From NCBI GenBank assembly GCA_024762925.1, contig JANTGM010000011.1:1-64000 (forward strand): a DNA stretch of 64,000 bases. The letters run 5' to 3'. This DNA is from Kofleriaceae bacterium. GTDB lineage: Bacteria; Myxococcota_A; Polyangia; Haliangiales; Haliangiaceae. The translations under genes were made by a program, and so were the position numbers. The notes beneath the pieces are model-generated. The model worked only from the letters and a program-made list of their open reading frames with translations, did no database searches and was not told where the DNA came from. Positions 1 through 64,000 of this stretch are shown here, piece by piece; positions within the stretch are counted from its first letter, which is position 1, and the number at the start of each line of letters is the position of its first letter.

Positions 1-129
1 CTAGGGACAAAAACTAGCTAACGCTTGCGAGCAAGCGTGGTGTTTCGCGCCTTCGGCGCTGTGGTCTGGTGTTCCACACCAGAAATTAGCTAGTCTCCGT
101 CCCGCTAGGGACAAAAACTAGCTAGCTAG
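1..129. repeat. Cloverleaf-like inverted-repeat cluster with a collapsed second copy
   Basis: An outer stem, CTAGCTAA (14-21) with TTAGCTAG (86-93), encloses three hairpins: ACGCTTGC/GCAAGCGT (21-28, 31-38), GCGCC/GGCGC (47-51, 55-59) and TCTGGTGT/ACACCAGA (65-72, 76-83). GGGAC (4-8) can also pair with GTCCC (99-103). The lead sequence CTAGGGACAAAAACTAGCTA at 1-20 recurs at 106-125. There it runs straight into GCTAGTCTC, as if the hairpin block had been removed from, or never inserted into, the second copy. The element may continue to the left of the window. No coding potential was seen. The structure is read directly; its function is unknown. Confidence 0.75.
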
Positions 130-283
130 TCTCATAACCACTGACCGAGTATGAGGGCCCGAGCTAAGGGCAGGTCCAGGAGCAAGAGCGCAGGCATAGT
201 GGCTCTACGGCAAGGTTTCGCGACGTCAAGATGCGCCGCAGATCGGGACTCAGACGACCGAAGAGGTTGTGAGATACGCTCTA
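130..283. repeat. Possible MITE or IS-end remnant with imperfect terminal inverted repeats
   Basis: TCTCATAACC (130-139) is inverted at 265-274 as GGTTGTGAGA, with 9 of 10 bases matching. CTAG lies immediately before 130 and again at 281-284, which would fit a 4-base target duplication. Bases 241-282 reappear in inverted orientation at 3287-3328 with only two mismatches. No open reading frame lies inside. I infer a non-autonomous mobile element or an insertion-sequence end; the family is not established. Confidence 0.5.
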
Positions 284-640
284 GTTCTTGGGAACCTTCT
301 CACCGTTGTGGCAGGTCTTGCAGGTAACCGCTTTTTTGAAACCTTTGGCCTTTAGGGTTTTGTTGGCGGCGTTCGTCATCCGCATCATGTCTCGCGCCTT
401 CTCCTTCATCTCGGAATCCTTGTCGAGTGCTGCCATGGAGTGGCAGAAATCGCACTGAACACCCAGGGCCTTAGAGAGAGCCTTCATGTCCTTCTTGATC
501 ACCTTCTTATCAGTGTCCTTTGGGTAGACTTTCAGGTTCTTTGCACCGCCAGCATCGGCAACCGGAGCGGAAAACGTAAGGGCATAGCCTGCAGTGAGAA
601 AGCCGCCAAGGATGGTCGTGAGAAGTAGTTTGTTGCGCAT
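281..640 (-). CDS. Periplasmic di-haem c-type cytochrome
   Basis: A 119-residue protein with an N-terminal signal peptide (about residues 1-30, ending near VADA). Two haem c attachment motifs follow, CDFCH at 63-67 and CKTCH at 107-111. The spacing and lysine-rich mature sequence resemble the small cytochromes related to the photosynthetic reaction centre cytochrome c family that occur in non-phototrophic Proteobacteria and Acidobacteria. A role as a periplasmic electron carrier is inferred. The start at 640 is the ATG directly before the signal peptide; a longer upstream reading has no signal-like sequence. It lies 140 bases downstream of the MaoC gene on the same strand. The repeat region begins at its stop codon. 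Confidence 0.85.
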   Translation of the reverse strand: MRNKLLLTTILGGFLTAGYALTFSAPVADAGGAKNLKVYPKDTDKKVIKKDMKALSKALGVQCDFCHSMAALDKDSEMKEKARDMMRMTNAANKTLKAKGFKKAVTCKTCHNGEKVPKN

Positions 641-780
641 GATGTAGGTTGCCCTTGTAGGAGGTTGCCTTAGAAAGGTGAGTACTTTGAGTGTTTGGAT
701 TGTGCACGAGAGTGCAGCAAGTGCCGGCCATCGTACTGGCCGTTTTCCACAGACGGAAGAGTGGGCAGAATATTTAACTC

Positions 781-1854
781 TCAGTTGGCGGATCTTGGCA
801 TTAAGGCCCAATAGTCGAGATCTAGCACCACATGAGGGTCGTATTTGCCATCAGCCGCGCGAATGGCAATGTCCTCCTGACTTGGATCGGCGTTCTTGAA
901 GGCCAACATGCGAATTCTGAGTGCCCCCAGTCCATCATGGGGGGCTGGCAGCGGCTCGGAGGCCAAGATCTCGCTGCTCGCGTAGATTGTGTCGCCAGCG
1001 AACGTCGGATTTGCATGGCTGCCGCCATTCCAGCCCGCCATGCAGAGCACGTTTTCCAGGCCATCAAAGGAGAGTGCATGGGCCACCGAGATGATGTGGC
1101 CGCCGTAGATCAAGCGCTTACCAAAACGCGATGTCGCCTGAGCATGCTGGTTGAAGTGCACTTTGGCGGTATTCTGCACAAGCCTTGTGAGTTGCATGTG
1201 ATCGGATTCTTCCAAGGTCATACCGCCATCATGGTGGATGGTCTCGCCCACCTTGTAGTCTTCCCAAAACGCTTGGCCACCGGTGGCCCACTGTAGGTCA
1301 TGCACTCGGGCAAGCTGCAGTTCCGAGGGAACCGGAAGATCTGCAACAGCGATTTCTTTTGGCAGGTTTGGCACCTCGCTCACACCCATCGTTGTGGAGG
1401 GATCCCGCTTGTTCACAAGCACCCAGCGATTGAAGCTAAGAACTTCTCGGTCCTTCTGGTTTAGCCCCCAGGTCTTCACATACACCACGCCATTCTTGCC
1501 ACTTGACGTTTCGCGGAGACCGATAATTTCTGAGACGGAACAAAGCGTATCACCTGGGTACACAGGTTCGAGGAACCGAAGGTCAGCGTAGCCCAAGTTG
1601 GCAACAGCATTTAGGGAAATGTCTGAGACGCTTTTCCCAAAGACCACGTGAAAGGCGAGCAGGTCATGCACAACCTCTCGACGGAACCCTAGGGACTTTG
1701 CGTACTCGGTTGAAGAGTGCAGCGGCCGTCTATCACCAGTTGCACCGATGTAGACCGACAAATCACCACCATGAATGGTGCGAGGAGCAGCATGGCGCAA
1801 CGTGGCGCCAATTGTGAAGTCCTCGAAGAAATTTCCCCTGCTCCTCTTGCTCAT
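781..1854 (-). CDS. MaoC-family double-hotdog hydratase, mesaconyl-CoA hydratase-like
   Basis: A 357-residue protein with two hotdog domains (about 9-150 and 195-335). The N-terminal domain carries the family-typical stretches FFEDF, HAAPRTIHGGD, DLLAFHVVFGKSV and SLNAVANLGYADLRF. These are characteristic of mesaconyl-C1-CoA (beta-methylmalyl-CoA) hydratase, which acts in the ethylmalonyl-CoA and 3-hydroxypropionate routes. Substrate assignment is by resemblance and other MaoC acyl-CoA hydratases remain possible. No other genes of those pathways are nearby. The ATG lies within a perfect 12-bp inverted repeat (1852-1882) and has no Shine-Dalgarno sequence, so its translation or transcription may be controlled unusually. 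Confidence 0.8.
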   Translation of the reverse strand: MSKRSRGNFFEDFTIGATLRHAAPRTIHGGDLSVYIGATGDRRPLHSSTEYAKSLGFRREVVHDLLAFHVVFGKSVSDISLNAVANLGYADLRFLEPVYPGDTLCSVSEIIGLRETSSGKNGVVYVKTWGLNQKDREVLSFNRWVLVNKRDPSTTMGVSEVPNLPKEIAVADLPVPSELQLARVHDLQWATGGQAFWEDYKVGETIHHDGGMTLEESDHMQLTRLVQNTAKVHFNQHAQATSRFGKRLIYGGHIISVAHALSFDGLENVLCMAGWNGGSHANPTFAGDTIYASSEILASEPLPAPHDGLGALRIRMLAFKNADPSQEDIAIRAADGKYDPHVVLDLDYWALMPRSAN

Positions 1855-1882
1855 GCGCTGATCAGATCACGATCAGCGCATG
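1852..1882 (-). promoter_or_regulatory. Perfect 12-bp dyad containing the MaoC start codon
   Basis: CATGCGCTGATC (1852-1863) and GATCAGCGCATG (1871-1882) are exact inverted repeats separated by 7 bases. The ATG of the MaoC gene (1852-1854 on the minus strand) is part of one arm. It could be an operator for a dimeric regulator, or an RNA hairpin that hides the start codon. It could also serve as a weak terminator for the upstream TonB-like gene, although no T-run follows. Confidence 0.55.
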
Positions 1883-1905
1883 TGGGCAAGTTGCCCCGGG
1901 GGAGC

Positions 1906-3105
1906 CTATGGAGCGAGAAGGAATGGGAACGTCGATGACATGGCTGCGCCGCTGTAGGGTGGGAATTTGGCCTTCTTGGCTGCCTTCACAACGCAGGCAC
2001 CGGTTGGGCTACTCTTGTGTGCACCCGTGGCAGAAGCCTTTATTACCGACCCATCTGGGGCGACGGAGTACTTCACCTTCACCATGCCAGAGAACTCTTC
2101 GACCTTGTAACAGCTCTTCGCTGCTCCTTTGACCTTGCCCATTGCCTTCGCAATGTCACCTCGGCTCAGGCTCGTCTTGGTTGGTTTGCTCTCACCAGTC
2201 TCTTTGGCAATCGGCTTGTCAACACCACCGGTCACACTGGAAAGAACATCATCAAGGGATGCATTGGGATCGGGCTTCTTCTCAGCCTTCGGTTCGGTCT
2301 TGGTCGCTTTCTCGGGCTTCTCTTTCGCAGCCGCAACCTTGGGCTTCTCAGCCTTGGCCTTCTCAGCCTTGGCCTTCTCAGCCTTGGCCTTCTCAGCCTT
2401 GGCCTTCTCAGCCTTGCTCCCTTTGGTCTTGGAAGATGAGTCGGTGTTGGAGTTGGAAGGCTTGTCAGTCTCTTCCTTCGCAGGAACCACAGGGTCGGTT
2501 GCAGCTGCAGGCTCGGTTTCAGAAACCTCTGGCTCGACTTGCTCTTCGCCTGGGTCCACAGAAGGATCAGCTGCCGGCTCTGGCGTGGGGTCCGGCTCCG
2601 CAATATCGACCACAGCAGCCGCTACCGGTTTCGCGGATACCTGTGTGTCACTTGAACTCTTGCTGCTGAAGAGAAAGAAGTAGACCCCGGCAGCCACGGC
2701 GGCCACTAGCGCGAAAGCGACATAGACTCCCTTCCCAGATGAAGATGAACTCTCTTCGGCCAATTCAGTGACCGGCGATGCGGCAGCTGCTTTGTTGGTA
2801 TTCGTGACTGGGCTTGACGTTCCCGTTCCCGTTGCTTTGGCTTCCACCGCAGCTGTGTCGATCGAGACCTCTTGCTCCTTGTTGGGGTCGGGTAGCACAA
2901 CCGTGTCCAAGGCAGCGGTCGAACGCAGGAGAGACTCTTGTGCGTCGATCTGAGTACTCAGCCGCTGGGAGCGGCGCCGTTTGGCCGATGAGGCCATTGC
3001 CTGCAGGTCGTGAAGTCCGGAAGTTTCGTCTTTGTTACTACTATCTTTGGAAAATGGCATGATCGAGTCTGAGCCTGATTTGGTCTGATTTGGCGTACCT
3101 TGCAT
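1906..3105 (-). CDS. TonB/TolA-like single-pass protein with AgmX/PglI-type C-terminal domain
   Basis: A 399-residue protein. It has a cytoplasmic N-terminal part (1-125), one membrane segment (about 126-147) and a long Pro/Glu/Asp then Lys/Ala-rich linker. The linker contains five near-exact AKAEK units (about 231-254). A compact C-terminal domain (about 312-399) has two cysteines (C332, C371) and ends in FPPYSG-like sequence. This layout matches proteins of myxobacteria annotated as AgmX/PglI or TonB C-terminal, associated with energy transduction or gliding. The start at 3105 is chosen because GGAGGG sits about nine bases upstream; a longer reading from 3159 lacks such a site. Function in this organism is not established. 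Confidence 0.75.
   Translation of the reverse strand: MQGTPNQTKSGSDSIMPFSKDSSNKDETSGLHDLQAMASSAKRRRSQRLSTQIDAQESLLRSTAALDTVVLPDPNKEQEVSIDTAAVEAKATGTGTSSPVTNTNKAAAASPVTELAEESSSSSGKGVYVAFALVAAVAAGVYFFLFSSKSSSDTQVSAKPVAAAVVDIAEPDPTPEPAADPSVDPGEEQVEPEVSETEPAAATDPVVPAKEETDKPSNSNTDSSSKTKGSKAEKAKAEKAKAEKAKAEKAKAEKPKVAAAKEKPEKATKTEPKAEKKPDPNASLDDVLSSVTGGVDKPIAKETGESKPTKTSLSRGDIAKAMGKVKGAAKSCYKVEEFSGMVKVKYSVAPDGSVIKASATGAHKSSPTGACVVKAAKKAKFPPYSGAAMSSTFPFLLAP
2344..2418 (-). repeat. Five tandem 15-base repeats coding for AKAEK units
   Basis: The plus-strand unit CTTCTCAGCCTTGGC is repeated head to tail five times with almost no divergence; only the last copy ends in CT. It lies within the TonB-like gene and encodes the Lys/Ala linker. 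Near-identity at synonymous positions indicates recent slippage or expansion, so copy number probably varies among strains. Confidence 0.9.
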
Positions 3106-3192
3106 TACATTGCCCTCCGTTGCGAGGGCCGACCTTACATGAAAACGCCTCACCAACACATACTGAATTTCTCGTCCTGAGGATTCTGCCCC

Positions 3193-3204
3193 AGATACGC
3201 TCTA
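3193..3204. repeat. Third copy of the element-end core AGATACGCTCTA
   Basis: These twelve bases are identical to 272-283, at the end of the first repeat element. Its inverted partner AGAGCGTGTC begins at 3287, giving a pair of imperfect inverted repeats about 100 bases apart around non-coding DNA. This could be a short non-autonomous element or two abutting remnants. Confidence 0.45.
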
Positions 3205-3286
3205 AGGGCACGAGAAACCGCGTGACTTTGATTCATTTCTTTTGCGTCTTGGTGCAAAACAAGAATGTACATCTGTGCCCAGCACA

Positions 3287-3328
3287 AGAGCGTGTCTCAC
3301 AACCTCTTCGGTCGTTTGAGTCCCGATC
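3287..3328. repeat. 42-base repeat, inverted copy of 241-282
   Basis: It matches the reverse complement of 241-282 at 40 of 42 positions (differences near AGAGCGTGTC and TCGTTTGAG). It lies just downstream of the pspA-like stop codon, in the 232-base gap that also holds the TonB-like gene's upstream region. The pair of inverted copies brackets the cytochrome c, MaoC and TonB-like genes, about 3 kb. Confidence 0.85.
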
Positions 3329-3337
3329 CGGATCGCA

Positions 3338-4030
3338 CTAGTCTTTTAGGCGTTTGGGCCCATCGCTCATCTTCGCCTTGAGCTGTACAAGGGGATCCTC
3401 TTCACCAGGCAGTGCCCCCGTATCCCCCTCGCCTGCCTTGAGCAATGCAGCCTCCAGCGCCATGTTGGCTGCTGCCTCTCCATCCAGCTCGGCGGCAGCC
3501 TCCTGCGCAAACAACTCCTCGTCTATCTGACGCTCCGCTTCTTCGAGTTTGTCAAATAGCTCATTGCCAAATGCATCTGTCCCACCAGATCGGGCTGCCG
3601 CAATCTGATTGGCAAGGGTGCCCTTCTTGAGCTTTAGCATTCGAAGTTTGGCATCTAGCTTCTTGCGCGATGCATTGAGCTCCGCAGCGTATCCGGCCGC
3701 TTCTGCCTGATCTCGCTTGATCTTTGCTACCTCGATCTCGCTCTTGCGCTTGCGCTGTAGACACTCTCTTGCTGTCTCATCATCGCCTTGTTTGATGGCG
3801 ATCATTGCGCGCTTCTCCCAAGTTTTCGCACGAGTCTGTTCCTGCTCGGCGTTGGTCTCCATGAGTTTCGCATCAGCTTTGTAGCTGATGAGGTTCTTCA
3901 TCGCGTTGCGATACTGCGTCTCCATGTCGAGGATGATGATGTCAATTTCCTTGGCTGGATCGATCGCTCGGTCCAGCGCGGAGTTTGCTTTAGAGCTAAC
4001 TGCCCCCCGCATCTTCTTGAAGATTCCCAT
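3338..4030 (-). CDS. pspA: PspA/IM30-family membrane-stress protein
   Basis: A 230-residue, almost entirely alpha-helical, charged coiled-coil protein that begins MGIFKKMRGAV, the typical amphipathic N-terminus of PspA/IM30. Family members assemble into rods or rings on the inner membrane and maintain membrane integrity under stress. The length is normal. The start at 4030 is set by that conserved N-terminus. A -10-like TATGAT lies at 4048-4043, and two direct repeats lie further upstream where activator sites would be expected. I did not find a sigma54 promoter, unlike enterobacterial psp operons, and no pspB, pspC or pspF neighbour is present. Confidence 0.85.
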   Translation of the reverse strand: MGIFKKMRGAVSSKANSALDRAIDPAKEIDIIILDMETQYRNAMKNLISYKADAKLMETNAEQEQTRAKTWEKRAMIAIKQGDDETARECLQRKRKSEIEVAKIKRDQAEAAGYAAELNASRKKLDAKLRMLKLKKGTLANQIAAARSGGTDAFGNELFDKLEEAERQIDEELFAQEAAAELDGEAAANMALEAALLKAGEGDTGALPGEEDPLVQLKAKMSDGPKRLKD

Positions 4031-4071
4031 GTTGTATTCTCGATCATAGTGCAATGGGACGGCTCTCGCCC

Positions 4072-4109
4072 GGTAGGTTTGGCATCCCCTCATCGGGTAG
4101 GTTTGGCAT
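4072..4109 (-). promoter_or_regulatory. Pair of direct repeats upstream of pspA
   Basis: On the minus strand ATGCCAAACCTACC occurs at 4109-4096 and again, exactly, at 4085-4072. The copies are 24 bases apart, a little over two helical turns. They lie just upstream of a possible -10 (TATGAT, 4048-4043) of the pspA-like gene. A tandem activator-binding site is inferred; no regulator is known. Confidence 0.5.
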
Positions 4110-4266
4110 TCCTGTGTGACTTTTCTGCACACACCTTACTAGTGTAAGTGGGGGTTTTGTCCCGGTCTAAGCATCCCATCTATTGCTCTTTCCGAGATCG
4201 GGCTTTGGCTATCTACCCGAAATTGCGTTTGTGGGAGCGGGCACATAATTCGCATTACCAATCTCC

Positions 4267-5010
4267 ATGAACCTTCGCCAACTACCACTACTTGTTGCTT
4301 CGTTCGCCTTCGCTGCATGCGTTGGATCTCTTGATAGCGGCACAAATACCGGCGGCGGCGGTGGCGGTGGCGGTGGCGGCGGCGGTGGCGGCGGTGGCGG
4401 CGGTGATGACATCGGTGCAGATGCAGCTCCTGTGGAGACCGTGAACTACGAGATGACGGTGACGCCAGCACTTGGTGAAATCGAGCTTGGTCAGCAGGTG
4501 AGCTTCACGGCCGAGATTAGCTCTGAGAACTTCTCTGGTCCTGTGACCCTCGACTTGGTTGGCGCTTTGGATACTTGGGAAGTCATCTACACCCCATCCC
4601 AAACCGTAAACCTGGTTGAAAACGAAACTACGAGCGTCATTGTCAGCGTTCAGGTTCCAACCAATGGTGCACCGGGAACGGGAGCCCTAACCTTTGCCCT
4701 TAGCGGTGAACTGGGAACTCGAGCCGGGAACGCACAAATGAATGTGGCCAACCAAATCACATTCTCCATCCCTGCTGGTGCGGGTGCAGGTGACCACAAC
4801 ATGGCTGGCGCGATGATCGTCAAAGAGGGAACCAACCTCATTTGGACAAACGATGACACCATTGCTCACAGAATTCACAGCAGTCCGCACGGTGACGACT
4901 TCGGTCCTGGTGCAAGCTACTCGTTCCCAGCCGAGCTTGGTACCGAAGAAGCCTACTGCCACAATCACGCAGGCGGTTCAGGAAAACTCTTAATCATGGT
5001 TGAAGAGTAA
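4267..5010 (+). CDS. Lipoprotein with poly-glycine linker and cupredoxin-like C-terminal domain
   Basis: A 247-residue lipoprotein with lipobox AFAAC (Cys18). An uninterrupted run of 18 glycines (29-46) follows, then an Ig-like beta domain (about 58-165) and a C-terminal plastocyanin-like domain. In the last domain HRIH (H201, H204), YCHNH (C231, H232, H234) and M244 supply the His-Cys-His-Met set expected for a type 1 copper site. It is therefore probably an outer-membrane or periplasmic copper electron carrier tethered by a flexible Gly linker. No Shine-Dalgarno sequence is visible before the ATG. A strong terminator follows at 5037-5064. Confidence 0.8.
   Translation: MNLRQLPLLVASFAFAACVGSLDSGTNTGGGGGGGGGGGGGGGGGGDDIGADAAPVETVNYEMTVTPALGEIELGQQVSFTAEISSENFSGPVTLDLVGALDTWEVIYTPSQTVNLVENETTSVIVSVQVPTNGAPGTGALTFALSGELGTRAGNAQMNVANQITFSIPAGAGAGDHNMAGAMIVKEGTNLIWTNDDTIAHRIHSSPHGDDFGPGASYSFPAELGTEEAYCHNHAGGSGKLLIMVEE
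4351..4404 (+). repeat. GGN microsatellite coding for 18 glycines
   Basis: GGC and GGT codons alternate for 54 bases inside the cupredoxin lipoprotein gene. The run is prone to slippage in steps of three, which would change linker length without breaking the frame. Confidence 0.9.
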
Positions 5011-5036
5011 ACCTCCTCGCCCATCCACAGAAGAAG

Positions 5037-5064
5037 GCCTCAAGCACTTGCTTGGGGCTTTTTT
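5037..5064 (+). terminator. Rho-independent terminator after the cupredoxin gene
   Basis: GCCTCAAGC (5037-5045) pairs with GCTTGGGGC (5050-5058) around an ACTT loop, with one G-T pair, and is followed by six T residues. Confidence 0.9.
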
Positions 5065-5093
5065 GTGCAAAGAATAGTTCTCTTGTGAACGGC

Positions 5094-5123
5094 TTGGCGA
5101 CGAAGAGTGCCTCTCCTTATAGG
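5094..5123 (+). promoter_or_regulatory. Possible promoter with very short leader
   Basis: TTGGCG (5094-5099), an 18-base spacer and TATAGG (5118-5123) lie before the ATG at 5132, leaving 8 bases between the -10-like hexamer and the start codon. No Shine-Dalgarno sequence is present. Confidence 0.4.
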
Positions 5124-5131
5124 TTTGCCCA

Positions 5132-7210
5132 ATGGACATAGCTAGCCATCTTGAACGGATTCGCTCGAGCATCGATGACCCAGATCCCTATTTGGTCTTT
5201 GCCGATTGGTTGCAAGAAGAGGGCGACCCATGGGGTGAACTCATCGTCCTGCAACACACACTGGAGGAGAGGCCAGGTGATTCAGCAATCGCTTCGAAGA
5301 TCGATGCTCTTTGCAAGAAACACAAGTGGACCCAAGCTTTCAAACCAGAAGTACTCAGACTGGATTGGAAGTGGGGGTTCATTCGTGGAGTAAAGGTCTA
5401 CGATCAGTATGCCTTTCATAGCCTTGGTAAAATTCTCAAGCCAGTGATGAGCCTGCCGATGGCCGCTCTAGTGGAGGCCTGTGAGGTATTTCGGGACGAG
5501 GAGCAACACAAAGAAACGCTTCCCCCCCGCAGTGAGTTGGTCCCACACATCACCGCCAATGCTGACACGAAGTATGGCAACGACATCCGTTGGCTCACGG
5601 TCTCAAGTCACGTCCCCTCCTCCGTCAAAGCCTGCACGAAGCTCGCATTCCTGGAATGCCGAGGTGCGCAGAGACTTCCTGCCACCCTCTCAGAGCTTCC
5701 ATTGGAGCGCATCGACCTGGATCGCTCCTGGAACCTGCAGTCGATTCCCGATGCGATTTGGGGCATCGAGAGCTTGGGCTACATCTCCATGTACGACTGC
5801 GACTCGTTGGACCTCAACATGGGGCAGGTCAACAACCTCCTGGCAGGATTTCTCAAAGCGCGCAGCCCACGAAAACAACGCATCTTCGAGGCCGCCTTGT
5901 TTCAAGGCAAGGCACCCAAGGCTAGCCAGGAGCAGCTCTTCCTTGCACTGGACAACAACCTCAAGGTCGTTCGTGAGCGGGCACTCGATCTGCTCGAAGA
6001 GCTCATCGAGAGTCCACTGAGTAAGAGCCCAATCGACCAGGGAAGTGTTGTCGTTGTCTTTGGCAAACTGACAATCGACAAAAAGGTATTGGGGGCTCGC
6101 TTGAAAGACCGTGGTGCGAAGTTGGCTACGAAGATCACCAAAGAGACAACGCACGTACTCTTGGGCAAGGCACCAAAGGGCAAGCACCATGACCTTGGTG
6201 AGCTGCCGATCCTGCTTGAGTCACATCTTGGGGAACTGATGAGCACGGAGGACGGCGCCCCCCCCTTGCCCATGTCGGTATTAGCAACACAGCTGCGCTC
6301 AAAAGACGATGCGCAGATCCGTAGCGCCGTTCAAGTACTTCATGAACGTGGAACCATCCCCAAGGAGCTTCTTCCAGAATTGTTCTGTGTCTTGCAGAAT
6401 ACCGAGCTGTCAAAACTCGGCAAAGGTCGAAGCCAGGCAAAGAAGCTCTTTGCAGCCTATGCTCCAAAGAAACTGCAAGGCGCGGTCGCAAAGCACATGA
6501 AGACATCGGTGCTTCTTGCTGGCGAGTCCAAACAGGCAGAGCGCCTTTCCGCCCTAGAGAAGAACGCGGGTGATGACATTGACATGGCAAGAGTCGCGGA
6601 GCTCTTTGTGCACGACTTTGGCGCGGGCCTTAAATACACAATGCAACGTGGCGACAAGGAAGCTTTGGACAAAGCCCTTCGACTTCGAATCGCGGGAGGG
6701 AACCTCAACCTCGACTTCCTCGAGCTAAACTCCCTGCCCGACCTCTCCTCATATGACCTGAAGGCAATCAGCCTTGAAGGCAATCACTTCACCAAGTTCC
6801 CCGCCGAGGTCCTAGCCCTTTCAGGGGTCGAGACGGTCGTTCTGAGCGGAAACCGCCTGCGTTCCTTGCCTCGTGACATGAGCGCCATGACGCGCCTCAC
6901 CAGGCTGTACCTAGCCCACAACTGTTTTGCGAAGTTTCCCGTCGGAGTGACCAGCATCCCCAACTTGCAAGAACTCGATTTGAACTCCGACTGTTGGGGA
7001 GCAACTCGCATCGAGGAAATCCCCGCGGAAGTGACACGTCTCACCAAACTCAAAGTGCTCAAGGTGAGCAATGGCCGCGTTGCAGTGAAACTGCCCGCTG
7101 AGATATCGAGCATGAAGTCCCTCGAGCAATTCGAAGTCTCGTGGGAGGACGAGATTGAGAAACCACCGGCTGCACTCCAAGCACTCTTGCCTCAGTGTAA
7201 AATCCACTAG
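5132..7210 (+). CDS. TIGR02996 / BRCT-like / leucine-rich-repeat fusion protein
   Basis: A 692-residue soluble protein. Residues 1-45 (DDPDPYLVFADWLQEEGD, GELIVLQ) match the repeat-companion domain TIGR02996, known mostly from myxobacteria and planctomycetes. A first leucine-rich segment spans about 155-225. A BRCT-like stretch follows at about 305-375 (VVVFGKLT, GAKLATKITKETTHVLLG). C-terminal leucine-rich repeats (about 540-680) contain LxxLxLSGNRLxxLP-type units. BRCT and LRR modules are both protein-interaction folds, so a scaffold role is likely, but no partner or pathway is visible. It stands alone between terminators. Confidence 0.75.
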   Translation: MDIASHLERIRSSIDDPDPYLVFADWLQEEGDPWGELIVLQHTLEERPGDSAIASKIDALCKKHKWTQAFKPEVLRLDWKWGFIRGVKVYDQYAFHSLGKILKPVMSLPMAALVEACEVFRDEEQHKETLPPRSELVPHITANADTKYGNDIRWLTVSSHVPSSVKACTKLAFLECRGAQRLPATLSELPLERIDLDRSWNLQSIPDAIWGIESLGYISMYDCDSLDLNMGQVNNLLAGFLKARSPRKQRIFEAALFQGKAPKASQEQLFLALDNNLKVVRERALDLLEELIESPLSKSPIDQGSVVVVFGKLTIDKKVLGARLKDRGAKLATKITKETTHVLLGKAPKGKHHDLGELPILLESHLGELMSTEDGAPPLPMSVLATQLRSKDDAQIRSAVQVLHERGTIPKELLPELFCVLQNTELSKLGKGRSQAKKLFAAYAPKKLQGAVAKHMKTSVLLAGESKQAERLSALEKNAGDDIDMARVAELFVHDFGAGLKYTMQRGDKEALDKALRLRIAGGNLNLDFLELNSLPDLSSYDLKAISLEGNHFTKFPAEVLALSGVETVVLSGNRLRSLPRDMSAMTRLTRLYLAHNCFAKFPVGVTSIPNLQELDLNSDCWGATRIEEIPAEVTRLTKLKVLKVSNGRVAVKLPAEISSMKSLEQFEVSWEDEIEKPPAALQALLPQCKIH

Positions 7211-7223
7211 CCCGAAACGCAAA

Positions 7224-7249
7224 GAGCCCCAAGCGAGTGCCTGGGGCTC
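7224..7249. terminator. Hairpin between convergent genes
   Basis: GAGCCCCA (7224-7231) and TGGGGCTC (7242-7249) form a perfect 8-bp stem with a 10-base loop. It lies between a plus-strand stop at 7210 and a minus-strand stop at 7267. T-runs are poor on both sides, so efficiency is uncertain. Confidence 0.6.
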
Positions 7250-7266
7250 GAAGAGCTGTCTGGAGG

Positions 7267-7863
7267 CTAGGAGAGTGCTTCACTGCGCTGGTCGCAGTGC
7301 TTGCGCAACTCTTCTAGACGGTGGCCCTGGTCGCCGCTCTCTTCAATACCAGCGGCTTCCGCAAGCTCTACAAATGCCTTGAGCGTCTCATTGGTTTCAA
7401 CATGCCGTGCTTTTACCGATGTGTGCATGGCTGAGAACTTCGTGTAGAAACTCTGCAGCATGTCACCCTTCCGCAGTGGCCAAACGGTGTCGAGTCGTCC
7501 ATCGCGCATCTTGTCGAGGTAGAGTGTTACTTTGAAGAGCGGTCCAGCAACCTTATGCGTCATTACGACAAGGAGCAGCGATAGAACTACAACAAGTGCA
7601 ACCCCCGAGGCGACCATCGTCAGAATCAGGTTTTGGTCTTCACTCTTGAGCGAGCGGATCACTTCGTCTGCCATGCCAGGCGCATCGGCGAGCTGCTCAC
7701 GGATGATGTTGGTCGCCACATCCGCTTGTTGCCAGATTAGAAAGCCCAGGGTCCCACAAATGACGGCGGAGAGTGCCGTCACAAAGATGACGTAGCGGAG
7801 TTGGAGTTTCTTATCGATAAGATAATTACTGATCTTTCGACCGTGCTTATTTTTCTTGAACAA
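7267..7863 (-). CDS. Two-pass membrane protein with HAMP-like domain, no output domain (copy 2)
   Basis: A 198-residue protein with two membrane segments (about 22-46 and 79-101) flanking a short periplasmic loop. A HAMP-like segment follows (THKVAGPLFKVTLYL, PLRKGDMLQSFY) and then a short coiled tail. It has no kinase, methyl-accepting or cyclase domain. It is a clear paralog of the preceding gene: both share THxVAGPLFKVxLYL and LRKGDxL. The start is TTG at 7863 with AGGAGG six bases upstream. An ATG at 7905 would overlap the upstream gene more and lacks a ribosome site. It overlaps the upstream gene by 17 bases. It is probably a signalling adaptor; no function is known. Confidence 0.75.
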   Translation of the reverse strand: MFKKNKHGRKISNYLIDKKLQLRYVIFVTALSAVICGTLGFLIWQQADVATNIIREQLADAPGMADEVIRSLKSEDQNLILTMVASGVALVVVLSLLLVVMTHKVAGPLFKVTLYLDKMRDGRLDTVWPLRKGDMLQSFYTKFSAMHTSVKARHVETNETLKAFVELAEAAGIEESGDQGHRLEELRKHCDQRSEALS

Positions 7864-8782
7864 GGGATTCCTCCTTCTCTGCAAGTAACCTCTCAAGCTC
7901 CGCAATGGATGCGGCGAGTTCTTCGCTCTTTGCAGCCAAATCGGCCTCTCTTGCCAACTTGATGGCGTCCTTTAGGCGGTCTCGGTCTTCTTCCTGCATC
8001 TTTGTCACACCCGCGTGTGCGTCCTTGAAGTGGTCGTAAAACTCGACCAGTTGGTCGCCTTTGCGCAAGTTGTAGACTGTGTCGTAGATGTTGTTCTCAA
8101 GCTTCTTGAGATAGAGCCCAACCTTAAACAGTGGGCCAGCAACTCGGTGTGTTGTCTTGATGCCGTAGACCGCAAGCCCAAGAAGGAGCACCACACCAGA
8201 AATCAACATAACCAACGTGATGAGCGACTTGCGTCCCTGCACGCTATCTCTACGGGCCGCAACATCTGCCATGCAGGTATCGTGGGCGACTTTCGATTTC
8301 TGAATCTCCTCGGTTGTCGGTGGGCGCTCTTCGATCTCGCCCACCACCACCACTTCTGACGCAGCTGGCATCTCACTATCATCAATGCTCACCTCAATAG
8401 AAGGGCGTTCTCGACGCTCTGCCCCCTCGACCGTCGGCTCAACGGGATCCTCGCTTGGATCCACATCGGGAATCGCCTCCTCTGGAATCCGCTCTTCCGA
8501 AGCGTCCTCGTTGAGTAGGTCCTCAACGTCTTCCCCATCCGCCGAAGTGGGAGTTGGTGCGACAGCGCTTGGAGTCGCGCTTAAGACTTCTGGACAGCGA
8601 ATCTCGTCGATCTGGTTTAGCGCTACTTCAGTTGCGGTTGTCGCTTTCTGCGAGACCCACCAGCCAAGAGGTGCCATCAAACCAGCGGCAACCGCCAACA
8701 TCGTTAGCGTGAATCGCAGCTGGTAACTGGGATCGAGAAGATAGTTCTTCCAGCTCCGTTTGTATCCTTTGTTATTCGCCAT
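7847..8782 (-). CDS. Two-pass membrane protein with HAMP-like domain and acidic periplasmic insert (copy 1)
   Basis: A 311-residue paralog of the next gene. Membrane segments lie at about 23-45 and 186-208. The periplasmic loop is much longer, Glu/Asp/Pro-rich and low in complexity. A HAMP-like region (THRVAGPLFKVGLYL, NLRKGDQLVEFY) leads into a coiled coil of EELAASIAELERLLAEKEE type. No output domain is present. It follows the HEAT-repeat gene by 8 bases and overlaps the second copy, so the three are probably co-transcribed and may form one membrane complex (inference). Confidence 0.75.
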   Translation of the reverse strand: MANNKGYKRSWKNYLLDPSYQLRFTLTMLAVAAGLMAPLGWWVSQKATTATEVALNQIDEIRCPEVLSATPSAVAPTPTSADGEDVEDLLNEDASEERIPEEAIPDVDPSEDPVEPTVEGAERRERPSIEVSIDDSEMPAASEVVVVGEIEERPPTTEEIQKSKVAHDTCMADVAARRDSVQGRKSLITLVMLISGVVLLLGLAVYGIKTTHRVAGPLFKVGLYLKKLENNIYDTVYNLRKGDQLVEFYDHFKDAHAGVTKMQEEDRDRLKDAIKLAREADLAAKSEELAASIAELERLLAEKEESLVQEK

Positions 8783-8790
8783 AAGGGCCT

Positions 8791-9642
8791 CTAGGGTCTC
8801 GACTTAATCGTCGGAATGATCTTGCGAGCCACGAGGTCTTCCATGACCGCCGCAACACAATCTTCCTTCGCGTATTGTACTTCTTTGGGGGATGAGCTTG
8901 CGCGGACCTGTGCGCCGCCCTTGAGAAATCCAAACATGCTCTTCTCAGGATAGGAGGCAATCAGCATGGACACCTTGCAGCTCACAGTGGTGCTGCTTCC
9001 CGATGTGGTTGCTGTGAGTTCGTTAATGGTTCCATCAACGTGAAAGGCCTTGACTTTCTTTTGAGAGATTTGCCGTTTTGACGGATCCTTTCCGCCGGGC
9101 CAAGCGATCATCATCGATGATGCCTTCTTCTTGAAAGTTTTCAGCACGGTCTTTCGCATGTGGCTTCGAATCTTCGTGGCATCATCGGTCTTCGCTGACA
9201 TCTGCCCGATGTTCACGTAGATGCCACCAGCACTGACTTCTGAGGGGCCTCCAAGTTTGCTCAGCGCATCAAAGGCCTTTTGCGCTTGCTTGCGAACGAA
9301 GGAATTGGAGTCGGAGCTCGCAGCCTTCTTGAGTTCTTGAAGAACACGGGCCTGCATCTTGGCGCTGGTCGTCGAGTTGACGATCTTGCCGAGTGAGGCC
9401 GCAGCCACACCACGAACGGTTTTGTCGGAATCCTTCAGAGCCTTCACAAACGGCCAAACCGCTCGCTGGTCCCTTAGCTTGGAAAGCGATAGTGCTGCCG
9501 AGATTCGAACCTTGTAGTCGTCGCTCGATGAGAGCTGTTTCATTAGGCGATCCACGTTGTCAGCGGAGGCAGTTCCCCCAAAGAGCATCGTGAGTATGAC
9601 TAGTGGTCCGATAAAAACTTTGAACGCGAATGACAACGGCAT
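8791..9642 (-). CDS. Secreted HEAT-repeat protein
   Basis: A 283-residue protein with a signal peptide (about 1-26, ending GGTASA). Two or three HEAT-like helical repeats follow (about 28-125: KVRISAALSLSKLRD, TVRGVAAASLGKI, FVRKQAQKAFDAL). A C-terminal beta-rich domain (about 138-283) begins GGIYVNIGQMSAK. The start at 9642 has GGGGAGG about five bases upstream, better than two earlier ATG codons. First gene of the HEAT-HAMP-HAMP group. A periplasmic scaffold partner for the HAMP proteins is inferred from position only. Confidence 0.7.
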   Translation of the reverse strand: MPLSFAFKVFIGPLVILTMLFGGTASADNVDRLMKQLSSSDDYKVRISAALSLSKLRDQRAVWPFVKALKDSDKTVRGVAAASLGKIVNSTTSAKMQARVLQELKKAASSDSNSFVRKQAQKAFDALSKLGGPSEVSAGGIYVNIGQMSAKTDDATKIRSHMRKTVLKTFKKKASSMMIAWPGGKDPSKRQISQKKVKAFHVDGTINELTATTSGSSTTVSCKVSMLIASYPEKSMFGFLKGGAQVRASSSPKEVQYAKEDCVAAVMEDLVARKIIPTIKSRP

Positions 9643-9801
9643 TTGCCTCCCCCCCGGAAGGTACAGTCTAGGCATTGGAAGCCCAGCTAGCACGAATCAA
9701 GAAACCTGGCCCAGCGACTGCGTGGACATTGGGTTCGACGTGACACGAAGCATTATCTTCAGCCCAATACACCAAGCAGGGCATAAGAATACGGGGTTTT
9801 C

Positions 9802-10320
9802 TCAATCGGTGGCAAGGTACCGTGCCGCTAGCTCTACGTAATGAGACGAACTTGTGGCAATCCACTGCAGTTCTTCTTCGGTTAGCTTGCGGCTCACTTT
9901 CGCAGGTGATCCCAGAGCGAGATGCCCCTCGGGGATTTCCGTACCAGGAGTGACAAGCGCACCTGCGCCTACTACACAGTTCTTTCCAATCTGTGCACGG
10001 TCCATAATGATCGCGCCCATTCCAATGAGGCACTGGTCGCCTACCGTGCACCCATGCAATACAACCGAATGGCCAATGGTCACCCGATCGCCGACGATCG
10101 TTGGGTGTCGCCCAGAGGTTACGTGTACCACAGTGTTGTCCTGAACGGACACTTCCTCACCAATGCGTATGTGGTGAACATCGCCACGAAGCACTACGCC
10201 GTACCACACCGACGACCGCGCACCGATTTTCACATCGCCGATAATGACGCCTGTTTCTGCGACGAAGACATCGTCTCCAAGTTCGGGTGTCTTGCTATCA
10301 AACGTTCGTATTATGGACAT
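9802..10320 (-). CDS. Gamma-class carbonic anhydrase-like hexapeptide-repeat protein
   Basis: A 172-residue left-handed beta-helix protein (YrdA/PaaY/CaiE type). The histidines GDVHHI, TIGHSVVLHGC are positioned as the zinc ligands of gamma carbonic anhydrases. Repeats such as VIIGDVKIGARSSVWYGVVL are the hexapeptide signature. Family members hydrate CO2 or are inactive trimers of unknown role. The ATG at 10320 has AAGGA about 8 bases upstream. The gene overlaps the VanZ-like gene by 23 bases. Confidence 0.9.
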   Translation of the reverse strand: MSIIRTFDSKTPELGDDVFVAETGVIIGDVKIGARSSVWYGVVLRGDVHHIRIGEEVSVQDNTVVHVTSGRHPTIVGDRVTIGHSVVLHGCTVGDQCLIGMGAIIMDRAQIGKNCVVGAGALVTPGTEIPEGHLALGSPAKVSRKLTEEELQWIATSSSHYVELAARYLATD

Positions 10321-10714
10321 GAGAATTCCTTGTGCGGGAGTAAAGCACGGCGTTGGCAACGCAAGCAAAGCAGGCACCGACACTGTCGGCGAGCATGTCA
10401 AAGTGCGAGCTATCGCGACCGGGCACGGTACTTTGATAGGTCTCATCGAGAATTCCAAAGACGCAACAGAGGGCGATCGTCGCTAGAAAACTCGTTGCTA
10501 GCGATGCCGCTCGGAGAGCGAACGCTCGAAAGACCAGTGTTGCGAGAACAGCGTATTCTGTGGCGTGTACGACCTTGTCCCAGCGCCACAGCGATGCAGA
10601 TTTGGGCATGCGATCCGCCGGAACTGAGGACGCAGCAAGAATCAGCACAGCAAAGCCAATTGCCAGGAGCAGCGCGTTTCGAGGAGAGCGCCAAACGTCC
10701 AAATCTCTCACCAT
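10298..10714 (-). CDS. VanZ-like membrane protein
   Basis: A 138-residue protein with four predicted membrane helices. It carries the VanZ-family pattern (WRWDKVVHATEYAVLATLV, GILDETYQSTVPGRDSSHFDMLADSVG). VanZ proteins confer low-level teicoplanin resistance in enterococci, but most homologs are uncharacterised. It lies 24 bases downstream of the PDZ-thioredoxin gene and overlaps the carbonic anhydrase gene. Confidence 0.85.
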   Translation of the reverse strand: MVRDLDVWRSPRNALLLAIGFAVLILAASSVPADRMPKSASLWRWDKVVHATEYAVLATLVFRAFALRAASLATSFLATIALCCVFGILDETYQSTVPGRDSSHFDMLADSVGACFACVANAVLYSRTRNSHVHNTNV

Positions 10715-10738
10715 GAGCGCTGCCTACCGAACCACGTT

Positions 10739-11542
10739 CTAGCGGGTGCTTTCACGAACAGCTCGCTTGGCGTGCATTACGATGGCGTCCATGTCGAGCC
10801 CATCACCGGTATCGGCATATCGAACCAGGCCATCGCGACCAATGATGACGATGGTCGGCCCACTGCCCTCGTGCCGATAGGCTTGATGAACTTGGTTGTG
10901 CCGGTCGTGAAGTAGCGGCAGAGGCAGGGAGTGCGACGCAACAAAGCGATCGACATGCGCCTTTTGCTCACTTGTGATGCCAAGAACAACCAACTCTCGG
11001 GGAGCGTCGGCCTGCAGATTTGCCAGTGGTTCGATGCTCTCTTTGCACAGCTTGCACCAGCCAGTAAGAAACGCGAGCACAACAACCTTGCCCTGTTGTT
11101 CCTGCAAGTTGCCGTTTGCCTTCCCGTGGACAACACCTAGGGAAAACTCTGGTGCTTCGAGGTCGACGAGTCTGCGTCGAAGTAGCTCTCCAGCGTTGAG
11201 CCGTTCTGTGAGATGGGCCTTCAGTTGCATGACCCTGCCTGCGCGTCGCACTCGAACGGAGACTTCCTCTCCAACAGCATGTTCAAGCACGGCAGCTGTG
11301 AGACGTTGCGGTGTGGGCGTCGCCTTACCTCCCACGGCCAAAACAATGTCCCCTCGGCGTATGCCCGAGACATCCGCAGGAGAATCTCGAATCACTTCGT
11401 CAACTCGCACACCACCCACGGCGGGCACAAAGGCCACGCCCAGCCAGGCCGGTCTCGGAGTTGTGCTCTGGGCATCCGCAGGTCCCGAGGAAAATGCTTG
11501 GATCGCCACAAGGGCAAGAGCCACAAGAAACCGTCCAATCAC
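10739..11542 (-). CDS. PDZ-domain plus TlpA/ResA-like thioredoxin fusion
   Basis: About 267 residues with a signal peptide ending near PADAQ. A PDZ domain (about 30-112: WLGVAFVP, DSPADVSGIRRGDIVLAV) comes first. A periplasmic thioredoxin domain (about 125-260) has active-site motif WCKLC and the PTIVIIGRDGLVRY region. It probably handles disulfides or cytochrome c assembly in the periplasm, with PDZ recruiting substrates. The start is uncertain. GTG at 11542 gives a normal signal peptide and has TACCCT 6 bases upstream; GTG at 11584 would add 14 residues. First gene of the group with VanZ and carbonic anhydrase. Confidence 0.8.
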   Translation of the reverse strand: MIGRFLVALALVAIQAFSSGPADAQSTTPRPAWLGVAFVPAVGGVRVDEVIRDSPADVSGIRRGDIVLAVGGKATPTPQRLTAAVLEHAVGEEVSVRVRRAGRVMQLKAHLTERLNAGELLRRRLVDLEAPEFSLGVVHGKANGNLQEQQGKVVVLAFLTGWCKLCKESIEPLANLQADAPRELVVLGITSEQKAHVDRFVASHSLPLPLLHDRHNQVHQAYRHEGSGPTIVIIGRDGLVRYADTGDGLDMDAIVMHAKRAVRESTR

Positions 11543-11617
11543 GGGCTCAGGGTAGCAAGATGCCCCAGGGGAGCAAGATCTCACCGCTGCACATGCGTGT
11601 AGGTCAAAGTAAGTTCT

Positions 11618-11647
11618 TTGCCTTCATCAAACTACACCATGTAGAAT
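11618..11647 (+). promoter_or_regulatory. Sigma70-type promoter placed for a leaderless mRNA
   Basis: TTGCCT (11618-11623), an 18-base spacer and TAGAAT (11642-11647) are followed by only 7 bases before the ATG at 11655. There is no Shine-Dalgarno sequence. Confidence 0.6.
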
Positions 11648-11654
11648 TGTTTTG

Positions 11655-12023
11655 ATGATTGGGCAAGACGCAGCAGAACAACGAATATCGATGCGCTTCG
11701 ATAAGGCATTCCAAGTGGATGTTTTTAGTGAGCTTTTCGGAAGAATGATGGCCGTGGCCCGCAATATCAGCTCTGGCGGCATTGGGTTGGAGATGCAGGA
11801 CCCGCTGCCAATGGGTAGTGTTGTGACGATCCGATTCCAGCTGCCAGGTGACAACACGGCCCTTTCTGCCAGGGCTGAGGTGAAACATCAGTACTGCTTT
11901 AACTACAATGTCGGAGATCAAGCGGCCTCGACTCGTGGAATAGGTCTCCGCTTCTTAGAGTTTTTGGAAGACAGTGAAGAGCACTTGCAACAATCGTTTA
12001 CGCGCCGTCGCAATATTCATTAG
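11655..12023 (+). CDS. PilZ-domain protein
   Basis: A 122-residue protein consisting of one PilZ domain. It has an arginine near the N-terminus (QRISMRF) and the ARNISSGGIGLEM motif that corresponds to the D/NxSxxG cyclic-di-GMP site. The usual RxxxR is degenerate, so ligand binding is uncertain. Start ATG at 11655 (TTG at 11652 is also in frame). First gene of a six-gene operon that includes tmk; its 3' end overlaps the next gene by 50 bases. Confidence 0.8.
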   Translation: MIGQDAAEQRISMRFDKAFQVDVFSELFGRMMAVARNISSGGIGLEMQDPLPMGSVVTIRFQLPGDNTALSARAEVKHQYCFNYNVGDQAASTRGIGLRFLEFLEDSEEHLQQSFTRRRNIH

Positions 12024-13509
12024 TTGCCTTGGGGTTGGCCTGAGTTTGGGCAGTTCTGCCCTTGCCGAGCAAGCGCCGCCCCTAGAGCAACCTTCGAAGC
12101 AAGATGTCGCGGCTAGCGCAACTGCCTTGCTTGAGGAAATCGAAGCGGCGAAAACCTCCGAGCAGCGGATTTCTTTGAGCACCGATCTTGCGGCTCTCAA
12201 GCCTACTCCCGTCGAAGTACTAGCCAAGCACCTCGCGAGAAAGCGTTCATCAAGCATCGATGCGCGCCGAGCACTGCTCAAAGCCAGTGGGGCAGAGGTT
12301 CCGGATGAGTCGGGCCGGTTCAAGATTCCCAAGCGACAGACCGCGAAGGAGAAAGAGCGCAAAGACAAGTTCGATTGGCTGCCTGCCCTGGCCAAACAAC
12401 CTACAACGCCCGGGTTGGGTGAAGCCCTTAGCGATGTTGCTACGATTCGGGCCCTCGCCGCCTCAACCAATCCCGAAGCAGGTCGAGCCATTGTGCGGTT
12501 CACATTCGAAGAAGAAGGGCTCATCTACCGCGACGAGTGTGGGCGCTACCTCCGCAAGATGTCCCCCTACTCGCTCCCCGGTCTCATTTACGGCTCACAA
12601 AGTCGAAAAGACAAGTCGATGAGTCGGTACTCAAGGTATCAACTTGAGAGGCTCGATCGGCAGAATGCTCACAAGGCACTTGCTGCGGCTCCAAGCGAGG
12701 ACCTGAAAATCGCCATTCTCACCGCCTACGCTGAATCCCAATACCGCGAAGCCGTGTTTGCGGTTTTGGACAATGTCGACCACGTTGCTCCGCGAGTGCG
12801 GGCAGCCAGTCGCAACGCTTGGATTGAATATGTCTCGGGCCGTGAGCCTCCAAAGCCTCCGGAGCGCAAGTTGGAGCTTCCAAACGGCAAAGAGACCGAT
12901 GAGAAAGAACCTCTGTGGCTCGATCATCGGGTGCTTGCTGACACCGCGATTCGGGCGCGAATCAAAGAGCTTACAGGTGAGAAGATGCCCAAGACCGCTT
13001 CTCTCGAAGCCCTAACAGAGAAGCTCTTCACATTCTACGACGACCGACGCGCGCAGGCCATCAACACAGACTTTGAGGCGGGCTTGGCCTTTGCGCAAGC
13101 GGGAAAGACCGACCAAGCCATTGCGATCTTCGACAGAATCTTGGCACAGAACCCCACGTTTGCGCGGCGCACCGAAATGCTTCCCGCGTATCTTGCCGAG
13201 GCAAAGTCACTAGAGGCCAGCGAGAACTGGAAGGCTGCGGCAGTTGCCTATGGCAAGGCCAGCGCCATCGCTCCCGACGATAAGGACGCACAGGAGGCAC
13301 TGCAGAAGCATCACCTGGCGCGGGCGCAGGCCTTGAAAGCAGCTGGGCAAGACAACACAGCGGCCCTTGCGATAGCAGAAGACGTCCCCGTTGCAGGCAA
13401 GACCGTTGAACCAACCAAGAAGCTCATGCTCTTCGGAGGAATTGCCGCTCTTGGCGCTTCCCTCATTCTGCTCGTTGTTGGACTTGCCGTGCGCCGACGA
13501 CGAGGATAA
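11974..13509 (+). CDS. Exported TPR protein with C-terminal membrane anchor
   Basis: A 511-residue protein with an N-terminal signal (GVGLSLGSSALA), a helical middle region and TPR-like repeats (about 365-450: EAGLAFAQAGKTDQAIAIFDRILAQNP). One C-terminal membrane helix (about 485-506) ends in RRRRG. The bulk is therefore periplasmic, anchored at its C-terminus. The start is GTG at 11974 with GGAAGA just upstream, inside the PilZ gene. It precedes tmk by 6 bases. No specific function is recognised. Confidence 0.7.
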   Translation: MKSTCNNRLRAVAIFISCLGVGLSLGSSALAEQAPPLEQPSKQDVAASATALLEEIEAAKTSEQRISLSTDLAALKPTPVEVLAKHLARKRSSSIDARRALLKASGAEVPDESGRFKIPKRQTAKEKERKDKFDWLPALAKQPTTPGLGEALSDVATIRALAASTNPEAGRAIVRFTFEEEGLIYRDECGRYLRKMSPYSLPGLIYGSQSRKDKSMSRYSRYQLERLDRQNAHKALAAAPSEDLKIAILTAYAESQYREAVFAVLDNVDHVAPRVRAASRNAWIEYVSGREPPKPPERKLELPNGKETDEKEPLWLDHRVLADTAIRARIKELTGEKMPKTASLEALTEKLFTFYDDRRAQAINTDFEAGLAFAQAGKTDQAIAIFDRILAQNPTFARRTEMLPAYLAEAKSLEASENWKAAAVAYGKASAIAPDDKDAQEALQKHHLARAQALKAAGQDNTAALAIAEDVPVAGKTVEPTKKLMLFGGIAALGASLILLVVGLAVRRRRG

Positions 13510-13515
13510 TACGAA

Positions 13516-14124
13516 ATGTTCTTAGTCATCGAAGGCATTGATGGGGCCGGTACAACCACCCAGACTGAGCGGCTTGCCAAGGCCCTCACTGAACGAGGCA
13601 TCGAGACCCATCGGACGCGTGAACCCACGGATGGTCCAATAGGGAAACTCCTACGACAGATTCTCGCTGGCGAACATGCGCCGACCGACGCCACAACTCT
13701 TGGGCTGCTCTTTGCAGCCGATCGAGCCGACCACTTGCAACGTGAAATTGCCCCGGCACTCGCGAGTGGCAAAGTGGTGATTTCCGATCGCTACTATCAC
13801 TCCTCGTTGGCCTATCAAGGTAGCGAAGAGGATCGCAGCTGGATTGCAATTCTCAATCAACGAGCCGTGGTTCCTGACTGCACCTTCTTCCTCGAAGTCG
13901 ACCCCAAGGTGGCAGCCCAGCGGCGCCAGGAGGATGATCGCGATGAGGAGCTTTTTGACAAGCTCGAAACCCAAATGCGTGTCGCAGAAGGCTACCGTCA
14001 GGTCGTTGAAGCACGACGCGTGACTGAGAGAATCGAATGCCTTGATGGGCACAAATCTCTCGACGAAATTCACAACAGTCTGGTTGAGCGCACGCTTGCG
14101 CTGCTCAGTGAAAGGGCATCATGA
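13516..14124 (+). CDS. tmk: Thymidylate kinase (dTMP kinase)
   Basis: A 202-residue protein of normal length that phosphorylates dTMP to dTDP with ATP. The P-loop region reads GIDGAGTTT (7-15). The DRYYHSSLAYQG signature (about 93-104) and the LID-like RRQEDDRDEE region are present. The position of the Walker A lysine (residue 13) is Thr, as the codon ACA shows. The rest of the family fingerprint is intact, so I still call it a functional Tmk with a variant P-loop. Its stop overlaps the start of the next gene (ATGA). Confidence 0.92.
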   Translation: MFLVIEGIDGAGTTTQTERLAKALTERGIETHRTREPTDGPIGKLLRQILAGEHAPTDATTLGLLFAADRADHLQREIAPALASGKVVISDRYYHSSLAYQGSEEDRSWIAILNQRAVVPDCTFFLEVDPKVAAQRRQEDDRDEELFDKLETQMRVAEGYRQVVEARRVTERIECLDGHKSLDEIHNSLVERTLALLSERAS

Positions 14125-14606
14125 TTCGACGTATCAGTGCGGCTCTGCTCGCATCAAGCCTCCTTATCAGCTGCGCACCTACGATGCGCGGAGCGGATGA
14201 ACCTCTCATCTTTGAAGATGAAACCGTCTTCAACTCGAGCCCGCCAATTGATGCCGTTGAAATCCCGCGCATCCGCACAGGCATGATCGCGCGGGCAAAG
14301 CTCGATGAGACCCTGGCTGCGGGTGTAGGTGCCTTCCTCGGAACCTTGGATGTCGCACCTCACCTCCAAGATGGTCGCTTCTCGGGGTGGCAGGTTGAAC
14401 GCTTCGACAATCCGTGGGTGGACTTGCTGCCCGGAGACATTGTGAACTCTGTAAATGGCGCCCGAATCGAGACTCCCGCGCAGGTGCAATCTCTATGGCT
14501 GCGGCTCAAAGAGAGCGAGGAGATCCTAGTCTCCGTGATTCGTGGAGAAGCAGCGTTTGAACTTCGATTCACCGTGCAGGGAGCCACTCGCCCCGAAGAC
14601 GCGTGA
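14121..14606 (+). CDS. Lipoprotein with PDZ-like domain
   Basis: A 161-residue lipoprotein (lipobox LLISC, Cys18). The C-terminal half (about 75-152) resembles a PDZ domain: DLLPGDIVNSVNGARIETPAQVQSL. Similar PDZ-like units occur in GspC of type II secretion and in HtrA relatives, but no protease domain is present. Translationally coupled to tmk by a 4-base overlap. Confidence 0.7.
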   Translation: MIRRISAALLASSLLISCAPTMRGADEPLIFEDETVFNSSPPIDAVEIPRIRTGMIARAKLDETLAAGVGAFLGTLDVAPHLQDGRFSGWQVERFDNPWVDLLPGDIVNSVNGARIETPAQVQSLWLRLKESEEILVSVIRGEAAFELRFTVQGATRPEDA

Positions 14607-14619
14607 TAATCTTGTGGGC

Positions 14620-15381
14620 ATGGTCGCCTACGAAGATCTCGTTGTTGCACTCACCAATTGGCGTATAAATCAAGGATTGCCCACTGGGGCAGACGCCTTT
14701 GCTGCCTTTGAAACGGGAAGTGTGGATCTCGCCCTGCCCGTTGCAGACCCCGTCGAACTCAACACCGGAGAGGTCTTGGCAATCGAGGATGATGGCGCCA
14801 TCGAAGAGGTGTCTGAGGAATCCTACGAAGCGATCGCTGAAGAGGTAGCGGCGATCGATCCAAGAACAGAGCCCGAAAGCCTCGAGTCATTTGCCGATGA
14901 TGAGCAAGCAGTGAGCCTCGACTACGGCGAAGAAACGGCGTACGGCGAGGTGCCGGACATGGGTGAGGCGGACGCAGTGGCTCCACAAGACATTGCCGCT
15001 GAAGCCGTGGAGGAAGCTCCAATGGAAGCGACAGACGCAGCTGAGGTTTCCTACGAGGCCGATCCATCAGAAGAACTCGCAGAGGAAGCACAGGGTGAAG
15101 TCGCCATGGATGCCAGCGCTGAAGAGGAGATCGCCGCCGACGCGATGGACATCGAAGAAGAAGTTGTAGATTCCGATCCGCAAGTTGAGGCAGAGATGGC
15201 CGACGAATTGCCAGTCGTTGAAGAAGAAGTAAACGCGGACGACTTCGACGCCATCGAGGTGGATGCCAACGAATTCGAGGCGGAAGAAGTCCCTGTCGAT
15301 TTGGGCGCGGAAAAAGAAGGCAGCGAAGCGACGGTAATGGGCCTTGGTGTCGACCAGATTGTCCCTCCAGACGAGGCCTAG
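14620..15381 (+). CDS. Very acidic protein of unknown function
   Basis: About 253 residues. Residues 1-50 form a folded-looking N-terminus (MVAYEDLVVALTNWRINQGLP). The rest is low-complexity Glu/Asp/Ala sequence with a very negative charge and no recognisable domain. ATG at 14620 is preceded at 7 bases by TAATCT; an upstream in-frame ATG at 14542 would lie within the preceding gene. It sits 13 bases after the lipoprotein gene and 5 before the dehydrogenase gene. Not recognised. Confidence 0.6.
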   Translation: MVAYEDLVVALTNWRINQGLPTGADAFAAFETGSVDLALPVADPVELNTGEVLAIEDDGAIEEVSEESYEAIAEEVAAIDPRTEPESLESFADDEQAVSLDYGEETAYGEVPDMGEADAVAPQDIAAEAVEEAPMEATDAAEVSYEADPSEELAEEAQGEVAMDASAEEEIAADAMDIEEEVVDSDPQVEAEMADELPVVEEEVNADDFDAIEVDANEFEAEEVPVDLGAEKEGSEATVMGLGVDQIVPPDEA

Positions 15382-15386
15382 AGGTC

Positions 15387-16307
15387 GTGCTGGGATATGC
15401 GCTAAGCGCCGAGGGATTCGCCCCGCGTCAGTTTCATAATTCTGAGTTGCAGGCCGAAGAGGTTCGCGTTCGCGTCGAGTTCGTGTGTCTGGAGAATGAC
15501 AGCGCTGCGATGGATATCTGCCCCGGTGGTGGCCTTGTCGGGACGGTCGTGGAAAGCGGAGAAGCCGCAAGCGCGTTTCAGGGCGCCAGAGTTCTTGTGC
15601 CGCAAATCATCGCTTGCGGAGAATGCGATACCTGCCGGCGCGGTGCGGCGCCTGTGTGCCCCACCCGCCGAGTGCTGGGGCGTGATCATCACGGTGGCTG
15701 CGCTGAGAGCGTAGTCTGCTCGGGGCGCTGGCTAACTCGTGTTGATGAGCAGCTCTCGCTCAAGGGACCTGTGGCGGCGATTGCCGCAGGGCCGGCTCTT
15801 CGGGCCTATGCACTCTTCTGTCGGGCTGGCGTGGCTGCAGGCGATGTCGTTGTGGTTCTCGGCAACGGCGCAACAGCAGAAATTCTCGCGCAACTCGCAA
15901 CCACTCGAGGGGCAAAACTCATCCGCAGCAGAGGCGACGCTGTGGCCAACGAGATTGCCGAGCAACTCACAGCGCAGGGCTGCGCCGAGCGGCCGCAAAA
16001 ACTCTTTGTCTGTGAAGGCGATGCAAATCTCGAACTCGCGGTGCGAATCGCACACCCGAGCAGCATCGTAACGACGGCCATCGGAGCGGGCGCCATCGAC
16101 ATTCAAACGCTCTTCGACCGCGAGCTGTCTCTTCTCGCTCTGAGCTATGGGCATCCCGACCTGCTACCTGAGACCGCAGCGCTGATCGTCAAGGGTGAAC
16201 TCGACCTAGGTACAATTCTTACTGAAGCCCCCCTTGGGCCCGAGAGCCTAGAACAGAGTCGCGCCGAGCAGCGTGCCGGCAAGTGCCTCGTGGTACACCC
16301 TGCCTAG
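15387..16307 (+). CDS. Medium-chain (zinc-type) dehydrogenase, divergent
   Basis: A 306-residue MDR-superfamily protein. The structural zinc-site cysteines are in CGECDTCRRGAAPVC (about 76-90). A Rossmann stretch is seen near VVVVLGNGATAEILAQLA. The catalytic GHE motif appears as GGGLVGTVV, without the usual His-Glu, and the protein is shorter than typical 340-350-residue members. Catalysis with zinc is therefore uncertain. The start is GTG at 15387. Last gene of the PilZ-tmk operon; the link to dTMP synthesis is not evident. Confidence 0.75.
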   Translation: MLGYALSAEGFAPRQFHNSELQAEEVRVRVEFVCLENDSAAMDICPGGGLVGTVVESGEAASAFQGARVLVPQIIACGECDTCRRGAAPVCPTRRVLGRDHHGGCAESVVCSGRWLTRVDEQLSLKGPVAAIAAGPALRAYALFCRAGVAAGDVVVVLGNGATAEILAQLATTRGAKLIRSRGDAVANEIAEQLTAQGCAERPQKLFVCEGDANLELAVRIAHPSSIVTTAIGAGAIDIQTLFDRELSLLALSYGHPDLLPETAALIVKGELDLGTILTEAPLGPESLEQSRAEQRAGKCLVVHPA

Positions 16308-16341
16308 TGCGCGATCCATGGACATTGATTCGTGATCGCGA

Positions 16342-16359
16342 AGGCAATACTGCCTGTTT
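16342..16359 (+). terminator. Weak terminator-like hairpin between convergent genes
   Basis: AGGCA (16342-16346) and TGCCT (16351-16355) form a 5-bp stem with an ATAC loop, followed by GTTTT. It is short; function is uncertain. Confidence 0.35.
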
Positions 16360-16398
16360 TAGGAGCATAGAAACCTCTCGACCGCCAGTGGTCTCTGG

Positions 16399-18150
16399 CT
16401 ATGAGAACACGACGGCTAGAACGATGCCGATCGCAACAACGGCTAGGCCAAGCCCCATAAGGATCTTGTTGCGCCCAGACGTCATCTCGGAGACAAGCTC
16501 GTCTTCCGTAACCCGGTTTTTCACGGCTGCCTGCTCGGGAATTGCTTCCATCATCATGGTGGCACCCGTTCGAAGGCTAAGCCTGTCTTTGTCCTGCTCG
16601 GTGATCGAGCCGTCGTCGCTGTAGCGGACGTCCATCTCCATCTCGTCGGCCTTAGCAGAAACTCCCGCCTCGGGCTTGGCTTGAGCGGCAGCGCGGGCAG
16701 CAGCCTCATCCAGCTCGCCCTTCTTGAACCACATGGTCTCGCGAAACTTGCCTTTGTTCTTCGCCGCGGCCTCGGCGGCAGCTTCGGGAGTGACAGGAAC
16801 GCCAGCACGCTTTCCTCCGGCAGAGCCGCTGTTCGCTGCAGAAGCTGCAGCAGGGGTTGCCACAACGGGGGCGGCAGGCTGTGCAATGACAGGAGCCGCG
16901 GGTTGCGCAGGTGCAGGCTCGGCCGACTGTACCGAGGCGGGCGCAGGCTCGGCCGATGGTTGCGCCGAGGCGGGCGCTGGCTCAGCCGGGGCCTCTGGAG
17001 CAGCCGCGGGTTCAGGAGCAGGCTGAGCCATCTGCGGTGGCTGGTGATCGATAGAAGTAGCACCAGGTGGCTCGCCCTCTGGTGGAGGTGTCCCAACGGC
17101 TTCGGTGGTAGCCCCTCCCATCGCGGCCTTCATATCCGCCGCAGCAACGCCCATGAGTGTCTTGTTCATCTCAGCACGGCTTGCTGCGGGTATCCCCTTG
17201 GCGGTTTCAGCGGGGGACGCACCTGCAGGGGAGCTTGCCGCGCCTTTCTCAACGTCGCCAAGGAACTGCCGCAAAGTCATAAACCTCTTACTCGACGCTT
17301 TTTCCAGCGACTTTAGGAGGGCCTGGCCAAGTGCCGGAGAAACACCCTGCTCAGGGCCCAAAGCTGTGGGCTGAGTGTGGACATGCGCATTGAGCACATC
17401 CATGGGGCTTCCCACGAAGGGCGGTTGACCCGTGAGAAGAAGGGTCGCGATTGCACCCAAGCTATAGATATTGCAGCGCTGGTCGAGGGGTCGCCCGGCA
17501 ATTTGCTCAGGTGCTACGTACTCGCTAACTCCTTGAACTGACTCCTTGCCCTCAGGGCCAGGAACAGGGACTCCGAAGTTGATGATCTTAGTTTGATCTC
17601 CCTGAGAAACCAGGATGTTCTTTGGTGAAAGATCTCGGTGCGTCACACCCAGTTTTGCAGCAGCTTCGAGTGCAGCGCCGATCTGGAGAATCAGCGCGAC
17701 AGCGCGCTGTTGAGGTAATGGGCCGGTTTGCGCGACAAACTGATCGAGCGGAACTCCATCGACACGCTCGGTGGCGATCCAAAGAGCGCCCTCATGGTGG
17801 CCATGCCCAAGGACGTTGGCGACTCCTGGATGGTTGAGCCGCTCAAGTTGCTTGAGTTCTCGTTCCGTTCGCTGTTTTAGAAGGGCGCTGGGAAACACCT
17901 CGGCGGCAATCATCTTCACCATCGCCGTGGTGCCAGACTTGTCTCCGGCTGAATACACAGGGCCTGTGCGATGACCACCAATGATCTCGCCCAACGCGAA
18001 CCGACCGTCCAACAACACGTGCCCACCCGTGTCAACGCTGCGAACTGGCTCAGGAGCCGCTGCATCGATCGGCACCAGATGTCCAGCGTCCACTGGACAG
18101 AAGTTTGCGTCGTCTGGGAAGTCCTTATTACACGTGGGGCAACGCTTCAT
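16399..18150 (-). CDS. Zinc-ribbon Ser/Thr protein kinase homolog, probable pseudokinase, with C-terminal membrane anchor
   Basis: A 583-residue protein. The N-terminal zinc-ribbon-like motif is CPTCNKDF with Cys4, Cys7 and Cys18. The kinase domain (about 47-300) keeps Lys79, HRD (171-173) and Asn178. It has NFG (191-193) where active kinases have DFG, and CNIYSLG where the conserved SDxYSLG is expected. A long Ala/Pro-rich linker leads to one membrane helix near the C-terminus (about 560-581). Loss of the metal-binding Asp suggests weak or no catalysis and a scaffold role. The start at 18150 is the ATG before the zinc ribbon. Divergent from a PilZ gene. Confidence 0.85.
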   Translation of the reverse strand: MKRCPTCNKDFPDDANFCPVDAGHLVPIDAAAPEPVRSVDTGGHVLLDGRFALGEIIGGHRTGPVYSAGDKSGTTAMVKMIAAEVFPSALLKQRTERELKQLERLNHPGVANVLGHGHHEGALWIATERVDGVPLDQFVAQTGPLPQQRAVALILQIGAALEAAAKLGVTHRDLSPKNILVSQGDQTKIINFGVPVPGPEGKESVQGVSEYVAPEQIAGRPLDQRCNIYSLGAIATLLLTGQPPFVGSPMDVLNAHVHTQPTALGPEQGVSPALGQALLKSLEKASSKRFMTLRQFLGDVEKGAASSPAGASPAETAKGIPAASRAEMNKTLMGVAAADMKAAMGGATTEAVGTPPPEGEPPGATSIDHQPPQMAQPAPEPAAAPEAPAEPAPASAQPSAEPAPASVQSAEPAPAQPAAPVIAQPAAPVVATPAAASAANSGSAGGKRAGVPVTPEAAAEAAAKNKGKFRETMWFKKGELDEAAARAAAQAKPEAGVSAKADEMEMDVRYSDDGSITEQDKDRLSLRTGATMMMEAIPEQAAVKNRVTEDELVSEMTSGRNKILMGLGLAVVAIGIVLAVVFS

Positions 18151-18286
18151 GATAGTGCTCGGCAGTCGTCGGTAAGCAAGGCGTTGATCGTAGGGGACCG
18201 TTGCCACCGCTTCAACCTTTTGGCCCACGGTAACGCAGCAGGGCGAGGAGTCGAGCAAACCTACCAAATTTGAGCGCCGCTCATGT

Positions 18287-18316
18287 TTGACATCCTGAAG
18301 TCCATTTCGCGATAGT
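18287..18316 (+). promoter_or_regulatory. Sigma70-type promoter placed for a leaderless mRNA
   Basis: A perfect -35 TTGACA (18287-18292), an 18-base spacer and GATAGT (18311-18316) end 6 bases before the ATG at 18323. There is no Shine-Dalgarno sequence. Confidence 0.65.
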
Positions 18317-18322
18317 CCGCGC

Positions 18323-18961
18323 ATGCGGTTCTTGACGGTCGTCTTTGCGTCACACAGTGAGTTTCTCAGACACTTCTCGGACAAGTATCCCGATGGCGCC
18401 CTCTTTTGTCCGACCAAAGCAAAGGTGCAGCTCCGCAGCAAAGTCATTGTCGACGTCTCGTTGCCGGGGCTTCGACAACCAGCTCGCCTGCGAGGCAACG
18501 TCATCTCCTACAGCAGTGGTCAGGGCCTTTGGGTGGCTTTTGATCGACAGAGTAGTGCGACTGTTGCCTACCTCAAGAGCGCCGGTAGTGACGAGACCAA
18601 AGAACGTCTAAGCCGTGCGCATTCGCGCTATCCTGCCAGTCTACAGGTGTCTTGCCGCATCGACGAGGACAACCCAGAGACTGAAACACTGCAGGGCAAG
18701 ATCGTCGATCTTAGCCGTGGTGGTGCATTTGTTAGTGGCAGTGAGGCGCCGCTTGTTGGCACTCGCGTATCACTCGACATCAGCCAAGGTGCCAACTCAA
18801 ACTCGGTGTATCGAGTGGATGGCCGGGTTGCTTGGGTTGGCAAAGTTGACTCACACGATGGCTTCGGAGTTCGCTTTGATTTGCGCGGGAGCTTTGGCGC
18901 TGCTCCCCTTCGCACCCTCTTGCGCCGAGCCTCTGAAACCGGTCGTCTACGTCTCTCCTAG
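18323..18961 (+). CDS. PilZ-domain protein with N-terminal companion domain
   Basis: A 212-residue protein. The N-terminal half (1-92) resembles the YcgR-N-like or PilZ-like module of myxobacterial proteins. The C-terminal half (about 98-205) is a PilZ domain with an Arg-containing lead (AHSRYPASLQV) and DLSRGGAFV, matching the DxSxxG cyclic-di-GMP motif. It probably responds to c-di-GMP; the output is unknown. Transcribed divergently from the pseudokinase gene across a 172-base region. Confidence 0.8.
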   Translation: MRFLTVVFASHSEFLRHFSDKYPDGALFCPTKAKVQLRSKVIVDVSLPGLRQPARLRGNVISYSSGQGLWVAFDRQSSATVAYLKSAGSDETKERLSRAHSRYPASLQVSCRIDEDNPETETLQGKIVDLSRGGAFVSGSEAPLVGTRVSLDISQGANSNSVYRVDGRVAWVGKVDSHDGFGVRFDLRGSFGAAPLRTLLRRASETGRLRLS

Positions 18962-19114
18962 AGATCACGTTTCGATCCCTGCTAGAGATCTCCGCATCTT
19001 TGGTTGCGTCTGCGATTTTGGCCCGCAGAGGTTGCTTGCATTCCCGAAACGCAAAAACGCACAGGCTATTTCACCCGTGCGAGAATGGAAACACGTTGAA
19101 CGAACTAGCCGCCG

Positions 19115-19279
19115 CTACTTGCTAGCAGCAGGAGCAGGCTTGCCCGGCTCGCCGAATCCGGCGAATAGCTCCTCTGTGCTCTGGGTAGAGGCGAGAGCGA
19201 GCTTGTTCTTGCGCGTACGTCCCATGCGGTTCCTACGACGGCGGCGCTTTCCTTTGGTCTTTTTCGATTCAGAAGCCAT
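19115..19279 (-). CDS. Small highly basic protein
   Basis: A 54-residue protein beginning MASESKKTKGKRRRRRNR and continuing MGRTRKNKLALAS, very rich in Lys/Arg in its first half. It could bind nucleic acid or the ribosome; I recall similar short basic proteins in related bacteria but cannot name the family. Support comes from a near-consensus promoter directly upstream (TTGACA, 17 bases, TATTAC). The ATG begins 10 bases after the -10 and has no Shine-Dalgarno sequence. It lies 68 bases beyond the rel stop codon. Confidence 0.6.
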   Translation of the reverse strand: MASESKKTKGKRRRRRNRMGRTRKNKLALASTQSTEELFAGFGEPGKPAPAASK

Positions 19280-19289
19280 TGAGCGGCGA

Positions 19290-19318
19290 GTAATAGCCGA
19301 GGCCTCCCAGCCTGTCAA
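19290..19318 (-). promoter_or_regulatory. Near-consensus sigma70 promoter for the small basic protein
   Basis: On the minus strand TTGACA (19318-19313), a 17-base spacer and TATTAC (19295-19290) end 10 bases before the ATG at 19279. The expected transcript start is within a few bases of the start codon. Confidence 0.7.
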
Positions 19319-19347
19319 GGGCCACTTCTGCGGGTATTTCAGCTGAT

Positions 19348-21522
19348 TTACGATTGGTGATCGCCGCTTACCCGATCGACTGAATAGACGCCGTTGATGC
19401 GCCCCAATGCCCGGATTACGAGCTTGAGTTGCTTTAGATCGCTGACAATTGCATGAAATGTATTCACTGCCCTGTGGTCTTCGGTTGCCCGACAGTGGGC
19501 CTGGGTGATGTTGACGCCAGTGTCTGAGAACGACTGAGAAATTGTGGCAAGTAGCCCAGGTTTGTCGGCACAGAGCACCTGAATGGCCACGGGATGCTGC
19601 CCCACAAAACCATCATCCCATTCCACCTCGATGCGCCGGTCGGGATCCATATCGAGGGCTTTGGTGCAGCCCTTTGTGTGCACGGTGACGCCTCGCCCCC
19701 GGGTGATGAAGCCCGTAATTTTGTCGCCTGGCAACGGACTGCAGCAACGTGCATAGCGAACCAGGATGCCATCCTCTCCCTGCACCTTGATGCCACTGCC
19801 ATTGTTGCGTCGTGTGACCTTGCGCAGAATCTTGGTGAATGAGTTGCCTGCATCGTCTGTGTCCTTCTTGGCGGCAACATCATCAGGCACAAGCACTTCA
19901 CGCACCTGCATGGCCGTGTGTTTGCCATAGCCGAGCTGGCAAAGAAGGTCCTCCACACTGTGGCACTTGAGCTTGGTGGCGGCTCGCTCAACATCACCGC
20001 TCTTGAGCGACTTGGTGTAGGAGCGTCCAAACTTGCGAAGCTCCTTTTCGAGCAACTCGCGGCCAAGTTCTGAAGCTCGGTCACGATGATCCTGCCGCAG
20101 CTTGTGGCGGATCTTGGTTTTCGCTCGCGAAGTCTTTACGAGCTTGAGCCAGTCCTTGTTCGGCTTTTGTGCGGGGCTGGTGATGATGTCGACAGTGTCC
20201 CCATTGCGAAGTTGGTAGCGCAGAGGAACGATGACGCCGTTAACCCGCGCCCCCGAGCAATGGTCGCCAACCTGCGTGTGAACCGAGTAGGCAAGATCGA
20301 TGGGGCATGCACCTTTGGGCAGCGACTTCACATCACCGTTTGGTGTGAAGACGTACACCTCGTCGCCAAAGAGATCCAATTTGACAGACTCGATGAACTC
20401 GGCAGGGTCTTTCAAATCGCGCTGCGATTCCATCATGCGACGCAGCCAGGCGAGCTTCTCCTCATCGTCACCTGCGACGACTCCGCTCTTGCCCTCTTTG
20501 TACTTCCAGTGGGCCGCAATCCCACATTCCGCAACCTGGTTCATTTCCTTGGTGCGAATTTGAATCTCGATGCGTTCGCCTTTGGGCCCGATTACCGCTG
20601 TGTGCAGCGATTGGTACATGTTGGGCTTTGGAAGCGCGATGTAGTCCTTAAATCGCCCGGGGATTGGCTTCCACTTTGAGTGCGCAATGCCGAGCGCCGC
20701 ATAACACTGCCCCAGGTCTTCTGTGACAATTCGAAAGCCCGTGGCATCGTGGATTTCTTCGTAGGTGCGCCCAGTGCGCTTCATCTTGTTGCGGATGGAC
20801 CATAGATGCTTTGCTCTGCCCTTCACCTCGCAGGCGATTTCGCTTTCTGCCATTTGATTGCGCAGCAGACCTTCCACCTCCTCGATGTAGCGTTGCCGTT
20901 CCACTTTGGTTTGAGCCACAGCCGTCTTTAGCGACTCATACTCGTCAGGGTGCAAATACTTAAAGCAGAGGTCCTCAAGCTCAACGCGCACCCATTGAAT
21001 GCCGAGACGCGCTGCAAGGGGGGCGTAGATTTGCATCGTCTCATTTGAGATGCGCTCTTGCTTGTGCGCCGGCATATGCTCCAGCGTGCGCATGTTGTCG
21101 AGCCTGTCACAGAACTTCACCAAGATAACGCGAATGTCCTTCGACATCGCTAGCAACATCTTGCGGAAGTTCTCAGCCTGCCGGTCTTCTCGGTCGGTGT
21201 AGGGCAGTTTGCCGAGCTTGGTAACTCCATCGACGAGGAAGGAAATCTCCGTCCCGAATTCTTCTGAGAGCTCTTCTACCGTCATGCTGGTGTCTTCCAC
21301 CGCGTCGTGGAGTAGTCCAGCACATACGCTTGCCACATCGAGCTTCAGCTCAGTAATGATGTGGGCTGTGTTGAGTGGATGAGTGACGTAGGGGTCACCG
21401 GATTTTCGCGTCTGGCCCTCATGGGCTGCTGCCGCGTGCTCATACGCCCGGCGCACGGCGGCCAAATCCGCCTCCGGGTGGTACGTTTCAATATTCTCTA
21501 GAATCTGATCGAGGCGCGACAT
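19348..21522 (-). CDS. rel: RelA/SpoT-family (p)ppGpp synthetase/hydrolase
   Basis: A 724-residue long-form Rel. The HD hydrolase domain has HDAVED (72-77) and KFCDRLDNMRT (137-146). The synthetase domain is recognisable from GRAKHLWSIRNKM (about 235-247) onward. TGS (about 395-455) and C-terminal ACT (about 650-720) domains follow. All hydrolase motifs are intact, so it is probably bifunctional, making and degrading the stringent-response alarmone. A promoter-like TTGGCA, 17 bases, TACCCT lies at 21569-21541, giving a short leader without a Shine-Dalgarno sequence. Confidence 0.95.
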   Translation of the reverse strand: MSRLDQILENIETYHPEADLAAVRRAYEHAAAAHEGQTRKSGDPYVTHPLNTAHIITELKLDVASVCAGLLHDAVEDTSMTVEELSEEFGTEISFLVDGVTKLGKLPYTDREDRQAENFRKMLLAMSKDIRVILVKFCDRLDNMRTLEHMPAHKQERISNETMQIYAPLAARLGIQWVRVELEDLCFKYLHPDEYESLKTAVAQTKVERQRYIEEVEGLLRNQMAESEIACEVKGRAKHLWSIRNKMKRTGRTYEEIHDATGFRIVTEDLGQCYAALGIAHSKWKPIPGRFKDYIALPKPNMYQSLHTAVIGPKGERIEIQIRTKEMNQVAECGIAAHWKYKEGKSGVVAGDDEEKLAWLRRMMESQRDLKDPAEFIESVKLDLFGDEVYVFTPNGDVKSLPKGACPIDLAYSVHTQVGDHCSGARVNGVIVPLRYQLRNGDTVDIITSPAQKPNKDWLKLVKTSRAKTKIRHKLRQDHRDRASELGRELLEKELRKFGRSYTKSLKSGDVERAATKLKCHSVEDLLCQLGYGKHTAMQVREVLVPDDVAAKKDTDDAGNSFTKILRKVTRRNNGSGIKVQGEDGILVRYARCCSPLPGDKITGFITRGRGVTVHTKGCTKALDMDPDRRIEVEWDDGFVGQHPVAIQVLCADKPGLLATISQSFSDTGVNITQAHCRATEDHRAVNTFHAIVSDLKQLKLVIRALGRINGVYSVDRVSGDHQS

Positions 21523-21540
21523 GCTTGTACAACTAGTGCA

Positions 21541-21569
21541 AGGGTACCCTTCCCTTAGACTGGTGCCAA
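21541..21569 (-). promoter_or_regulatory. Candidate promoter of rel
   Basis: On the minus strand TTGGCA (21569-21564), 17 bases, then TACCCT (21546-21541), which ends 18 bases before the rel ATG. Confidence 0.5.
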
Positions 21570-21608
21570 ACTGCTGCCGAACTGTCGCAACCTCAAGGGG
21601 CCAAAGCG

Positions 21609-22295
21609 CTAGCGACTAGCACTAGAGGCCACGAAAACGGGCTTTCCATCATCTGCGAACTTCCAGGTGTACTTGAAGGTCACGCCAGATCGCGTCAACG
21701 AGAGGCTCATGGACCGAACTTCAGGGCCAAAGATGTCCCGCTGGTAGAAGACAAAGTCGCCACGTCCTCGGAATACTGAGAGGTTGCCCAGTGGTTGGCG
21801 ATCCTTGTACCCATCGTTGTTGATTTGCACGATGTCTCCAAATCGGTTGCGGCGTGTCGTGCGCCGCTGAAACGACCAGGTTTCCATGAGGTGCTTTGCC
21901 TTCACGCTGTCGATGCCCGTGGGCTGAAAGACGTTGCCCTGGTCGTCGGTGAGCACGGCCTTCCAGGTACTGATGTCGGTGTAGTCTTTCCACTTGTGCT
22001 CGATTTGCACGTGGAAGCGCAATCGGTCTCGAGAGACAATGGTGAAGCTTGCTGTGTTTTGAAGGGGGTAGCGCTGGTGACTCAGGAGTGAGTCGCGGCC
22101 TTTCACTCTCGGGGGACGCGGATGCACAAGGTCCATATCCCCGGTCACAATCGTGAGTTTTGCGGTCTGCCGCAGGGTATCAAGCGGCTGGGCGAGTGGG
22201 TTGGGCTGGGAAATCGACGCAGAGAACGTCCTGTGGCAGCTTGCGAGGGCTACACACGAAGCGACAATGAAACAGCTCTTGGTTGCCAGGTTCAT
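21609..22295 (-). CDS. Lipoprotein of unknown function
   Basis: A 228-residue lipoprotein (lipobox ALASC, Cys20). The mature part looks beta-rich and aromatic (HVQIEHKWKDYTDISTWKAVLTD). I do not recognise a family. AGGAGG occurs upstream of the ATG but 14 bases away, more than the usual spacing. It is preceded by a 148-base gap after gmk in which I see nothing else. Confidence 0.7.
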   Translation of the reverse strand: MNLATKSCFIVASCVALASCHRTFSASISQPNPLAQPLDTLRQTAKLTIVTGDMDLVHPRPPRVKGRDSLLSHQRYPLQNTASFTIVSRDRLRFHVQIEHKWKDYTDISTWKAVLTDDQGNVFQPTGIDSVKAKHLMETWSFQRRTTRRNRFGDIVQINNDGYKDRQPLGNLSVFRGRGDFVFYQRDIFGPEVRSMSLSLTRSGVTFKYTWKFADDGKPVFVASSASR

Positions 22296-22443
22296 AAGAC
22301 AGACGGACGCCTCCTAGTATTTGATCCTCTGCCTTTTGAGGGGTGCTGTCAATGCCGAGTTTGGAACGGACCTCGTCTGAGCAGCGCAGGGCCGCAAATC
22401 GTGGTGAAAGACTCCTCACCCATGAAAGAACCCAAGTGCGCGC

Positions 22444-23121
22444 CTAAGAGCTTTGCTCTTGGCCCTTGGTCGTCAGGCTCACCGCGTGTGCACCCACGTT
22501 CGCCGCGAGATTGGAAGCCACAACATCGCGAGCTCTTTGCGGAGCCTGCTCTTTGTGTCGACGACACAAGTACACGGCTCGCAGCACCGAGTAGGCCTGC
22601 TCCAACTCATCGTTGATGATCTTGTGAGGATAGATGTCATGGTGACCAATTTCTTCAATCGCCATCTTCAATCGACGGTCAATGACATCATCTGCATCGG
22701 TCGCCCGCCTGCGCAGTCGCTGCTCCAAAATCTCAAGGTTTGGCGGCAACACAAAAATCATCAAGGCGTCATCGGGCCATTGCTTGCTCAACTCCAAGCC
22801 ACCCTGCCAATCGACATCAAAGACCACATCGTGTCCCTCGCGCAGAGCACCCTCCACCACTGCACGCGCGGTGCCGTAGCGATTGCCATGCACAATTGCC
22901 CACTCTGCAAATTCGCCAGCAACGACCATTTCCTCGAAGCGTTCCTCCGAGACGAAGCTGTAGTCGACCCCATCGACTTCTCCACGGCGAATGGGCCGGG
23001 TGGTATAGGACACTGAGAACTTTACCGTCTCGAACTCATCGAGGAGTTTGTGAGATAGGGTGGTTTTTCCAGCTCCGGAAGGAGAGGAAATAATGACTAG
23101 ACTTCCGCGCTGACTCGACAT
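22444..23121 (-). CDS. gmk: Guanylate kinase
   Basis: A 225-residue protein that converts GMP to GDP. The P-loop SSPSGAGKTTL (12-22) and the GMP-binding region (SYTTRPIRRGEVDGVDY, FAEWAIVHGNRYGT) are complete. About 20-25 C-terminal residues extend beyond the usual end. It starts 4 bases after the yicC stop codon, the common yicC-gmk arrangement. Confidence 0.96.
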   Translation of the reverse strand: MSSQRGSLVIISSPSGAGKTTLSHKLLDEFETVKFSVSYTTRPIRRGEVDGVDYSFVSEERFEEMVVAGEFAEWAIVHGNRYGTARAVVEGALREGHDVVFDVDWQGGLELSKQWPDDALMIFVLPPNLEILEQRLRRRATDADDVIDRRLKMAIEEIGHHDIYPHKIINDELEQAYSVLRAVYLCRRHKEQAPQRARDVVASNLAANVGAHAVSLTTKGQEQSS

Positions 23122-23125
23122 GGAC

Positions 23126-24001
23126 TTATTCGACGTTTTGAACTTGCTCTCGGATTTTTTCTAACTCGGCTTTGGCATCGACAACGAGACGAGCAACATT
23201 GGCCGACTGACTCTTGGATGTCACAGTGTTGAATTCGCGACCGAGTTCCTGCACCAGAAAATCCAGTTTGCGTCCAACCGGTTTCGGGTCTCTCACCAGC
23301 AGCGCAAGTTGCTCGAAGTGAGAGGATAGGCGAACGAGCTCTTCAGTCACATCCAATTTGTCGGCCAGAACCGCAACTTCCTGAGCGATTCGCGATTCGT
23401 CTACCTCCACCTTGGAGTTCTTCAGGAGCTTCCCCAAGCGATCTTCGAGGCGTTTTTGCGCCTCTGCGGGGCCTGTCTTTGCCAGCTCCCCGAGCTTAGA
23501 CGCGAGTTCTTTGAGTGTCTCAAGACGAGACTCGATGTCGGTTTGCAAAGCAGCGCCCTCGGCTGTCCGCATCGCCACAAGGTCGCTCACAGCGGCGTCT
23601 GCCGCTTCGAGAATCCCTGCGCTCGTTGCGGCTGCTTGGGCCTCGCTCTCGCCAGACACTGTGACCATCACTCCTGGCTGTCCAACAACCAGCGCAACCG
23701 GAATCTCGGTGCTGGTGCCAAGCGTTTCGGCGAGGCTGCGAAGATCGCTGTAGACCCGTTCGGCGGCATCAACATCAATGTGTGGAGCTGCCTGACTGGC
23801 TTGCCGGTCCAGGCGAATCGAGACACTCAAGGCGCCGCGGGTGATTGCCACACCGATGCGCTTGCGAAGGGTTTCCTCGTGCCTTGGATCGAGGGCGGCG
23901 CCACGCAGCTTTAGGTCTAAGAACCGATGATTGACGGAGCGAATCTCAACGGTGATAGCCGAACCTTCGACCTCACTCTTGCCCCGGCCGTAGCCCGTCA
24001 T
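23126..24001 (-). CDS. yicC: YicC/YloC-family endoribonuclease
   Basis: A 291-residue protein starting MTGYGRGKSEVEG, the conserved YicC N-terminus, with the NHRFLDLKLR segment. The C-terminal DUF1732-type half ends EFNTVTSKSQSANVARLVVDAKAELEKIREQVQNVE. YicC proteins have been reported as endoribonucleases. The start at 24001 is set by the conserved N-terminus. It is divergent from the binding-protein/two-component operon with 68 bases between starts. Confidence 0.93.
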   Translation of the reverse strand: MTGYGRGKSEVEGSAITVEIRSVNHRFLDLKLRGAALDPRHEETLRKRIGVAITRGALSVSIRLDRQASQAAPHIDVDAAERVYSDLRSLAETLGTSTEIPVALVVGQPGVMVTVSGESEAQAAATSAGILEAADAAVSDLVAMRTAEGAALQTDIESRLETLKELASKLGELAKTGPAEAQKRLEDRLGKLLKNSKVEVDESRIAQEVAVLADKLDVTEELVRLSSHFEQLALLVRDPKPVGRKLDFLVQELGREFNTVTSKSQSANVARLVVDAKAELEKIREQVQNVE

Positions 24002-24055
24002 GCTGCGCACCCCGGGCTTGTACCACAGGGCGGGGAGATCTTGCATCGCATCAGG

Positions 24056-24061
24056 TATGGT
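24056..24061 (+). promoter_or_regulatory. -10-like hexamer directly before the GTG start
   Basis: TATGGT ends 8 bases before the GTG at 24070. No good -35 was found at the right distance. It fits the leaderless pattern seen elsewhere in the window. Confidence 0.4.
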
Positions 24062-24069
24062 CGGTTCCC

Positions 24070-25254
24070 GTGGGACACACATCCGCAGCGCTACTTCTTC
24101 TCGCCAGCGTTGCGATGGGCTGTGGGCGGAGCGCCAACCCCGAGGACCAAGCGCTCCAGTTCTGGCACACCTTCAACCAGCGGGAAAGCGCGGCGCTTCA
24201 GTCCTGGCTCAGCAAGAGCGAGAAGCGCGCTGTCGTGACCACAATCCTGCCGTTTGCGGTCGCCAATATCCGAGTCCGAAGCGCGATGGCCGAAGGCGCC
24301 TGCCCAGACCTCCTTCGAATCGATTCGACTCGGATCCCCGGCCTGGTCGAGAGCCAACTCATCGAGGAAGTCCCGCCACACGTCTGGAAACGACACTCCT
24401 GGCTCAAGGAAGCTGATGAGCTCGTGCGCTACCGAGATTCTGTCTATGGACTCCCTCAGAGTCTCGATGGCCTCGCACTCATTCGCAAGCGTGATCGCGA
24501 TATTGCCTGGCCCATCAACTCGCTCGACGAATTAGAAAAACTCTCAGCACAGGATGGCCCGCGCCTTGGAATGCTCATCGACGGGTATTGGGTGTTGGCC
24601 TTTCTTCGCGCCGAAGGCAGCAGCCTTCCAAACGCCGCCGCTGAGCCAAGCATCCACAGCGCCGCGGCGGTCCGTGGGCTCGAGCGCTATGCAGCCCTCT
24701 TCCGGTCGGGCGTTGCCATGGATCTTCTGGACGAGCGCTCTCCTTCTCGAGCGATGATTCGCGCGTTTCGCAACGACCAGATAGACATCGCGTTTACGGG
24801 GCCTTGGGACCTTCCAGCGTTGGCGGATGGCGCCCCTGCAATGCTGCAAGTGAGTGCCTTTCCAGGCGCACACGCACCACGAGGTGGTCAAGTCTTGGTC
24901 GTGCCGAGCTGCTCGAAACGTGCAGAACAAGCTTGGGCCCTCGCCTTGGACCTGAGCGCGCCAAAGCTCCAGGCCGAATGGGCAAAGACACTTGGATCGA
25001 TCCCGGTTACGAAAGAGGGCCTCGAGGGCGCAGGTCCACTTGCCAACGCGTTCTACAAAGCGCTCGAGGGAACGCGCCCAATACCGCGTCACGTTCACGC
25101 ACCAGAACTCTTCGACGACCTTTCTCCGGCAGTATTGGCGGTTGTGGGTGGCGATGCGACCGCGGAAGAGGCTCTCGCTGGTGTGAACCGATCCTGGCGG
25201 CGGCTCTACAACCTGCCTCCAGAAGACTCCTTACCTCGTGAGGACTCCGAATGA
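24070..25254 (+). CDS. Solute-binding lipoprotein (ABC sugar-binding type) without its own transporter
   Basis: A 394-residue lipoprotein (lipobox VAMGC, Cys18) of the MalE-like family 1 binding-protein fold. Family features are LQFWHTFNQRE, YGLPQSLDGLALI and DIAFTGPWDLPALA. GTG start at 24070; the ATG-like alternatives lie inside the signal peptide. Its stop overlaps the histidine kinase start (ATGA). Because no permease or ATPase is joined to it, it probably presents a ligand to the neighbouring sensor kinase rather than feeding transport (inference from operon structure). Confidence 0.8.
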   Translation: MGHTSAALLLLASVAMGCGRSANPEDQALQFWHTFNQRESAALQSWLSKSEKRAVVTTILPFAVANIRVRSAMAEGACPDLLRIDSTRIPGLVESQLIEEVPPHVWKRHSWLKEADELVRYRDSVYGLPQSLDGLALIRKRDRDIAWPINSLDELEKLSAQDGPRLGMLIDGYWVLAFLRAEGSSLPNAAAEPSIHSAAAVRGLERYAALFRSGVAMDLLDERSPSRAMIRAFRNDQIDIAFTGPWDLPALADGAPAMLQVSAFPGAHAPRGGQVLVVPSCSKRAEQAWALALDLSAPKLQAEWAKTLGSIPVTKEGLEGAGPLANAFYKALEGTRPIPRHVHAPELFDDLSPAVLAVVGGDATAEEALAGVNRSWRRLYNLPPEDSLPREDSE

Positions 25255-27011
25255 ATCTCAGCATTCGCTCGCGAGTCCGAATTATTCTGGCCGTCGCCGC
25301 CATTGTTCCGGTCCTTGCGGTTGGCTCGCTTGCGATCTATCGCGCCAACGCGGAAGTGGAATCGGAGGTGGTCCGTGGCCGGCTGGCTCAGGTCAGTGCC
25401 CTAGCCTCCTCCCTCGACGAAACTCTTCAGGGAGCGCGCCGGTCGCTTGAACTCGCAGGGGCTTGGTGGGCTGACGAACTCGAGGTCGGTGAAACCAATA
25501 GCCCCGAATCGCAGCGAGTGATGCACCGCCTGTGGCGACGCTTGCACCGAGAAGTCCCAATCTACAGCAGCCTCAGTATTCTAGATCTCGATGGCAATAC
25601 GATTTTCGGGAAGCCTCTCGAAGCAGACCCGAACTTGGGAGCTCACAGTTTTGGCGGCTTTATCGGTGATGTCGTGTACGACGAGGGCGCGCCCTATGTG
25701 CCTGTGGTAACGCAAGCACGCAATCGGGCTGGAGAACGCATTGGAGTCCTGGTCGCCCGCATCGATTTGAGCTTTGTTGCGAATTCGCTGGAAGGCGTCC
25801 CACTTGGCAAGCAAGCCCGGCTCCTGGTGCTTGACGGCAGGGGACAGGCCATTGCTCGAACCGACGGAGGTACTCTCTCCGAGCGTGACCCAACGCTGGA
25901 TCTCGTCGTTCAGACCGCCCTTGGACGAGCCGGCGAAGGCGAGGCGCGAGCTGAAGGCCGACTCTCGATCTACCGAAGCCTGGTGGCGTTTCAGTCCAGG
26001 CGTGCCATCCCATGGGTTCTCGTGCTCGATCAGCCTGAGTCTGAAGCCTTCGCGCTCGCAAGACAAGCTGCATGGGACACTGCGATTATTTCCCTCGTGG
26101 TCCTCGCATTGGTGATTGTCTTAGGTGCAGTTCTGGCCACACAACTCACGCGCCCGCTGTGGCTCCTCGCAAAACGGGCAGATGCGATCGCCGAAGGTCA
26201 GGTGCATACGGACAGTCCACCGCTATCCGCTCCTGGGGAGATTGGCGTGCTCGCGATGCGGCTCGAAGAAATGGCGGACAAGATTGCAGAACGCGAGAAA
26301 CTGCAGGCCGCCCTTGCCCATGAAGATAGGCTCGCCACAGTTGGAACCATGGCCGCCAGTGTCGCTCATGAAATCAACAACCCTCTCACGACAATCCTCG
26401 GCTATTCGCAATTGCTTGCCGAAGACAAAGACTCGGATCACCCAGACAGCGCGGGGTTGTTGCTCATCGCCGACGAAGCAACGCGCATGAAGACCATCGT
26501 GAGCACTATGCTGGAGTATTCGCGAACCGAATCGGGAACCACCGAGAGCGCGAAGCTCCAAGCCGTCTTACAGCGCGTACAAGCGCTCCTTAGCCCTGCG
26601 CTCAAGAAAACAAAGGTACAGCTTGCCCTCCAACTAGACGATGAACTGCCCGCGGTCGCGGCAGGCAGCCAGAGCTTGCAGCAAATCTTTGTCAACCTCA
26701 TTCAGAACGCGTCGCAGGCGATGGAGCTGGGAGGCAAGGTTTGGGTGGCTGCAAGCGTCGTCGACGATACAGTGGTTGCAACCGTCAGCGACGAAGGTCC
26801 GGGGATTCCTCCAGAAGAACAAAGCCGAGTGTTTGACGCATTCTTCACCACCAAGCAGGCGGCACAGGGCACCGGGCTTGGACTTGCTGTTGTCAAACAC
26901 CTGGTGAGTGAGTTTCGCGGAAGCATTACAGCGGGCAGCAGAGACAGTGGCAATGGCGCTTGCATGACGCTCGTGATACCCACCCTGCAGAGCCACGGAG
27001 AACAAGAATGA
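25251..27011 (+). CDS. Membrane sensor histidine kinase (Cache-like, HAMP, HisKA, HATPase)
   Basis: A 586-residue protein. TM1 spans about 11-30 and a periplasmic Cache-like sensor about 35-275. TM2 spans about 277-298 and HAMP about 299-350. HisKA carries the phospho-acceptor His373 in VAHEINNPLT. A HATPase domain has its N box in QIFVNLIQNASQAM, G1 in VSDEGPGIP and G2 in GTGLGLAVVK. It is a NtrB/ZraS-like kinase expected to phosphorylate the following regulator. It is coupled by 4-base overlaps to genes on both sides. Confidence 0.93.
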   Translation: MNLSIRSRVRIILAVAAIVPVLAVGSLAIYRANAEVESEVVRGRLAQVSALASSLDETLQGARRSLELAGAWWADELEVGETNSPESQRVMHRLWRRLHREVPIYSSLSILDLDGNTIFGKPLEADPNLGAHSFGGFIGDVVYDEGAPYVPVVTQARNRAGERIGVLVARIDLSFVANSLEGVPLGKQARLLVLDGRGQAIARTDGGTLSERDPTLDLVVQTALGRAGEGEARAEGRLSIYRSLVAFQSRRAIPWVLVLDQPESEAFALARQAAWDTAIISLVVLALVIVLGAVLATQLTRPLWLLAKRADAIAEGQVHTDSPPLSAPGEIGVLAMRLEEMADKIAEREKLQAALAHEDRLATVGTMAASVAHEINNPLTTILGYSQLLAEDKDSDHPDSAGLLLIADEATRMKTIVSTMLEYSRTESGTTESAKLQAVLQRVQALLSPALKKTKVQLALQLDDELPAVAAGSQSLQQIFVNLIQNASQAMELGGKVWVAASVVDDTVVATVSDEGPGIPPEEQSRVFDAFFTTKQAAQGTGLGLAVVKHLVSEFRGSITAGSRDSGNGACMTLVIPTLQSHGEQE

Positions 27012-28342
27012 GCGCGAACATCTTAGTCATTGATGACGAATCTGGAATCCGCAGTTTGTGCGCCGACGTGCTACGCCGTGTGGGCTACCAAGTGGAGGTC
27101 GCGGAGACCGGCGAGGAGGGGCTTGCCGCCGCAAATGCAAAGCACTTTGATTTGGTGCTGAGCGACATAAATCTACCAGGGCTCAGCGGCATTGCTGTCG
27201 TTGAGCAGTTACTCGGCGAGGGCAAGGGTCCCACCGTCTTGCTCATGACCGCGTTTCCCTCAGTTTCCACGGCCGTTCAGGGAATGAAACTTGGAGCGCG
27301 AGACTACCTCACCAAGCCTTTCACACCCGATGAGCTGCGTATGGCGACTGCCCGAGCACTCGACGAGGACCGCCTTCGGTCACAGAACCAGCAACTGCGC
27401 CAAGAACTCGGCTATGGCCGTCTGCTAGGCCAGAGCACTCCAATGAAAGAGCTGCGCGCAACGATCGCAAAGGTCGCAAAATCAGAGGCGACGGTGCTCA
27501 TCACTGGAGAGAGTGGCACAGGCAAGGAACTCGTTGCGCGGGCTATCCACTACGAGGGGTTCCGAGCTGGTCACAACTTCGTTGCAGTGAATTGTGGCGC
27601 ATTGGTTGGCTCTCTTCTCGAATCAGAATTATTCGGACACTTGCGCGGTTCGTTCACAGGAGCGAGTTCCAACAAGCAAGGGCTCTTTGTCGCTGCCGAG
27701 TGTGGCTCCCTGTTTCTCGACGAAATCGGTGAGCTCCCTCTGGAACTACAACCCAAGCTTTTGCGTGCCCTGCAAGAAGGCGAAGTCCGCCCAGTTGGTG
27801 CAAGCAAGTCAACCAAGGTCAATGTACGCCTCATTGCGGCCACGAATCGTCAACTGGCTGAGCTTGTCGAGGATAAGTCGTTTCGAGAAGACCTGTACTA
27901 CCGACTCAACGTCATAACAATTGATGTGCCACCACTGCGCGAGCGTGCACGCGACATCCCAGATCTGGCCCTGCACTTCGCCACGCGAGCGGCAGAAAAG
28001 TCGCGCCGCCCGCCTCTCGCTATCCGGCAAGACGCCTACGAATGGCTTATCAAACAAGCGTGGCCCGGGAACATTCGCGAGCTAGAGAACGCGGTTGAGC
28101 GAGCCGTCGTGCTTGCCTCTGGCGAAGAGCTTGGCGTCGATGATTTTGAAATCCGAGCCACCCCCGCGCCCAAGCGACAGAGCGCGGACGTTGATGAATT
28201 GATCTCGATCGACGAGCTGGAGCGACGCCACATCATGAGAGTCCTGGACGCCTGCGAAGGCCAGAAAACCAAAGCCTCCGCAATTTTGGGCATCAATCGC
28301 ACGACTCTTTGGAAGAAGCTGCGACAGTACGGAGTCGAGTAA
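27008..28342 (+). CDS. NtrC-family sigma54-dependent response regulator
   Basis: A 444-residue protein. The receiver has Asp9, Asp10, phospho-acceptor Asp53 and Lys103. The AAA+ domain has GESGTGKE (167-174) and Walker B LFLDEI. A Fis-type helix-turn-helix ends the protein (KTKASAILGINRTTLWKKLRQYGVE). The sigma54-contact loop reads GSFTGA (214-219) instead of GAFTGA. It should activate a sigma54 promoter after phosphorylation by the upstream kinase. ATG at 27008 overlaps the kinase stop. Confidence 0.93.
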   Translation: MSANILVIDDESGIRSLCADVLRRVGYQVEVAETGEEGLAAANAKHFDLVLSDINLPGLSGIAVVEQLLGEGKGPTVLLMTAFPSVSTAVQGMKLGARDYLTKPFTPDELRMATARALDEDRLRSQNQQLRQELGYGRLLGQSTPMKELRATIAKVAKSEATVLITGESGTGKELVARAIHYEGFRAGHNFVAVNCGALVGSLLESELFGHLRGSFTGASSNKQGLFVAAECGSLFLDEIGELPLELQPKLLRALQEGEVRPVGASKSTKVNVRLIAATNRQLAELVEDKSFREDLYYRLNVITIDVPPLRERARDIPDLALHFATRAAEKSRRPPLAIRQDAYEWLIKQAWPGNIRELENAVERAVVLASGEELGVDDFEIRATPAPKRQSADVDELISIDELERRHIMRVLDACEGQKTKASAILGINRTTLWKKLRQYGVE

Positions 28343-28434
28343 ATCTGCACCGCCTTCACCAACTCGAGGTCGCGGCAACCGACAGCATCCCTCTCTGCCT
28401 CTAGCGGCTCGTTTTGGTCCTCGTAGCTCCATGT

Positions 28435-28440
28435 TAGCCT
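28435..28440 (+). promoter_or_regulatory. -10-like hexamer directly before the WD40 gene
   Basis: TAGCCT ends 6 bases before the ATG at 28447. The -35 region (TTTTGG at 17 bases) is poor. Consistent with a leaderless start. Confidence 0.35.
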
Positions 28441-28446
28441 TTGGCC

Positions 28447-30417
28447 ATGCATAGGCCGTTGTTGCTGCTATCGCTCCTCGTTTGTGTCTCTTGCAAGAGT
28501 CGTGAGAGCAAGCCACCCGATGTTGATCACGCACCCGTCGCTGCGCCGGAGAAGGACGGGGAGCCCAAAGTTGTCGAAAAGAGCATGCTCGACCTCTATG
28601 GCGATGCGTTGCCACAGGGAGCGACAGGCCGCCTAGGAAGTCTTCGCATGGTCGACCGCAGCATTCGGCAGATGATCTTCACTCCTGAAGGCAGCCAGGT
28701 AATCTCAACACATCGCGACGGCTACCAGATTTGGAACCTCACCGATGGCAGTCGGGGAGCAGTGCTCGAGCACGAGAGCCCTGGTGATTTGATGGCGATA
28801 TCTCCCAACGGAAACTTGCTCGCGACGGGCGACGATGAAGGTGCCACGGTGCAGATCTGGGACATGGGCACCGGCAAGAAGAGCGCCCAAGTTGCAGCGA
28901 GTAGCCACCTTATTGGACTCTGCTTCTTGAGCAACAAGAACCTCATGGCGGCATTCGCCAAAGGCGAGATTCGAATTTGGGATCTGGACGGCGAAGGCAC
29001 CGTATTTCAAGGGAAGTGGCAAGATCCCACCACCCTTTCCTGCGCACCAAAGGTCGGCTGGGCAGCAGTAGGGACGGACGACGGACATGCCTTTGCCATT
29101 GAAATCGACACTAAGAATTTCTCCGTAAAGGGGGCGACCGAGCTTGGCAAGGCGAGCAAGGCGATAACGACTTCCGCCGTGGCCTCTGATGGCTCGAGCT
29201 TTGCTTTTGGCAGCGCCGACGAGAACATCTACCTTTGGTACGAGCCAAAGGAGGGCGAGCCCTTCTCTATGCAGGCACATGATCGCACGGTTGAGAACCT
29301 CGCCTACACTGCCGATAACAGCGAGCTCTACTCAACCGGAGGAGATTCGTGGTTTCGCAAATGGAACCCGAAGGATGGCGAGCTCATCGAGGAGTTGCCT
29401 GGAATCGATGGGCTTGATGCCCAGCTGATGGCGCTGTCTCCGGATGGAAACTTGCTCGTCTCGTGGAGCCAACACGGCGGGGCACGAGGATCGGAAGCTG
29501 GACGTTGGTGGCTCTGGAATGCGAAGACGGGCGCCTTGCTGCTGGAACCCGAGCGACACCGAGGGGCGATCACCTCAGTACAATTCTCACCGGATGGAAC
29601 GCAGATCGTCACCACCAGTGAGGACAAGTCGGCACGACTGTGGGATGCAAAATCCACAAAGAGTGCCGGCGAGCTGGCTGGGGCGGCCGGGATTGTCAAC
29701 GCAGCGCACTTCTCAAACGACGGCAAGACCGTGTTTAGCGCGGGAGCGGATGCCGTTGTGCGCGCTTGGGCAGTTGATGCGGATACCAAGAGTGTCGTGA
29801 TTGATGGCGTTGGTGGCGCTGTGAATTGCTTTCTCATGACGAACGATGGGCAACGGGTGATCACAGGAGACCAAATTGGTCGAGTCTGGTCATGGGACCG
29901 GACCTCGGGAAATCAGATCCAGGCCTACGATGGAAGGCGCTATTCCGCCATCTATGACATTGCCCTCTCCCCAGATGGCAGACTTCTGGCGATTGCTGGC
30001 AGCGCTCGCATTGTTGGCGTCATCGACCTTGAGCGCGGTCAGGAAATTGCTGAGCTCAACCCCGGCGACACCACTGCGAACTTCGCGGTGGCATTCTCGC
30101 CCGATGGAACACTGCTCGCGACAGCTGGCGATGGTCACGAGATCCAGCTCTGGAACACCAAAGACTGGACGCGAAGAATCACCCTTGATGGTCACGATGG
30201 CACCGTCCGAGCACTCGCCTTTCGTCCCGATAGCAAACGTCTGATCTCTGGCGGCAACGATGAAATGGTTCGCATCTGGGATGTTGCGAGCGGTAAGCAA
30301 TCCGCTGCGCTTGAAGGCCATGAGGGTGTGGTTACGAGCGTTGCTGTTGCGCCCGATGGCAGCCAATTTGTCTCGGCAAGTCGCGATCGCACAGCGCTCA
30401 TCTGGCGTATGCCCTAG
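28447..30417 (+). CDS. WD40 beta-propeller lipoprotein
   Basis: A 656-residue lipoprotein (lipobox VCVSC, Cys16) made almost wholly of WD40-type repeats from about residue 60 to the end, enough for two propellers. Typical units are SVQFSPDGTQIVTTSEDKSARLWD, ALAFRPDSKRLISGGNDEMVRIWD and SVAVAPDGSQFVSASRDRTALIW. It is probably a protein-interaction platform in the periplasm or on the outer membrane. It follows the sigma54 regulator by 104 bases and may belong to its regulon, but nothing in the sequence proves this. Confidence 0.88.
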   Translation: MHRPLLLLSLLVCVSCKSRESKPPDVDHAPVAAPEKDGEPKVVEKSMLDLYGDALPQGATGRLGSLRMVDRSIRQMIFTPEGSQVISTHRDGYQIWNLTDGSRGAVLEHESPGDLMAISPNGNLLATGDDEGATVQIWDMGTGKKSAQVAASSHLIGLCFLSNKNLMAAFAKGEIRIWDLDGEGTVFQGKWQDPTTLSCAPKVGWAAVGTDDGHAFAIEIDTKNFSVKGATELGKASKAITTSAVASDGSSFAFGSADENIYLWYEPKEGEPFSMQAHDRTVENLAYTADNSELYSTGGDSWFRKWNPKDGELIEELPGIDGLDAQLMALSPDGNLLVSWSQHGGARGSEAGRWWLWNAKTGALLLEPERHRGAITSVQFSPDGTQIVTTSEDKSARLWDAKSTKSAGELAGAAGIVNAAHFSNDGKTVFSAGADAVVRAWAVDADTKSVVIDGVGGAVNCFLMTNDGQRVITGDQIGRVWSWDRTSGNQIQAYDGRRYSAIYDIALSPDGRLLAIAGSARIVGVIDLERGQEIAELNPGDTTANFAVAFSPDGTLLATAGDGHEIQLWNTKDWTRRITLDGHDGTVRALAFRPDSKRLISGGNDEMVRIWDVASGKQSAALEGHEGVVTSVAVAPDGSQFVSASRDRTALIWRMP

Positions 30418-30635
30418 GCTTTGGCGGTACGTTTGTTCGCTGACAGGGCGCGCAAAGCGAGTTTGGGGCAACTGACCTATCAAGCAACGATGAGCGTTGG
30501 CTCGTCAACGCGTCCACCGGGACGAAGCCCGCTTGACAATCCGACAGTCTGAGGTTCAAAGCGTCCATGTACTCGCGGCCCTCGCTCTCAACTGGGCCAG
30601 CGAGTACCTCTCGTCAACAGAGTCGGTTCGACACG

Positions 30636-31043
30636 CTAGAACGCCAACAAGTACCACTTGTCGCCGCGCCGTATCAGTTCCATCGTCTCGGGTGAGGTGC
30701 CGCTGGGCCCAAAGACGAAATTCACCTGGGCCCAGTCTCCGCTAACGCGAGCTTCGCCAATGAGTTTCCCCTTGCCAAACTGACTCACGAATTCGGGCCA
30801 GTCGCTACCATCAACGGTTTGCGCACAAACTCGTCTTGCAAACTCGTTTGCCTCGCCCTCGGGATCACACAGGCTCGCGAGGTGATCACTCTTGCGCTCT
30901 TTGGCCGCAAAGAAGATGGATGAAACCACGCGTTTTGGATTGCCAAAATCCACCTCGGCAGCGCCTCGATCGTCGATCTTCTTGGAGCAACTTAAGGCAA
31001 GGCTGACTCCAAGCGAGGCCAACAGTAGTGGGTGCAACGTCAT
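30636..31043 (-). CDS. Small lipoprotein of unknown function
   Basis: A 135-residue lipoprotein (lipobox ALSC, Cys19). The mature domain (PKRVVSSIFFAAKERKSDHLASLC, then VNFVFGP, MELIRRGDKWYLLAF) has the outline of an NTF2-like or DUF4878-like fold. That assignment is tentative. The ATG at 31043 is chosen because it starts the signal peptide; TACAAC lies 7 bases before it. Divergent from the sugar ABC operon. The 218-base region downstream (30418-30635) holds only a small inverted repeat, GCGTTG/CAACGC near 30494-30511. Confidence 0.65.
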   Translation of the reverse strand: MTLHPLLLASLGVSLALSCSKKIDDRGAAEVDFGNPKRVVSSIFFAAKERKSDHLASLCDPEGEANEFARRVCAQTVDGSDWPEFVSQFGKGKLIGEARVSGDWAQVNFVFGPSGTSPETMELIRRGDKWYLLAF

Positions 31044-31148
31044 TCGCTGTGTTGTACCGAGTTCAGGCTTGTTGAGAAAGGCAACGTGCACAATGCAACA
31101 CCTGTGTGTTGATTGCCTACCTGCCCAATAAAATCAGGACATTCGGCC

Positions 31149-31164
31149 TGGCCAGCAGTTTGCT
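31149..31164 (+). promoter_or_regulatory. Sigma54-like promoter element before malK
   Basis: TGGCCAGCAGTTTGCT matches the -24/-12 pattern. GG (31150-31151) and GC (31162-31163) are exactly ten bases apart, and the -12 part is TTTGCT. The predicted transcript would start about 3 bases before the malK ATG. TAATAC (31164-31169) could instead serve as a sigma70 -10, 8 bases before the ATG. Confidence 0.4.
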
Positions 31165-31177
31165 AATACGCAACAGA

Positions 31178-32254
31178 ATGAGTGAAGTTCGTCTTACTGG
31201 GGTGAGCAAGCGCTACGACGCAGTCTCCCGCCCAGCACTTGAAAGTCTCGATCTAACGATCCCCAATGGCGAGCTCGCCGTGCTCGTTGGACCGTCAGGC
31301 TGTGGAAAGTCCACAACGCTTCGGATTGTTGCCGGCCTTGAAGAGGCCAGCACTGGCAAGGTCTTCATTGGCGACACCAACGTCACGAATATCCCCCCAG
31401 CAAATCGCGATATCGCCATGGTGTTCCAGAGCTACGCGCTCTATCCACACATGAGCGTCTTCGACAATCTGGCATTCGCTCTCCGTATTCAGAAATGTGA
31501 TGAGAAAGAAATCCGTGAGCGGGTGCAACAGGTCGCCCGTTCCCTCAGCATTGATGACTACCTAGAACGAAAACCCAAGGCGCTTTCCGGTGGCCAGCGC
31601 CAACGTGTCGCGATTGGCCGGGCCGTTGTTCGCAACCCGAAGGTCTTTCTCTTCGACGAGCCTCTCAGCAACTTGGACGCAAAGCTCCGCGGTGAGATGC
31701 GCAAGGAAATCGCGCGCATTCACAACTCTAGCGATCACACTACCTCCCTATATGTCACCCACGATCAAATCGAGGCGATGACGCTCGCGGATCGCATTGT
31801 CGTTCTCAAAGACGGGCTCGTTCAGCAAGTGGGCTCGCCTATCGAAATTTACGACAACCCGGAAAACCGATTTGTCGCGGGGTTCTTTGGAACACCAGCC
31901 ATGAACTTCCTCACAGCTGATGCAATTCAGAAGAATGACACCTTGCATGCCAGCGGCGAAGGCTTCTCACTGCCTCTTGGTAAGGAGGTTGGCGCCTGCG
32001 ACAGAGTCACGGTTGGAATTCGCCCGGAATCGATCAGCCTTCACGGAGAGAGCGATGCCCCGACCATGAAGGCGAGCGTGCACCTAAGAGAAGTTCTGGG
32101 CGCTGAAGTTCTGCTGCACGTTGATAGTCCTGCTGGCGAATTGACCGTGCGCACGGAAGCCCATGCCGAGGCACGCGAAGGCGACAATCTCACACTCTAC
32201 CTCCCAACCGACAAGCTGCACATCTTCGACGCGGCGAGCGAGAACCGGATCTAG
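31178..32254 (+). CDS. Sugar ABC transporter ATPase, MalK/UgpC type
   Basis: A 358-residue protein. It has Walker A GPSGCGKST, Q-loop FQSYALYPH, signature LSGGQRQRVAIGRA, Walker B VFLFDEPLSNLD and the H-loop YVTHDQIEAM. A C-terminal TOBE-type domain follows (about 240-358, with GIRPESISL). It energises uptake by the three downstream proteins. ATG at 31178 gives the standard N-terminus MSEVRLTGVSKRYD; there is no Shine-Dalgarno sequence, which is unusual for a first gene. First gene of the KEFG operon. Confidence 0.95.
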   Translation: MSEVRLTGVSKRYDAVSRPALESLDLTIPNGELAVLVGPSGCGKSTTLRIVAGLEEASTGKVFIGDTNVTNIPPANRDIAMVFQSYALYPHMSVFDNLAFALRIQKCDEKEIRERVQQVARSLSIDDYLERKPKALSGGQRQRVAIGRAVVRNPKVFLFDEPLSNLDAKLRGEMRKEIARIHNSSDHTTSLYVTHDQIEAMTLADRIVVLKDGLVQQVGSPIEIYDNPENRFVAGFFGTPAMNFLTADAIQKNDTLHASGEGFSLPLGKEVGACDRVTVGIRPESISLHGESDAPTMKASVHLREVLGAEVLLHVDSPAGELTVRTEAHAEAREGDNLTLYLPTDKLHIFDAASENRI

Positions 32255-32264
32255 ACACCGTCCA

Positions 32265-33452
32265 ATGCCTCGCGTCCTCACTCTGCTCTTTGTGTTCCTG
32301 CTCGGTTGTCGCGCCGATGCAGATCCAGATAGCGTGCTTCTCTGGCACGCCTACAGCGGAGCTGAGCAGGACGCGCTACGAGAGTCTGTTGCTCGAATCG
32401 AGCGCGAGCAAGGCATCAAAGTTCGCCTCGTCTCTGTGCCTTATGAAGCATTTGCCGACAAGCTGACGGCGGCCATTCCAAACGGCAACGGGCCTGATCT
32501 CTTTGTCTTCGCCCATGATCGCATCGGGCATTGGACCGCCAACCATCTGATCGAACCGCTGGAGTACTACGTCGACGACAGCATCGCCAACCGATATGCC
32601 TTTGAAGCAATCTCGGCGATGAGCTACGAAGGCTCGCTCTACGGGCTCCCGCTCGCGGTAAAATCGGTCGCGCTATTCTACCGCACCGACATCTTGAAGG
32701 AGCCACCATCCGAGACCAACCAGCTCTTCGCAATGAATGAGCTCTATACACACGCTTGGGATGGCTATCCACTCGTATACGAAAACACCAATCTCTATCC
32801 ACACGCTCTCTGGCTTCACGGGTTTGGTGGCAGCCTGTTTGACAAGGATGGACAGCGCACAAGCTTGGCCACGCCTGAAGCCGTTGCCGCCCTCACGTTC
32901 GCGCGAAAGCTCGACCGAGACAAAGTAGTCCCCGGTGGCGTCGATGCTCGCATGGTTGCCACGCTGTTCAACGAGGGCAAGGCCGCGATGGCGATTTCCG
33001 GTCCGTGGTTTCAAAACGACATCAATGATGATGTGCCATGGGCTGTTGCCACCCTGCCAATGGTCTCCGACACTGGACTCGCGGCAAAGCCGTTCTTGGG
33101 CGTCGAAGGCATTCTCATGTCCTCACGAGCGAAAAACAAGGACCGAGCGTTTGCCGTGCTTGACGCCCTCACCAGCGACGATGACGCCGTCTTTCGGGCC
33201 ATTGCGGCCAAGCAGATTGTGCCGAATCAAGCAGCGTACGAAACCTCAGAAATCTCCAAGAACCCCGCCCTTATGGCGTTTCGCAAACAACTCGACTCGA
33301 CAGTTCCCATGTCAGCATCGCCACTTATGCGCTCGGTCTGGACTCCGTACCAAAACGCCCTATTGAAAGTCATCGACCAAGGTGATGACGTTGCGGATGC
33401 GCTTCGCTCAGCCGAGTCGGAAATGAAAAGCTACGCCGAGGGCCAACAGTGA
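32265..33452 (+). CDS. Sugar-binding lipoprotein of the ABC transporter
   Basis: A 395-residue lipoprotein (lipobox FLLGC, Cys15), MalE-like. Family features are LLWHAYSGAEQDALRESVARIERE, GPDLFVFAHDRIGHW, YGLPLAVKSVALFYRTD and KAAMAISGPW. It has the length and motifs of maltose or maltodextrin binding proteins; the true sugar is not established. It starts 10 bases after the ATPase stop and overlaps the permease start (GTGA). Confidence 0.92.
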   Translation: MPRVLTLLFVFLLGCRADADPDSVLLWHAYSGAEQDALRESVARIEREQGIKVRLVSVPYEAFADKLTAAIPNGNGPDLFVFAHDRIGHWTANHLIEPLEYYVDDSIANRYAFEAISAMSYEGSLYGLPLAVKSVALFYRTDILKEPPSETNQLFAMNELYTHAWDGYPLVYENTNLYPHALWLHGFGGSLFDKDGQRTSLATPEAVAALTFARKLDRDKVVPGGVDARMVATLFNEGKAAMAISGPWFQNDINDDVPWAVATLPMVSDTGLAAKPFLGVEGILMSSRAKNKDRAFAVLDALTSDDDAVFRAIAAKQIVPNQAAYETSEISKNPALMAFRKQLDSTVPMSASPLMRSVWTPYQNALLKVIDQGDDVADALRSAESEMKSYAEGQQ

Positions 33453-35008
33453 GGCGAAATTGGTGGCATGCCTACGCACTCGCAGGACTCGTTTCCGTCA
33501 TCGTGGCAACCGCTGCGTTTGTGAGCTACCGAAACGCGGCATTTGAGCGCCGCGAACTTGGTCGGGCAACCCATGCGGCCACCTCGGTCTCAAAGGGCCT
33601 TCGCCCCATGGACAATGTCGTTGCGGCCTATCTTGTCTCGCCCGCCGTGCCCTCTGAGCACTACGAATTTCTCCGAGAGCGCAGTGTCACGGAAGCAGAT
33701 GGCAGCCATCGGCGACTCGGCGGCAAGAACGCAGGCCCATTCGACAAGCGAATCTACGACGCCGCCAACCAGTACGACAAGAGCGGCCCGTTCGTCCAAC
33801 TTGTCACCGACACCGACTACGTAATCGCTGCACAACCTGCCTCCGGTGGTGTCGCAGTCGCGATCACCACACCACCAAAGGGCCCCGAAGCATTTCCCTG
33901 GCTCGTCGTACTTGGCCTCTTGGTGATGGGGTCGCTGGTCTGTGCAGCAGGCACGCTCGTTGGCGGTAGCGCCCGACCGCTGGGGCTTGCCCTCGGTGCC
34001 AGTGGTCTCGCGGTGCCAACCTTCCTATGGAGCGGGCTCGTCATCGCCCTTTTCCTAGTTGCTTGCTCCATGCTCATCGCGTGGGCCGACTGGAGGGGCT
34101 CGCTGGAGCGAGCGGGTCGAGAGCTTCGCAAAGGCGGCATCGCCTACGCCTTCCTAACTCCCACCGCCATGGCCATGCTCGTATTGGTTGGCATTCCCTT
34201 TGTCGTGGGCTTGGGGCTTGGTTTCTACAACAACAACCACGGAGAATGGACCTTCGTTGGACTCGATAACTTCATACAAATTCTTAGCGGCGATGGGCGC
34301 TCGCTATCCGACCCGCTCAATTTTTGGTTCACCCTCGGTGTCACCGTCGCTTGGACAGCCGTCAACGTGGTCTTGCATGTCTCCATTGGCGTCGCCCTGG
34401 CGCTCGTGCTTCGACAGCGCTGGCTCAAGGGACGCCATGGATTCCGCATGCTGCTGATTTTACCCTGGGCGATTCCAAACTACATCACAGCACTCATCTG
34501 GAAGGGCATGTTCCAGTTCGAATACGGCGCCATCAACTCTGTTCTCTCCACGGTGGGCCTGGACAAGGTCAATTGGTTTTCCGAGTGGTCCACCTCGTTT
34601 GCATCAAACGTTGCAACCAACACGTGGTTGGGATTTCCCTTCATGATGGTCGTAGCCTTGGGCGCCCTCGAGAATATTCCAAGTGATATGTATGAGGCTG
34701 CAGAAGTGGACGGTGCGAGCCCATGGCAGCGTTTCCACCACATCACCATTCCACACCTAATGCCTGCCATGCTCCCGGCCTTGGCTCTAGGCGCCATATG
34801 GACATTCAACATGTTCAACGTGATCTACCTGGTTTCAGACGGCCGGCCCGGTGGGGGCACGGACATCCTTGTCACCGAGGCCTACCGCTGGGCCTTTGAA
34901 CGCGGTGAGCGCTACGGACTTGCTGCCGCCTACGCAACCATCATCTTCCTCATCCTCATCTTGTGGACCATTATCGGCTCTCGCCTGGCCAAGAAGGACG
35001 CAGAATGA
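33449..35008 (+). CDS. Sugar ABC permease, MalF-like, with extra N-terminal periplasmic domain
   Basis: A 519-residue permease with GTG start. TM1 (about 8-27) is followed by a periplasmic domain of about 120 residues (28-148). Two or three more helices (about 150-215) precede the typical permease core (about 230-510), which carries the EAA loop EAAEVDGASPWQRFHHITIPHLMP. MalF of E. coli also has a large periplasmic loop, but between later helices, so this domain may contact the binding protein independently. Overlaps both neighbours by 4 bases. Confidence 0.92.
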   Translation: MRRNWWHAYALAGLVSVIVATAAFVSYRNAAFERRELGRATHAATSVSKGLRPMDNVVAAYLVSPAVPSEHYEFLRERSVTEADGSHRRLGGKNAGPFDKRIYDAANQYDKSGPFVQLVTDTDYVIAAQPASGGVAVAITTPPKGPEAFPWLVVLGLLVMGSLVCAAGTLVGGSARPLGLALGASGLAVPTFLWSGLVIALFLVACSMLIAWADWRGSLERAGRELRKGGIAYAFLTPTAMAMLVLVGIPFVVGLGLGFYNNNHGEWTFVGLDNFIQILSGDGRSLSDPLNFWFTLGVTVAWTAVNVVLHVSIGVALALVLRQRWLKGRHGFRMLLILPWAIPNYITALIWKGMFQFEYGAINSVLSTVGLDKVNWFSEWSTSFASNVATNTWLGFPFMMVVALGALENIPSDMYEAAEVDGASPWQRFHHITIPHLMPAMLPALALGAIWTFNMFNVIYLVSDGRPGGGTDILVTEAYRWAFERGERYGLAAAYATIIFLILILWTIIGSRLAKKDAE

Positions 35009-35859
35009 ACCGCCGCGCACCAAAGCCGATTTCTCAAGGGCTAGTCTATCTCGGCATCAGCATGCTTACCGTGATCGTCCTCTACCCGGTCATGGTGATT
35101 CTCAAGAAGGCGTTCGAGCCGGGGCGCAACTTTGCGACTTCAGTATCGCCAGTGCCTACCGAGTTTTCCCTAGAGCACTTTGAGAACCTACTGAGCTCTG
35201 CGAACTCTAGCGGCGATCTACTCTTCCTACGCTATGCGTGGAACTCGACACTGGTGGCACTTGCCACCACAATCGTTGGGCTCTGTTTGGCCTGTACAGC
35301 CGCCTATGCACTAAGTCGCTTTCGATTCGCGGGACGCCGCTTTGGAATCGCCACGTTTCTTGCGGTGCAGATGTTCCCCGGAACACTCCTGCTCATGCCG
35401 CTCTACGTCATTCTGCACAAGCTAGGGCTCCTAAACAGCCTTCTCGGCCTTGTCCTCGTCTATGCCACAACCGCCATCCCGTTTTGCGTGTGGACCCTCA
35501 AGGGCTACTTCGACTCGCTTCCGAAAGAGCTTGAAGAGGCCGCCCGCCTCGATGGCGCTAGCTCCTTCAAGATCTTCTACATGATCATGTTGCCGCTTGC
35601 GAAGCCAGGATTGGCAGTCACGGGGCTCTTTTCGTTCATGACGGCATGGAATGAGTTCATTCTCGCCTCGACGTTTCTCACCGACGATAGCGCCTACACC
35701 TTGCCTGTGTTGCTAAAGAGCTCCGTTGGACAATACTCGGCTGACTGGGGCCTCTTTGCAGCTGGCGCGATTCTTACCAGCCTGCCGGTGATGGCGCTCT
35801 TCTACTTCCTGCAGCGCTATCTAGTTGGTGGCCTAACTGCAGGCAGCGTCAAGGGGTAG
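35005..35859 (+). CDS. Sugar ABC permease, MalG-like
   Basis: A 284-residue, six-helix permease with the EAA loop EEAARLDGASSFKIFYMIMLPLAKPG and the MalG-typical FSFMTAWNEFILASTFL. It partners the MalF-like protein in the transmembrane channel. ATG at 35005 overlaps the stop of malF. Last gene of the operon. After it comes a 137-base gap with GC-rich short inverted repeats and no T-run. Confidence 0.94.
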   Translation: MNRRAPKPISQGLVYLGISMLTVIVLYPVMVILKKAFEPGRNFATSVSPVPTEFSLEHFENLLSSANSSGDLLFLRYAWNSTLVALATTIVGLCLACTAAYALSRFRFAGRRFGIATFLAVQMFPGTLLLMPLYVILHKLGLLNSLLGLVLVYATTAIPFCVWTLKGYFDSLPKELEEAARLDGASSFKIFYMIMLPLAKPGLAVTGLFSFMTAWNEFILASTFLTDDSAYTLPVLLKSSVGQYSADWGLFAAGAILTSLPVMALFYFLQRYLVGGLTAGSVKG

Positions 35860-35996
35860 CACTGCGCTAAGCGCTGACGTTGGTGCTGTTTGCCTCGAGA
35901 CAGCGCGTGCCTCCGTTTGCATCCAATGGCTCGCAACATTCTTGCCGTTTCCTGCCACGCCGTTCCCAGAGTGTTGCTGCTAGCGTAATTGCTGCG

Positions 35997-37076
35997 ATGC
36001 GAACCCGACCACACTCCCTGCCTCCTCTGCTAGTGGCAATTCTGCTTGTTCTTGGGGCCATCGTCGGCACAGCCGAATCAACGGTACACGCAGGCTCGAG
36101 TATCAAGAGCGACGAAGAGGTGCTCTTCTTCACCACTGCCGCGAATTGGTCCGATGGATCATGGGTTGCCCCCATTCACGGTTGGATCTTCGAGCCCGAG
36201 GAAGACTCTTTCCTTCGAAGCGCCTTGGTGGAATCCCTGCGTGGTGCGCTACAGGTGAAGAAGTCGCAAGAGAGCATATTTCGGAAGCGCCTGCGATGGT
36301 TCCTCGTTGACAATGAGAGAGGCAAGAGAATCACTGTACGCGTTGGAGGCGTGGAGAAGAAACTCTCCAAGTCGAAGGCTGATGGTCACTTTCGCGGAAC
36401 GATTCGAATTCCCGGAACGGCCCGAGGCGCAAGAGCTGGCCAGAGCCTTCGAATCCGCGCAAAGACTCGCTCAGGTGATCCTAGGAGTTTTGAGGGCACG
36501 GTAATGCTCGTGGGTGAAGAGGGGCTCTCAGTCATCAGCGACATCGATGACACGATCAAAGTGACAGGAGCCTACGATCGCAAACTGACTCTTGAACGCA
36601 CCTTTCTCCACTCGTTCAAAGCGATACCAGGCATGGCTTCGGCGTACCGCGTGTGGAGCAAGCAGGGCGCGGCCTTTCACTATGTGAGCGCATCTCCATG
36701 GCACTTGGCAGATTCTCTCGCCCAGTTCATGAAGCGCACAGCATTTCCTAGTGGATCGCTGCACCTCAGAGATTTTCGTATCAAGAGCAGTTCAAGATGG
36801 AACCTGCTCAAGTCATCCAAAGCGTACAAAATCGATGTCATCGAGCAGCTGCTTGCGCAATTCCCAAAGCGCCGGTTCATCCTTGTTGGCGATACCGGAG
36901 AGAAAGACCCCGAGGTGTATTCTGAGATTGCTTCACGGCACCCAACGAGGATAGACGGCATCTTCCTGCACCTTGTACGCCCCAATGACATGAATCCAGG
37001 CCGAACGAAACGCACGCAGGGCGCGCATAACGTGCCGGTGACAGTGTTCTCCGACGCTGGAGCTTTGAGCCCCTAG
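35997..37076 (+). CDS. Secreted App1/DUF2183-family phosphatidate phosphatase-like protein
   Basis: A 359-residue protein with a signal peptide (about 1-33). A C-terminal HAD-like catalytic domain (about 175-345) has motif DIDDTIK (DxDxT), the threonine/serine motif YVSASPWHL and the final acidic motif GDTGEKDPEVY. App1 of yeast is a phosphatidate phosphatase; bacterial members are mostly secreted and untested. ATG at 35997 starts the signal peptide. It stands alone. Confidence 0.85.
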   Translation: MRTRPHSLPPLLVAILLVLGAIVGTAESTVHAGSSIKSDEEVLFFTTAANWSDGSWVAPIHGWIFEPEEDSFLRSALVESLRGALQVKKSQESIFRKRLRWFLVDNERGKRITVRVGGVEKKLSKSKADGHFRGTIRIPGTARGARAGQSLRIRAKTRSGDPRSFEGTVMLVGEEGLSVISDIDDTIKVTGAYDRKLTLERTFLHSFKAIPGMASAYRVWSKQGAAFHYVSASPWHLADSLAQFMKRTAFPSGSLHLRDFRIKSSSRWNLLKSSKAYKIDVIEQLLAQFPKRRFILVGDTGEKDPEVYSEIASRHPTRIDGIFLHLVRPNDMNPGRTKRTQGAHNVPVTVFSDAGALSP

Positions 37077-37084
37077 TTGGATCG

Positions 37085-37711
37085 CTACCCAATACCAACA
37101 CGCTGGGCCGCGCTTCGGTACACCTCTTTCCAAGCGGTGGCGTTTGATTCTTGCATCACTTCTGCGAAGAGTTCGGCCCCTCTAGCGTCACCCTGCTCTG
37201 CGAGAAGCAACGCGGCGGCAACCTTCTCAAACTCGTGTCCAGATGCCAAGCACCGCTCGACGACTTGCGCCCTAGTGCTTGTTTGGCCAAGGTAAGGAAG
37301 GATGTGTTCGCGCAAGTCGATTTCCATGCCCTTGTGAATCTCCTCGGGAGGAGTGTCTGAAAAGGAGTAGCGAGTGCCAGGTTTGCCCTTGATGTCCTCA
37401 TGGCGCTTCCGCAACACACAGGAGCCAATTGTCACGCCGTCTTCATCGGGCTTGTGGACACCGACGGGAACGAAAACGCCGACCTCCACATAGAAATAGC
37501 TTCCACCGTACTTGCCCTCCTGGAAGTAGATGACATTCTGGTGCGTGCCAAGATCTTGCACGAACGAGTAATCCACAGTTGTGTAGTACTGCCACTCGCC
37601 ATCAGCATTTCGCTCGTCATAGTAGTGCTCAACTTCGATCGCGCGCCATTGCCAGTCACGCAAGATAGGTTTCGCAACCTGGTCTACGAGTTCTGCTAAC
37701 GGAGTCTCCAT
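37085..37711 (-). CDS. Unrecognised protein paired with an SMI1/KNR4 gene
   Basis: About 208 residues, starting METPLAELVDQVAKPIL, with an aromatic-rich beta-like N-terminal half (WQYYTTVDYSFVQDLG, YGGSYFYVEVGVFVPVGV) and a helical C-terminal half. There is no signal peptide and I do not recognise the family. It lies 78 bases after the SMI1/KNR4 gene on the same strand, and convergent with the App1 gene at only 8 bases. Confidence 0.6.
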   Translation of the reverse strand: METPLAELVDQVAKPILRDWQWRAIEVEHYYDERNADGEWQYYTTVDYSFVQDLGTHQNVIYFQEGKYGGSYFYVEVGVFVPVGVHKPDEDGVTIGSCVLRKRHEDIKGKPGTRYSFSDTPPEEIHKGMEIDLREHILPYLGQTSTRAQVVERCLASGHEFEKVAAALLLAEQGDARGAELFAEVMQESNATAWKEVYRSAAQRVGIG

Positions 37712-37789
37712 CGATGCCGGAGAATACCACCAGGCTGGAGCTTGGCGAAGCTGCAATCCCGGTGGACGCAGCGCTGGTACCTGAGAAGC

Positions 37790-39118
37790 CTACTTGGCCC
37801 TCAAAAGCGCGGCAAAGTCCGAATCGTTGCGAATGCCGAGAAAGGACTCATCGCTCTTCATTGCCTCAAGCCCTTCATAGTTGGCGTCGATTGCGTAGCG
37901 AAACTGATCCAAGACAGCAGACCTATCACCAAGGTCCATTAGGACACACGCAGCGTTGTGGTAGATGGCTGGATTCTTATCAGCCATAGGGAGACATCGA
38001 TTAAGAAAATATCTGACCTGGGACTCTTCGGCTTGGGCCTCAGTACCATGGGCTCGATGCACTGCGAAGAGTCCGTTGCAGTAGTCGGCCGGTGACAAGC
38101 GTTTGCAATCGAGCGCAACATCAAAGAGACCCACGGCTTCACGATGCTTTCCCTGCTTGGTCAAGGCATTTGCCCAAGCACAAACCAACTCGGCCTCTAG
38201 TGCCTCTTGAGCAAGACGTGGCCGAAGACGGGCAAGAATGGAGGCTCCAAGCTCCGCCCGCTTGCGAGAGCCAACGGCACCGGCATGGACGGCAGCGATC
38301 ACGAGAGTCGGAAGAAACCTGTGAATCGAGGATGGCGGTTGCGCAAGTAGTAGATCTGCGAGCGTGAGAAGCATTCTTCCTTGCTGAATGCTCGTGCGAT
38401 TGCGGTCTGCGGCGTCACCGGTGAGCCGCAACAAGTCTGCGGGATCGGTGCTCGCGTGAAAGGCCTTGCGAAACCGCTCAGCATCGCAGCGCTCTAGCGC
38501 AAAGAGCGCTTCTTCCTTCGCATTGCGCCCCTCCTTGCTGGAGTCTCGATGGGGCGGGGTCTCGATCGCTGCCTTCTTGTCCTCGCGACGTAAGCGTTTT
38601 TCGAAGAAGGCAACCAAACTCGGATGTCTGCCTTCCTCCGCGGTGAGGTAGTACTCAACAACATCCATCTCTCCATCAGAGCGCACGGGCGGCTCAAGCA
38701 AAATCATGTTTCGCGACCCTCCGATTAGGAAAGGAATCGCCCCCAACTCAAGTGGGTTGACAGGTTCGAACTCGTTGAACATATTGCTCTTCCATTGGAC
38801 GGTGGAGACGGTATGGGGAGTCTTGTGATCCTCGGTTCCAAGAATTGGTGCGCCGCCTCCGAAGCCAAAGCTGCCCCCATTGTAGAGGGACAAGAACGCG
38901 CGATAGCTTGGTGGCAGTGCCACGCCGAGATGTGCCTCAAGTGCGCGGAGCTGGACCTCGCTTGCAGGCGCGCCCAGCTCTTCTTCGAGCGTCTGGCCGT
39001 CGTAGAATCCTTGCTGCCGCTCGTACTCGCACTCCGCCTCGAAGACTTTGGGCACCAAGACGGCAAGCTTGCGCCGCATTGCCAACTGTGAATTTCCTGG
39101 TCGCGCCTTGAGTCCCAT
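37790..39118 (-). CDS. SMI1/KNR4-domain protein with TPR-like C-terminus
   Basis: A 442-residue protein. The SMI1/KNR4 (SUKH) domain occupies about 30-175 (LEAHLGVALPPSYRAFLSLYNGGSFGFGG is the family core). A helical TPR-like region follows (about 190-440). SUKH proteins are often immunity proteins against polymorphic toxins or protein-interaction modules; no toxin gene is adjacent. ATG at 39118, with a promoter 6 bases upstream. Confidence 0.82.
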   Translation of the reverse strand: MGLKARPGNSQLAMRRKLAVLVPKVFEAECEYERQQGFYDGQTLEEELGAPASEVQLRALEAHLGVALPPSYRAFLSLYNGGSFGFGGGAPILGTEDHKTPHTVSTVQWKSNMFNEFEPVNPLELGAIPFLIGGSRNMILLEPPVRSDGEMDVVEYYLTAEEGRHPSLVAFFEKRLRREDKKAAIETPPHRDSSKEGRNAKEEALFALERCDAERFRKAFHASTDPADLLRLTGDAADRNRTSIQQGRMLLTLADLLLAQPPSSIHRFLPTLVIAAVHAGAVGSRKRAELGASILARLRPRLAQEALEAELVCAWANALTKQGKHREAVGLFDVALDCKRLSPADYCNGLFAVHRAHGTEAQAEESQVRYFLNRCLPMADKNPAIYHNAACVLMDLGDRSAVLDQFRYAIDANYEGLEAMKSDESFLGIRNDSDFAALLRAK

Positions 39119-39124
39119 GCGGTG

Positions 39125-39154
39125 AACCTAGCAGCCGAACACTTCTCAGAACAA
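39125..39154 (-). promoter_or_regulatory. Sigma70-type promoter placed for a leaderless mRNA (SMI1/KNR4 gene)
   Basis: On the minus strand TTGTTC (39154-39149), 18 bases, then TAGGTT (39130-39125) ends 6 bases before the ATG at 39118. No Shine-Dalgarno sequence. Confidence 0.55.
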
Positions 39155-39176
39155 CACTTAGCTTCGCACGACGAAT

Positions 39177-40355
39177 CTACTGCGCTGGAGGAGAGATGCT
39201 CCCACTACCTTCGATGCTCTGTGCTTCGATGAATACGAAGCCAGCACCACCGCCGCCGCCACCGCCACCGCCATTCGAATTGCCCGCAGATGCTCCATCA
39301 AGACTCGCCCCAGCCGATCCGGAACCACCGTTGGAACCACTGGACGAGCCGCCACTACCGCCATTGGCCGGTATGGCGTTGAGACTACCAGGTTGGCCAT
39401 CACTTCCCTGATCACCACCACCAGAGCCTTCACCGCCACCCCCCCCATTCGCAGCGACAGCGCCAGAAACGCTGACAATCGGCGCTTCGAGAAAGATATA
39501 GCCGCCCGATCCGCCGCCACCACCGCCGGCATCTGCGAACCCCATGCCGTTATCTTGGCCACCACGAGCACCGGAGCCACCCGCCTGCACGCCTCCTCGA
39601 ATCTCAACTTCGGTGCCGGAGGAGAGATAGACGGCGCCACCGCCAACCCCGCCATTACCGCCGTCGTCCTCGCCATCGCCACCATCACCTCCCGGGCATC
39701 CGCCAAGCGGGCTTACGGGAGCGGCGGTCGTGGCCTCACCACCAGGCCCTAGATCGCCTTGATCGAAACCGTCATCGTTCCCGTCGCCACCATTTCCCCC
39801 TGCGCCTTGAAAGCCGCCGCCACCGCCACCACCTGCGCCAAAAAACCGGTCCTCGCCCCGGCTGCCATTGCTCGCCGGACAGTCGCTTCGGGCGCCCGCG
39901 CCACCCCGCCCCACGTCGAGCATTCCCTGAACCGAGAGCGTGTTGAAGGCTCCAATCGCGATGGGCAATTCTCCCTCCGCGCGAAGTACGCTGGAGCTGC
40001 CGAGCAAAAACGAGTCCGTCATGATGACGCGCATGGAGCCGTTAGGCGCGGAGACAACCACACTGCGCACCTGCACCGAAGTGCCCGACGGGTCGGTCAG
40101 CAGCCCATCGTCTGTGTCAAAGTCGTAGACTCCCTGCTTGGTGAGTTCAAGGTCCCCGCTTGTTGGATCGATAGCGCAGGCATTGAAAAGAGAGGCAAAG
40201 TTCTGACACTCGAGATTCACATCGGGCGAATTCACATCGGCATCCGGAAGATTTGGATTGTCTTCCGAATCCGAACTCGCAACTTGGTTTGAGCCATCGA
40301 ACGCGCAGGCCGACGCGCTAAGCACAGCAACCAATACTACGGTTCGGCAACGCAT
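39177..40355 (-). CDS. Glycine-rich surface lipoprotein
   Basis: A 392-residue lipoprotein (lipobox SASAC, Cys17). An N-terminal Cys-containing region is followed by beta-helix-like segments (LRAEGELPIAIGAFNTLSV) separated by long Gly/Ser/Asp tracts, and the C-terminal half is strongly Gly-rich. Similar proteins occur in large families in myxobacteria and are thought to be cell-surface; function is unknown. The coding DNA is low in complexity (for example 39237-39290). TAGAAT lies 9 bases before the ATG. Confidence 0.8.
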   Translation of the reverse strand: MRCRTVVLVAVLSASACAFDGSNQVASSDSEDNPNLPDADVNSPDVNLECQNFASLFNACAIDPTSGDLELTKQGVYDFDTDDGLLTDPSGTSVQVRSVVVSAPNGSMRVIMTDSFLLGSSSVLRAEGELPIAIGAFNTLSVQGMLDVGRGGAGARSDCPASNGSRGEDRFFGAGGGGGGGFQGAGGNGGDGNDDGFDQGDLGPGGEATTAAPVSPLGGCPGGDGGDGEDDGGNGGVGGGAVYLSSGTEVEIRGGVQAGGSGARGGQDNGMGFADAGGGGGGSGGYIFLEAPIVSVSGAVAANGGGGGEGSGGGDQGSDGQPGSLNAIPANGGSGGSSSGSNGGSGSAGASLDGASAGNSNGGGGGGGGGAGFVFIEAQSIEGSGSISPPAQ

Positions 40356-40477
40356 TCCTCGCCAATTCTAATACGCTGGGGCCGTGGCGAGTACAGAAAA
40401 ACGCCACAGCCTGGTGTTGCCGTAGGCAAATTCACGTCCTGTGGCACTTCACGCAACACTTGCGCCCAATTCAAGGA

Positions 40478-40483
40478 TAGGGT
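40478..40483 (+). promoter_or_regulatory. -10-like hexamer directly before the protease gene
   Basis: TAGGGT ends 6 bases before the ATG at 40490. No clear -35 is seen. Fits the leaderless pattern. Confidence 0.35.
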
Positions 40484-40489
40484 CTTTGT

Positions 40490-42352
40490 ATGAAGCTGTT
40501 TCTTGCGTTTCCGCTTGCTCTGCTTGTCGCTTGTGAAGGGGAGCCGACCGACCTTGACGGCCTGGCCATTCGCGGTCGCGTCTTTAACGACGCAAATCGC
40601 AGTGGTTTGCAAGATGAGGGTGAAGCAGGCATTGGAGGAATCGCCGTCTATCTCGATCTCAATCGCGACGGAGTACAGGATGCCAACGAACCTACTGCGA
40701 CCACCAACGCAGAAGGTGACTACGCAATCCGGGGATTGGACTCTGGCGACTACTTGGTGCGCCAAGCTCTGCCCTTCGGCTACCGCAACGAAGTCGATGC
40801 GAATGCTCGCGTGCACCCAAACCGCTCGAAGCAGCCAAGCCACAAGAGTCCCGGCAAGGGCCGTTCGGCGATCATTGGCGGAGCTGATGCCGATGCCAGC
40901 AACTATCCCTTCATGGTGAGTGTGGGAAGTGCATCGGGCTCGCAGTTCTCCCAATACTGTGGTGGCGCGCTTATTAGTGATGAGTACGTGCTCACAGCGG
41001 CGCATTGCAGCGAAGGAAGTGAACCAGCGGACGTAGCGGTGATGCTTGGCTCTCAACTCGCAGAGGAAGGCGGCAGGGTCGTTGGAGTCTCGGCCATTCG
41101 CGTACACCCAGAGTGGACTGGTGAAACGAGCGAGGGCTTTGACATGGCCCTTCTGCGCCTTAGCGACCGCCTCGACTTAGAAGAACTCGGACTCCGCACG
41201 GTTGACCTGATGCTACCCGAGGACGAAGCACTTGCGGCTGCGGGCGTGCTTTCCACGACAATTGGATGGGGCGTAACCGACAATCCCAGCGATCAACTGC
41301 AAGAAGTTCATGTCCCCATAACCAGCAAGCAGCAATGCGCAGAGGCGTATCCCGAGGTGAGCACCTTTGAGACGCAAATCTGTGCGGGTGCACCCGACGG
41401 TGGCCTCGATTCTTGCCAGGGAGATAGTGGCGGGCCCCTGCTCGTCCGCGATCCCTTCGGCGATCGCTGGCTGCACGCTGGCATCACAAGCTGGGGCCAT
41501 GGCTGCGGCCTTCCTGGCAAGCCCGGCATCTACGGTCGCACATCCGGCATGGCCGAGTGGGCTCTAAGGCAAATTCGCAGCGAGTCAATCGCTTATGCAC
41601 TCACTCTCAACAATCACAACGGCTCGGTAGATTTCTCAAATCAGGTAACCACACGGCCACTCAAGGGCGAGATTGATGACCGATGGGCGCTGTCCCCAAT
41701 CGAGCTGCTCGGTGTGGAAGGCGACGCCACCCCAGCCAATCAGTCGCTCTCGTTTCAGTTTTCTCTCTTTGGAGATTCCGCCGATCCAGCGGGCGCAAAC
41801 TACACCTGCACCTTTGACGAAGACGGTGACGGCCCAGCCGCGGCCAGCGAGTTTCCGTGCAATACGGGGGTAAACCAGGTCGACTTTGAAGGCTATCGTG
41901 ATGGTGCGTATCTCTCGCGGATCAACGTAGCGAGTCCAAGTCGACAGGGGAGCCGAAGCGTTTTCGTTCGCGCAGGCGAGCCCCCCTTCACAGAAGAGTT
42001 CGGAAGTCTTCAGCCTTCTGATGGAACCGACCCCGACTATAGCGGCGACTATTACATCGACCACTTTGAACTGACTGGATTGGTGCCAGGGGTCGTAAGC
42101 ATCCTTGATGTTGATGCCACCTTTGGCGTGCAGCTCACCCTCTACGATGGCGGTGAACGCGATAGCAGCGGTGGCGGCCGAATATCGGAAGAGCTGGGAA
42201 GCTCCCCCAACACCGGTTTCGCTTCCCTACAGTTTGTCCCCGAGGCAAATCGCGCCTACCTCGTTGGCGTCAGCAGCCTCGGAGAGCGAAGCAGTGGCGA
42301 CTACGAGCTACGCGTTGTCAACTCGGGCACTGCGGTTGCCACGGAACTGTGA
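40490..42352 (+). CDS. Trypsin-like (S1A) serine protease lipoprotein with SdrD-type B domain
   Basis: A 620-residue protein with lipobox LVAC (Cys15). A SdrD B-like repeat (about 25-98: GRVFNDANRSGLQDEGEAGIGGIAVYLDLN) comes first. The S1 protease domain starts at IIGG (about 127) with catalytic His in TAAHC, Asp in FDMALL and Ser in GDSGGP, all intact. A C-terminal region of about 230 residues contains a pre-peptidase-like beta domain (YIDHFELTGLVPGVVSILDV). It is probably a zymogen-like surface or secreted protease. Its 3' end overlaps the convergent permease gene by 45 bases. Confidence 0.93.
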   Translation: MKLFLAFPLALLVACEGEPTDLDGLAIRGRVFNDANRSGLQDEGEAGIGGIAVYLDLNRDGVQDANEPTATTNAEGDYAIRGLDSGDYLVRQALPFGYRNEVDANARVHPNRSKQPSHKSPGKGRSAIIGGADADASNYPFMVSVGSASGSQFSQYCGGALISDEYVLTAAHCSEGSEPADVAVMLGSQLAEEGGRVVGVSAIRVHPEWTGETSEGFDMALLRLSDRLDLEELGLRTVDLMLPEDEALAAAGVLSTTIGWGVTDNPSDQLQEVHVPITSKQQCAEAYPEVSTFETQICAGAPDGGLDSCQGDSGGPLLVRDPFGDRWLHAGITSWGHGCGLPGKPGIYGRTSGMAEWALRQIRSESIAYALTLNNHNGSVDFSNQVTTRPLKGEIDDRWALSPIELLGVEGDATPANQSLSFQFSLFGDSADPAGANYTCTFDEDGDGPAAASEFPCNTGVNQVDFEGYRDGAYLSRINVASPSRQGSRSVFVRAGEPPFTEEFGSLQPSDGTDPDYSGDYYIDHFELTGLVPGVVSILDVDATFGVQLTLYDGGERDSSGGGRISEELGSSPNTGFASLQFVPEANRAYLVGVSSLGERSSGDYELRVVNSGTAVATEL

Positions 42353-43153
42353 GCTAAGGCTCCAGGCAAGTCCAGTCGACGCAAGCCCTGCGGGGAGTAA
42401 CAGCCACCAGGCGAGCTGATTCTCGTGGGCTTGCCGCATGAGCTCTCCCCACGATGGCGTGTCAGCGGCAAGGCCGAGTCCTAGAAAGCTCAGCGCGACT
42501 TCCGACAGAACCGCTGTACTCGCGGTTAGCGCGGCTGCTGTCTTCACCTGAGAAAAACTCGCAGGGAGCGCATGCCGCAAGAGCACGCGGAGCTTACCAA
42601 GACCGAGCGCGGAGGCGGCCTCGCAATAGGGCATTGAAAGCGCCGAATGGAGCCGTTCGCGCACCAGGCGAGCCGTGCCTGCAGCTCTGGGTACGCTGAT
42701 CAAGACGATCAGGGCGAACATCCCACCGCCCCCCGTCAGCCCCTGGACAAGTAGCACGAGCAGGAGAACGGGAACCGCTGCCACTACATCACACACAGTG
42801 AGCACGAGCCAATCAAACCAGGGCCGCCAACTCGCCAAGAGTGCCAACAGAGTTGCCAAGACACTCGCGAGCGCCGCACTACAAGCCGCAATCAACAGAG
42901 TCGGGCGACTGCCATGCACCAGCCGAGACGCAACGTCGCGGCCGCGGTCATCAGTGCCAAGGAGATGTGCCCCCGAAGGCGGGCGCAGAACGGCGATTTT
43001 TCCGTCTGTGCGCACAGCCTCAGGGTCTGCGCGAATTGGTGCCCACACCGTCCAGCTTTCGGTTTCTAAGAGAGGTTCTGAGTTGGCTAGAACGTCAGCG
43101 AAGACCGCTAGCAAGAGCACCAACACCAAGACCGTTCGGGAAATCCACTTCAA
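42308..43153 (-). CDS. Peptide ABC permease, DppC/OppC type
   Basis: A 281-residue permease with an N-terminal membrane segment, HLLGTDDRGRDVASRLVHGSR (typical of DppC) and an EAA-like loop YCEAASALGLGKLRVLLRHALP. The start is TTG at 43153, overlapping the DppB stop (TTGA), with GAGG about 8 bases upstream. Its 3' end runs 45 bases into the end of the convergent protease gene, so antisense effects on either mRNA are possible. Confidence 0.88.
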   Translation of the reverse strand: MKWISRTVLVLVLLLAVFADVLANSEPLLETESWTVWAPIRADPEAVRTDGKIAVLRPPSGAHLLGTDDRGRDVASRLVHGSRPTLLIAACSAALASVLATLLALLASWRPWFDWLVLTVCDVVAAVPVLLLVLLVQGLTGGGGMFALIVLISVPRAAGTARLVRERLHSALSMPYCEAASALGLGKLRVLLRHALPASFSQVKTAAALTASTAVLSEVALSFLGLGLAADTPSWGELMRQAHENQLAWWLLLPAGLASTGLAWSLSSQFRGNRSARVDNA

Positions 43154-44127
43154 CGTTGGGCCTCACGCCTCGGATCGACGAACTTCGAAAGCAAATTCAT
43201 GCTCTGTGTCGCAACACTAATGAACGTGGCGCTCAGTGTCGCGAATGCCACGAGAATCGGGATATCACCTTCGTTGGCAGCGCTTGCGACCATGGTCCCG
43301 AGTCCATCGATTGCAAACACTCGCTCCACCACCACGGCTGCGGCGAGCAGATACGCCAGCATGAGTGGCACAAGTGCAAAGATGGTGGGCAGAGCGGCTT
43401 TCAATAGGTGCTGATTCCAAAGCCTTGACTCATCGACTCCCCGAGCCCGCGCCGCAAGCACCCACTGCGAGTCACTTACATCGAGAATCTCCTGACGAAC
43501 ATGGCGCCAAAACACGGCAATTGGCACCGCAGCCAAGACAACAATGGGAAGCAGTCCGTCTGCGAAGGAATCCAGCCCGCCCTTGGGAGCGATCGAAAGT
43601 GGGTGACCATAGGCAAAGACATCCAAGGCGAGCATTGCCACCCAAGGAATTGGGATGCTCAGAGCGAGTGCTGTAGCGATCGCGAACGCCTGACTTGGCC
43701 TGGACTCTGGGTGGCGTGCACTTCGGGGCGCTGCCATGCCAGCTACGACAACTGACAGCAGCAGCGCGCCCAGACAGAGAACGAGAGTCGTGACGCCCTT
43801 GCGAGAAGCGATGCGTTCGGCAACGTCCTGGCCATTGCGCCAAGAACGACCGAAGTCGAAGTGCACGGCCTTTATGGCGCGACGGGGCACCCGTCCTAGG
43901 GCTGAGCCCTCCAAATTAAATTCCCTTGCGACCTCAGCCACAAGTTCGGTCCGAAACTCCGGTGGAGTCTGCACGTCGCCAGCGACAACAGCACCACTGG
44001 CAATGGCGGCCCGCTCGGCGGTGGGACCGGGCGCGCACTCAACCAAGGTCCAGCAAATCAGGCAAACAGCGACGCCAGCTGTGAGCGCACGCAGCACGAA
44101 GCTTAGACCGATCCACGCGACCTTCAC
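43150..44127 (-). CDS. Peptide ABC permease, DppB/OppB type
   Basis: About 325 residues. It has an N-terminal helix, a periplasmic segment (AREFNLEGSALGRVPRRAIKAVHFDFGRSW, typical of DppB) and membrane helices with the EAA-like loop YVLAARARGVDESRLWNQHLLKAALP in modified form (SQWVLAARARGVDESR). GTG start at 44127 has AAGG 7 bases upstream; a longer reading would enter the upstream gene. It follows the second binding-protein gene by 13 bases. Confidence 0.88.
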   Translation of the reverse strand: MKVAWIGLSFVLRALTAGVAVCLICWTLVECAPGPTAERAAIASGAVVAGDVQTPPEFRTELVAEVAREFNLEGSALGRVPRRAIKAVHFDFGRSWRNGQDVAERIASRKGVTTLVLCLGALLLSVVVAGMAAPRSARHPESRPSQAFAIATALALSIPIPWVAMLALDVFAYGHPLSIAPKGGLDSFADGLLPIVVLAAVPIAVFWRHVRQEILDVSDSQWVLAARARGVDESRLWNQHLLKAALPTIFALVPLMLAYLLAAAVVVERVFAIDGLGTMVASAANEGDIPILVAFATLSATFISVATQSMNLLSKFVDPRREAQR

Positions 44128-44140
44128 GACTCGGCCTTCT

Positions 44141-45748
44141 TCACGGATGCACCGTCCCGCCCGTATGTCGCCCGTAGAAGCGAGCGCCCGCCCCAGCAGC
44201 GGTGTCGCCAACCCCCGCGACGCTCTTGCGAACTATTCCTAGTCGCACGTCTGTCGTCAGAAACGCGCATGGGGCCAAACGGATGAGCTGGTGCTGAAGT
44301 GCTCGAGACGCCTCTATCCATGCACGCTTGGTCTTGGTGTGCCGGAGCTCTTCAAGCAGTGCATCCACCGCAGGCTCGGCCAGTCGCGATATATTGCCGC
44401 GCCCCACCTCAGTGCTGTGAAAGAGACTGTATAGGTCCGTGTCGGCACTTGTCGTAAATGAAAGCAGTGCGATCTCATAGTCACCAGCTCGCACGCGACC
44501 GAGGAGCTCTCCGAACTCGACATGCTCCACTTCAACGGTCACTGCGTCTCGAACGTCTGCCACCCAAATGTCCGCGAGTCGCTCCATCGTGCGCGAGCCT
44601 CGGGGTACAAGTAGTCGGAGCGTGGGCTTTGAATCCCCAAATGCGATTCGCAGATCTGCCAATGCGGATTCTAAGACAAACTCTGAATTCTGAATCCCGG
44701 GAATCTCGCGCTCTCCATGCCGCAAGAATGGACCGACAGCCACTTCCGCATGGCCCCGAAACAGCTCCTGCAAGATCGATTGTCGATCGAAGCTCCGACT
44801 TAGGGCGCCACGCGCAGCACGATGCAGGGATGGGTTCTCCGTGTTGAAAACTGCAGCGGTGTAGGCTGGCATGCTCCGCTCAATGAGTTCGAGCCCCGCG
44901 TCGCTCTTCACCGCGGCGATGGCTTCGTCGACAGGCACCCCAAGCACGATATCGAGCTGGCCAGAGCGCAACTCCGCAATGGCTCGAGTGCGGTCGGGGA
45001 TGACGCGATAGTGAATCCGGCTGGCTCTGGCCGGAGCCCCCCAGTACGCCTCGTTCTTGCCAAGCAAGATCGCCCCCGCAGACCTGCGAAGCAAGCGCAG
45101 AGGCCCTGTCCCATTGGGATCGCGGCTCGCAGGTTCACGATTGAGCGTTGCAGTCTTTGCCCCCCGAAACGACTCTGCAGAAATGATCGGCACTGAGGCA
45201 AATGCATCGGCCCGTTCTGGCCTCGCCTCCGAAAACGTAAACACCAGCGTGCGCTCGCCTTTCACAATGACGGACTGAAGATCATCAAACTCTCCACGCA
45301 ACGGGCCAACAACGGTCTTGACCAGGGAAAAACTCGCCTTCACATCTTCGGGGCCAAGTGTAGTGCCATCGTGAAACGTCACTCCATCGCGCAGCGTAAA
45401 TGTCCAAGTGCGAAGATCTTCACTGGTTGAGACCTCGGTTGCCAGGTGTGGAATTGGCTTTGCGCCTGGTCGTGATCGCTGCAAGAGCGACTCGTAGATA
45501 TCTCCCAATGCAACTTGCACTGCGATGCGATCCCCCGCGAGCAGCGGGTTTAGATGCCTAGGTTCGCTAGGAAGTCGCACAACAATCGTCGCCGTTTCAT
45601 CCCACGGTCCGCTGGGTTCGCTGCTGCGCACCGGTACATTCGCAGCAACCGCTTTGGCGGGTGCTGGCTGCTGCTCGGGCTCAGTCGTCTTGCTCTTGCG
45701 CTCGATGCACGAAGCGAGCAACAGGACACAGAGGGCCCAGCGCAACAC
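44141..45748 (-). CDS. Peptide-binding lipoprotein (SBP family 5), second of a tandem pair
   Basis: A 535-residue lipoprotein (lipobox LLASC, Cys14) of the DppA/OppA family: LPSEPRHLNPLLAGD, DLRTWTFTLRDGVTFHDGTTLGPEDVKASF and GTGPLRL. GTG start at 45748 with GGAGG about ten bases upstream. The G of the start codon is also the last base of the preceding stop (TAGTG). Its sequence differs widely from its neighbour, so the two may bind different ligands. Confidence 0.9.
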   Translation of the reverse strand: MLRWALCVLLLASCIERKSKTTEPEQQPAPAKAVAANVPVRSSEPSGPWDETATIVVRLPSEPRHLNPLLAGDRIAVQVALGDIYESLLQRSRPGAKPIPHLATEVSTSEDLRTWTFTLRDGVTFHDGTTLGPEDVKASFSLVKTVVGPLRGEFDDLQSVIVKGERTLVFTFSEARPERADAFASVPIISAESFRGAKTATLNREPASRDPNGTGPLRLLRRSAGAILLGKNEAYWGAPARASRIHYRVIPDRTRAIAELRSGQLDIVLGVPVDEAIAAVKSDAGLELIERSMPAYTAAVFNTENPSLHRAARGALSRSFDRQSILQELFRGHAEVAVGPFLRHGEREIPGIQNSEFVLESALADLRIAFGDSKPTLRLLVPRGSRTMERLADIWVADVRDAVTVEVEHVEFGELLGRVRAGDYEIALLSFTTSADTDLYSLFHSTEVGRGNISRLAEPAVDALLEELRHTKTKRAWIEASRALQHQLIRLAPCAFLTTDVRLGIVRKSVAGVGDTAAGAGARFYGRHTGGTVHP

Positions 45749-47463
45749 TACCGCGGCTCCTCCGAGAGACCGAGCTCGCGTATGGCAAACCAGCCACCCC
45801 ATAGGGAAAATCCCGTGACGCGCTTGTGAACCAACCCACGTGGATCCTGCGCAGGTAGCGCAACAAGCGGCACGCTTCGGCCAAGCAACTGGCCCAGTGT
45901 TGCAAGAAGGGGTTTGCGATCTGCCGGTTTCCACGCCCTCTGGATGCTCGCCAGCAAATCGTCGACGACGGGGCTTTGGTAGCGACCATAGTTGTCCTTT
46001 CCGCTGCTCCCAAGAACTGGCGTTAGGTCGCGGTCAAGCTCCCCACTCCAGGTCACGAACGCCAAGTCAAACTCACCATCCCGAAGACGATTGCGCAGCA
46101 CAGCCGCATTTCCCACTCGCAGATCGATGACAAACCCTGCCTTTCGCAGAGCAGCCAGCACGAGGTCTCGAGCGCCATGCGCCCCCTCGGTCGCAAGAAC
46201 GGTAATCATCAAACGCTCACCATCACGACTGCGAACACCATCGCCATCGTCATCGCGCCAACCAGCGAGGTCGAGCAACTTCGCGGCCTCCTCGGGATTG
46301 AACTCCTGCACCTTTGGGCCCGCCGCATTTCCCGGACCACCTGGCCAGATGAGTCCTGGTACGCGCCGCGCCAAACCACCTGCCAGCTCGATAATGGTGG
46401 CGTTGTCGACCAACCGTGCAATGGCCCGGCGAGTATTGCCATCATCGAACGGAGGCTCTTTGGTATCCAATACAATGTAAGAGATCACCGGTGGCTTCAA
46501 CCTGAATACAGAGAAACTCTGAGACACCCCAGGAATATCGAGCTGCTCTGGATAGTGCTCGCGGATGAGTTCAGGAATGATATCCATCTGCCCTTCCTTG
46601 GCCTCGCGCAATGCAATCGCTGCGTCCTGATGCCGAACGAAGACCACCTTCTCGATCGCAGGCGCGGCTCCCCAGTAGTTTGGGTCTCGCTGCAGCACAA
46701 GATTGGCCCCATCCTGTGACAGCTTGTATGGTCCTGAGCCAATCCAATCCCCGTCGCGCTGGTCCAAAGCTCGACGATAGATGTGCTCAGGCATGATGGG
46801 CACACTTGCGAGCTCCCGCAGCACAAAGGCGTTGGCCCTTTCCAAGCGAAGACGTACCTGGGATCGATTGACAATCTCAACAGCAGCCAGGTCGGCAAGT
46901 GCAGCACGGTGGTAGTCGGCGCCCCCTCGCTTTGTCATCGCCGCCTCTAGAGAGAACTGCACATCCAGAGCGGTAACAGCTTTGCCATCCTGCCAGCGTG
47001 CAAGGTCATGCAAGGTGATGCGAATCTCTCGTCCACTGGGCGAGATGTCCCAGCGCTGCGCCAACCCAGACTGATATCGCCCCTCACCGGCCCCTTCAAG
47101 TGGACGGTACCGAAGCAGCGTCTCGAATACGTTATCGAGCATGATTCGCTTGGCCCACTGGGAGGGGGAGCGCATTGGATTGAGCGATCCGGGCGCAGCA
47201 TCAAGGTGGATGCGCAGGCTTCGAGCGCGCTCTCTCCTCTGCTCCAGTCGAATAGCGTGCTCCTCAGCGACCGAACTTCGGGCTCCTTCAGACCCGTCTG
47301 ATCTGCTCCGAACACGTTGGGGTTCTTCGATTGGCTCTCGCCACGGACGGTCTCGCGGGCTCGCCCCCTGGCAGGCGCCGAGGATGAGCGCCCAGAGCCC
47401 AAGCATTGCACTGAGATTCCAGGTACTTCCGTTGCCTAAGACTTGTTGCCGGTGTGTGAGCAT
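45748..47463 (-). CDS. Peptide-binding lipoprotein (SBP family 5), first of a tandem pair
   Basis: A 571-residue DppA/OppA-type lipoprotein (lipobox LILGAC). Family features are GREIRITLHDLARWQDGKAVTALDVQFSLEA, IGSGPYKLSQDGANLVLQRDPNYWG and ARLVDNATIIELAG. The start is uncertain. ATG at 47463 gives a charged n-region, while ATG at 47406 would leave a very short uncharged signal peptide. From 47463 only 14 bases separate it from the divergent lipoprotein gene. First gene of a four-gene unit lacking ATPases. Confidence 0.85.
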   Translation of the reverse strand: MLTHRQQVLGNGSTWNLSAMLGLWALILGACQGASPRDRPWREPIEEPQRVRSRSDGSEGARSSVAEEHAIRLEQRRERARSLRIHLDAAPGSLNPMRSPSQWAKRIMLDNVFETLLRYRPLEGAGEGRYQSGLAQRWDISPSGREIRITLHDLARWQDGKAVTALDVQFSLEAAMTKRGGADYHRAALADLAAVEIVNRSQVRLRLERANAFVLRELASVPIMPEHIYRRALDQRDGDWIGSGPYKLSQDGANLVLQRDPNYWGAAPAIEKVVFVRHQDAAIALREAKEGQMDIIPELIREHYPEQLDIPGVSQSFSVFRLKPPVISYIVLDTKEPPFDDGNTRRAIARLVDNATIIELAGGLARRVPGLIWPGGPGNAAGPKVQEFNPEEAAKLLDLAGWRDDDGDGVRSRDGERLMITVLATEGAHGARDLVLAALRKAGFVIDLRVGNAAVLRNRLRDGEFDLAFVTWSGELDRDLTPVLGSSGKDNYGRYQSPVVDDLLASIQRAWKPADRKPLLATLGQLLGRSVPLVALPAQDPRGLVHKRVTGFSLWGGWFAIRELGLSEEPR

Positions 47464-47471
47464 GATATCAA
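47443..47471 (+). promoter_or_regulatory. Sigma70-type promoter placed for a leaderless mRNA
   Basis: TTGTTG (47443-47448), 17 bases and TATCAA (47466-47471) end 6 bases before the ATG at 47478. The promoter overlaps the beginning of the divergent binding-protein gene. Confidence 0.5.
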
Positions 47472-47477
47472 ACGGGC

Positions 47478-48155
47478 ATGGCAGCGACTCTCCGTCCCAC
47501 GCTTCTAGCTATCACGTCTAGCCTCCTTTTGTCTGGCCCCGTTTTGTTTGCTTTGAGTGTCTCTGCTCTAAGCGCATGCAGCAACGATGACCTCAGTGGT
47601 GCAAAAGCCGAAGTCATGGAAACCAGTATCAAGCTCGACTTGCCACCGGTTCCCGACTTTGTGGTTCCCAAGCCCAATCCAGATGGCAGCCATCCAATTG
47701 CCGAGCTGCGCCTCAACGGCAAGTCGTTCCTGGACACCGAGATCACCGCTACTGGCACGGTTCTCTGGATCTACGACTGCGCTACAGCAATTCGCAGCCC
47801 TGAGATGACCGATAAGGATCTCAAGAAAATTCTCGAAACTGAACCCGAGCGGTGCACCCGTCCTCACTTCATCATCGGTGAAAATGCATCGAGCAAGATG
47901 GAGCGTGGCATTCAAGTGGTCGAGTACCCGCGACCGATTCGCAAGGATGAGAAGTCCGCGCTCCCTGATGAAATGATCGCGGAAATGGAAGCCGCCTTTG
48001 CTGCTCTACCTGAGTTCAAGGTTGGTGACGAGGTCCGTGTCACTGGACAGTGGACGCTCAAGTCTCCCAAGGGATTCCACAATTCGGACGGGCTCTTGGT
48101 CTATGGCAGCATGGAAAACCTAACCACTCCAGTTCCAGCAGAAGACGCGAAATAA
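47478..48155 (+). CDS. Lipoprotein with OB-fold-like C-terminal region
   Basis: A 225-residue lipoprotein (lipobox ALSAC, Cys34). The mature part has a central segment with Cys residues (LWIYDCATAI, EPERCTRPHFIIG). The end, FKVGDEVRVTGQWTLKSPKGFHNSDGLLVYGSM, looks like an OB-fold or tRNA-anti-like strand pattern. No specific family is recognised. A good terminator follows at 48208. Confidence 0.72.
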   Translation: MAATLRPTLLAITSSLLLSGPVLFALSVSALSACSNDDLSGAKAEVMETSIKLDLPPVPDFVVPKPNPDGSHPIAELRLNGKSFLDTEITATGTVLWIYDCATAIRSPEMTDKDLKKILETEPERCTRPHFIIGENASSKMERGIQVVEYPRPIRKDEKSALPDEMIAEMEAAFAALPEFKVGDEVRVTGQWTLKSPKGFHNSDGLLVYGSMENLTTPVPAEDAK

Positions 48156-48207
48156 CAACACATTTCTGCGCACAACGCGCTAGGACGCAACGCGTCAAAA
48201 CAGAAGA

Positions 48208-48232
48208 GGCTGGGCGTATGCCCGGCCTTTTT
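48208..48232 (+). terminator. Rho-independent terminator
   Basis: GGCTGGGC (48208-48215) and GCCCGGCC (48220-48227) pair around a GTAT loop with one G-T pair, followed by TTTTT. Confidence 0.9.
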
Positions 48233-48300
48233 GTGTCTTGAGCCTCAGCGCCTGAAAGAAAGTTTGCGACAAATGGCGGTCTGAAGGGTCAAGAAAGCAA

Positions 48301-48858
48301 ATGACCAAGACTGCAACCCACCTCGCCCTCCTAACCGCTTTCACAACCCTCGCCCTCAGTGCCTGCAGCAAAGATGACAAGGCCGAAGGGGCCGATACTG
48401 GATCAAGTACTGCAAAGATCGTGAGTGCAGAGCCAGCGAAGCTCGCGGCAGTCTCTCTTGAGTCCATGGCTCTCACGCTTGATGTGCCAGCAGAGTCGCT
48501 TGTCAATGACAATACGGCCTCGGCTGGGTTCCCATCAGGAACAATCTACGCCGATCCCACCATCTTCGTTGTTGGAGCAAACGAGATGTTTTGGAAACGC
48601 GATCTCGCTTCGCAAAAGGCAGAGATCGAAAAGGACCCTGGCAACACGTTTAAGAAATTTACTAAGGAAGAAACTCTCGAGGGAGGATTTCACCTCGAGT
48701 ACGAGCTGGCCTCGATGCTTGACCCCAAAGAGACTCTCTACGGATTTCACATCCGCACGACGATCGCAGGCAAGGAAGTGGACTGTAGCTCGAACACCCA
48801 GAGCCCTGCCGAAATGGCTCGCGGCGTGAAGATGTGCAAGTCGCTCCGCGCCAAGTAG
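48301..48858 (+). CDS. Lipoprotein of unknown function
   Basis: A 185-residue lipoprotein (lipobox ALSAC, Cys22) whose signal peptide resembles that of the preceding lipoprotein (ALSACSKDD versus ALSACSNDD). The mature domain contains two late cysteines (VDCSSN, VKMCKSL) that could pair. There is no recognised family. AAGAAAG lies before the ATG. It is convergent with the Ser/Thr kinase gene. Confidence 0.72.
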   Translation: MTKTATHLALLTAFTTLALSACSKDDKAEGADTGSSTAKIVSAEPAKLAAVSLESMALTLDVPAESLVNDNTASAGFPSGTIYADPTIFVVGANEMFWKRDLASQKAEIEKDPGNTFKKFTKEETLEGGFHLEYELASMLDPKETLYGFHIRTTIAGKEVDCSSNTQSPAEMARGVKMCKSLRAK

Positions 48859-48882
48859 CTCGTGATCGAACGACAAGAAGCC

Positions 48883-50643
48883 CTACCGAGCAGCGCTGTG
48901 ATGCCCGGAAAACTCGTTGAGCTTAGGACAGAGGCTATCGGCCTCTGGCGTACCCGGTGTAGCGCCTACGCAGATATCCACCTGGCTTCGGCCCACCACC
49001 TTCGATCCGTCGCTTAGACGGATCTTCAGATGATACTTGCCGGTCTGCGGCACGCTGAGAATCGCGCGAAACTCACCTTGGTCGTCAACCGTGGCTGTAA
49101 CGCGCCCCATGGTGTCGTGGCGAACAAAGTGCACAAATTCGATCCGCGCACGAAGCCTCCCCTCTGTCACGGACCATGACACTCGGTCCTTCATGTTCTT
49201 TAGCTTGAAGTGAACATCGATAGGTTCCCTCGGAGCTAGCCTCTCAGAGGCACTAAGAACAACACTGAACTTTGAGTGACTGCGCTCAAACGTCCAAAGA
49301 GCTGCTTCCTGTGCGGGCACCAGACCGGAGGTCGCTCCCCCATCCACGATTGACGAGGCTTCGGCGGATGCTCCACCATCAATGGCATCCGGGGAAGTGC
49401 CTAGGACCGCTATGTTGTCGTTGGACCTCGAGTCTGCACCCTTACGGGTATCCGAGACGTCGTTCTGCGACTTCTCCTCCGCCTCCTCCTCACCCGGCAA
49501 GAGCGCCACGAGAATGATGGCGACCACCGAGGCGAGCACCAGCCCCACGAAGAGTGGCCGTTTGGAGCGCTTGAAGACAGGTGGGGCTTCGGTGGCTGGC
49601 GGCATCGCTCGCTGCGCAACAGGAGGTGGAGAGAGCTTGGGAATCAACCCTGAGCGGTAGTGCAGAGTGCGAGCCGAATCGAGCTCTTCGTCAGTGGGTT
49701 CGGCGCCTGCTGGGAGTGCACGTTTGCCATCTGCGAGGTCGAGAAGCTCGGTTCGCAGCTCTGCCATCGACGAGTAGCGCTCCGTCGGATCCTTCGCTAG
49801 ACACCGCATGATCACCTTGTCCAGGGCCGCAGGAATTTGCCGCTTGGGTGCAAACGCCGAGGGCAAGGTTGGCTCTGCATCCACGTGCATGAGCACCACT
49901 TCCATGACCGATGAAGACGTGAATGGTGGCTCACCAGTGAACAATTCGTAGATGACACAACCAAGCGAGTAGACATCACTACGTGCGTCCACAGCTTCCC
50001 CCCGAGCTTGCTCCGGTGACATGTATGCTGGGGTCCCAACAATCGTGCCGGTCCGAGTGAGTTTCTCAAGCTCGCGGCCCACAACCTTGGCAACACCAAA
50101 GTCCAAAATCTTTAGAAGAGGCGAGCCATCTTTGCCTTCAATCACCATCAGGTTCTCGGGCTTCACATCGCGATGCACCACACCTATGCTGTGAGCGCTG
50201 GCAAGACCGCTAGCGGTTTGTGCAGCGAGATCCAGCGCCTGCTCTCTTGGCATTGGTCCCTCGTTCAGAATTTCTCGTATAGTCGTGCCATCGAGCCATT
50301 CCATCACCATGTAGACGCCACCATCATCATCCAAGCCAAAGTCGGTGATGTCGACGATATTCGGGTCGCCCATGGCACTGGCTGCCCTACCCTCCCGCCG
50401 CAAACGCTCGGCAGTATCATCGTGTTCAGAAGCTTCCGCGCGAATGAGTTTCAGAGCTACGCGCCTTTGCGTAAATTCGTGCCTTGCCTCGAAAACCTCA
50501 CTCATGCCGCTGTGCGCAACAGCGCGCACAAGGATGTACCGGTCGAGCTTTGCTGGCCCCAGCCCTTGCCCATCGCGTGGACAAAAGGCAACCGTGGCGT
50601 CCCAGCGACTCCCACACAACTCACATGTTCTACGAAATCCCAA
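48883..50643 (-). CDS. Membrane Ser/Thr protein kinase with zinc-ribbon N-terminus
   Basis: A 586-residue protein. The N-terminal zinc ribbon is CELCGSRW ... CPRDG (Cys7, Cys10, Cys21). The kinase domain (about 35-300) has Lys65, HRDVKPEN (157-164), DFG (181-183), GTPAYMSPEQ and SDVYSLG, all intact. One membrane helix (about 365-387) leads to an extracytoplasmic beta-rich domain (about 455-580). It is a PknB-like eukaryotic-type kinase. The start is TTG at 50643; no good ribosome site is visible, so the exact N-terminus is uncertain. It may be co-transcribed with the DUF4340 gene upstream. Confidence 0.9.
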   Translation of the reverse strand: MGFRRTCELCGSRWDATVAFCPRDGQGLGPAKLDRYILVRAVAHSGMSEVFEARHEFTQRRVALKLIRAEASEHDDTAERLRREGRAASAMGDPNIVDITDFGLDDDGGVYMVMEWLDGTTIREILNEGPMPREQALDLAAQTASGLASAHSIGVVHRDVKPENLMVIEGKDGSPLLKILDFGVAKVVGRELEKLTRTGTIVGTPAYMSPEQARGEAVDARSDVYSLGCVIYELFTGEPPFTSSSVMEVVLMHVDAEPTLPSAFAPKRQIPAALDKVIMRCLAKDPTERYSSMAELRTELLDLADGKRALPAGAEPTDEELDSARTLHYRSGLIPKLSPPPVAQRAMPPATEAPPVFKRSKRPLFVGLVLASVVAIILVALLPGEEEAEEKSQNDVSDTRKGADSRSNDNIAVLGTSPDAIDGGASAEASSIVDGGATSGLVPAQEAALWTFERSHSKFSVVLSASERLAPREPIDVHFKLKNMKDRVSWSVTEGRLRARIEFVHFVRHDTMGRVTATVDDQGEFRAILSVPQTGKYHLKIRLSDGSKVVGRSQVDICVGATPGTPEADSLCPKLNEFSGHHSAAR

Positions 50644-50708
50644 CGCGCTCTCGTCTTGTTCTTCGCAGCCTACCTCGCCCGCTGCCAGGGCAAAAGGCTC
50701 CTCTCCGC

Positions 50709-52289
50709 CTAGGGACTATGGGAGCTCCACAACGTGCCACAATCTTCCGCTCGCAGCACAGCCTCGGGCCCCTCTCCAACGCTGACCGTGCAAGCGCTTG
50801 AGTCCCCCCAAAGGCGGATTTCGTGCAGGGTTTCCTTCTCGCCAATGGCAGCATCAAAATAGGCCCGAATTCTTCGGGTACGCCCGCCCCGTTTTGCGCC
50901 GTTACTCTGAACGAATCTCTCGGCCTCCAAAGTCGCCAGGGTTGTGGCCATTGCTGAAAGTCGGGCCGCCTGCGCATCACGAACCAGAAGCTCGTCCTTG
51001 TCGCGCCATGAACCTGCCTGGCCGCCTGGCCTCCATCGTCTTTTGACAGCACCGTCCACAACTTCCAGCCATCGCACGAAGACCGCGTCCTCTTCAATCA
51101 GAAGCGTGCTCTTGAACGCCGTAGCGAGATTCTGAAAGCTCTGGCGGGCCTTCGGATCTAGCACAAAGAGCTGCCCTGGGTGGGGCGAGGTCGCAACAAG
51201 CTCAACGTCTGCTTGGGTATCGTGAACACTTCGCAGCCCAACGGCAACGGTCCAGTCCTCGCCCGTGATTGTGCACAGATTCTTGTGCGGCTCAGTGGCG
51301 ACGAGGCGCTGCGGAGCCTCGTCAAGAATACGCCACCACCGCCGAAGTGCCGCTTGGTCGACATCCGCAATCCGAACCTCTTGCTCTGATGCGCCACAGT
51401 GAATTGAGAAATCGGTAGTGGGTTGCCGGCTCGCAAAAAGCTGCATGCGCGCCAGCGACACTGGAGCCTGCAAGAGTGCGAGTAGCGTCGCCAGTGGTTT
51501 GGGCGAGACACAGAGTTCTTCGGAGAGCATGACGATATTCTCGCCTTGCGCGATGGAAATCTGTGGCGGCGAGACGCAGCCCTGGGGTGCACTCTCGACA
51601 AGCTCAGAGAGGATTTGGAGTAGGCCTTTCACCTGAGCCGGGTCGGCAAGTACTTCGTGTTCGTCATCGTCCCCGCGTCCTCCTTTCCCACTGCCCCATC
51701 GCACAGCGTCGCCCTCCAGCTCAATCCAGCCCCTAGGCGAAGTTATTCGCAGCAACTGCGTTCGATCAACCTGCCATGGAACTAGCTGAGGATTGCGAAG
51801 AGACTTGATGCTCGCAACAAGCTCCACCAGAAGGTGCGCTTCGACCAGCTGCGCATCAGGACCGTGATCAATTGCAACCCACTGCTTACTTCCATCAGCG
51901 GTGACGGCGCCCAGTTCGAGCGTCCTCGTTTGAGATGGAAAGACGAGCGTCACAACGGCCTGCCCCCTATTCTCAAGGCGGTGTTCTTCTGAGCGAGGCA
52001 CGCTGCGAATCGTTCGCAACAAGCGCAGGGTCGCATGCATTCTCCGAAGCGCCCCAGAATCTACACCACCGGGAAGAGGGGCCAAGCAATCCCATGTCCC
52101 TGTGTTGTTTTTCGATGCTTGGTAGTGCGCACCACCAACATCTAAACTCACCGATTCAAGCGCGGTAATCTCATTGCCCAGAAGGTCTCCAGGGGGCCGT
52201 TTTGGGCCGGTCTGCCAAGGATCGAAGAGCGCAAGGAGAGTCGTTGCGACAGCGAGCACAGCAAGAATCGCAAGGTCCCTATGTTTCAC
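50709..52289 (-). CDS. DUF4340-domain protein
   Basis: A 526-residue protein with one N-terminal membrane helix (about 7-25) and a large extracytoplasmic part matching DUF4340 style (LESVSLDVGGAHYQASKN, LGAVTADGSKQWVAI, LLRITSPRGWIELEGD). GTG at 52289 overlaps the GldFG fusion gene by 11 bases. DUF4340 genes typically follow Gld-type ABC genes, as here, so it is probably an accessory of that transporter. Confidence 0.82.
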   Translation of the reverse strand: MKHRDLAILAVLAVATTLLALFDPWQTGPKRPPGDLLGNEITALESVSLDVGGAHYQASKNNTGTWDCLAPLPGGVDSGALRRMHATLRLLRTIRSVPRSEEHRLENRGQAVVTLVFPSQTRTLELGAVTADGSKQWVAIDHGPDAQLVEAHLLVELVASIKSLRNPQLVPWQVDRTQLLRITSPRGWIELEGDAVRWGSGKGGRGDDDEHEVLADPAQVKGLLQILSELVESAPQGCVSPPQISIAQGENIVMLSEELCVSPKPLATLLALLQAPVSLARMQLFASRQPTTDFSIHCGASEQEVRIADVDQAALRRWWRILDEAPQRLVATEPHKNLCTITGEDWTVAVGLRSVHDTQADVELVATSPHPGQLFVLDPKARQSFQNLATAFKSTLLIEEDAVFVRWLEVVDGAVKRRWRPGGQAGSWRDKDELLVRDAQAARLSAMATTLATLEAERFVQSNGAKRGGRTRRIRAYFDAAIGEKETLHEIRLWGDSSACTVSVGEGPEAVLRAEDCGTLWSSHSP

Positions 52290-54444
52290 GACGGCGCCAC
52301 CACCACAGAAGAGTTCCGAGAAATGCAAAGAATGCTGGCCCGACAACGACGCACCAGACAAACGCACGCTGCAGGTCCGCACGGCTCATGAGCAGCCGTA
52401 GCCGCTCCGGCCTAACAGCGCCTCCCTCATCCAAGTGCATCTCGCGCCCCAAGGTCCAATGCAACGCCGAGACCAAGAGCCTTTCATTGCCACCAATCCC
52501 ACGCTCACTCCATAGGGCCGAGAAGGCCTCGGCGCTGCCGAGCACCACGATTCGCGCACCAGCCCGATTCTCGCCAGCCAACGCCACCGCGCGGTCCTCG
52601 GTATCCTTAGAGTTTCTCTCATACTCCGATGTTTTAAAGAGTCGCGTGAGCGAGTGCTCGGCGAAGCCATTGGCCGACGCCTGTACCAGCACCTGGGTCG
52701 CGTCCCCCATCGGCCGGAGAGCGATTGGGGTTTGCCAGATCGTTGCTCGACGCTGGTCAAAATCTGCCACCGCTGCATGGTCTCCATACCCATCATAGGT
52801 AATCCACGCCAGCGGCAAATCAACCTCGGCATCCGAATCAACCACAGCGGCGGGCAAAACGCGCACACCCGCTTGTTCTAAGAACAGCCCCAACCCCGTA
52901 GCTGGTGGAGTCAGATCGCCTGGTAGTGGGTGAGAGCGAAGCGCAATCAGGAGATTGCCCCCAGCGGCCCAATAGGACTGCAACTCGAGGACTTCTTCGG
53001 CGGCGAGTGACTGGGCTGGCCCCATCAGCAACACCGCATCGCAGCCATCAAGAGTATCCGCAGAGATTTCACGAAACTCTCGCAGCAAGACCCCAGTAAG
53101 TCGCTCTGCGACCATCCCCCAACTATTCGGCGCATCGACCGAGGTCTCGTGGAACGATCGCATCTCGCCATGCCCTGTCGTACTGCAGAGTGTCTCGGTG
53201 CCTTGTTCCGCGAGTTCCGCAATGGCTTCACGCAGTGCGCTTTCCGCGCGCAGTTCTGAAAGCGACCCCACGCCCAGGTCATCGGCAGAAAAGGTTGCCA
53301 TCGCGAGCAAGTCAATGGACTGAGTGCGCTCTCCTCGCTGCACCAGTATGGCGCCACCACTTGCGAAGTCTTCTGGCCGGATGGCGAGTTCAAAGGACCA
53401 CTGAGCAACCTGCTCTGGGTGCGCCAGGGGATCGATTTCGGCGAGCTGTAGACGCGGCTGTGCTTCGCGCATTCTCTCGAGCAAGCGAAAGAGTTCTTCG
53501 AAGACGGGATCAAAGAGTTCCTCTTGGGGGCGAACCACCGTGAGCTTCAGTGGTTCGTCAAGCTCGGCTAGGACTCTGAGGGTATCGGGGTGCAGTGAAT
53601 TGACCTGTCCTGCGCTCAAGTCCCAAGATCGGTTGTGACGTGTGCCCAGAACGAGCACGCCAGCCGATATGACGACCAACAGAGCGACGCGTATCCAGCC
53701 GGGCCAGCGCACATGGCGACCATGGGCAGATACAGCAACAGCGCTTGCCAACGCGATGACGGTGACGGCCACGGTCACCAGCGTGCCATCGAGTCGAATT
53801 TCTCCGCGGGCTGCGTTGTCCAAGACCTCTCGCAAGTGAAACGCGCCGCCCACAAGTCCAACTTCCCCAAGCATGAGCCAGGCAAGCAACGTCGAGAAGC
53901 ACCCGACCGCTGCAATAATTTGGTTCTCTGTGGCCGCCGAGAACGCGAGACCAACTGCCAAGAGCGCGGCACCAATTGCCACAACGCCTAGATAAGCCGA
54001 AGCAATGGGTCCAAGATCGAGACTGGCACCTTTGGGAAGATAGCTACTCAGAACTTCGATGAGGCCAATCGTTGGCAGCCACAGCATCACATAGAACACC
54101 ACTAGCGCAGACCACTTTGCCAAGAGAACTGTGAGAACCGAAACTCGCGTGGTGAGTATCGCTTCCCACAGCCCACTTCGGCGGTCTTCCGAAACGCTGC
54201 GCATGGAGAGGAGTGCGACCAACGCAAAGACCACCAGCCAATGCAGCATGGTGCCGCCAAAGAAGCTTCGCAAGACTGCGCCGGGCACAGCGGGCATGGT
54301 TGGATCGGAGAGCGCCTTCATCAGAGCCCAGAAGGACAGCCCGTTGACCGCAAGGAAGGCCACGCCAACGACGTAGGCGATGGGCGCATAGAACAGACTC
54401 GCGACCTCTCTGCGTACGATGATGATGAAAGCGCCCATGCTCAT
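52279..54444 (-). CDS. GldF-GldG-type fusion: ABC-2 permease plus auxiliary substrate-binding-like domain
   Basis: A 721-residue protein. Residues 1-250 are an ABC-2 permease with about six helices (FYAPIAYVVGVAFLAVNG, RRSGLWEAILTTRVSV). Residues about 255-690 are the GldG-like auxiliary domain, with LSAGQVNSLHPDTLRVLAELDEPL and TTGHGEMRSF. A final helix (about 693-714) ends the protein. In Flavobacterium, GldF and GldG are separate and needed for gliding; in many other bacteria the role is unknown. ATG at 54444 overlaps the ATPase stop (ATGA). Confidence 0.88.
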   Translation of the reverse strand: MSMGAFIIIVRREVASLFYAPIAYVVGVAFLAVNGLSFWALMKALSDPTMPAVPGAVLRSFFGGTMLHWLVVFALVALLSMRSVSEDRRSGLWEAILTTRVSVLTVLLAKWSALVVFYVMLWLPTIGLIEVLSSYLPKGASLDLGPIASAYLGVVAIGAALLAVGLAFSAATENQIIAAVGCFSTLLAWLMLGEVGLVGGAFHLREVLDNAARGEIRLDGTLVTVAVTVIALASAVAVSAHGRHVRWPGWIRVALLVVISAGVLVLGTRHNRSWDLSAGQVNSLHPDTLRVLAELDEPLKLTVVRPQEELFDPVFEELFRLLERMREAQPRLQLAEIDPLAHPEQVAQWSFELAIRPEDFASGGAILVQRGERTQSIDLLAMATFSADDLGVGSLSELRAESALREAIAELAEQGTETLCSTTGHGEMRSFHETSVDAPNSWGMVAERLTGVLLREFREISADTLDGCDAVLLMGPAQSLAAEEVLELQSYWAAGGNLLIALRSHPLPGDLTPPATGLGLFLEQAGVRVLPAAVVDSDAEVDLPLAWITYDGYGDHAAVADFDQRRATIWQTPIALRPMGDATQVLVQASANGFAEHSLTRLFKTSEYERNSKDTEDRAVALAGENRAGARIVVLGSAEAFSALWSERGIGGNERLLVSALHWTLGREMHLDEGGAVRPERLRLLMSRADLQRAFVWCVVVGPAFFAFLGTLLWWWRRRET

Positions 54445-55160
54445 AAGACGAGTTTTGCGAAGACGTCATCCGCAGAGGCGCTTGCAGGCAATGCGGCCTT
54501 TGCACGCAGCTGCTCAAGAGAACCACTTGCCACCAGTCTCCCTCGATCGAGAATAAGGAAGCGTTGTGCGATCGCCTCAACCTCCGGTAGAAGATGAGAA
54601 GAAAAGAGAATGCTGCGGTCACAGCTGAGGGCTAACACCAAGTCTCGAAACGCTCGCCGCTGAATTGGATCTAGCCCGGTAGTCGGCTCATCGAGAAGCA
54701 GAACCTTTGGGTCCGCGACTAGGGCGTCGGCAAGCGCAACCCGTTGACGAAAGCCCCGACTCAGCCGCCCGATAAGCCGGCGTTCGACCTCGCCGAGTTC
54801 GAGTTCTTCGATGACCCGAGCGACACGCGCTGGCACTTCGCCACGCCCTAGCCCCTTTAGCCGCGCTCGAAACGTGAGGAACTCGCCAACCCGCATCTCG
54901 GTGTGTAGCGGGGCCCGATCCGGCATGTACCCCAGTTGTTCACATGCCTTTCGCCTCTGGTGGGCCACGTTGGCACCACCTACGAAGACCTCACCGGCAT
55001 CAGCACTAAGAAATCCACTTAGAATCCGCAGCGCGGTCGTCTTGCCAGCCCCGTTAGGTCCAACGAAGCCCACTCGCTCACCAGGCGCAACCTCAAAGCT
55101 AACATTTCGCAAGGCATGCGCCGAACCAAAGCGCTTGCATATCCCGTGGACACGAATCAT
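54441..55160 (-). CDS. ABC transporter ATPase, GldA-like
   Basis: A 239-residue protein. It has Walker A GPNGAGKTTALRIL, Q-loop LGYMPDRAPLH, signature LSRGFRQRVALADALVADP (LSRGF instead of LSGGQ), Walker B VLLLDEPTTGLDP and H-loop SSHLLPEVE. It pairs with the GldF-GldG fusion. ATG at 55160 gives the standard N-terminus MIRVHGICKRFG; a longer reading would enter the histidine kinase gene. It begins 25 bases after that gene. Confidence 0.92.
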   Translation of the reverse strand: MIRVHGICKRFGSAHALRNVSFEVAPGERVGFVGPNGAGKTTALRILSGFLSADAGEVFVGGANVAHQRRKACEQLGYMPDRAPLHTEMRVGEFLTFRARLKGLGRGEVPARVARVIEELELGEVERRLIGRLSRGFRQRVALADALVADPKVLLLDEPTTGLDPIQRRAFRDLVLALSCDRSILFSSHLLPEVEAIAQRFLILDRGRLVASGSLEQLRAKAALPASASADDVFAKLVL

Positions 55161-55185
55161 GACACCGCCGAAGAAACGTTCGCGC

Positions 55186-57012
55186 CTAGCCAATCTTCTT
55201 GGTGGCCGGCTCAAGCGGCAAGCGCACAAAGAAGGTCGTGCCTTCACCAGCCTTGGATTCATAGTGAATCGTGCCGTCGTGATCCTCAACGATCTTCTTG
55301 CAGATCGCCAAGCCAAGACCACTGCCGCCTGAGGTGGCAGAGGAGAATAATTCGAAGAGACGACCTTCGAGCTCAGCGGGAATGCCGGGCCCGTTGTCGA
55401 TAAAATCGAGACAAAGCGTTTTTGCTTCGGTGCGCGCCACGATCTTAAAGACTCCAGGTTTGCCCCGCATTGCATCCGCAGCGTTGCGAGCGAGGTTGTG
55501 CACAAGACGCAGCAGCGACTGCTGATCAAAGAAAGCTACACCGTTGTAGTCCTCTTGCACTTCAAGCTTGATGCTGCGGTCCTTGAAAGCATAGCGCAGC
55601 TGCTCGGCAACTTGCTCCATGTAGCGGTGCATGTAGACCTTGCGGATCAGCACCGTGCTCTCACCTCTAGCAAAGGCCAAGACCTCACGCGTCATCCCGT
55701 TGAGAAGGTCGAACTGTTGGAGAATCTGCTCAACATACGCTTCCCGCTGTGCAGCATCATCAAGCTGCGCCATGAGCTGGGCGTACCCCGAGATGATCGT
55801 CATCGGCGTTTTGAGGTCGTGCAGCACACTCGCGACCATCTGCCCGATCCCCGCAAGCTGGTTCTTCTCTGCCAACTCCTGCTTTGATTGATGAACTTGA
55901 ATGGCGCGGGATGCTTGTCCGGCAATCAGCGTCAGCATTCGCAGGTCTCCATCTGTGAAGCCCTCTGAACCTTCTCGATCTCGCAATTCAATTGCCCCAA
56001 GCGCCTCGTCTCCATCGACGAGCGGAGCGCAAATTAGATTGCGCGCAGGAACACCGATCTTGTCCGCGAACATATTTGTTGCTCGCATATCACTCCTTGG
56101 GCTGTTCGAAATCACCGACTCACACTTGCGAGTGGACCATCCAATGAGTCCCGAATCGAGTTCGACGGCCTTCTGTCGAAGGTCGCGTGCACCAGCGCCA
56201 GCGGTTGTTCGAAACCGAAGCTTCTTTGGGCCATTGCCATCTTCTTCCACCAAAGCGATACTGCCAGCACCGGCCTCAATCACGCTCATTGCGCGGTGCA
56301 GTAGCCGATGAAAGAGAGACTCGAGATCGAGCGCTTCGGCCATCTCCCGCTCAATTTCATAGAGCACGTTCAGCTCGTTTGTGCGCGCCTGCAGTTTGTC
56401 TTGCGCCTCGAGGAGCGCAACGTTCTTGGCAACAACCGAGTGATACAGCTTGGCGTTCTCGATAGAAACTGCGGCCTGTCCTGACAAGGCACTGAGAAGC
56501 TCCTCGTCTTCTTCAAGGAACGGCCCGTCTTTCTTGTTGAGCAGCTGCATCACACCGGTAATTCCACCGGTGGTATCGCGCATCGCGACACACAAGATGG
56601 ACTTGGTCCGATAGCCCGATCGAAGGTCGACCGCTGGTTGAAAGCGATTATCGATGTACGCATCTGCGATGTTCACCACCTCCCCTGAGGAAGCAACCCA
56701 CCCGGCGATTCCCTCACCAACCGTCAAACGAATCTCTTGCGACTCGCCACCGTCGAGAACCTTCGACCAGAGTTCGGTTCCATCTTCAGAGACCAAGAAG
56801 AGGGTGGCTCGATCGGCCTGCATGAGCTCGCGAACCTTCTCCATGATGAGTGCGAGAAGTCGATCCAAGTCGAGACTTGAACTAACGGCACTTGCGATCT
56901 CTTGGACCAAACGCAGCTTCTTGCGCTCGGTTTCCAGCCTTCGCTCAAGGTCGGCCAGCTCAAAGCCAGCATGCACCTTTGGTGATGTCTTTGTTGACGA
57001 CTCTTCTGACAT
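55186..57012 (-). CDS. Soluble GAF-GAF histidine kinase
   Basis: A 608-residue protein with an N-terminal coiled coil and two GAF domains (about 45-190 and 230-380). A HisKA domain carries His in VLHDLKTPMTII, and the HATPase has LVHNLARNAADAM, FIDNGPGIP and GSGLGLAICKK. No membrane helix is present, so it senses an internal signal. No response regulator is adjacent. TATACT lies 14 bases before the ATG, and no Shine-Dalgarno sequence is visible. Confidence 0.92.
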   Translation of the reverse strand: MSEESSTKTSPKVHAGFELADLERRLETERKKLRLVQEIASAVSSSLDLDRLLALIMEKVRELMQADRATLFLVSEDGTELWSKVLDGGESQEIRLTVGEGIAGWVASSGEVVNIADAYIDNRFQPAVDLRSGYRTKSILCVAMRDTTGGITGVMQLLNKKDGPFLEEDEELLSALSGQAAVSIENAKLYHSVVAKNVALLEAQDKLQARTNELNVLYEIEREMAEALDLESLFHRLLHRAMSVIEAGAGSIALVEEDGNGPKKLRFRTTAGAGARDLRQKAVELDSGLIGWSTRKCESVISNSPRSDMRATNMFADKIGVPARNLICAPLVDGDEALGAIELRDREGSEGFTDGDLRMLTLIAGQASRAIQVHQSKQELAEKNQLAGIGQMVASVLHDLKTPMTIISGYAQLMAQLDDAAQREAYVEQILQQFDLLNGMTREVLAFARGESTVLIRKVYMHRYMEQVAEQLRYAFKDRSIKLEVQEDYNGVAFFDQQSLLRLVHNLARNAADAMRGKPGVFKIVARTEAKTLCLDFIDNGPGIPAELEGRLFELFSSATSGGSGLGLAICKKIVEDHDGTIHYESKAGEGTTFFVRLPLEPATKKIG

Positions 57013-57035
57013 GCAGTCCAGCCGCTAGTATACCC

Positions 57036-58331
57036 CTATTCGAGACCGCGCCGCCTCAGTTCATCCTCGTCATAGCCCTGCAGATGGCCAATCTCATGGC
57101 GTAGGGTATGGCGAATTTGTCGGTTCAGTTCTGCGCGAGAATGCGAGGCGCGTCCCAGGTTCGTGCGATAGAGAACCACGGCCCTTGGCGGCGCTGTGCT
57201 CGCGCTATCAGTATCAACACCGGCAGGGAGCCCCCGATAGAGACCTAGAATGGTGGGCGAAAACGGTGGTTCGGAGGCGCTCAAGTCCTCGAGGGAGGGG
57301 AGATCCTCGACCTGGAGTGCGGCCACTGACAAGAGGTCGCGAAGGTCTGGATCCAACTCTTCGATTGCGAGCGCAAGCTCGGCGCGAAACTCCTGCACAC
57401 CGAGAATGACCGGTTCGGGAAACTCATTAGGCGCCAAACGACGTGCGCGAAGCAGGTGCGCCTCGGCATCGGCCACCCGCCCAGCTCGCTCGTAGAGAAG
57501 ACCCAGATGGTGATGGGCGTAGGCGTCATCGGGGGAATGGGCGAGCACTCGCAGAAAGGCCTGCTCGCTTTCGTCAAATCGCAGAAGCCGAAACAAACTC
57601 ACGCCCCGCTCGTGTTCAGCGCCGTCAATGCCGGGCACTCGCTCAAGTGCCTCGGTCGCTCGGGGCAGTGCCAAATCTGACTGGCCAAGATCGTTGAGTG
57701 CCTCCGCCTCAAGTAAGAGCAGTCGCGCTTGAAGGCTGACATCATAGCGCCGGCCGGTTGCTGCCCGCCCACCACCGCGGCGTGCGTACTGCAAGCCAAC
57801 CAAGATCGTATCGCGACTCTTTGGAGGCAGGATGTTAATGTAAAAATCTGCAACGTCGGCTAGCGTTTCTGGGTCGTTAGGATCCAGCGCAAGCGCCATG
57901 GCAAAGGCAACTTGAGCTTCTTCGTAGCGGGCCAGTCCCGTTAGCGCGGCCGCTTGAAGATGATGTGCCGCAACTGCTTGTGGCGCCAAGTCCACCGCCA
58001 TCCGGGCACAGGCAAAGGCTTGCACAAAGTCGCCTCCCCGATACCTGGAACTGGCCTCGTCGATAATCACGCTTGGGTCTCGCGACGACAAATCGCACGC
58101 GACCGATAGCGCTTGAGGGGCTTCTAGAGGAGCTGTCAGCTTGGGAGTTGGGGGCGCTGTTGCCGCACCTTGCACAACCCGCGTCTCCGTAGTGTTCTCG
58201 CCCTCCACCAACTCTGTGGTGGGCACCACATCGAGGCGCTTCGGCTCCTCGGATTTCCTTTCGGAACAGCCACTCACCACCATGACAACGATGGCGGCGA
58301 GTCGGTGTTTTTCGTAGAGACTAGTGGGCAT
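57036..58331 (-). CDS. TPR lipoprotein with C-terminal zincin-type metallopeptidase domain
   Basis: A 431-residue lipoprotein (lipobox VVSGC, Cys22). TPR repeats span about 85-270 (AHHLQAAALTGLARYEEAQVAFAMALALDPND, AYAHHHLGLLYERAGRVADAEAHLLRARRLAPNE). A C-terminal domain (about 285-431) of the minimal metallopeptidase family PF06262 has VVLYRTNLGR and HEIGHLQGYDEDEL, matching HExxHxxGxxD. A protease held near partner proteins by TPR is plausible. ATG at 58331 overlaps the polA stop by 11 bases. Confidence 0.82.
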   Translation of the reverse strand: MPTSLYEKHRLAAIVVMVVSGCSERKSEEPKRLDVVPTTELVEGENTTETRVVQGAATAPPTPKLTAPLEAPQALSVACDLSSRDPSVIIDEASSRYRGGDFVQAFACARMAVDLAPQAVAAHHLQAAALTGLARYEEAQVAFAMALALDPNDPETLADVADFYINILPPKSRDTILVGLQYARRGGGRAATGRRYDVSLQARLLLLEAEALNDLGQSDLALPRATEALERVPGIDGAEHERGVSLFRLLRFDESEQAFLRVLAHSPDDAYAHHHLGLLYERAGRVADAEAHLLRARRLAPNEFPEPVILGVQEFRAELALAIEELDPDLRDLLSVAALQVEDLPSLEDLSASEPPFSPTILGLYRGLPAGVDTDSASTAPPRAVVLYRTNLGRASHSRAELNRQIRHTLRHEIGHLQGYDEDELRRRGLE

Positions 58332-61083
58332 CCGCCCAACTGGTAGCAATGCCCACATCGACCACGAGAGGAACCCGGAGCTCGTATGCGCGTTCCATGG
58401 CCTCTTTGACGCGCTGAGCAATGTCGGGCGCCTCGTCTTTGTTGGCTTCGATAATCAATTCGTCATGAACCGTGAGCAGCATTTCCGCACTGGACTCTTC
58501 GAGCAGAGTCGCAACACGGAGCATAGCAAGCTTCATGATGTCAGCCGCACTTCCCTGCATAGGCGTGTTCTGGGCGATCCTCTCTGCAGCTGCCCGAATT
58601 CGCTGGTTCCTGCCATTGAGACCGACAATCGGCCGCTTGCGCCCACAAACGGTGAAGGCGGCACCATGGTCCAACGCTGACGCCACAATCTCGCCCATAA
58701 AGGCGCGTACTTTCGAGAACCGCTCAAAGTAGGTATCGATATAGTGCGCAGCTTCATGCCGCGGAATGCCCAAGGATCGGGCAAGTCCAAATGCAGACTG
58801 CCCGTAAATAAGCCCATAGTTAACGGCCTTGGCAACCCGCCGCTCTGTGTCCGTGACGTCTGCTAGATCCATAGAAAACACCTCGGCGGCAGTCTGCGTG
58901 TGCACATCGATGCCCTCCTTGAACGCCTTGGTGAGAACGGGATCTTCAGAGAGATGAGCCATGATCCGCAGCTCGATTTGCGAATAGTCTGCCGAGATCA
59001 AGACACGCCCTGGAGGTGCAACAAACGCACGCCGAATCGCCCGGCCAATCTCTGTTCGTATGGGAATGTTCTGAAGGTTTGGATCTTGCGATGACAGGCG
59101 TCCCGTTGCGGCTACGTCTTGGCGAAAGCTTGTGTGGAGCCGCCCGGTTCTTGGATTGACGAGCGGCGGAAGCGCGTCGATATAGGTGCCCTTGAGCTTG
59201 ACCAACTCGCGATGGGCAACGATGGGCTCGATGATCTCATGTGTATCAATCATTCCCTCCAAGACCTCGTGGTCGGTCGAATGCCCAGTCTTGGTCTTTT
59301 TCATCACCGACGATTTGAGCCCGAGCGTGCCAAAGAGAAGTTCTGAGAGCTGCTTTGGGGATCCGAGATTGAACGGGCCACCTGCCGCTTCAAACACCTT
59401 CGACTCGAGTTCGGCGATGTTGGCACCTACCGTATTGCGCAACTCGCTCAGCACATCCTCATCCAATGTGATTCCTCGCTCCTCCATATCCGAGAGAACC
59501 CGCGCCAATGGTAACTCAAGCTCGGCAAAGAGCGTCCCCATTCCCTCGTCGCGAAGCTGACGTTCAAGAGACTCGGAGGCGGGCGATAGCGCACAAAGCA
59601 GTGCCCCGATGTAGCTCGCGGCGTGTCCCACCTCAACGAGCTCCCAGCTCACAGCCTTCTTTCCCTTGCCAACAAGAGTTTCCCTTAGGGGAATCTCCGT
59701 TTCGACGGCGTACAAGAGAGCATCGCGGACCATTTGATGATCGCCAGCAGGATCGAGAAGGTAGGCTGCCAGCATCACGTCCATTCGAACGCCTTCCAAG
59801 CCCATGCCTTCCCGCGACAAGAGTGTGCGCAGCCGTTTGGAGTCGTGACAGCGAATCGCAATCGCTGGATCGGCAAGGAGTTCTGCCAGCGGCTTGAGTG
59901 CGTCGCTTGGCATAGGCCGCGGAGCGCCCAGATACCGATGGGCAATGCTCACGTAGCAGGGCTCTCTCGATGGCACCATCAGCCCCAAGCCAATCAAGCG
60001 CTCGCGATCATGGCGCATTCCGTCGCCCTCCCCTTGCACGGCAAGGGCCCCCGCTTCTCGCGCATCCGCAACCAATGCGGCAACCTCCTCAGCAGTCTCG
60101 AGCAGACGGGCATCCTGAGCTGCCACCGCCGGCTTGACTACGGGCTTCTTGCTGGCGGCAGGCCTTGCACTTGCCGGAGAGGAGGAGCTTGCAACCCCTG
60201 GCTTCCCACGCCCCGCCAATCGCCCAAGCAGACCAGAGAATCCGAATTTTTGAAACAGGCCTTCCAACTCAGAACTTTCCCATTCTCTGGGAACAAACGC
60301 CTCAATCTCTTGCGGCAATGCGACGTCGGTCTTGAGCGTAACGAGTTTCTTCGACAAGTCGAGGCGGGCAATGTTCTCTGCGTCGCAAAAGCGCTCTTGC
60401 ATCTTTCCCTTCATGCCATCGACGTTTTCGAGAATGCCCCGGAGCGTCTCGTGGGCTACCAAGAGCTTGGTCGCACCTACTTTGCCCACCCCCTTCATGC
60501 CCGGAACGTTGTCGCTGGCATCCCCAACCAGCGCTAGCCAATCGCCAAGTTGGTCAGGTCGTACTCCGAATTTTTCCTGAACGCGCGCGCTGTCGTAGGT
60601 AATGCCGCGCATTGGATCCACAACAGTGACGTTCTCTTGCACCAACTGCATGAGGTCTTTGTCGCCAGAGTAGATCACCACCTCCCACCCCTTCTCTCGG
60701 GCTTCGGTCGCAATGGTCGCGATGGTGTCATCGGCCTCCACTCCCTCGACGGAAACCACCGGCCAGCAGAAAGCCTCGGTGAGCGGCCGAAAATAGGGAA
60801 ATTGTGCTTTCAGATCTTCGGGCGTTTCGCGTCGCGTCGCCTTGTAGTTCGGGTCGAGTTCATCGCGAAAGTTTCGCCCTGGCGCATCAAAGACCACAAC
60901 CACTCGCTCGGGACGGATCTCCTGGTGGAGTCTGAGCAACATGGAGGTATAGACATGCAGAGCACCCGTAGGCAGACCTTCGTCATTCGTCAAGGCCGCA
61001 CCACGTCGGTTTCGTCCACCAGCCATCCCGTAGTACGCTCGAAAAATGTAGCCATAGCCGTCGAGGATGTGAATTCTCTCCAT
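58321..61083 (-). CDS. polA: DNA polymerase I
   Basis: A 920-residue protein. The 5'-3' exonuclease domain (1-300) has YSGDKDLMQLV and GDASDNVPGMKGVGKVGA. The polymerase domain (about 540-920) has DYSQIELRIMAHLS, RRVAKAVNYGLIYGQSAFGLA and HDE at 873-875. The middle 3'-5' exonuclease-like domain is eroded: the DxE of motif I reads VQGEGDG, and the aspartate expected in motif III is missing around AASYIGALL. Gap repair and Okazaki processing without proofreading is inferred. TAGCCT lies 9 bases before the ATG. Confidence 0.97.
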   Translation of the reverse strand: MERIHILDGYGYIFRAYYGMAGGRNRRGAALTNDEGLPTGALHVYTSMLLRLHQEIRPERVVVVFDAPGRNFRDELDPNYKATRRETPEDLKAQFPYFRPLTEAFCWPVVSVEGVEADDTIATIATEAREKGWEVVIYSGDKDLMQLVQENVTVVDPMRGITYDSARVQEKFGVRPDQLGDWLALVGDASDNVPGMKGVGKVGATKLLVAHETLRGILENVDGMKGKMQERFCDAENIARLDLSKKLVTLKTDVALPQEIEAFVPREWESSELEGLFQKFGFSGLLGRLAGRGKPGVASSSSPASARPAASKKPVVKPAVAAQDARLLETAEEVAALVADAREAGALAVQGEGDGMRHDRERLIGLGLMVPSREPCYVSIAHRYLGAPRPMPSDALKPLAELLADPAIAIRCHDSKRLRTLLSREGMGLEGVRMDVMLAAYLLDPAGDHQMVRDALLYAVETEIPLRETLVGKGKKAVSWELVEVGHAASYIGALLCALSPASESLERQLRDEGMGTLFAELELPLARVLSDMEERGITLDEDVLSELRNTVGANIAELESKVFEAAGGPFNLGSPKQLSELLFGTLGLKSSVMKKTKTGHSTDHEVLEGMIDTHEIIEPIVAHRELVKLKGTYIDALPPLVNPRTGRLHTSFRQDVAATGRLSSQDPNLQNIPIRTEIGRAIRRAFVAPPGRVLISADYSQIELRIMAHLSEDPVLTKAFKEGIDVHTQTAAEVFSMDLADVTDTERRVAKAVNYGLIYGQSAFGLARSLGIPRHEAAHYIDTYFERFSKVRAFMGEIVASALDHGAAFTVCGRKRPIVGLNGRNQRIRAAAERIAQNTPMQGSAADIMKLAMLRVATLLEESSAEMLLTVHDELIIEANKDEAPDIAQRVKEAMERAYELRVPLVVDVGIATSWADAH

Positions 61084-61133
61084 CTCGGCTGCAGGCTACA
61101 CCAGCCAGGCTATCGAGGGCGCCTGCACGACGT

Positions 61134-61139
61134 TATAGT
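61134..61139 (+). promoter_or_regulatory. -10 hexamer directly before the binding-protein gene
   Basis: TATAGT ends 7 bases before the ATG at 61147. The -35 is poor. Divergent from polA; only 63 bases separate the start codons. Confidence 0.45.
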
Positions 61140-61146
61140 GCACTCG

Positions 61147-62784
61147 ATGATCGCAAAGCCGCTTCGCATCTCACCCCGCCTCAGCCCAACTCTGGCATTG
61201 GCACTGTTTGTTTCTCTTACCTCACTGGCGTGCAAAGGAAAGAAGAACGAGAACGCCGACAACAGCGGAGCCAAGGTAGCCCAAGCCCCGCCCGCCCGTT
61301 CCACCGGAGGCAATGCCAAGCTGCCCTCCAACGAGCCACGATTTCTCAATCCGGTTCTGGAGACTCGGTTCAATCGAGCAAACATCCTGATCTTCGAGGG
61401 ACTCGTTGGATTCGATGGAACGTTGGAGCCAGTGCCCAGGCTCGCCGAGTCGTGGGAGCAATCGAATGAGGGCAAGACGATCACGTTCCATTTGCGTAAG
61501 GGCGTTAAGTGGTCGGACGGAACGGACTTCACTTCGAAAGATGTTGCCTTCACTGTTGAGCAGATCCGCAACCCGAAGTTGCGCACGCTCTGGCGCACCT
61601 ACTTTAGTGGCATTGAGAGCGTCAAGACACCCGACGATTTAACTGTTGTGGTGAACTATAAAACCCCCTACGCGCCAGCCCTCGTGAGCTGGTCGATAGG
61701 AATTCTTCCAGCTCATAAATTCACCGACACGGAATTTATTACGGCACCGGCAAACATGGAACCTGTGGGTACAGGCCCATTCAAACTTGCGCGCTGGGAG
61801 CATGGTGGGCGCATGCTCTTAGCTCGCAATGACAAGTGGTGGAATGGCAAGGCCGGCCTAGACTCCATCGAGCTCGTTTTCGGCGTAAAGGACAAACTGG
61901 CCGCTTTGAAGGCTGGTGAGCTCGATTTTGCGAACATTCCCGACATTGGGCAGTGGGCCTCGGAAGCACAGCTTCCCGACTTTCTCGATCGCTTCGAGCA
62001 AACCACCAGCGTCGAATCCATCTTCCGATTGATTGCTTGGAACGGGGCCAAGCCGCCATTCGACAAGCCAGAAGTACGGCAAGCGCTCACTCACGCACTC
62101 GATCGTGAACGCGTAATCGATGACATCCTTCTCGGCGAAGGACAGCTTCTCTCAGCTCCCTTCTTTGCCAACATGTTCGGGGCGGACTCTCGAATTGCCC
62201 CATGGGCGTTCGATCTAAAGATTGCCGACGAGATGCTCACAGCTGCAGGGTTTCCGAAGACGGATGGCAAGCGCTTTGAACTCGACCTCATCACTCTCAC
62301 CAGTCAGAAGCTGCCAATCAATGCCGAGATGTTTGCAATCTTCAAGCACGATCTAGCGAGCCTGGGCATCTCGCTGAAAGTGAGCTACCTAACTCCGGCC
62401 GAGTTCGAAGAGCGCCACGTTGCTGGCACATTCGACGCGGCCTTCTTTGGCTGGCTGCGTGACATTCCCGACCCCGACCCATCGGCGCTCTTGCACTCAT
62501 CGCAAACCGAGGGTGGACAAAACTTTGCCCGCTACCGCCACGAAGAGGTCGACAGCTGGCTTGAAGAAGCTGTGAGTACCTCGGATCGGGATCAGCGCAA
62601 GGCGCTCTACGCCAAAGTGCACGCGCAGCTCCATCAAGACATGCCCTACACGGTTCTCTACGCGCCCTACAGCCACTACGCCTGGTCGCGGAAGTTGCAT
62701 CGAACACAGCCAGCAGATGTCAGTGCGCAAACGCGCTTTCCTGGGATCTCTCGATGGACTGTGGATGCGCCGTCGACTCCGTAG
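61147..62784 (+). CDS. Peptide-binding lipoprotein (SBP family 5)
   Basis: A 545-residue DppA/OppA-family lipoprotein (lipobox LTSLAC). It has EPRFLNPVLETRFNRANILIFEGLVGFDG, HLRKGVKWSDGTDFTSKDVAFTVEQI and VGTGPFKLARWEHGGRMLLARNDKWWNG. ATG at 61147 starts the signal peptide; the open frame extends far upstream without meaning. It stands alone, with no permease or ATPase next to it, and is more typical of the family than the pair at 44-47 kb. Confidence 0.92.
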   Translation: MIAKPLRISPRLSPTLALALFVSLTSLACKGKKNENADNSGAKVAQAPPARSTGGNAKLPSNEPRFLNPVLETRFNRANILIFEGLVGFDGTLEPVPRLAESWEQSNEGKTITFHLRKGVKWSDGTDFTSKDVAFTVEQIRNPKLRTLWRTYFSGIESVKTPDDLTVVVNYKTPYAPALVSWSIGILPAHKFTDTEFITAPANMEPVGTGPFKLARWEHGGRMLLARNDKWWNGKAGLDSIELVFGVKDKLAALKAGELDFANIPDIGQWASEAQLPDFLDRFEQTTSVESIFRLIAWNGAKPPFDKPEVRQALTHALDRERVIDDILLGEGQLLSAPFFANMFGADSRIAPWAFDLKIADEMLTAAGFPKTDGKRFELDLITLTSQKLPINAEMFAIFKHDLASLGISLKVSYLTPAEFEERHVAGTFDAAFFGWLRDIPDPDPSALLHSSQTEGGQNFARYRHEEVDSWLEEAVSTSDRDQRKALYAKVHAQLHQDMPYTVLYAPYSHYAWSRKLHRTQPADVSAQTRFPGISRWTVDAPSTP

Positions 62785-62819
62785 AAACCTTTGACTCTCA
62801 AACACTTACAGTTCAACAG

Positions 62820-62853
62820 AGGTGCGCGAGTCGCACCTGAGCCCACACTTTTT
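62820..62853 (+). terminator. Possible terminator
   Basis: AGGTGCG (62820-62826) and CGCACCT (62832-62838) form a perfect 7-bp stem with a 5-base loop; a run of five T residues begins ten bases later. The gap makes it a weak candidate. Confidence 0.4.
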
Positions 62854-62940
62854 GCTTTGTTTCGAGCCTCTGGCCCCTTAAACTTCGCACCGGCCAAATC
62901 TGCATACTTCTCTGCAGAAGCTACACTCAGGAGTTCCCCC

Positions 62941-64000
62941 ATGTCCTTGCGATTCTCCCTCCTCGCCGGCACCCTACTCGCGGTTGCCCTCGGTCTTCCC
63001 ACCCAAGCCGACGCTGCGCCATCCCTAAGCGCAACAGAACCAGCGCTGAGCGAAGCCTCCGACCGACAACTCCTCAGTGTCTTGCCGCCCCTGTGTGACG
63101 GCGCTCCCTGCTGGAACCCAGGTGGCGATTTGCAACCTCAAGCCGTTGGACTACGCCGCGTTTACCTCAACTTCGAGGGAGTTACGCTCACCGCATCCAA
63201 TAGCCAGCCAGATGATGCAACAACCAACACCACCTGGATGATCACAGAGGTTGTTGGCGCGGGAAATACGGTGACCATTCCTCCGTTTGATCGCTTTGAT
63301 CTTGGAGCTCAGAATGGTGCAACCAGCCGCCAGGAAATCATCGACTACACGGTTCAGAAACTCCGTGAGTACCACGCGCCCTACAACTTTGAATTCACAA
63401 CGACGAGGCCATCGAGCGGCACCTATCACATGGTGGTATTCGGCGGAACATGTGGTTCGGTCGTCGGCCAAAACTGCGCCGGCATCGCTCCACTCGACTG
63501 CAACGACTTCTCCCCCAGCAATATTGTCTTCGCCTTTCCAAGTGGCCTACGTGCTGTCGATCTAGCAACCACCGCCACACAGGAATTGGCGCACGCAATC
63601 GGCTTGTCCCACACCTTGGATACATCCGATTTCATGTATCCCTTCATTCAGAGTGCGCTGCCAACTCGCTATGGTGAGGGCGCCATCCCCAATGAGGACC
63701 AAGGCCCCTGCGGAAACGGCAGCTACCAAGACTCACACGAGAAGCTTCTCTCCATCGTCGGCGTTCCAGGACAAGATGGGACACCACCAGCGGTTGTTAT
63801 TACGAGCCCAGCAAATGGCGAAGTTGTGAGTCTTGGAGACTCGGTGATCTCGACAATCGACGATGCGAGCCCCATTGTTAAGGTGGAGCTGAGTCTCAAC
63901 AACGCGGTCGTTGAAACCCTAACAAGCCCGCCCTACACCTTCCAGATTCCAAACACGGCACCGCAAGGGCAGGTTCGCGTTGAGGTTCGTGCCACTGACG
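62941..64000 (+). CDS. Secreted metzincin-like protein with Ig-like domain, 3' end outside window
   Basis: The first 353 residues are visible. A signal peptide (about 1-27, ending QADA) is followed by a protease-like domain (about 60-265) that contains QELAHAIGLSH. This is the zinc-binding HExxHxxGxxH motif with the first His replaced by Gln (codon CAG). An Ig-like domain begins near 280 (PAVVITSPANGEVVSLGDSV). CAGGAG before the ATG is a good ribosome site. It may be an inactive protease homolog or bind metal differently. The reading frame is still open at the window edge. Confidence 0.8.
   Translation, partial: MSLRFSLLAGTLLAVALGLPTQADAAPSLSATEPALSEASDRQLLSVLPPLCDGAPCWNPGGDLQPQAVGLRRVYLNFEGVTLTASNSQPDDATTNTTWMITEVVGAGNTVTIPPFDRFDLGAQNGATSRQEIIDYTVQKLREYHAPYNFEFTTTRPSSGTYHMVVFGGTCGSVVGQNCAGIAPLDCNDFSPSNIVFAFPSGLRAVDLATTATQELAHAIGLSHTLDTSDFMYPFIQSALPTRYGEGAIPNEDQGPCGNGSYQDSHEKLLSIVGVPGQDGTPPAVVITSPANGEVVSLGDSVISTIDDASPIVKVELSLNNAVVETLTSPPYTFQIPNTAPQGQVRVEVRATD

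Follow-up and report, generated by a model that had tools for sequence, protein, structure and literature searches.

Organisation of the repeat at the start of contig C11

The window, a stretch of 64,000 nucleotides that begins with the opening base of contig C11 (own genome 6.79 Mb in 246 contigs), opens with a compact group of palindromes on the forward strand (positions 1 to 129). The three hairpins, the outer stem and the additional pairing that a preliminary description had reported are all there: the hairpins lie at 21-38, 47-59 and 65-83, the 8-bp outer stem is formed by CTAGCTAA (14-21) with TTAGCTAG (86-93), and GGGAC (4-8) is complementary to GTCCC (99-103). The 140-nt stretch folds at -57.9 kcal/mol, against a mean of -39.0 kcal/mol for dinucleotide shuffles (z -5.4), none of 200 of which equalled it. 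In addition, 20 nt are directly repeated, at 1-20 and 105-124.

Complete copies elsewhere in the genome allow this arrangement to be taken apart. They read TA, then GCTAGTTTCCGTCCCGMTAGGGACAAAAACTAGC (module A, a 34-bp palindrome), then TAACGCTTGCGAGCAAGCG...GCGCCTTCGGCGC...TCTGGTGTTCCACACCAGAAATTAGC (the body, with three hairpins), then TA, and measure about 106 bp (106-108 bp), which is too small for a transposase gene. Their terminal inverted repeats (GCTAGTTTC / GCTAATTTC in this genome) are 9-11 bp long and imperfect. Module A at the left end of the window is represented by its 3' 18 bases (1-18) and lacks the other 16 of 34 because the contig starts at base 1; it is complete in C13, C99, C200 and other contigs. 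A TA (19-20) marks its junction with the body (19-88), which consists of hairpin 2 (21-38; ACGCTTGC GA GCAAGCGT), seen in both folding and covariation, hairpin 3 (47-59; GCGCC TTC GGCGC), with two-sided change at two pairs in relatives, and hairpin 4 (65-83; TCTGGTGT TCC ACACCAGA), whose 3' arm and tail form the right terminal inverted repeat in the relative. The right terminal sequence GAAATTA (82-88) repeats the left end GCTAGTTTC in inverted orientation, apart from one mismatch; its final GC has been displaced to 125-126 by a further module A lying within the right end.

This further module A (89-122) is complete, stands alone and has a TA on its left (87-88) and another on its right (123-124), the latter read as a probable target duplication; the TA that closes the full element follows at 127-128, within CTAG (126-129). 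Removal by eye of the 34 bases and one TA gives GAAATTAGCTAGTCTCATAACC, which starts with the right end of the other copies. A lone module A would thus have entered the TA of a full element's right end (GAAAT[TA]GCTAG), with CTAG repeated at the nested junction and other cut points compatible as well. In intact copies GGGAC pairs with the GTCCC of its own hairpin (GTCCCGCTAGGGAC), and both the GGGAC/GTCCC pairing and the outer 8-bp stem of the window bridge two separate copies of the module. The adjoining second copy that had been proposed does exist, as the 20-nt direct repeat, yet it is a complete module A and not a flank from which a hairpin block is missing. Likewise, the idea of full and short versions of one dispersed, mobile-looking repeat holds to the extent that both versions occur, except that the short one is a complete module A. 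The reading of the pair as an occupied and an empty site is not supported, the short copy itself being, in all likelihood, an inserted module.

Directly to the right lies another CTAG-bounded repeat, assigned to family 2 (129-281, forward strand; terminal inverted repeat GAGCGTATCTC), with a left end that is about 6 bp short. Window positions 203-285 match the right part of family 2 at 87%, a widespread segment with matches at 35 or more sites across the genome. The CTA at 281-283 is also the minus-strand TAG stop codon of a cytochrome-like gene (ORF 281-811). Further on, at 2340-2415, a short in-frame tandem repeat (CTCAGCCTTGGCCTT) is part of a coding sequence and gives an AEKAK-type repeat on the minus strand. 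Over the window as a whole (1-64000) there are 123 CTAG sites, whereas the base composition would predict 239. ARAGORN found no tRNA or tmRNA in the window. An integron attC site was considered on account of CTAAC...GTT-like motifs and provisionally set aside.

Copy number and distribution

The unit is far from unique. A BLAST search with positions 1-129 gave 43 matches in the 6.8-Mb genome, and covariance model R1 gave 70 matches there and 86 in a relative of the same genus, the MAG of Kofleriaceae bacterium isolate NORP324 (G001), where the model counts include halves of one copy at contig ends and overlaps on opposite strands. A contig end lies within 10 bp in 29 of 40 tabulated places, so that the repeat is a main reason for the breaks in the assembly and its copy number is uncertain; it stands behind many of the contig breaks.

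Pattern and model searches found no element in a third genome of the genus (G002). The search of the genome collection returned six stretches, all from isolate NORP324, while the plasmid and phage collections held no DNA match and the two-hairpin pattern was absent from the IMG/VR results. The model also gave weak hits in 13 further genomes; the six of these that were inspected (L122-L127) did not carry the element's sequence and were treated as noise. In the searches run, the element thus appears limited to two species of one genus. Copies at six loci adjoin unrelated genes, on either strand; one copy in G001 lies directly downstream of groEL.

Flanks, lone modules and truncated copies

With up to three mismatches allowed, module A occurs at 44 places in the genome, and the reversed control at none. 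It stands alone in nine of the 44 (the nested one of the window and eight others among the fetched loci); the remaining rows comprise module A with body, copies cut by contig ends and truncated copies. TA stands at the end of the left flank in 39 of 44 rows and CTA in 36, and the right end is followed by TA in all 18 rows that could be scored (TAG in 17), 26 cut or truncated rows having been set aside. Six truncated copies consist of module A and hairpin 2; their ends are ragged, with CTAG at five of the six junctions (L035, L061, L067, L070 and L076 are among these copies). A second short palindrome, the 25-bp GTTCGCGTCCAACTGGGACGCGAAC, is found between TAs directly after the body at six fetched loci (L009, L011, L012, L013, L208 and L209), once with a substitution and once on the other strand.

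The typical copy in G001 reads CTA, GGAGCCTGGTGTTAAACAAGTTCAACACC..CTCC TAACGC..body..CACCAGACACC, TAG, is about 108 bp long and has related arms (GGNNNCTGGTG) at both ends. Among 50 G001 copies with enough flank, [CT]TAG stands on the left in 33, CTAG on the right in 25, and both in 16. For the 12 copies in which both ends are canonical, the base before the left TA is C in seven, T in four and G in one, and CTAG follows on the right in 11. The left tetranucleotide differs from the right CTAG in four of these 12, which fits a duplication of the 2-bp TA and not of the 4-bp CTAG.

Exchange of modules between elements

The left palindrome and the three-hairpin body are found in different combinations. 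In one copy of the own genome (L206) a hairpin 1 of the G001 type precedes an own-genome body, and in several G001 copies hairpin 1 is replaced by unrelated, complementary hairpins. G001 also holds a second three-hairpin body of different sequence under its own hairpin 1 (TAAGCGTTTGGCTTCGCAAACGCTT..CCTCCTTCGGAGG..GGTGTTTTTCTGACGAAAAACACC). This second body was missed by model R1; a model search of 11 genomes matched it 14 times, in G001 alone. On four contigs of G001 (C392, C777, C792 and C277; loci L167, L182, L188 and L175) the element forms tandem arrays with a spacing of about 98-107 bp.

Covariation of the stems

Compensatory changes, for which a check had been proposed together with the copy count, are present in the relative. 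In alignment A3 (36 copies, 32 pairs) 93.0% of cells pair. The rows were picked from 75 listed hits (91 matches) for an interpretable hairpin 1, a choice that favours paired stems; several array members were left out, as were copies that had degraded and some whose hairpin 1 is unrelated (e.g. L118, L119, L167 and L188). Two-sided change was observed at 14 of the 32 pairs, against a mean of 6.7 in shuffles (reached by 0 of 500) and 9 in the best slid control. The first eight sequences had given a weak signal, with two such pairs, a number reached by 135 of 500 shuffles. RNAalifold by itself predicted hairpins 2-4, with covariation at six of 20 pairs. Column conservation is 0.90 in the stems (64 columns) and 0.75 in unpaired positions (52 columns).

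Over the 32 pairs, G-U cells (31) do not outnumber A-C cells (41), as is also the case for hairpin 1 (16 vs 29), whereas hairpin 4 is opposite (11 vs 5). We read the covariation as a sign that DNA palindromes, and not one RNA strand, are constrained or repaired, the G-U/A-C comparison being a weak test.

Candidate transposases

Three transposase profiles were searched, and in the own genome the curated cut-off was passed by the IS630 type (DDE_3) alone. PF13358 (DDE_3) gave four matches there, three of them above the cut-off (including C87 and C40) and all of them fragments; G001 contained one fragment below the cut-off (L210), near which no ends matching the element were seen, and G002 none. 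PF01797 (Y1) had no match in the own genome, with the control positive in five of 14 genomes, and PF01609 (DDE_Tnp_1) matched once, below the cut-off, in the own genome and not at all in G001 or G002. These searches revealed no intact transposase and no autonomous IS with the element's own ends, in an assembly that is fragmented at repeats.

A decayed IS630-type transposase is located at C40:20117-20700 (L081, L082), between a family-4 left end (20117) and the end of a family-2 repeat. It contains CMDNLNAHK and YSPDFNPIEAAWAKMK, which we take to be IS630-type motifs. On C140 a decayed DDE_3 fragment follows a family-3-like end (CTAGTGTGGGATCC). Since both fragments lie behind ends of the CTAG type, the co-resident CTAG-bounded repeats are tied to IS630-type genes; for the four-hairpin element the TA/CTAG flanks are the sole tie. 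The transposase pieces at C140:1-260 (L213) and C170:1-115 (L212), both at contig ends, are nearly identical, and their likeness suggests a multi-copy IS that is missing from the assembly.

Interpretation

The element is probably a non-autonomous, MITE-like repeat built of hairpin modules, which would most likely be moved in trans by a DDE transposase of the IS630/Tc1-mariner type, at a TA target and preferably within CTAG. As judged from sequence, an IS630-type enzyme would move the element, TA would be duplicated rather than merely flank it, and the hairpins would be constrained as DNA; the duplication is suggested by the flanks and by the single nested case, itself open to other cut points. 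Some observations sit less easily with this. A decaying MITE would not be expected to show compensatory changes, the terminal inverted repeats are short and imperfect, flanks of the expected kind on both sides occur in only 16 of 50 G001 copies, and the ragged truncated copies are left unexplained. Since neither an IS carrying the element's ends nor an empty site was found, we do not class it as a proven IS630 MITE.

Two other explanations start from the stems themselves. The element could be a structured RNA family, or a set of regulatory RNA elements (terminators or mRNA stabilisers, for example), that has been copied around while its hairpins were selected as RNA. The strong covariation, the higher conservation of stems than of unpaired columns, the second body with the same architecture in another sequence and the G001 copy downstream of groEL would all agree with this, but no strand is marked as RNA by an excess of G-U over A-C (with hairpin 4 as the exception), at six loci unrelated genes, on either strand, adjoin the copies, the bounds are TA/CTAG, and modules also stand alone. 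Rfam gave no match in the window at the gathering threshold, so that no known RNA family was recognised. We consider the RNA explanation, which the preliminary description had raised, unlikely. Palindromes could also spread and be repaired without any transposase, if replication stalling and template switching copied, corrected and tandemly multiplied them, with CTAG acting as microhomology. Such a process would account for the complementary but unrelated hairpin 1 of several copies, the G001 arrays, the truncations joined at CTAG in five of six cases and the two-sided changes without bias towards an RNA strand; by itself it leaves unexplained the dispersal to dozens of unrelated loci and the exact ends beside TA, and it seems quite unlikely as the whole explanation.

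The other two alternatives invoke a different enzyme, and both appear highly improbable. Palindromes with a tetranucleotide at the foot, in high copy number, recall REP-like or IS200/IS605-like elements that move as single-stranded DNA through a Y1 (RAYT) transposase, as had been suggested for this locus; against the suggestion stands the lack of any PF01797 match in the own genome under a working control, and the tetranucleotide stands at both ends and is CTAG instead of GTAG. A MITE of the IS5 type that duplicates the 4-bp CTAG would resemble MITEPsy1 of Pseudomonas syringae, which is 100 nt long and is inserted, with duplication, behind CTAG or YTAA (PMC3189936). Against this stand the DDE_Tnp_1 results (a single own-genome match, below the cut-off, with G001 and G002 negative) and the tetranucleotides that differ in four of 12 copies.

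To return to the IS630-type reading, the outer arm of a hairpin forms each end of the element, so that two facing ends are already present on a single terminal hairpin. This would explain both the occurrence of a lone module A between TAs and the change of partners. A bolder version, which we put forward tentatively and hold to be doubtful, is that the ends are exchangeable hairpin cassettes. The smallest units able to move would be the 25-bp GTTCGCGTCCAACTGGGACGCGAAC and the 34-bp module A. Each would have two facing, putative transposase-binding arms, and they would seed larger elements by landing beside a three-hairpin body and taking over its end. Formation of DNA hairpins would be part of transposition or maintenance, which would explain covariation without the bias of an RNA strand. 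It might be speculated that single-end insertion, as for ISY100 in vitro, lies behind the truncated copies.

The usual view of bacterial MITEs is that of decayed ISs whose ends are fixed. In the two genomes of one genus considered here, whole palindromes replace one another at the ends, palindromes of 25-34 bp also stand alone between TAs, and the stems stay complementary. If confirmed, this would offer a simple route to new MITE families, and the hairpin end as a minimal transposon becomes testable.

Comparison with known systems

No described equivalent of the element was found in searches of the open-licence PMC literature. The target preference of IS630 is given as the TA in CTAG (Tenzen and Ohtsubo 1991, cited in PMC2170065), and ISY100, of the same family, uses a TA target that is duplicated, single-end insertions being its commonest product in vitro (PMC2170065). 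Other palindromic or CTAG-associated repeats share some of the element's features. MITEPsy1, with ISPsy2, is a 100-nt MITE at CTAG; it is of the IS5 type with a reported 4-nt duplication (PMC3189936), whereas here no IS5-type transposase exceeded the cut-off. GTAG REPs with their RAYT are also palindromes present in high copy number, and a tetranucleotide lies at their foot (PMC3733652); the present element has CTAG on both sides, measures about 106 bp and resides in a genome where no Y1 transposase was found. Correia/NEMIS and ERIC elements also end in TA, are structured and span about 100-200 bp (PMC2229807), but they differ in sequence and lineage, and an end-to-end stem-loop is described for them in place of four hairpins in a row.

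The closest resemblance would be to RUP in size and target, and to BOX in modularity. BOX of pneumococcus (PMC3049150) is likewise composed of modular short repeats with lone modules and a predicted structure; its modules and ends are others, whereas the element studied here regularly has TA/CTAG flanks and palindromic modules at its ends. Finally, RUP of pneumococcus, with IS630-Spn1 as its partner, is a dispersed repeat of about 107 bp. Like the present element it has short terminal inverted repeats and is bordered on either side by TA, and an IS630 transposase is believed to move it in trans (PMC2229807, PMC3049150). Its published descriptions present one simple unit, whereas here a matching IS was not found, the left palindrome and the three-hairpin body recombine, and the stems covary.
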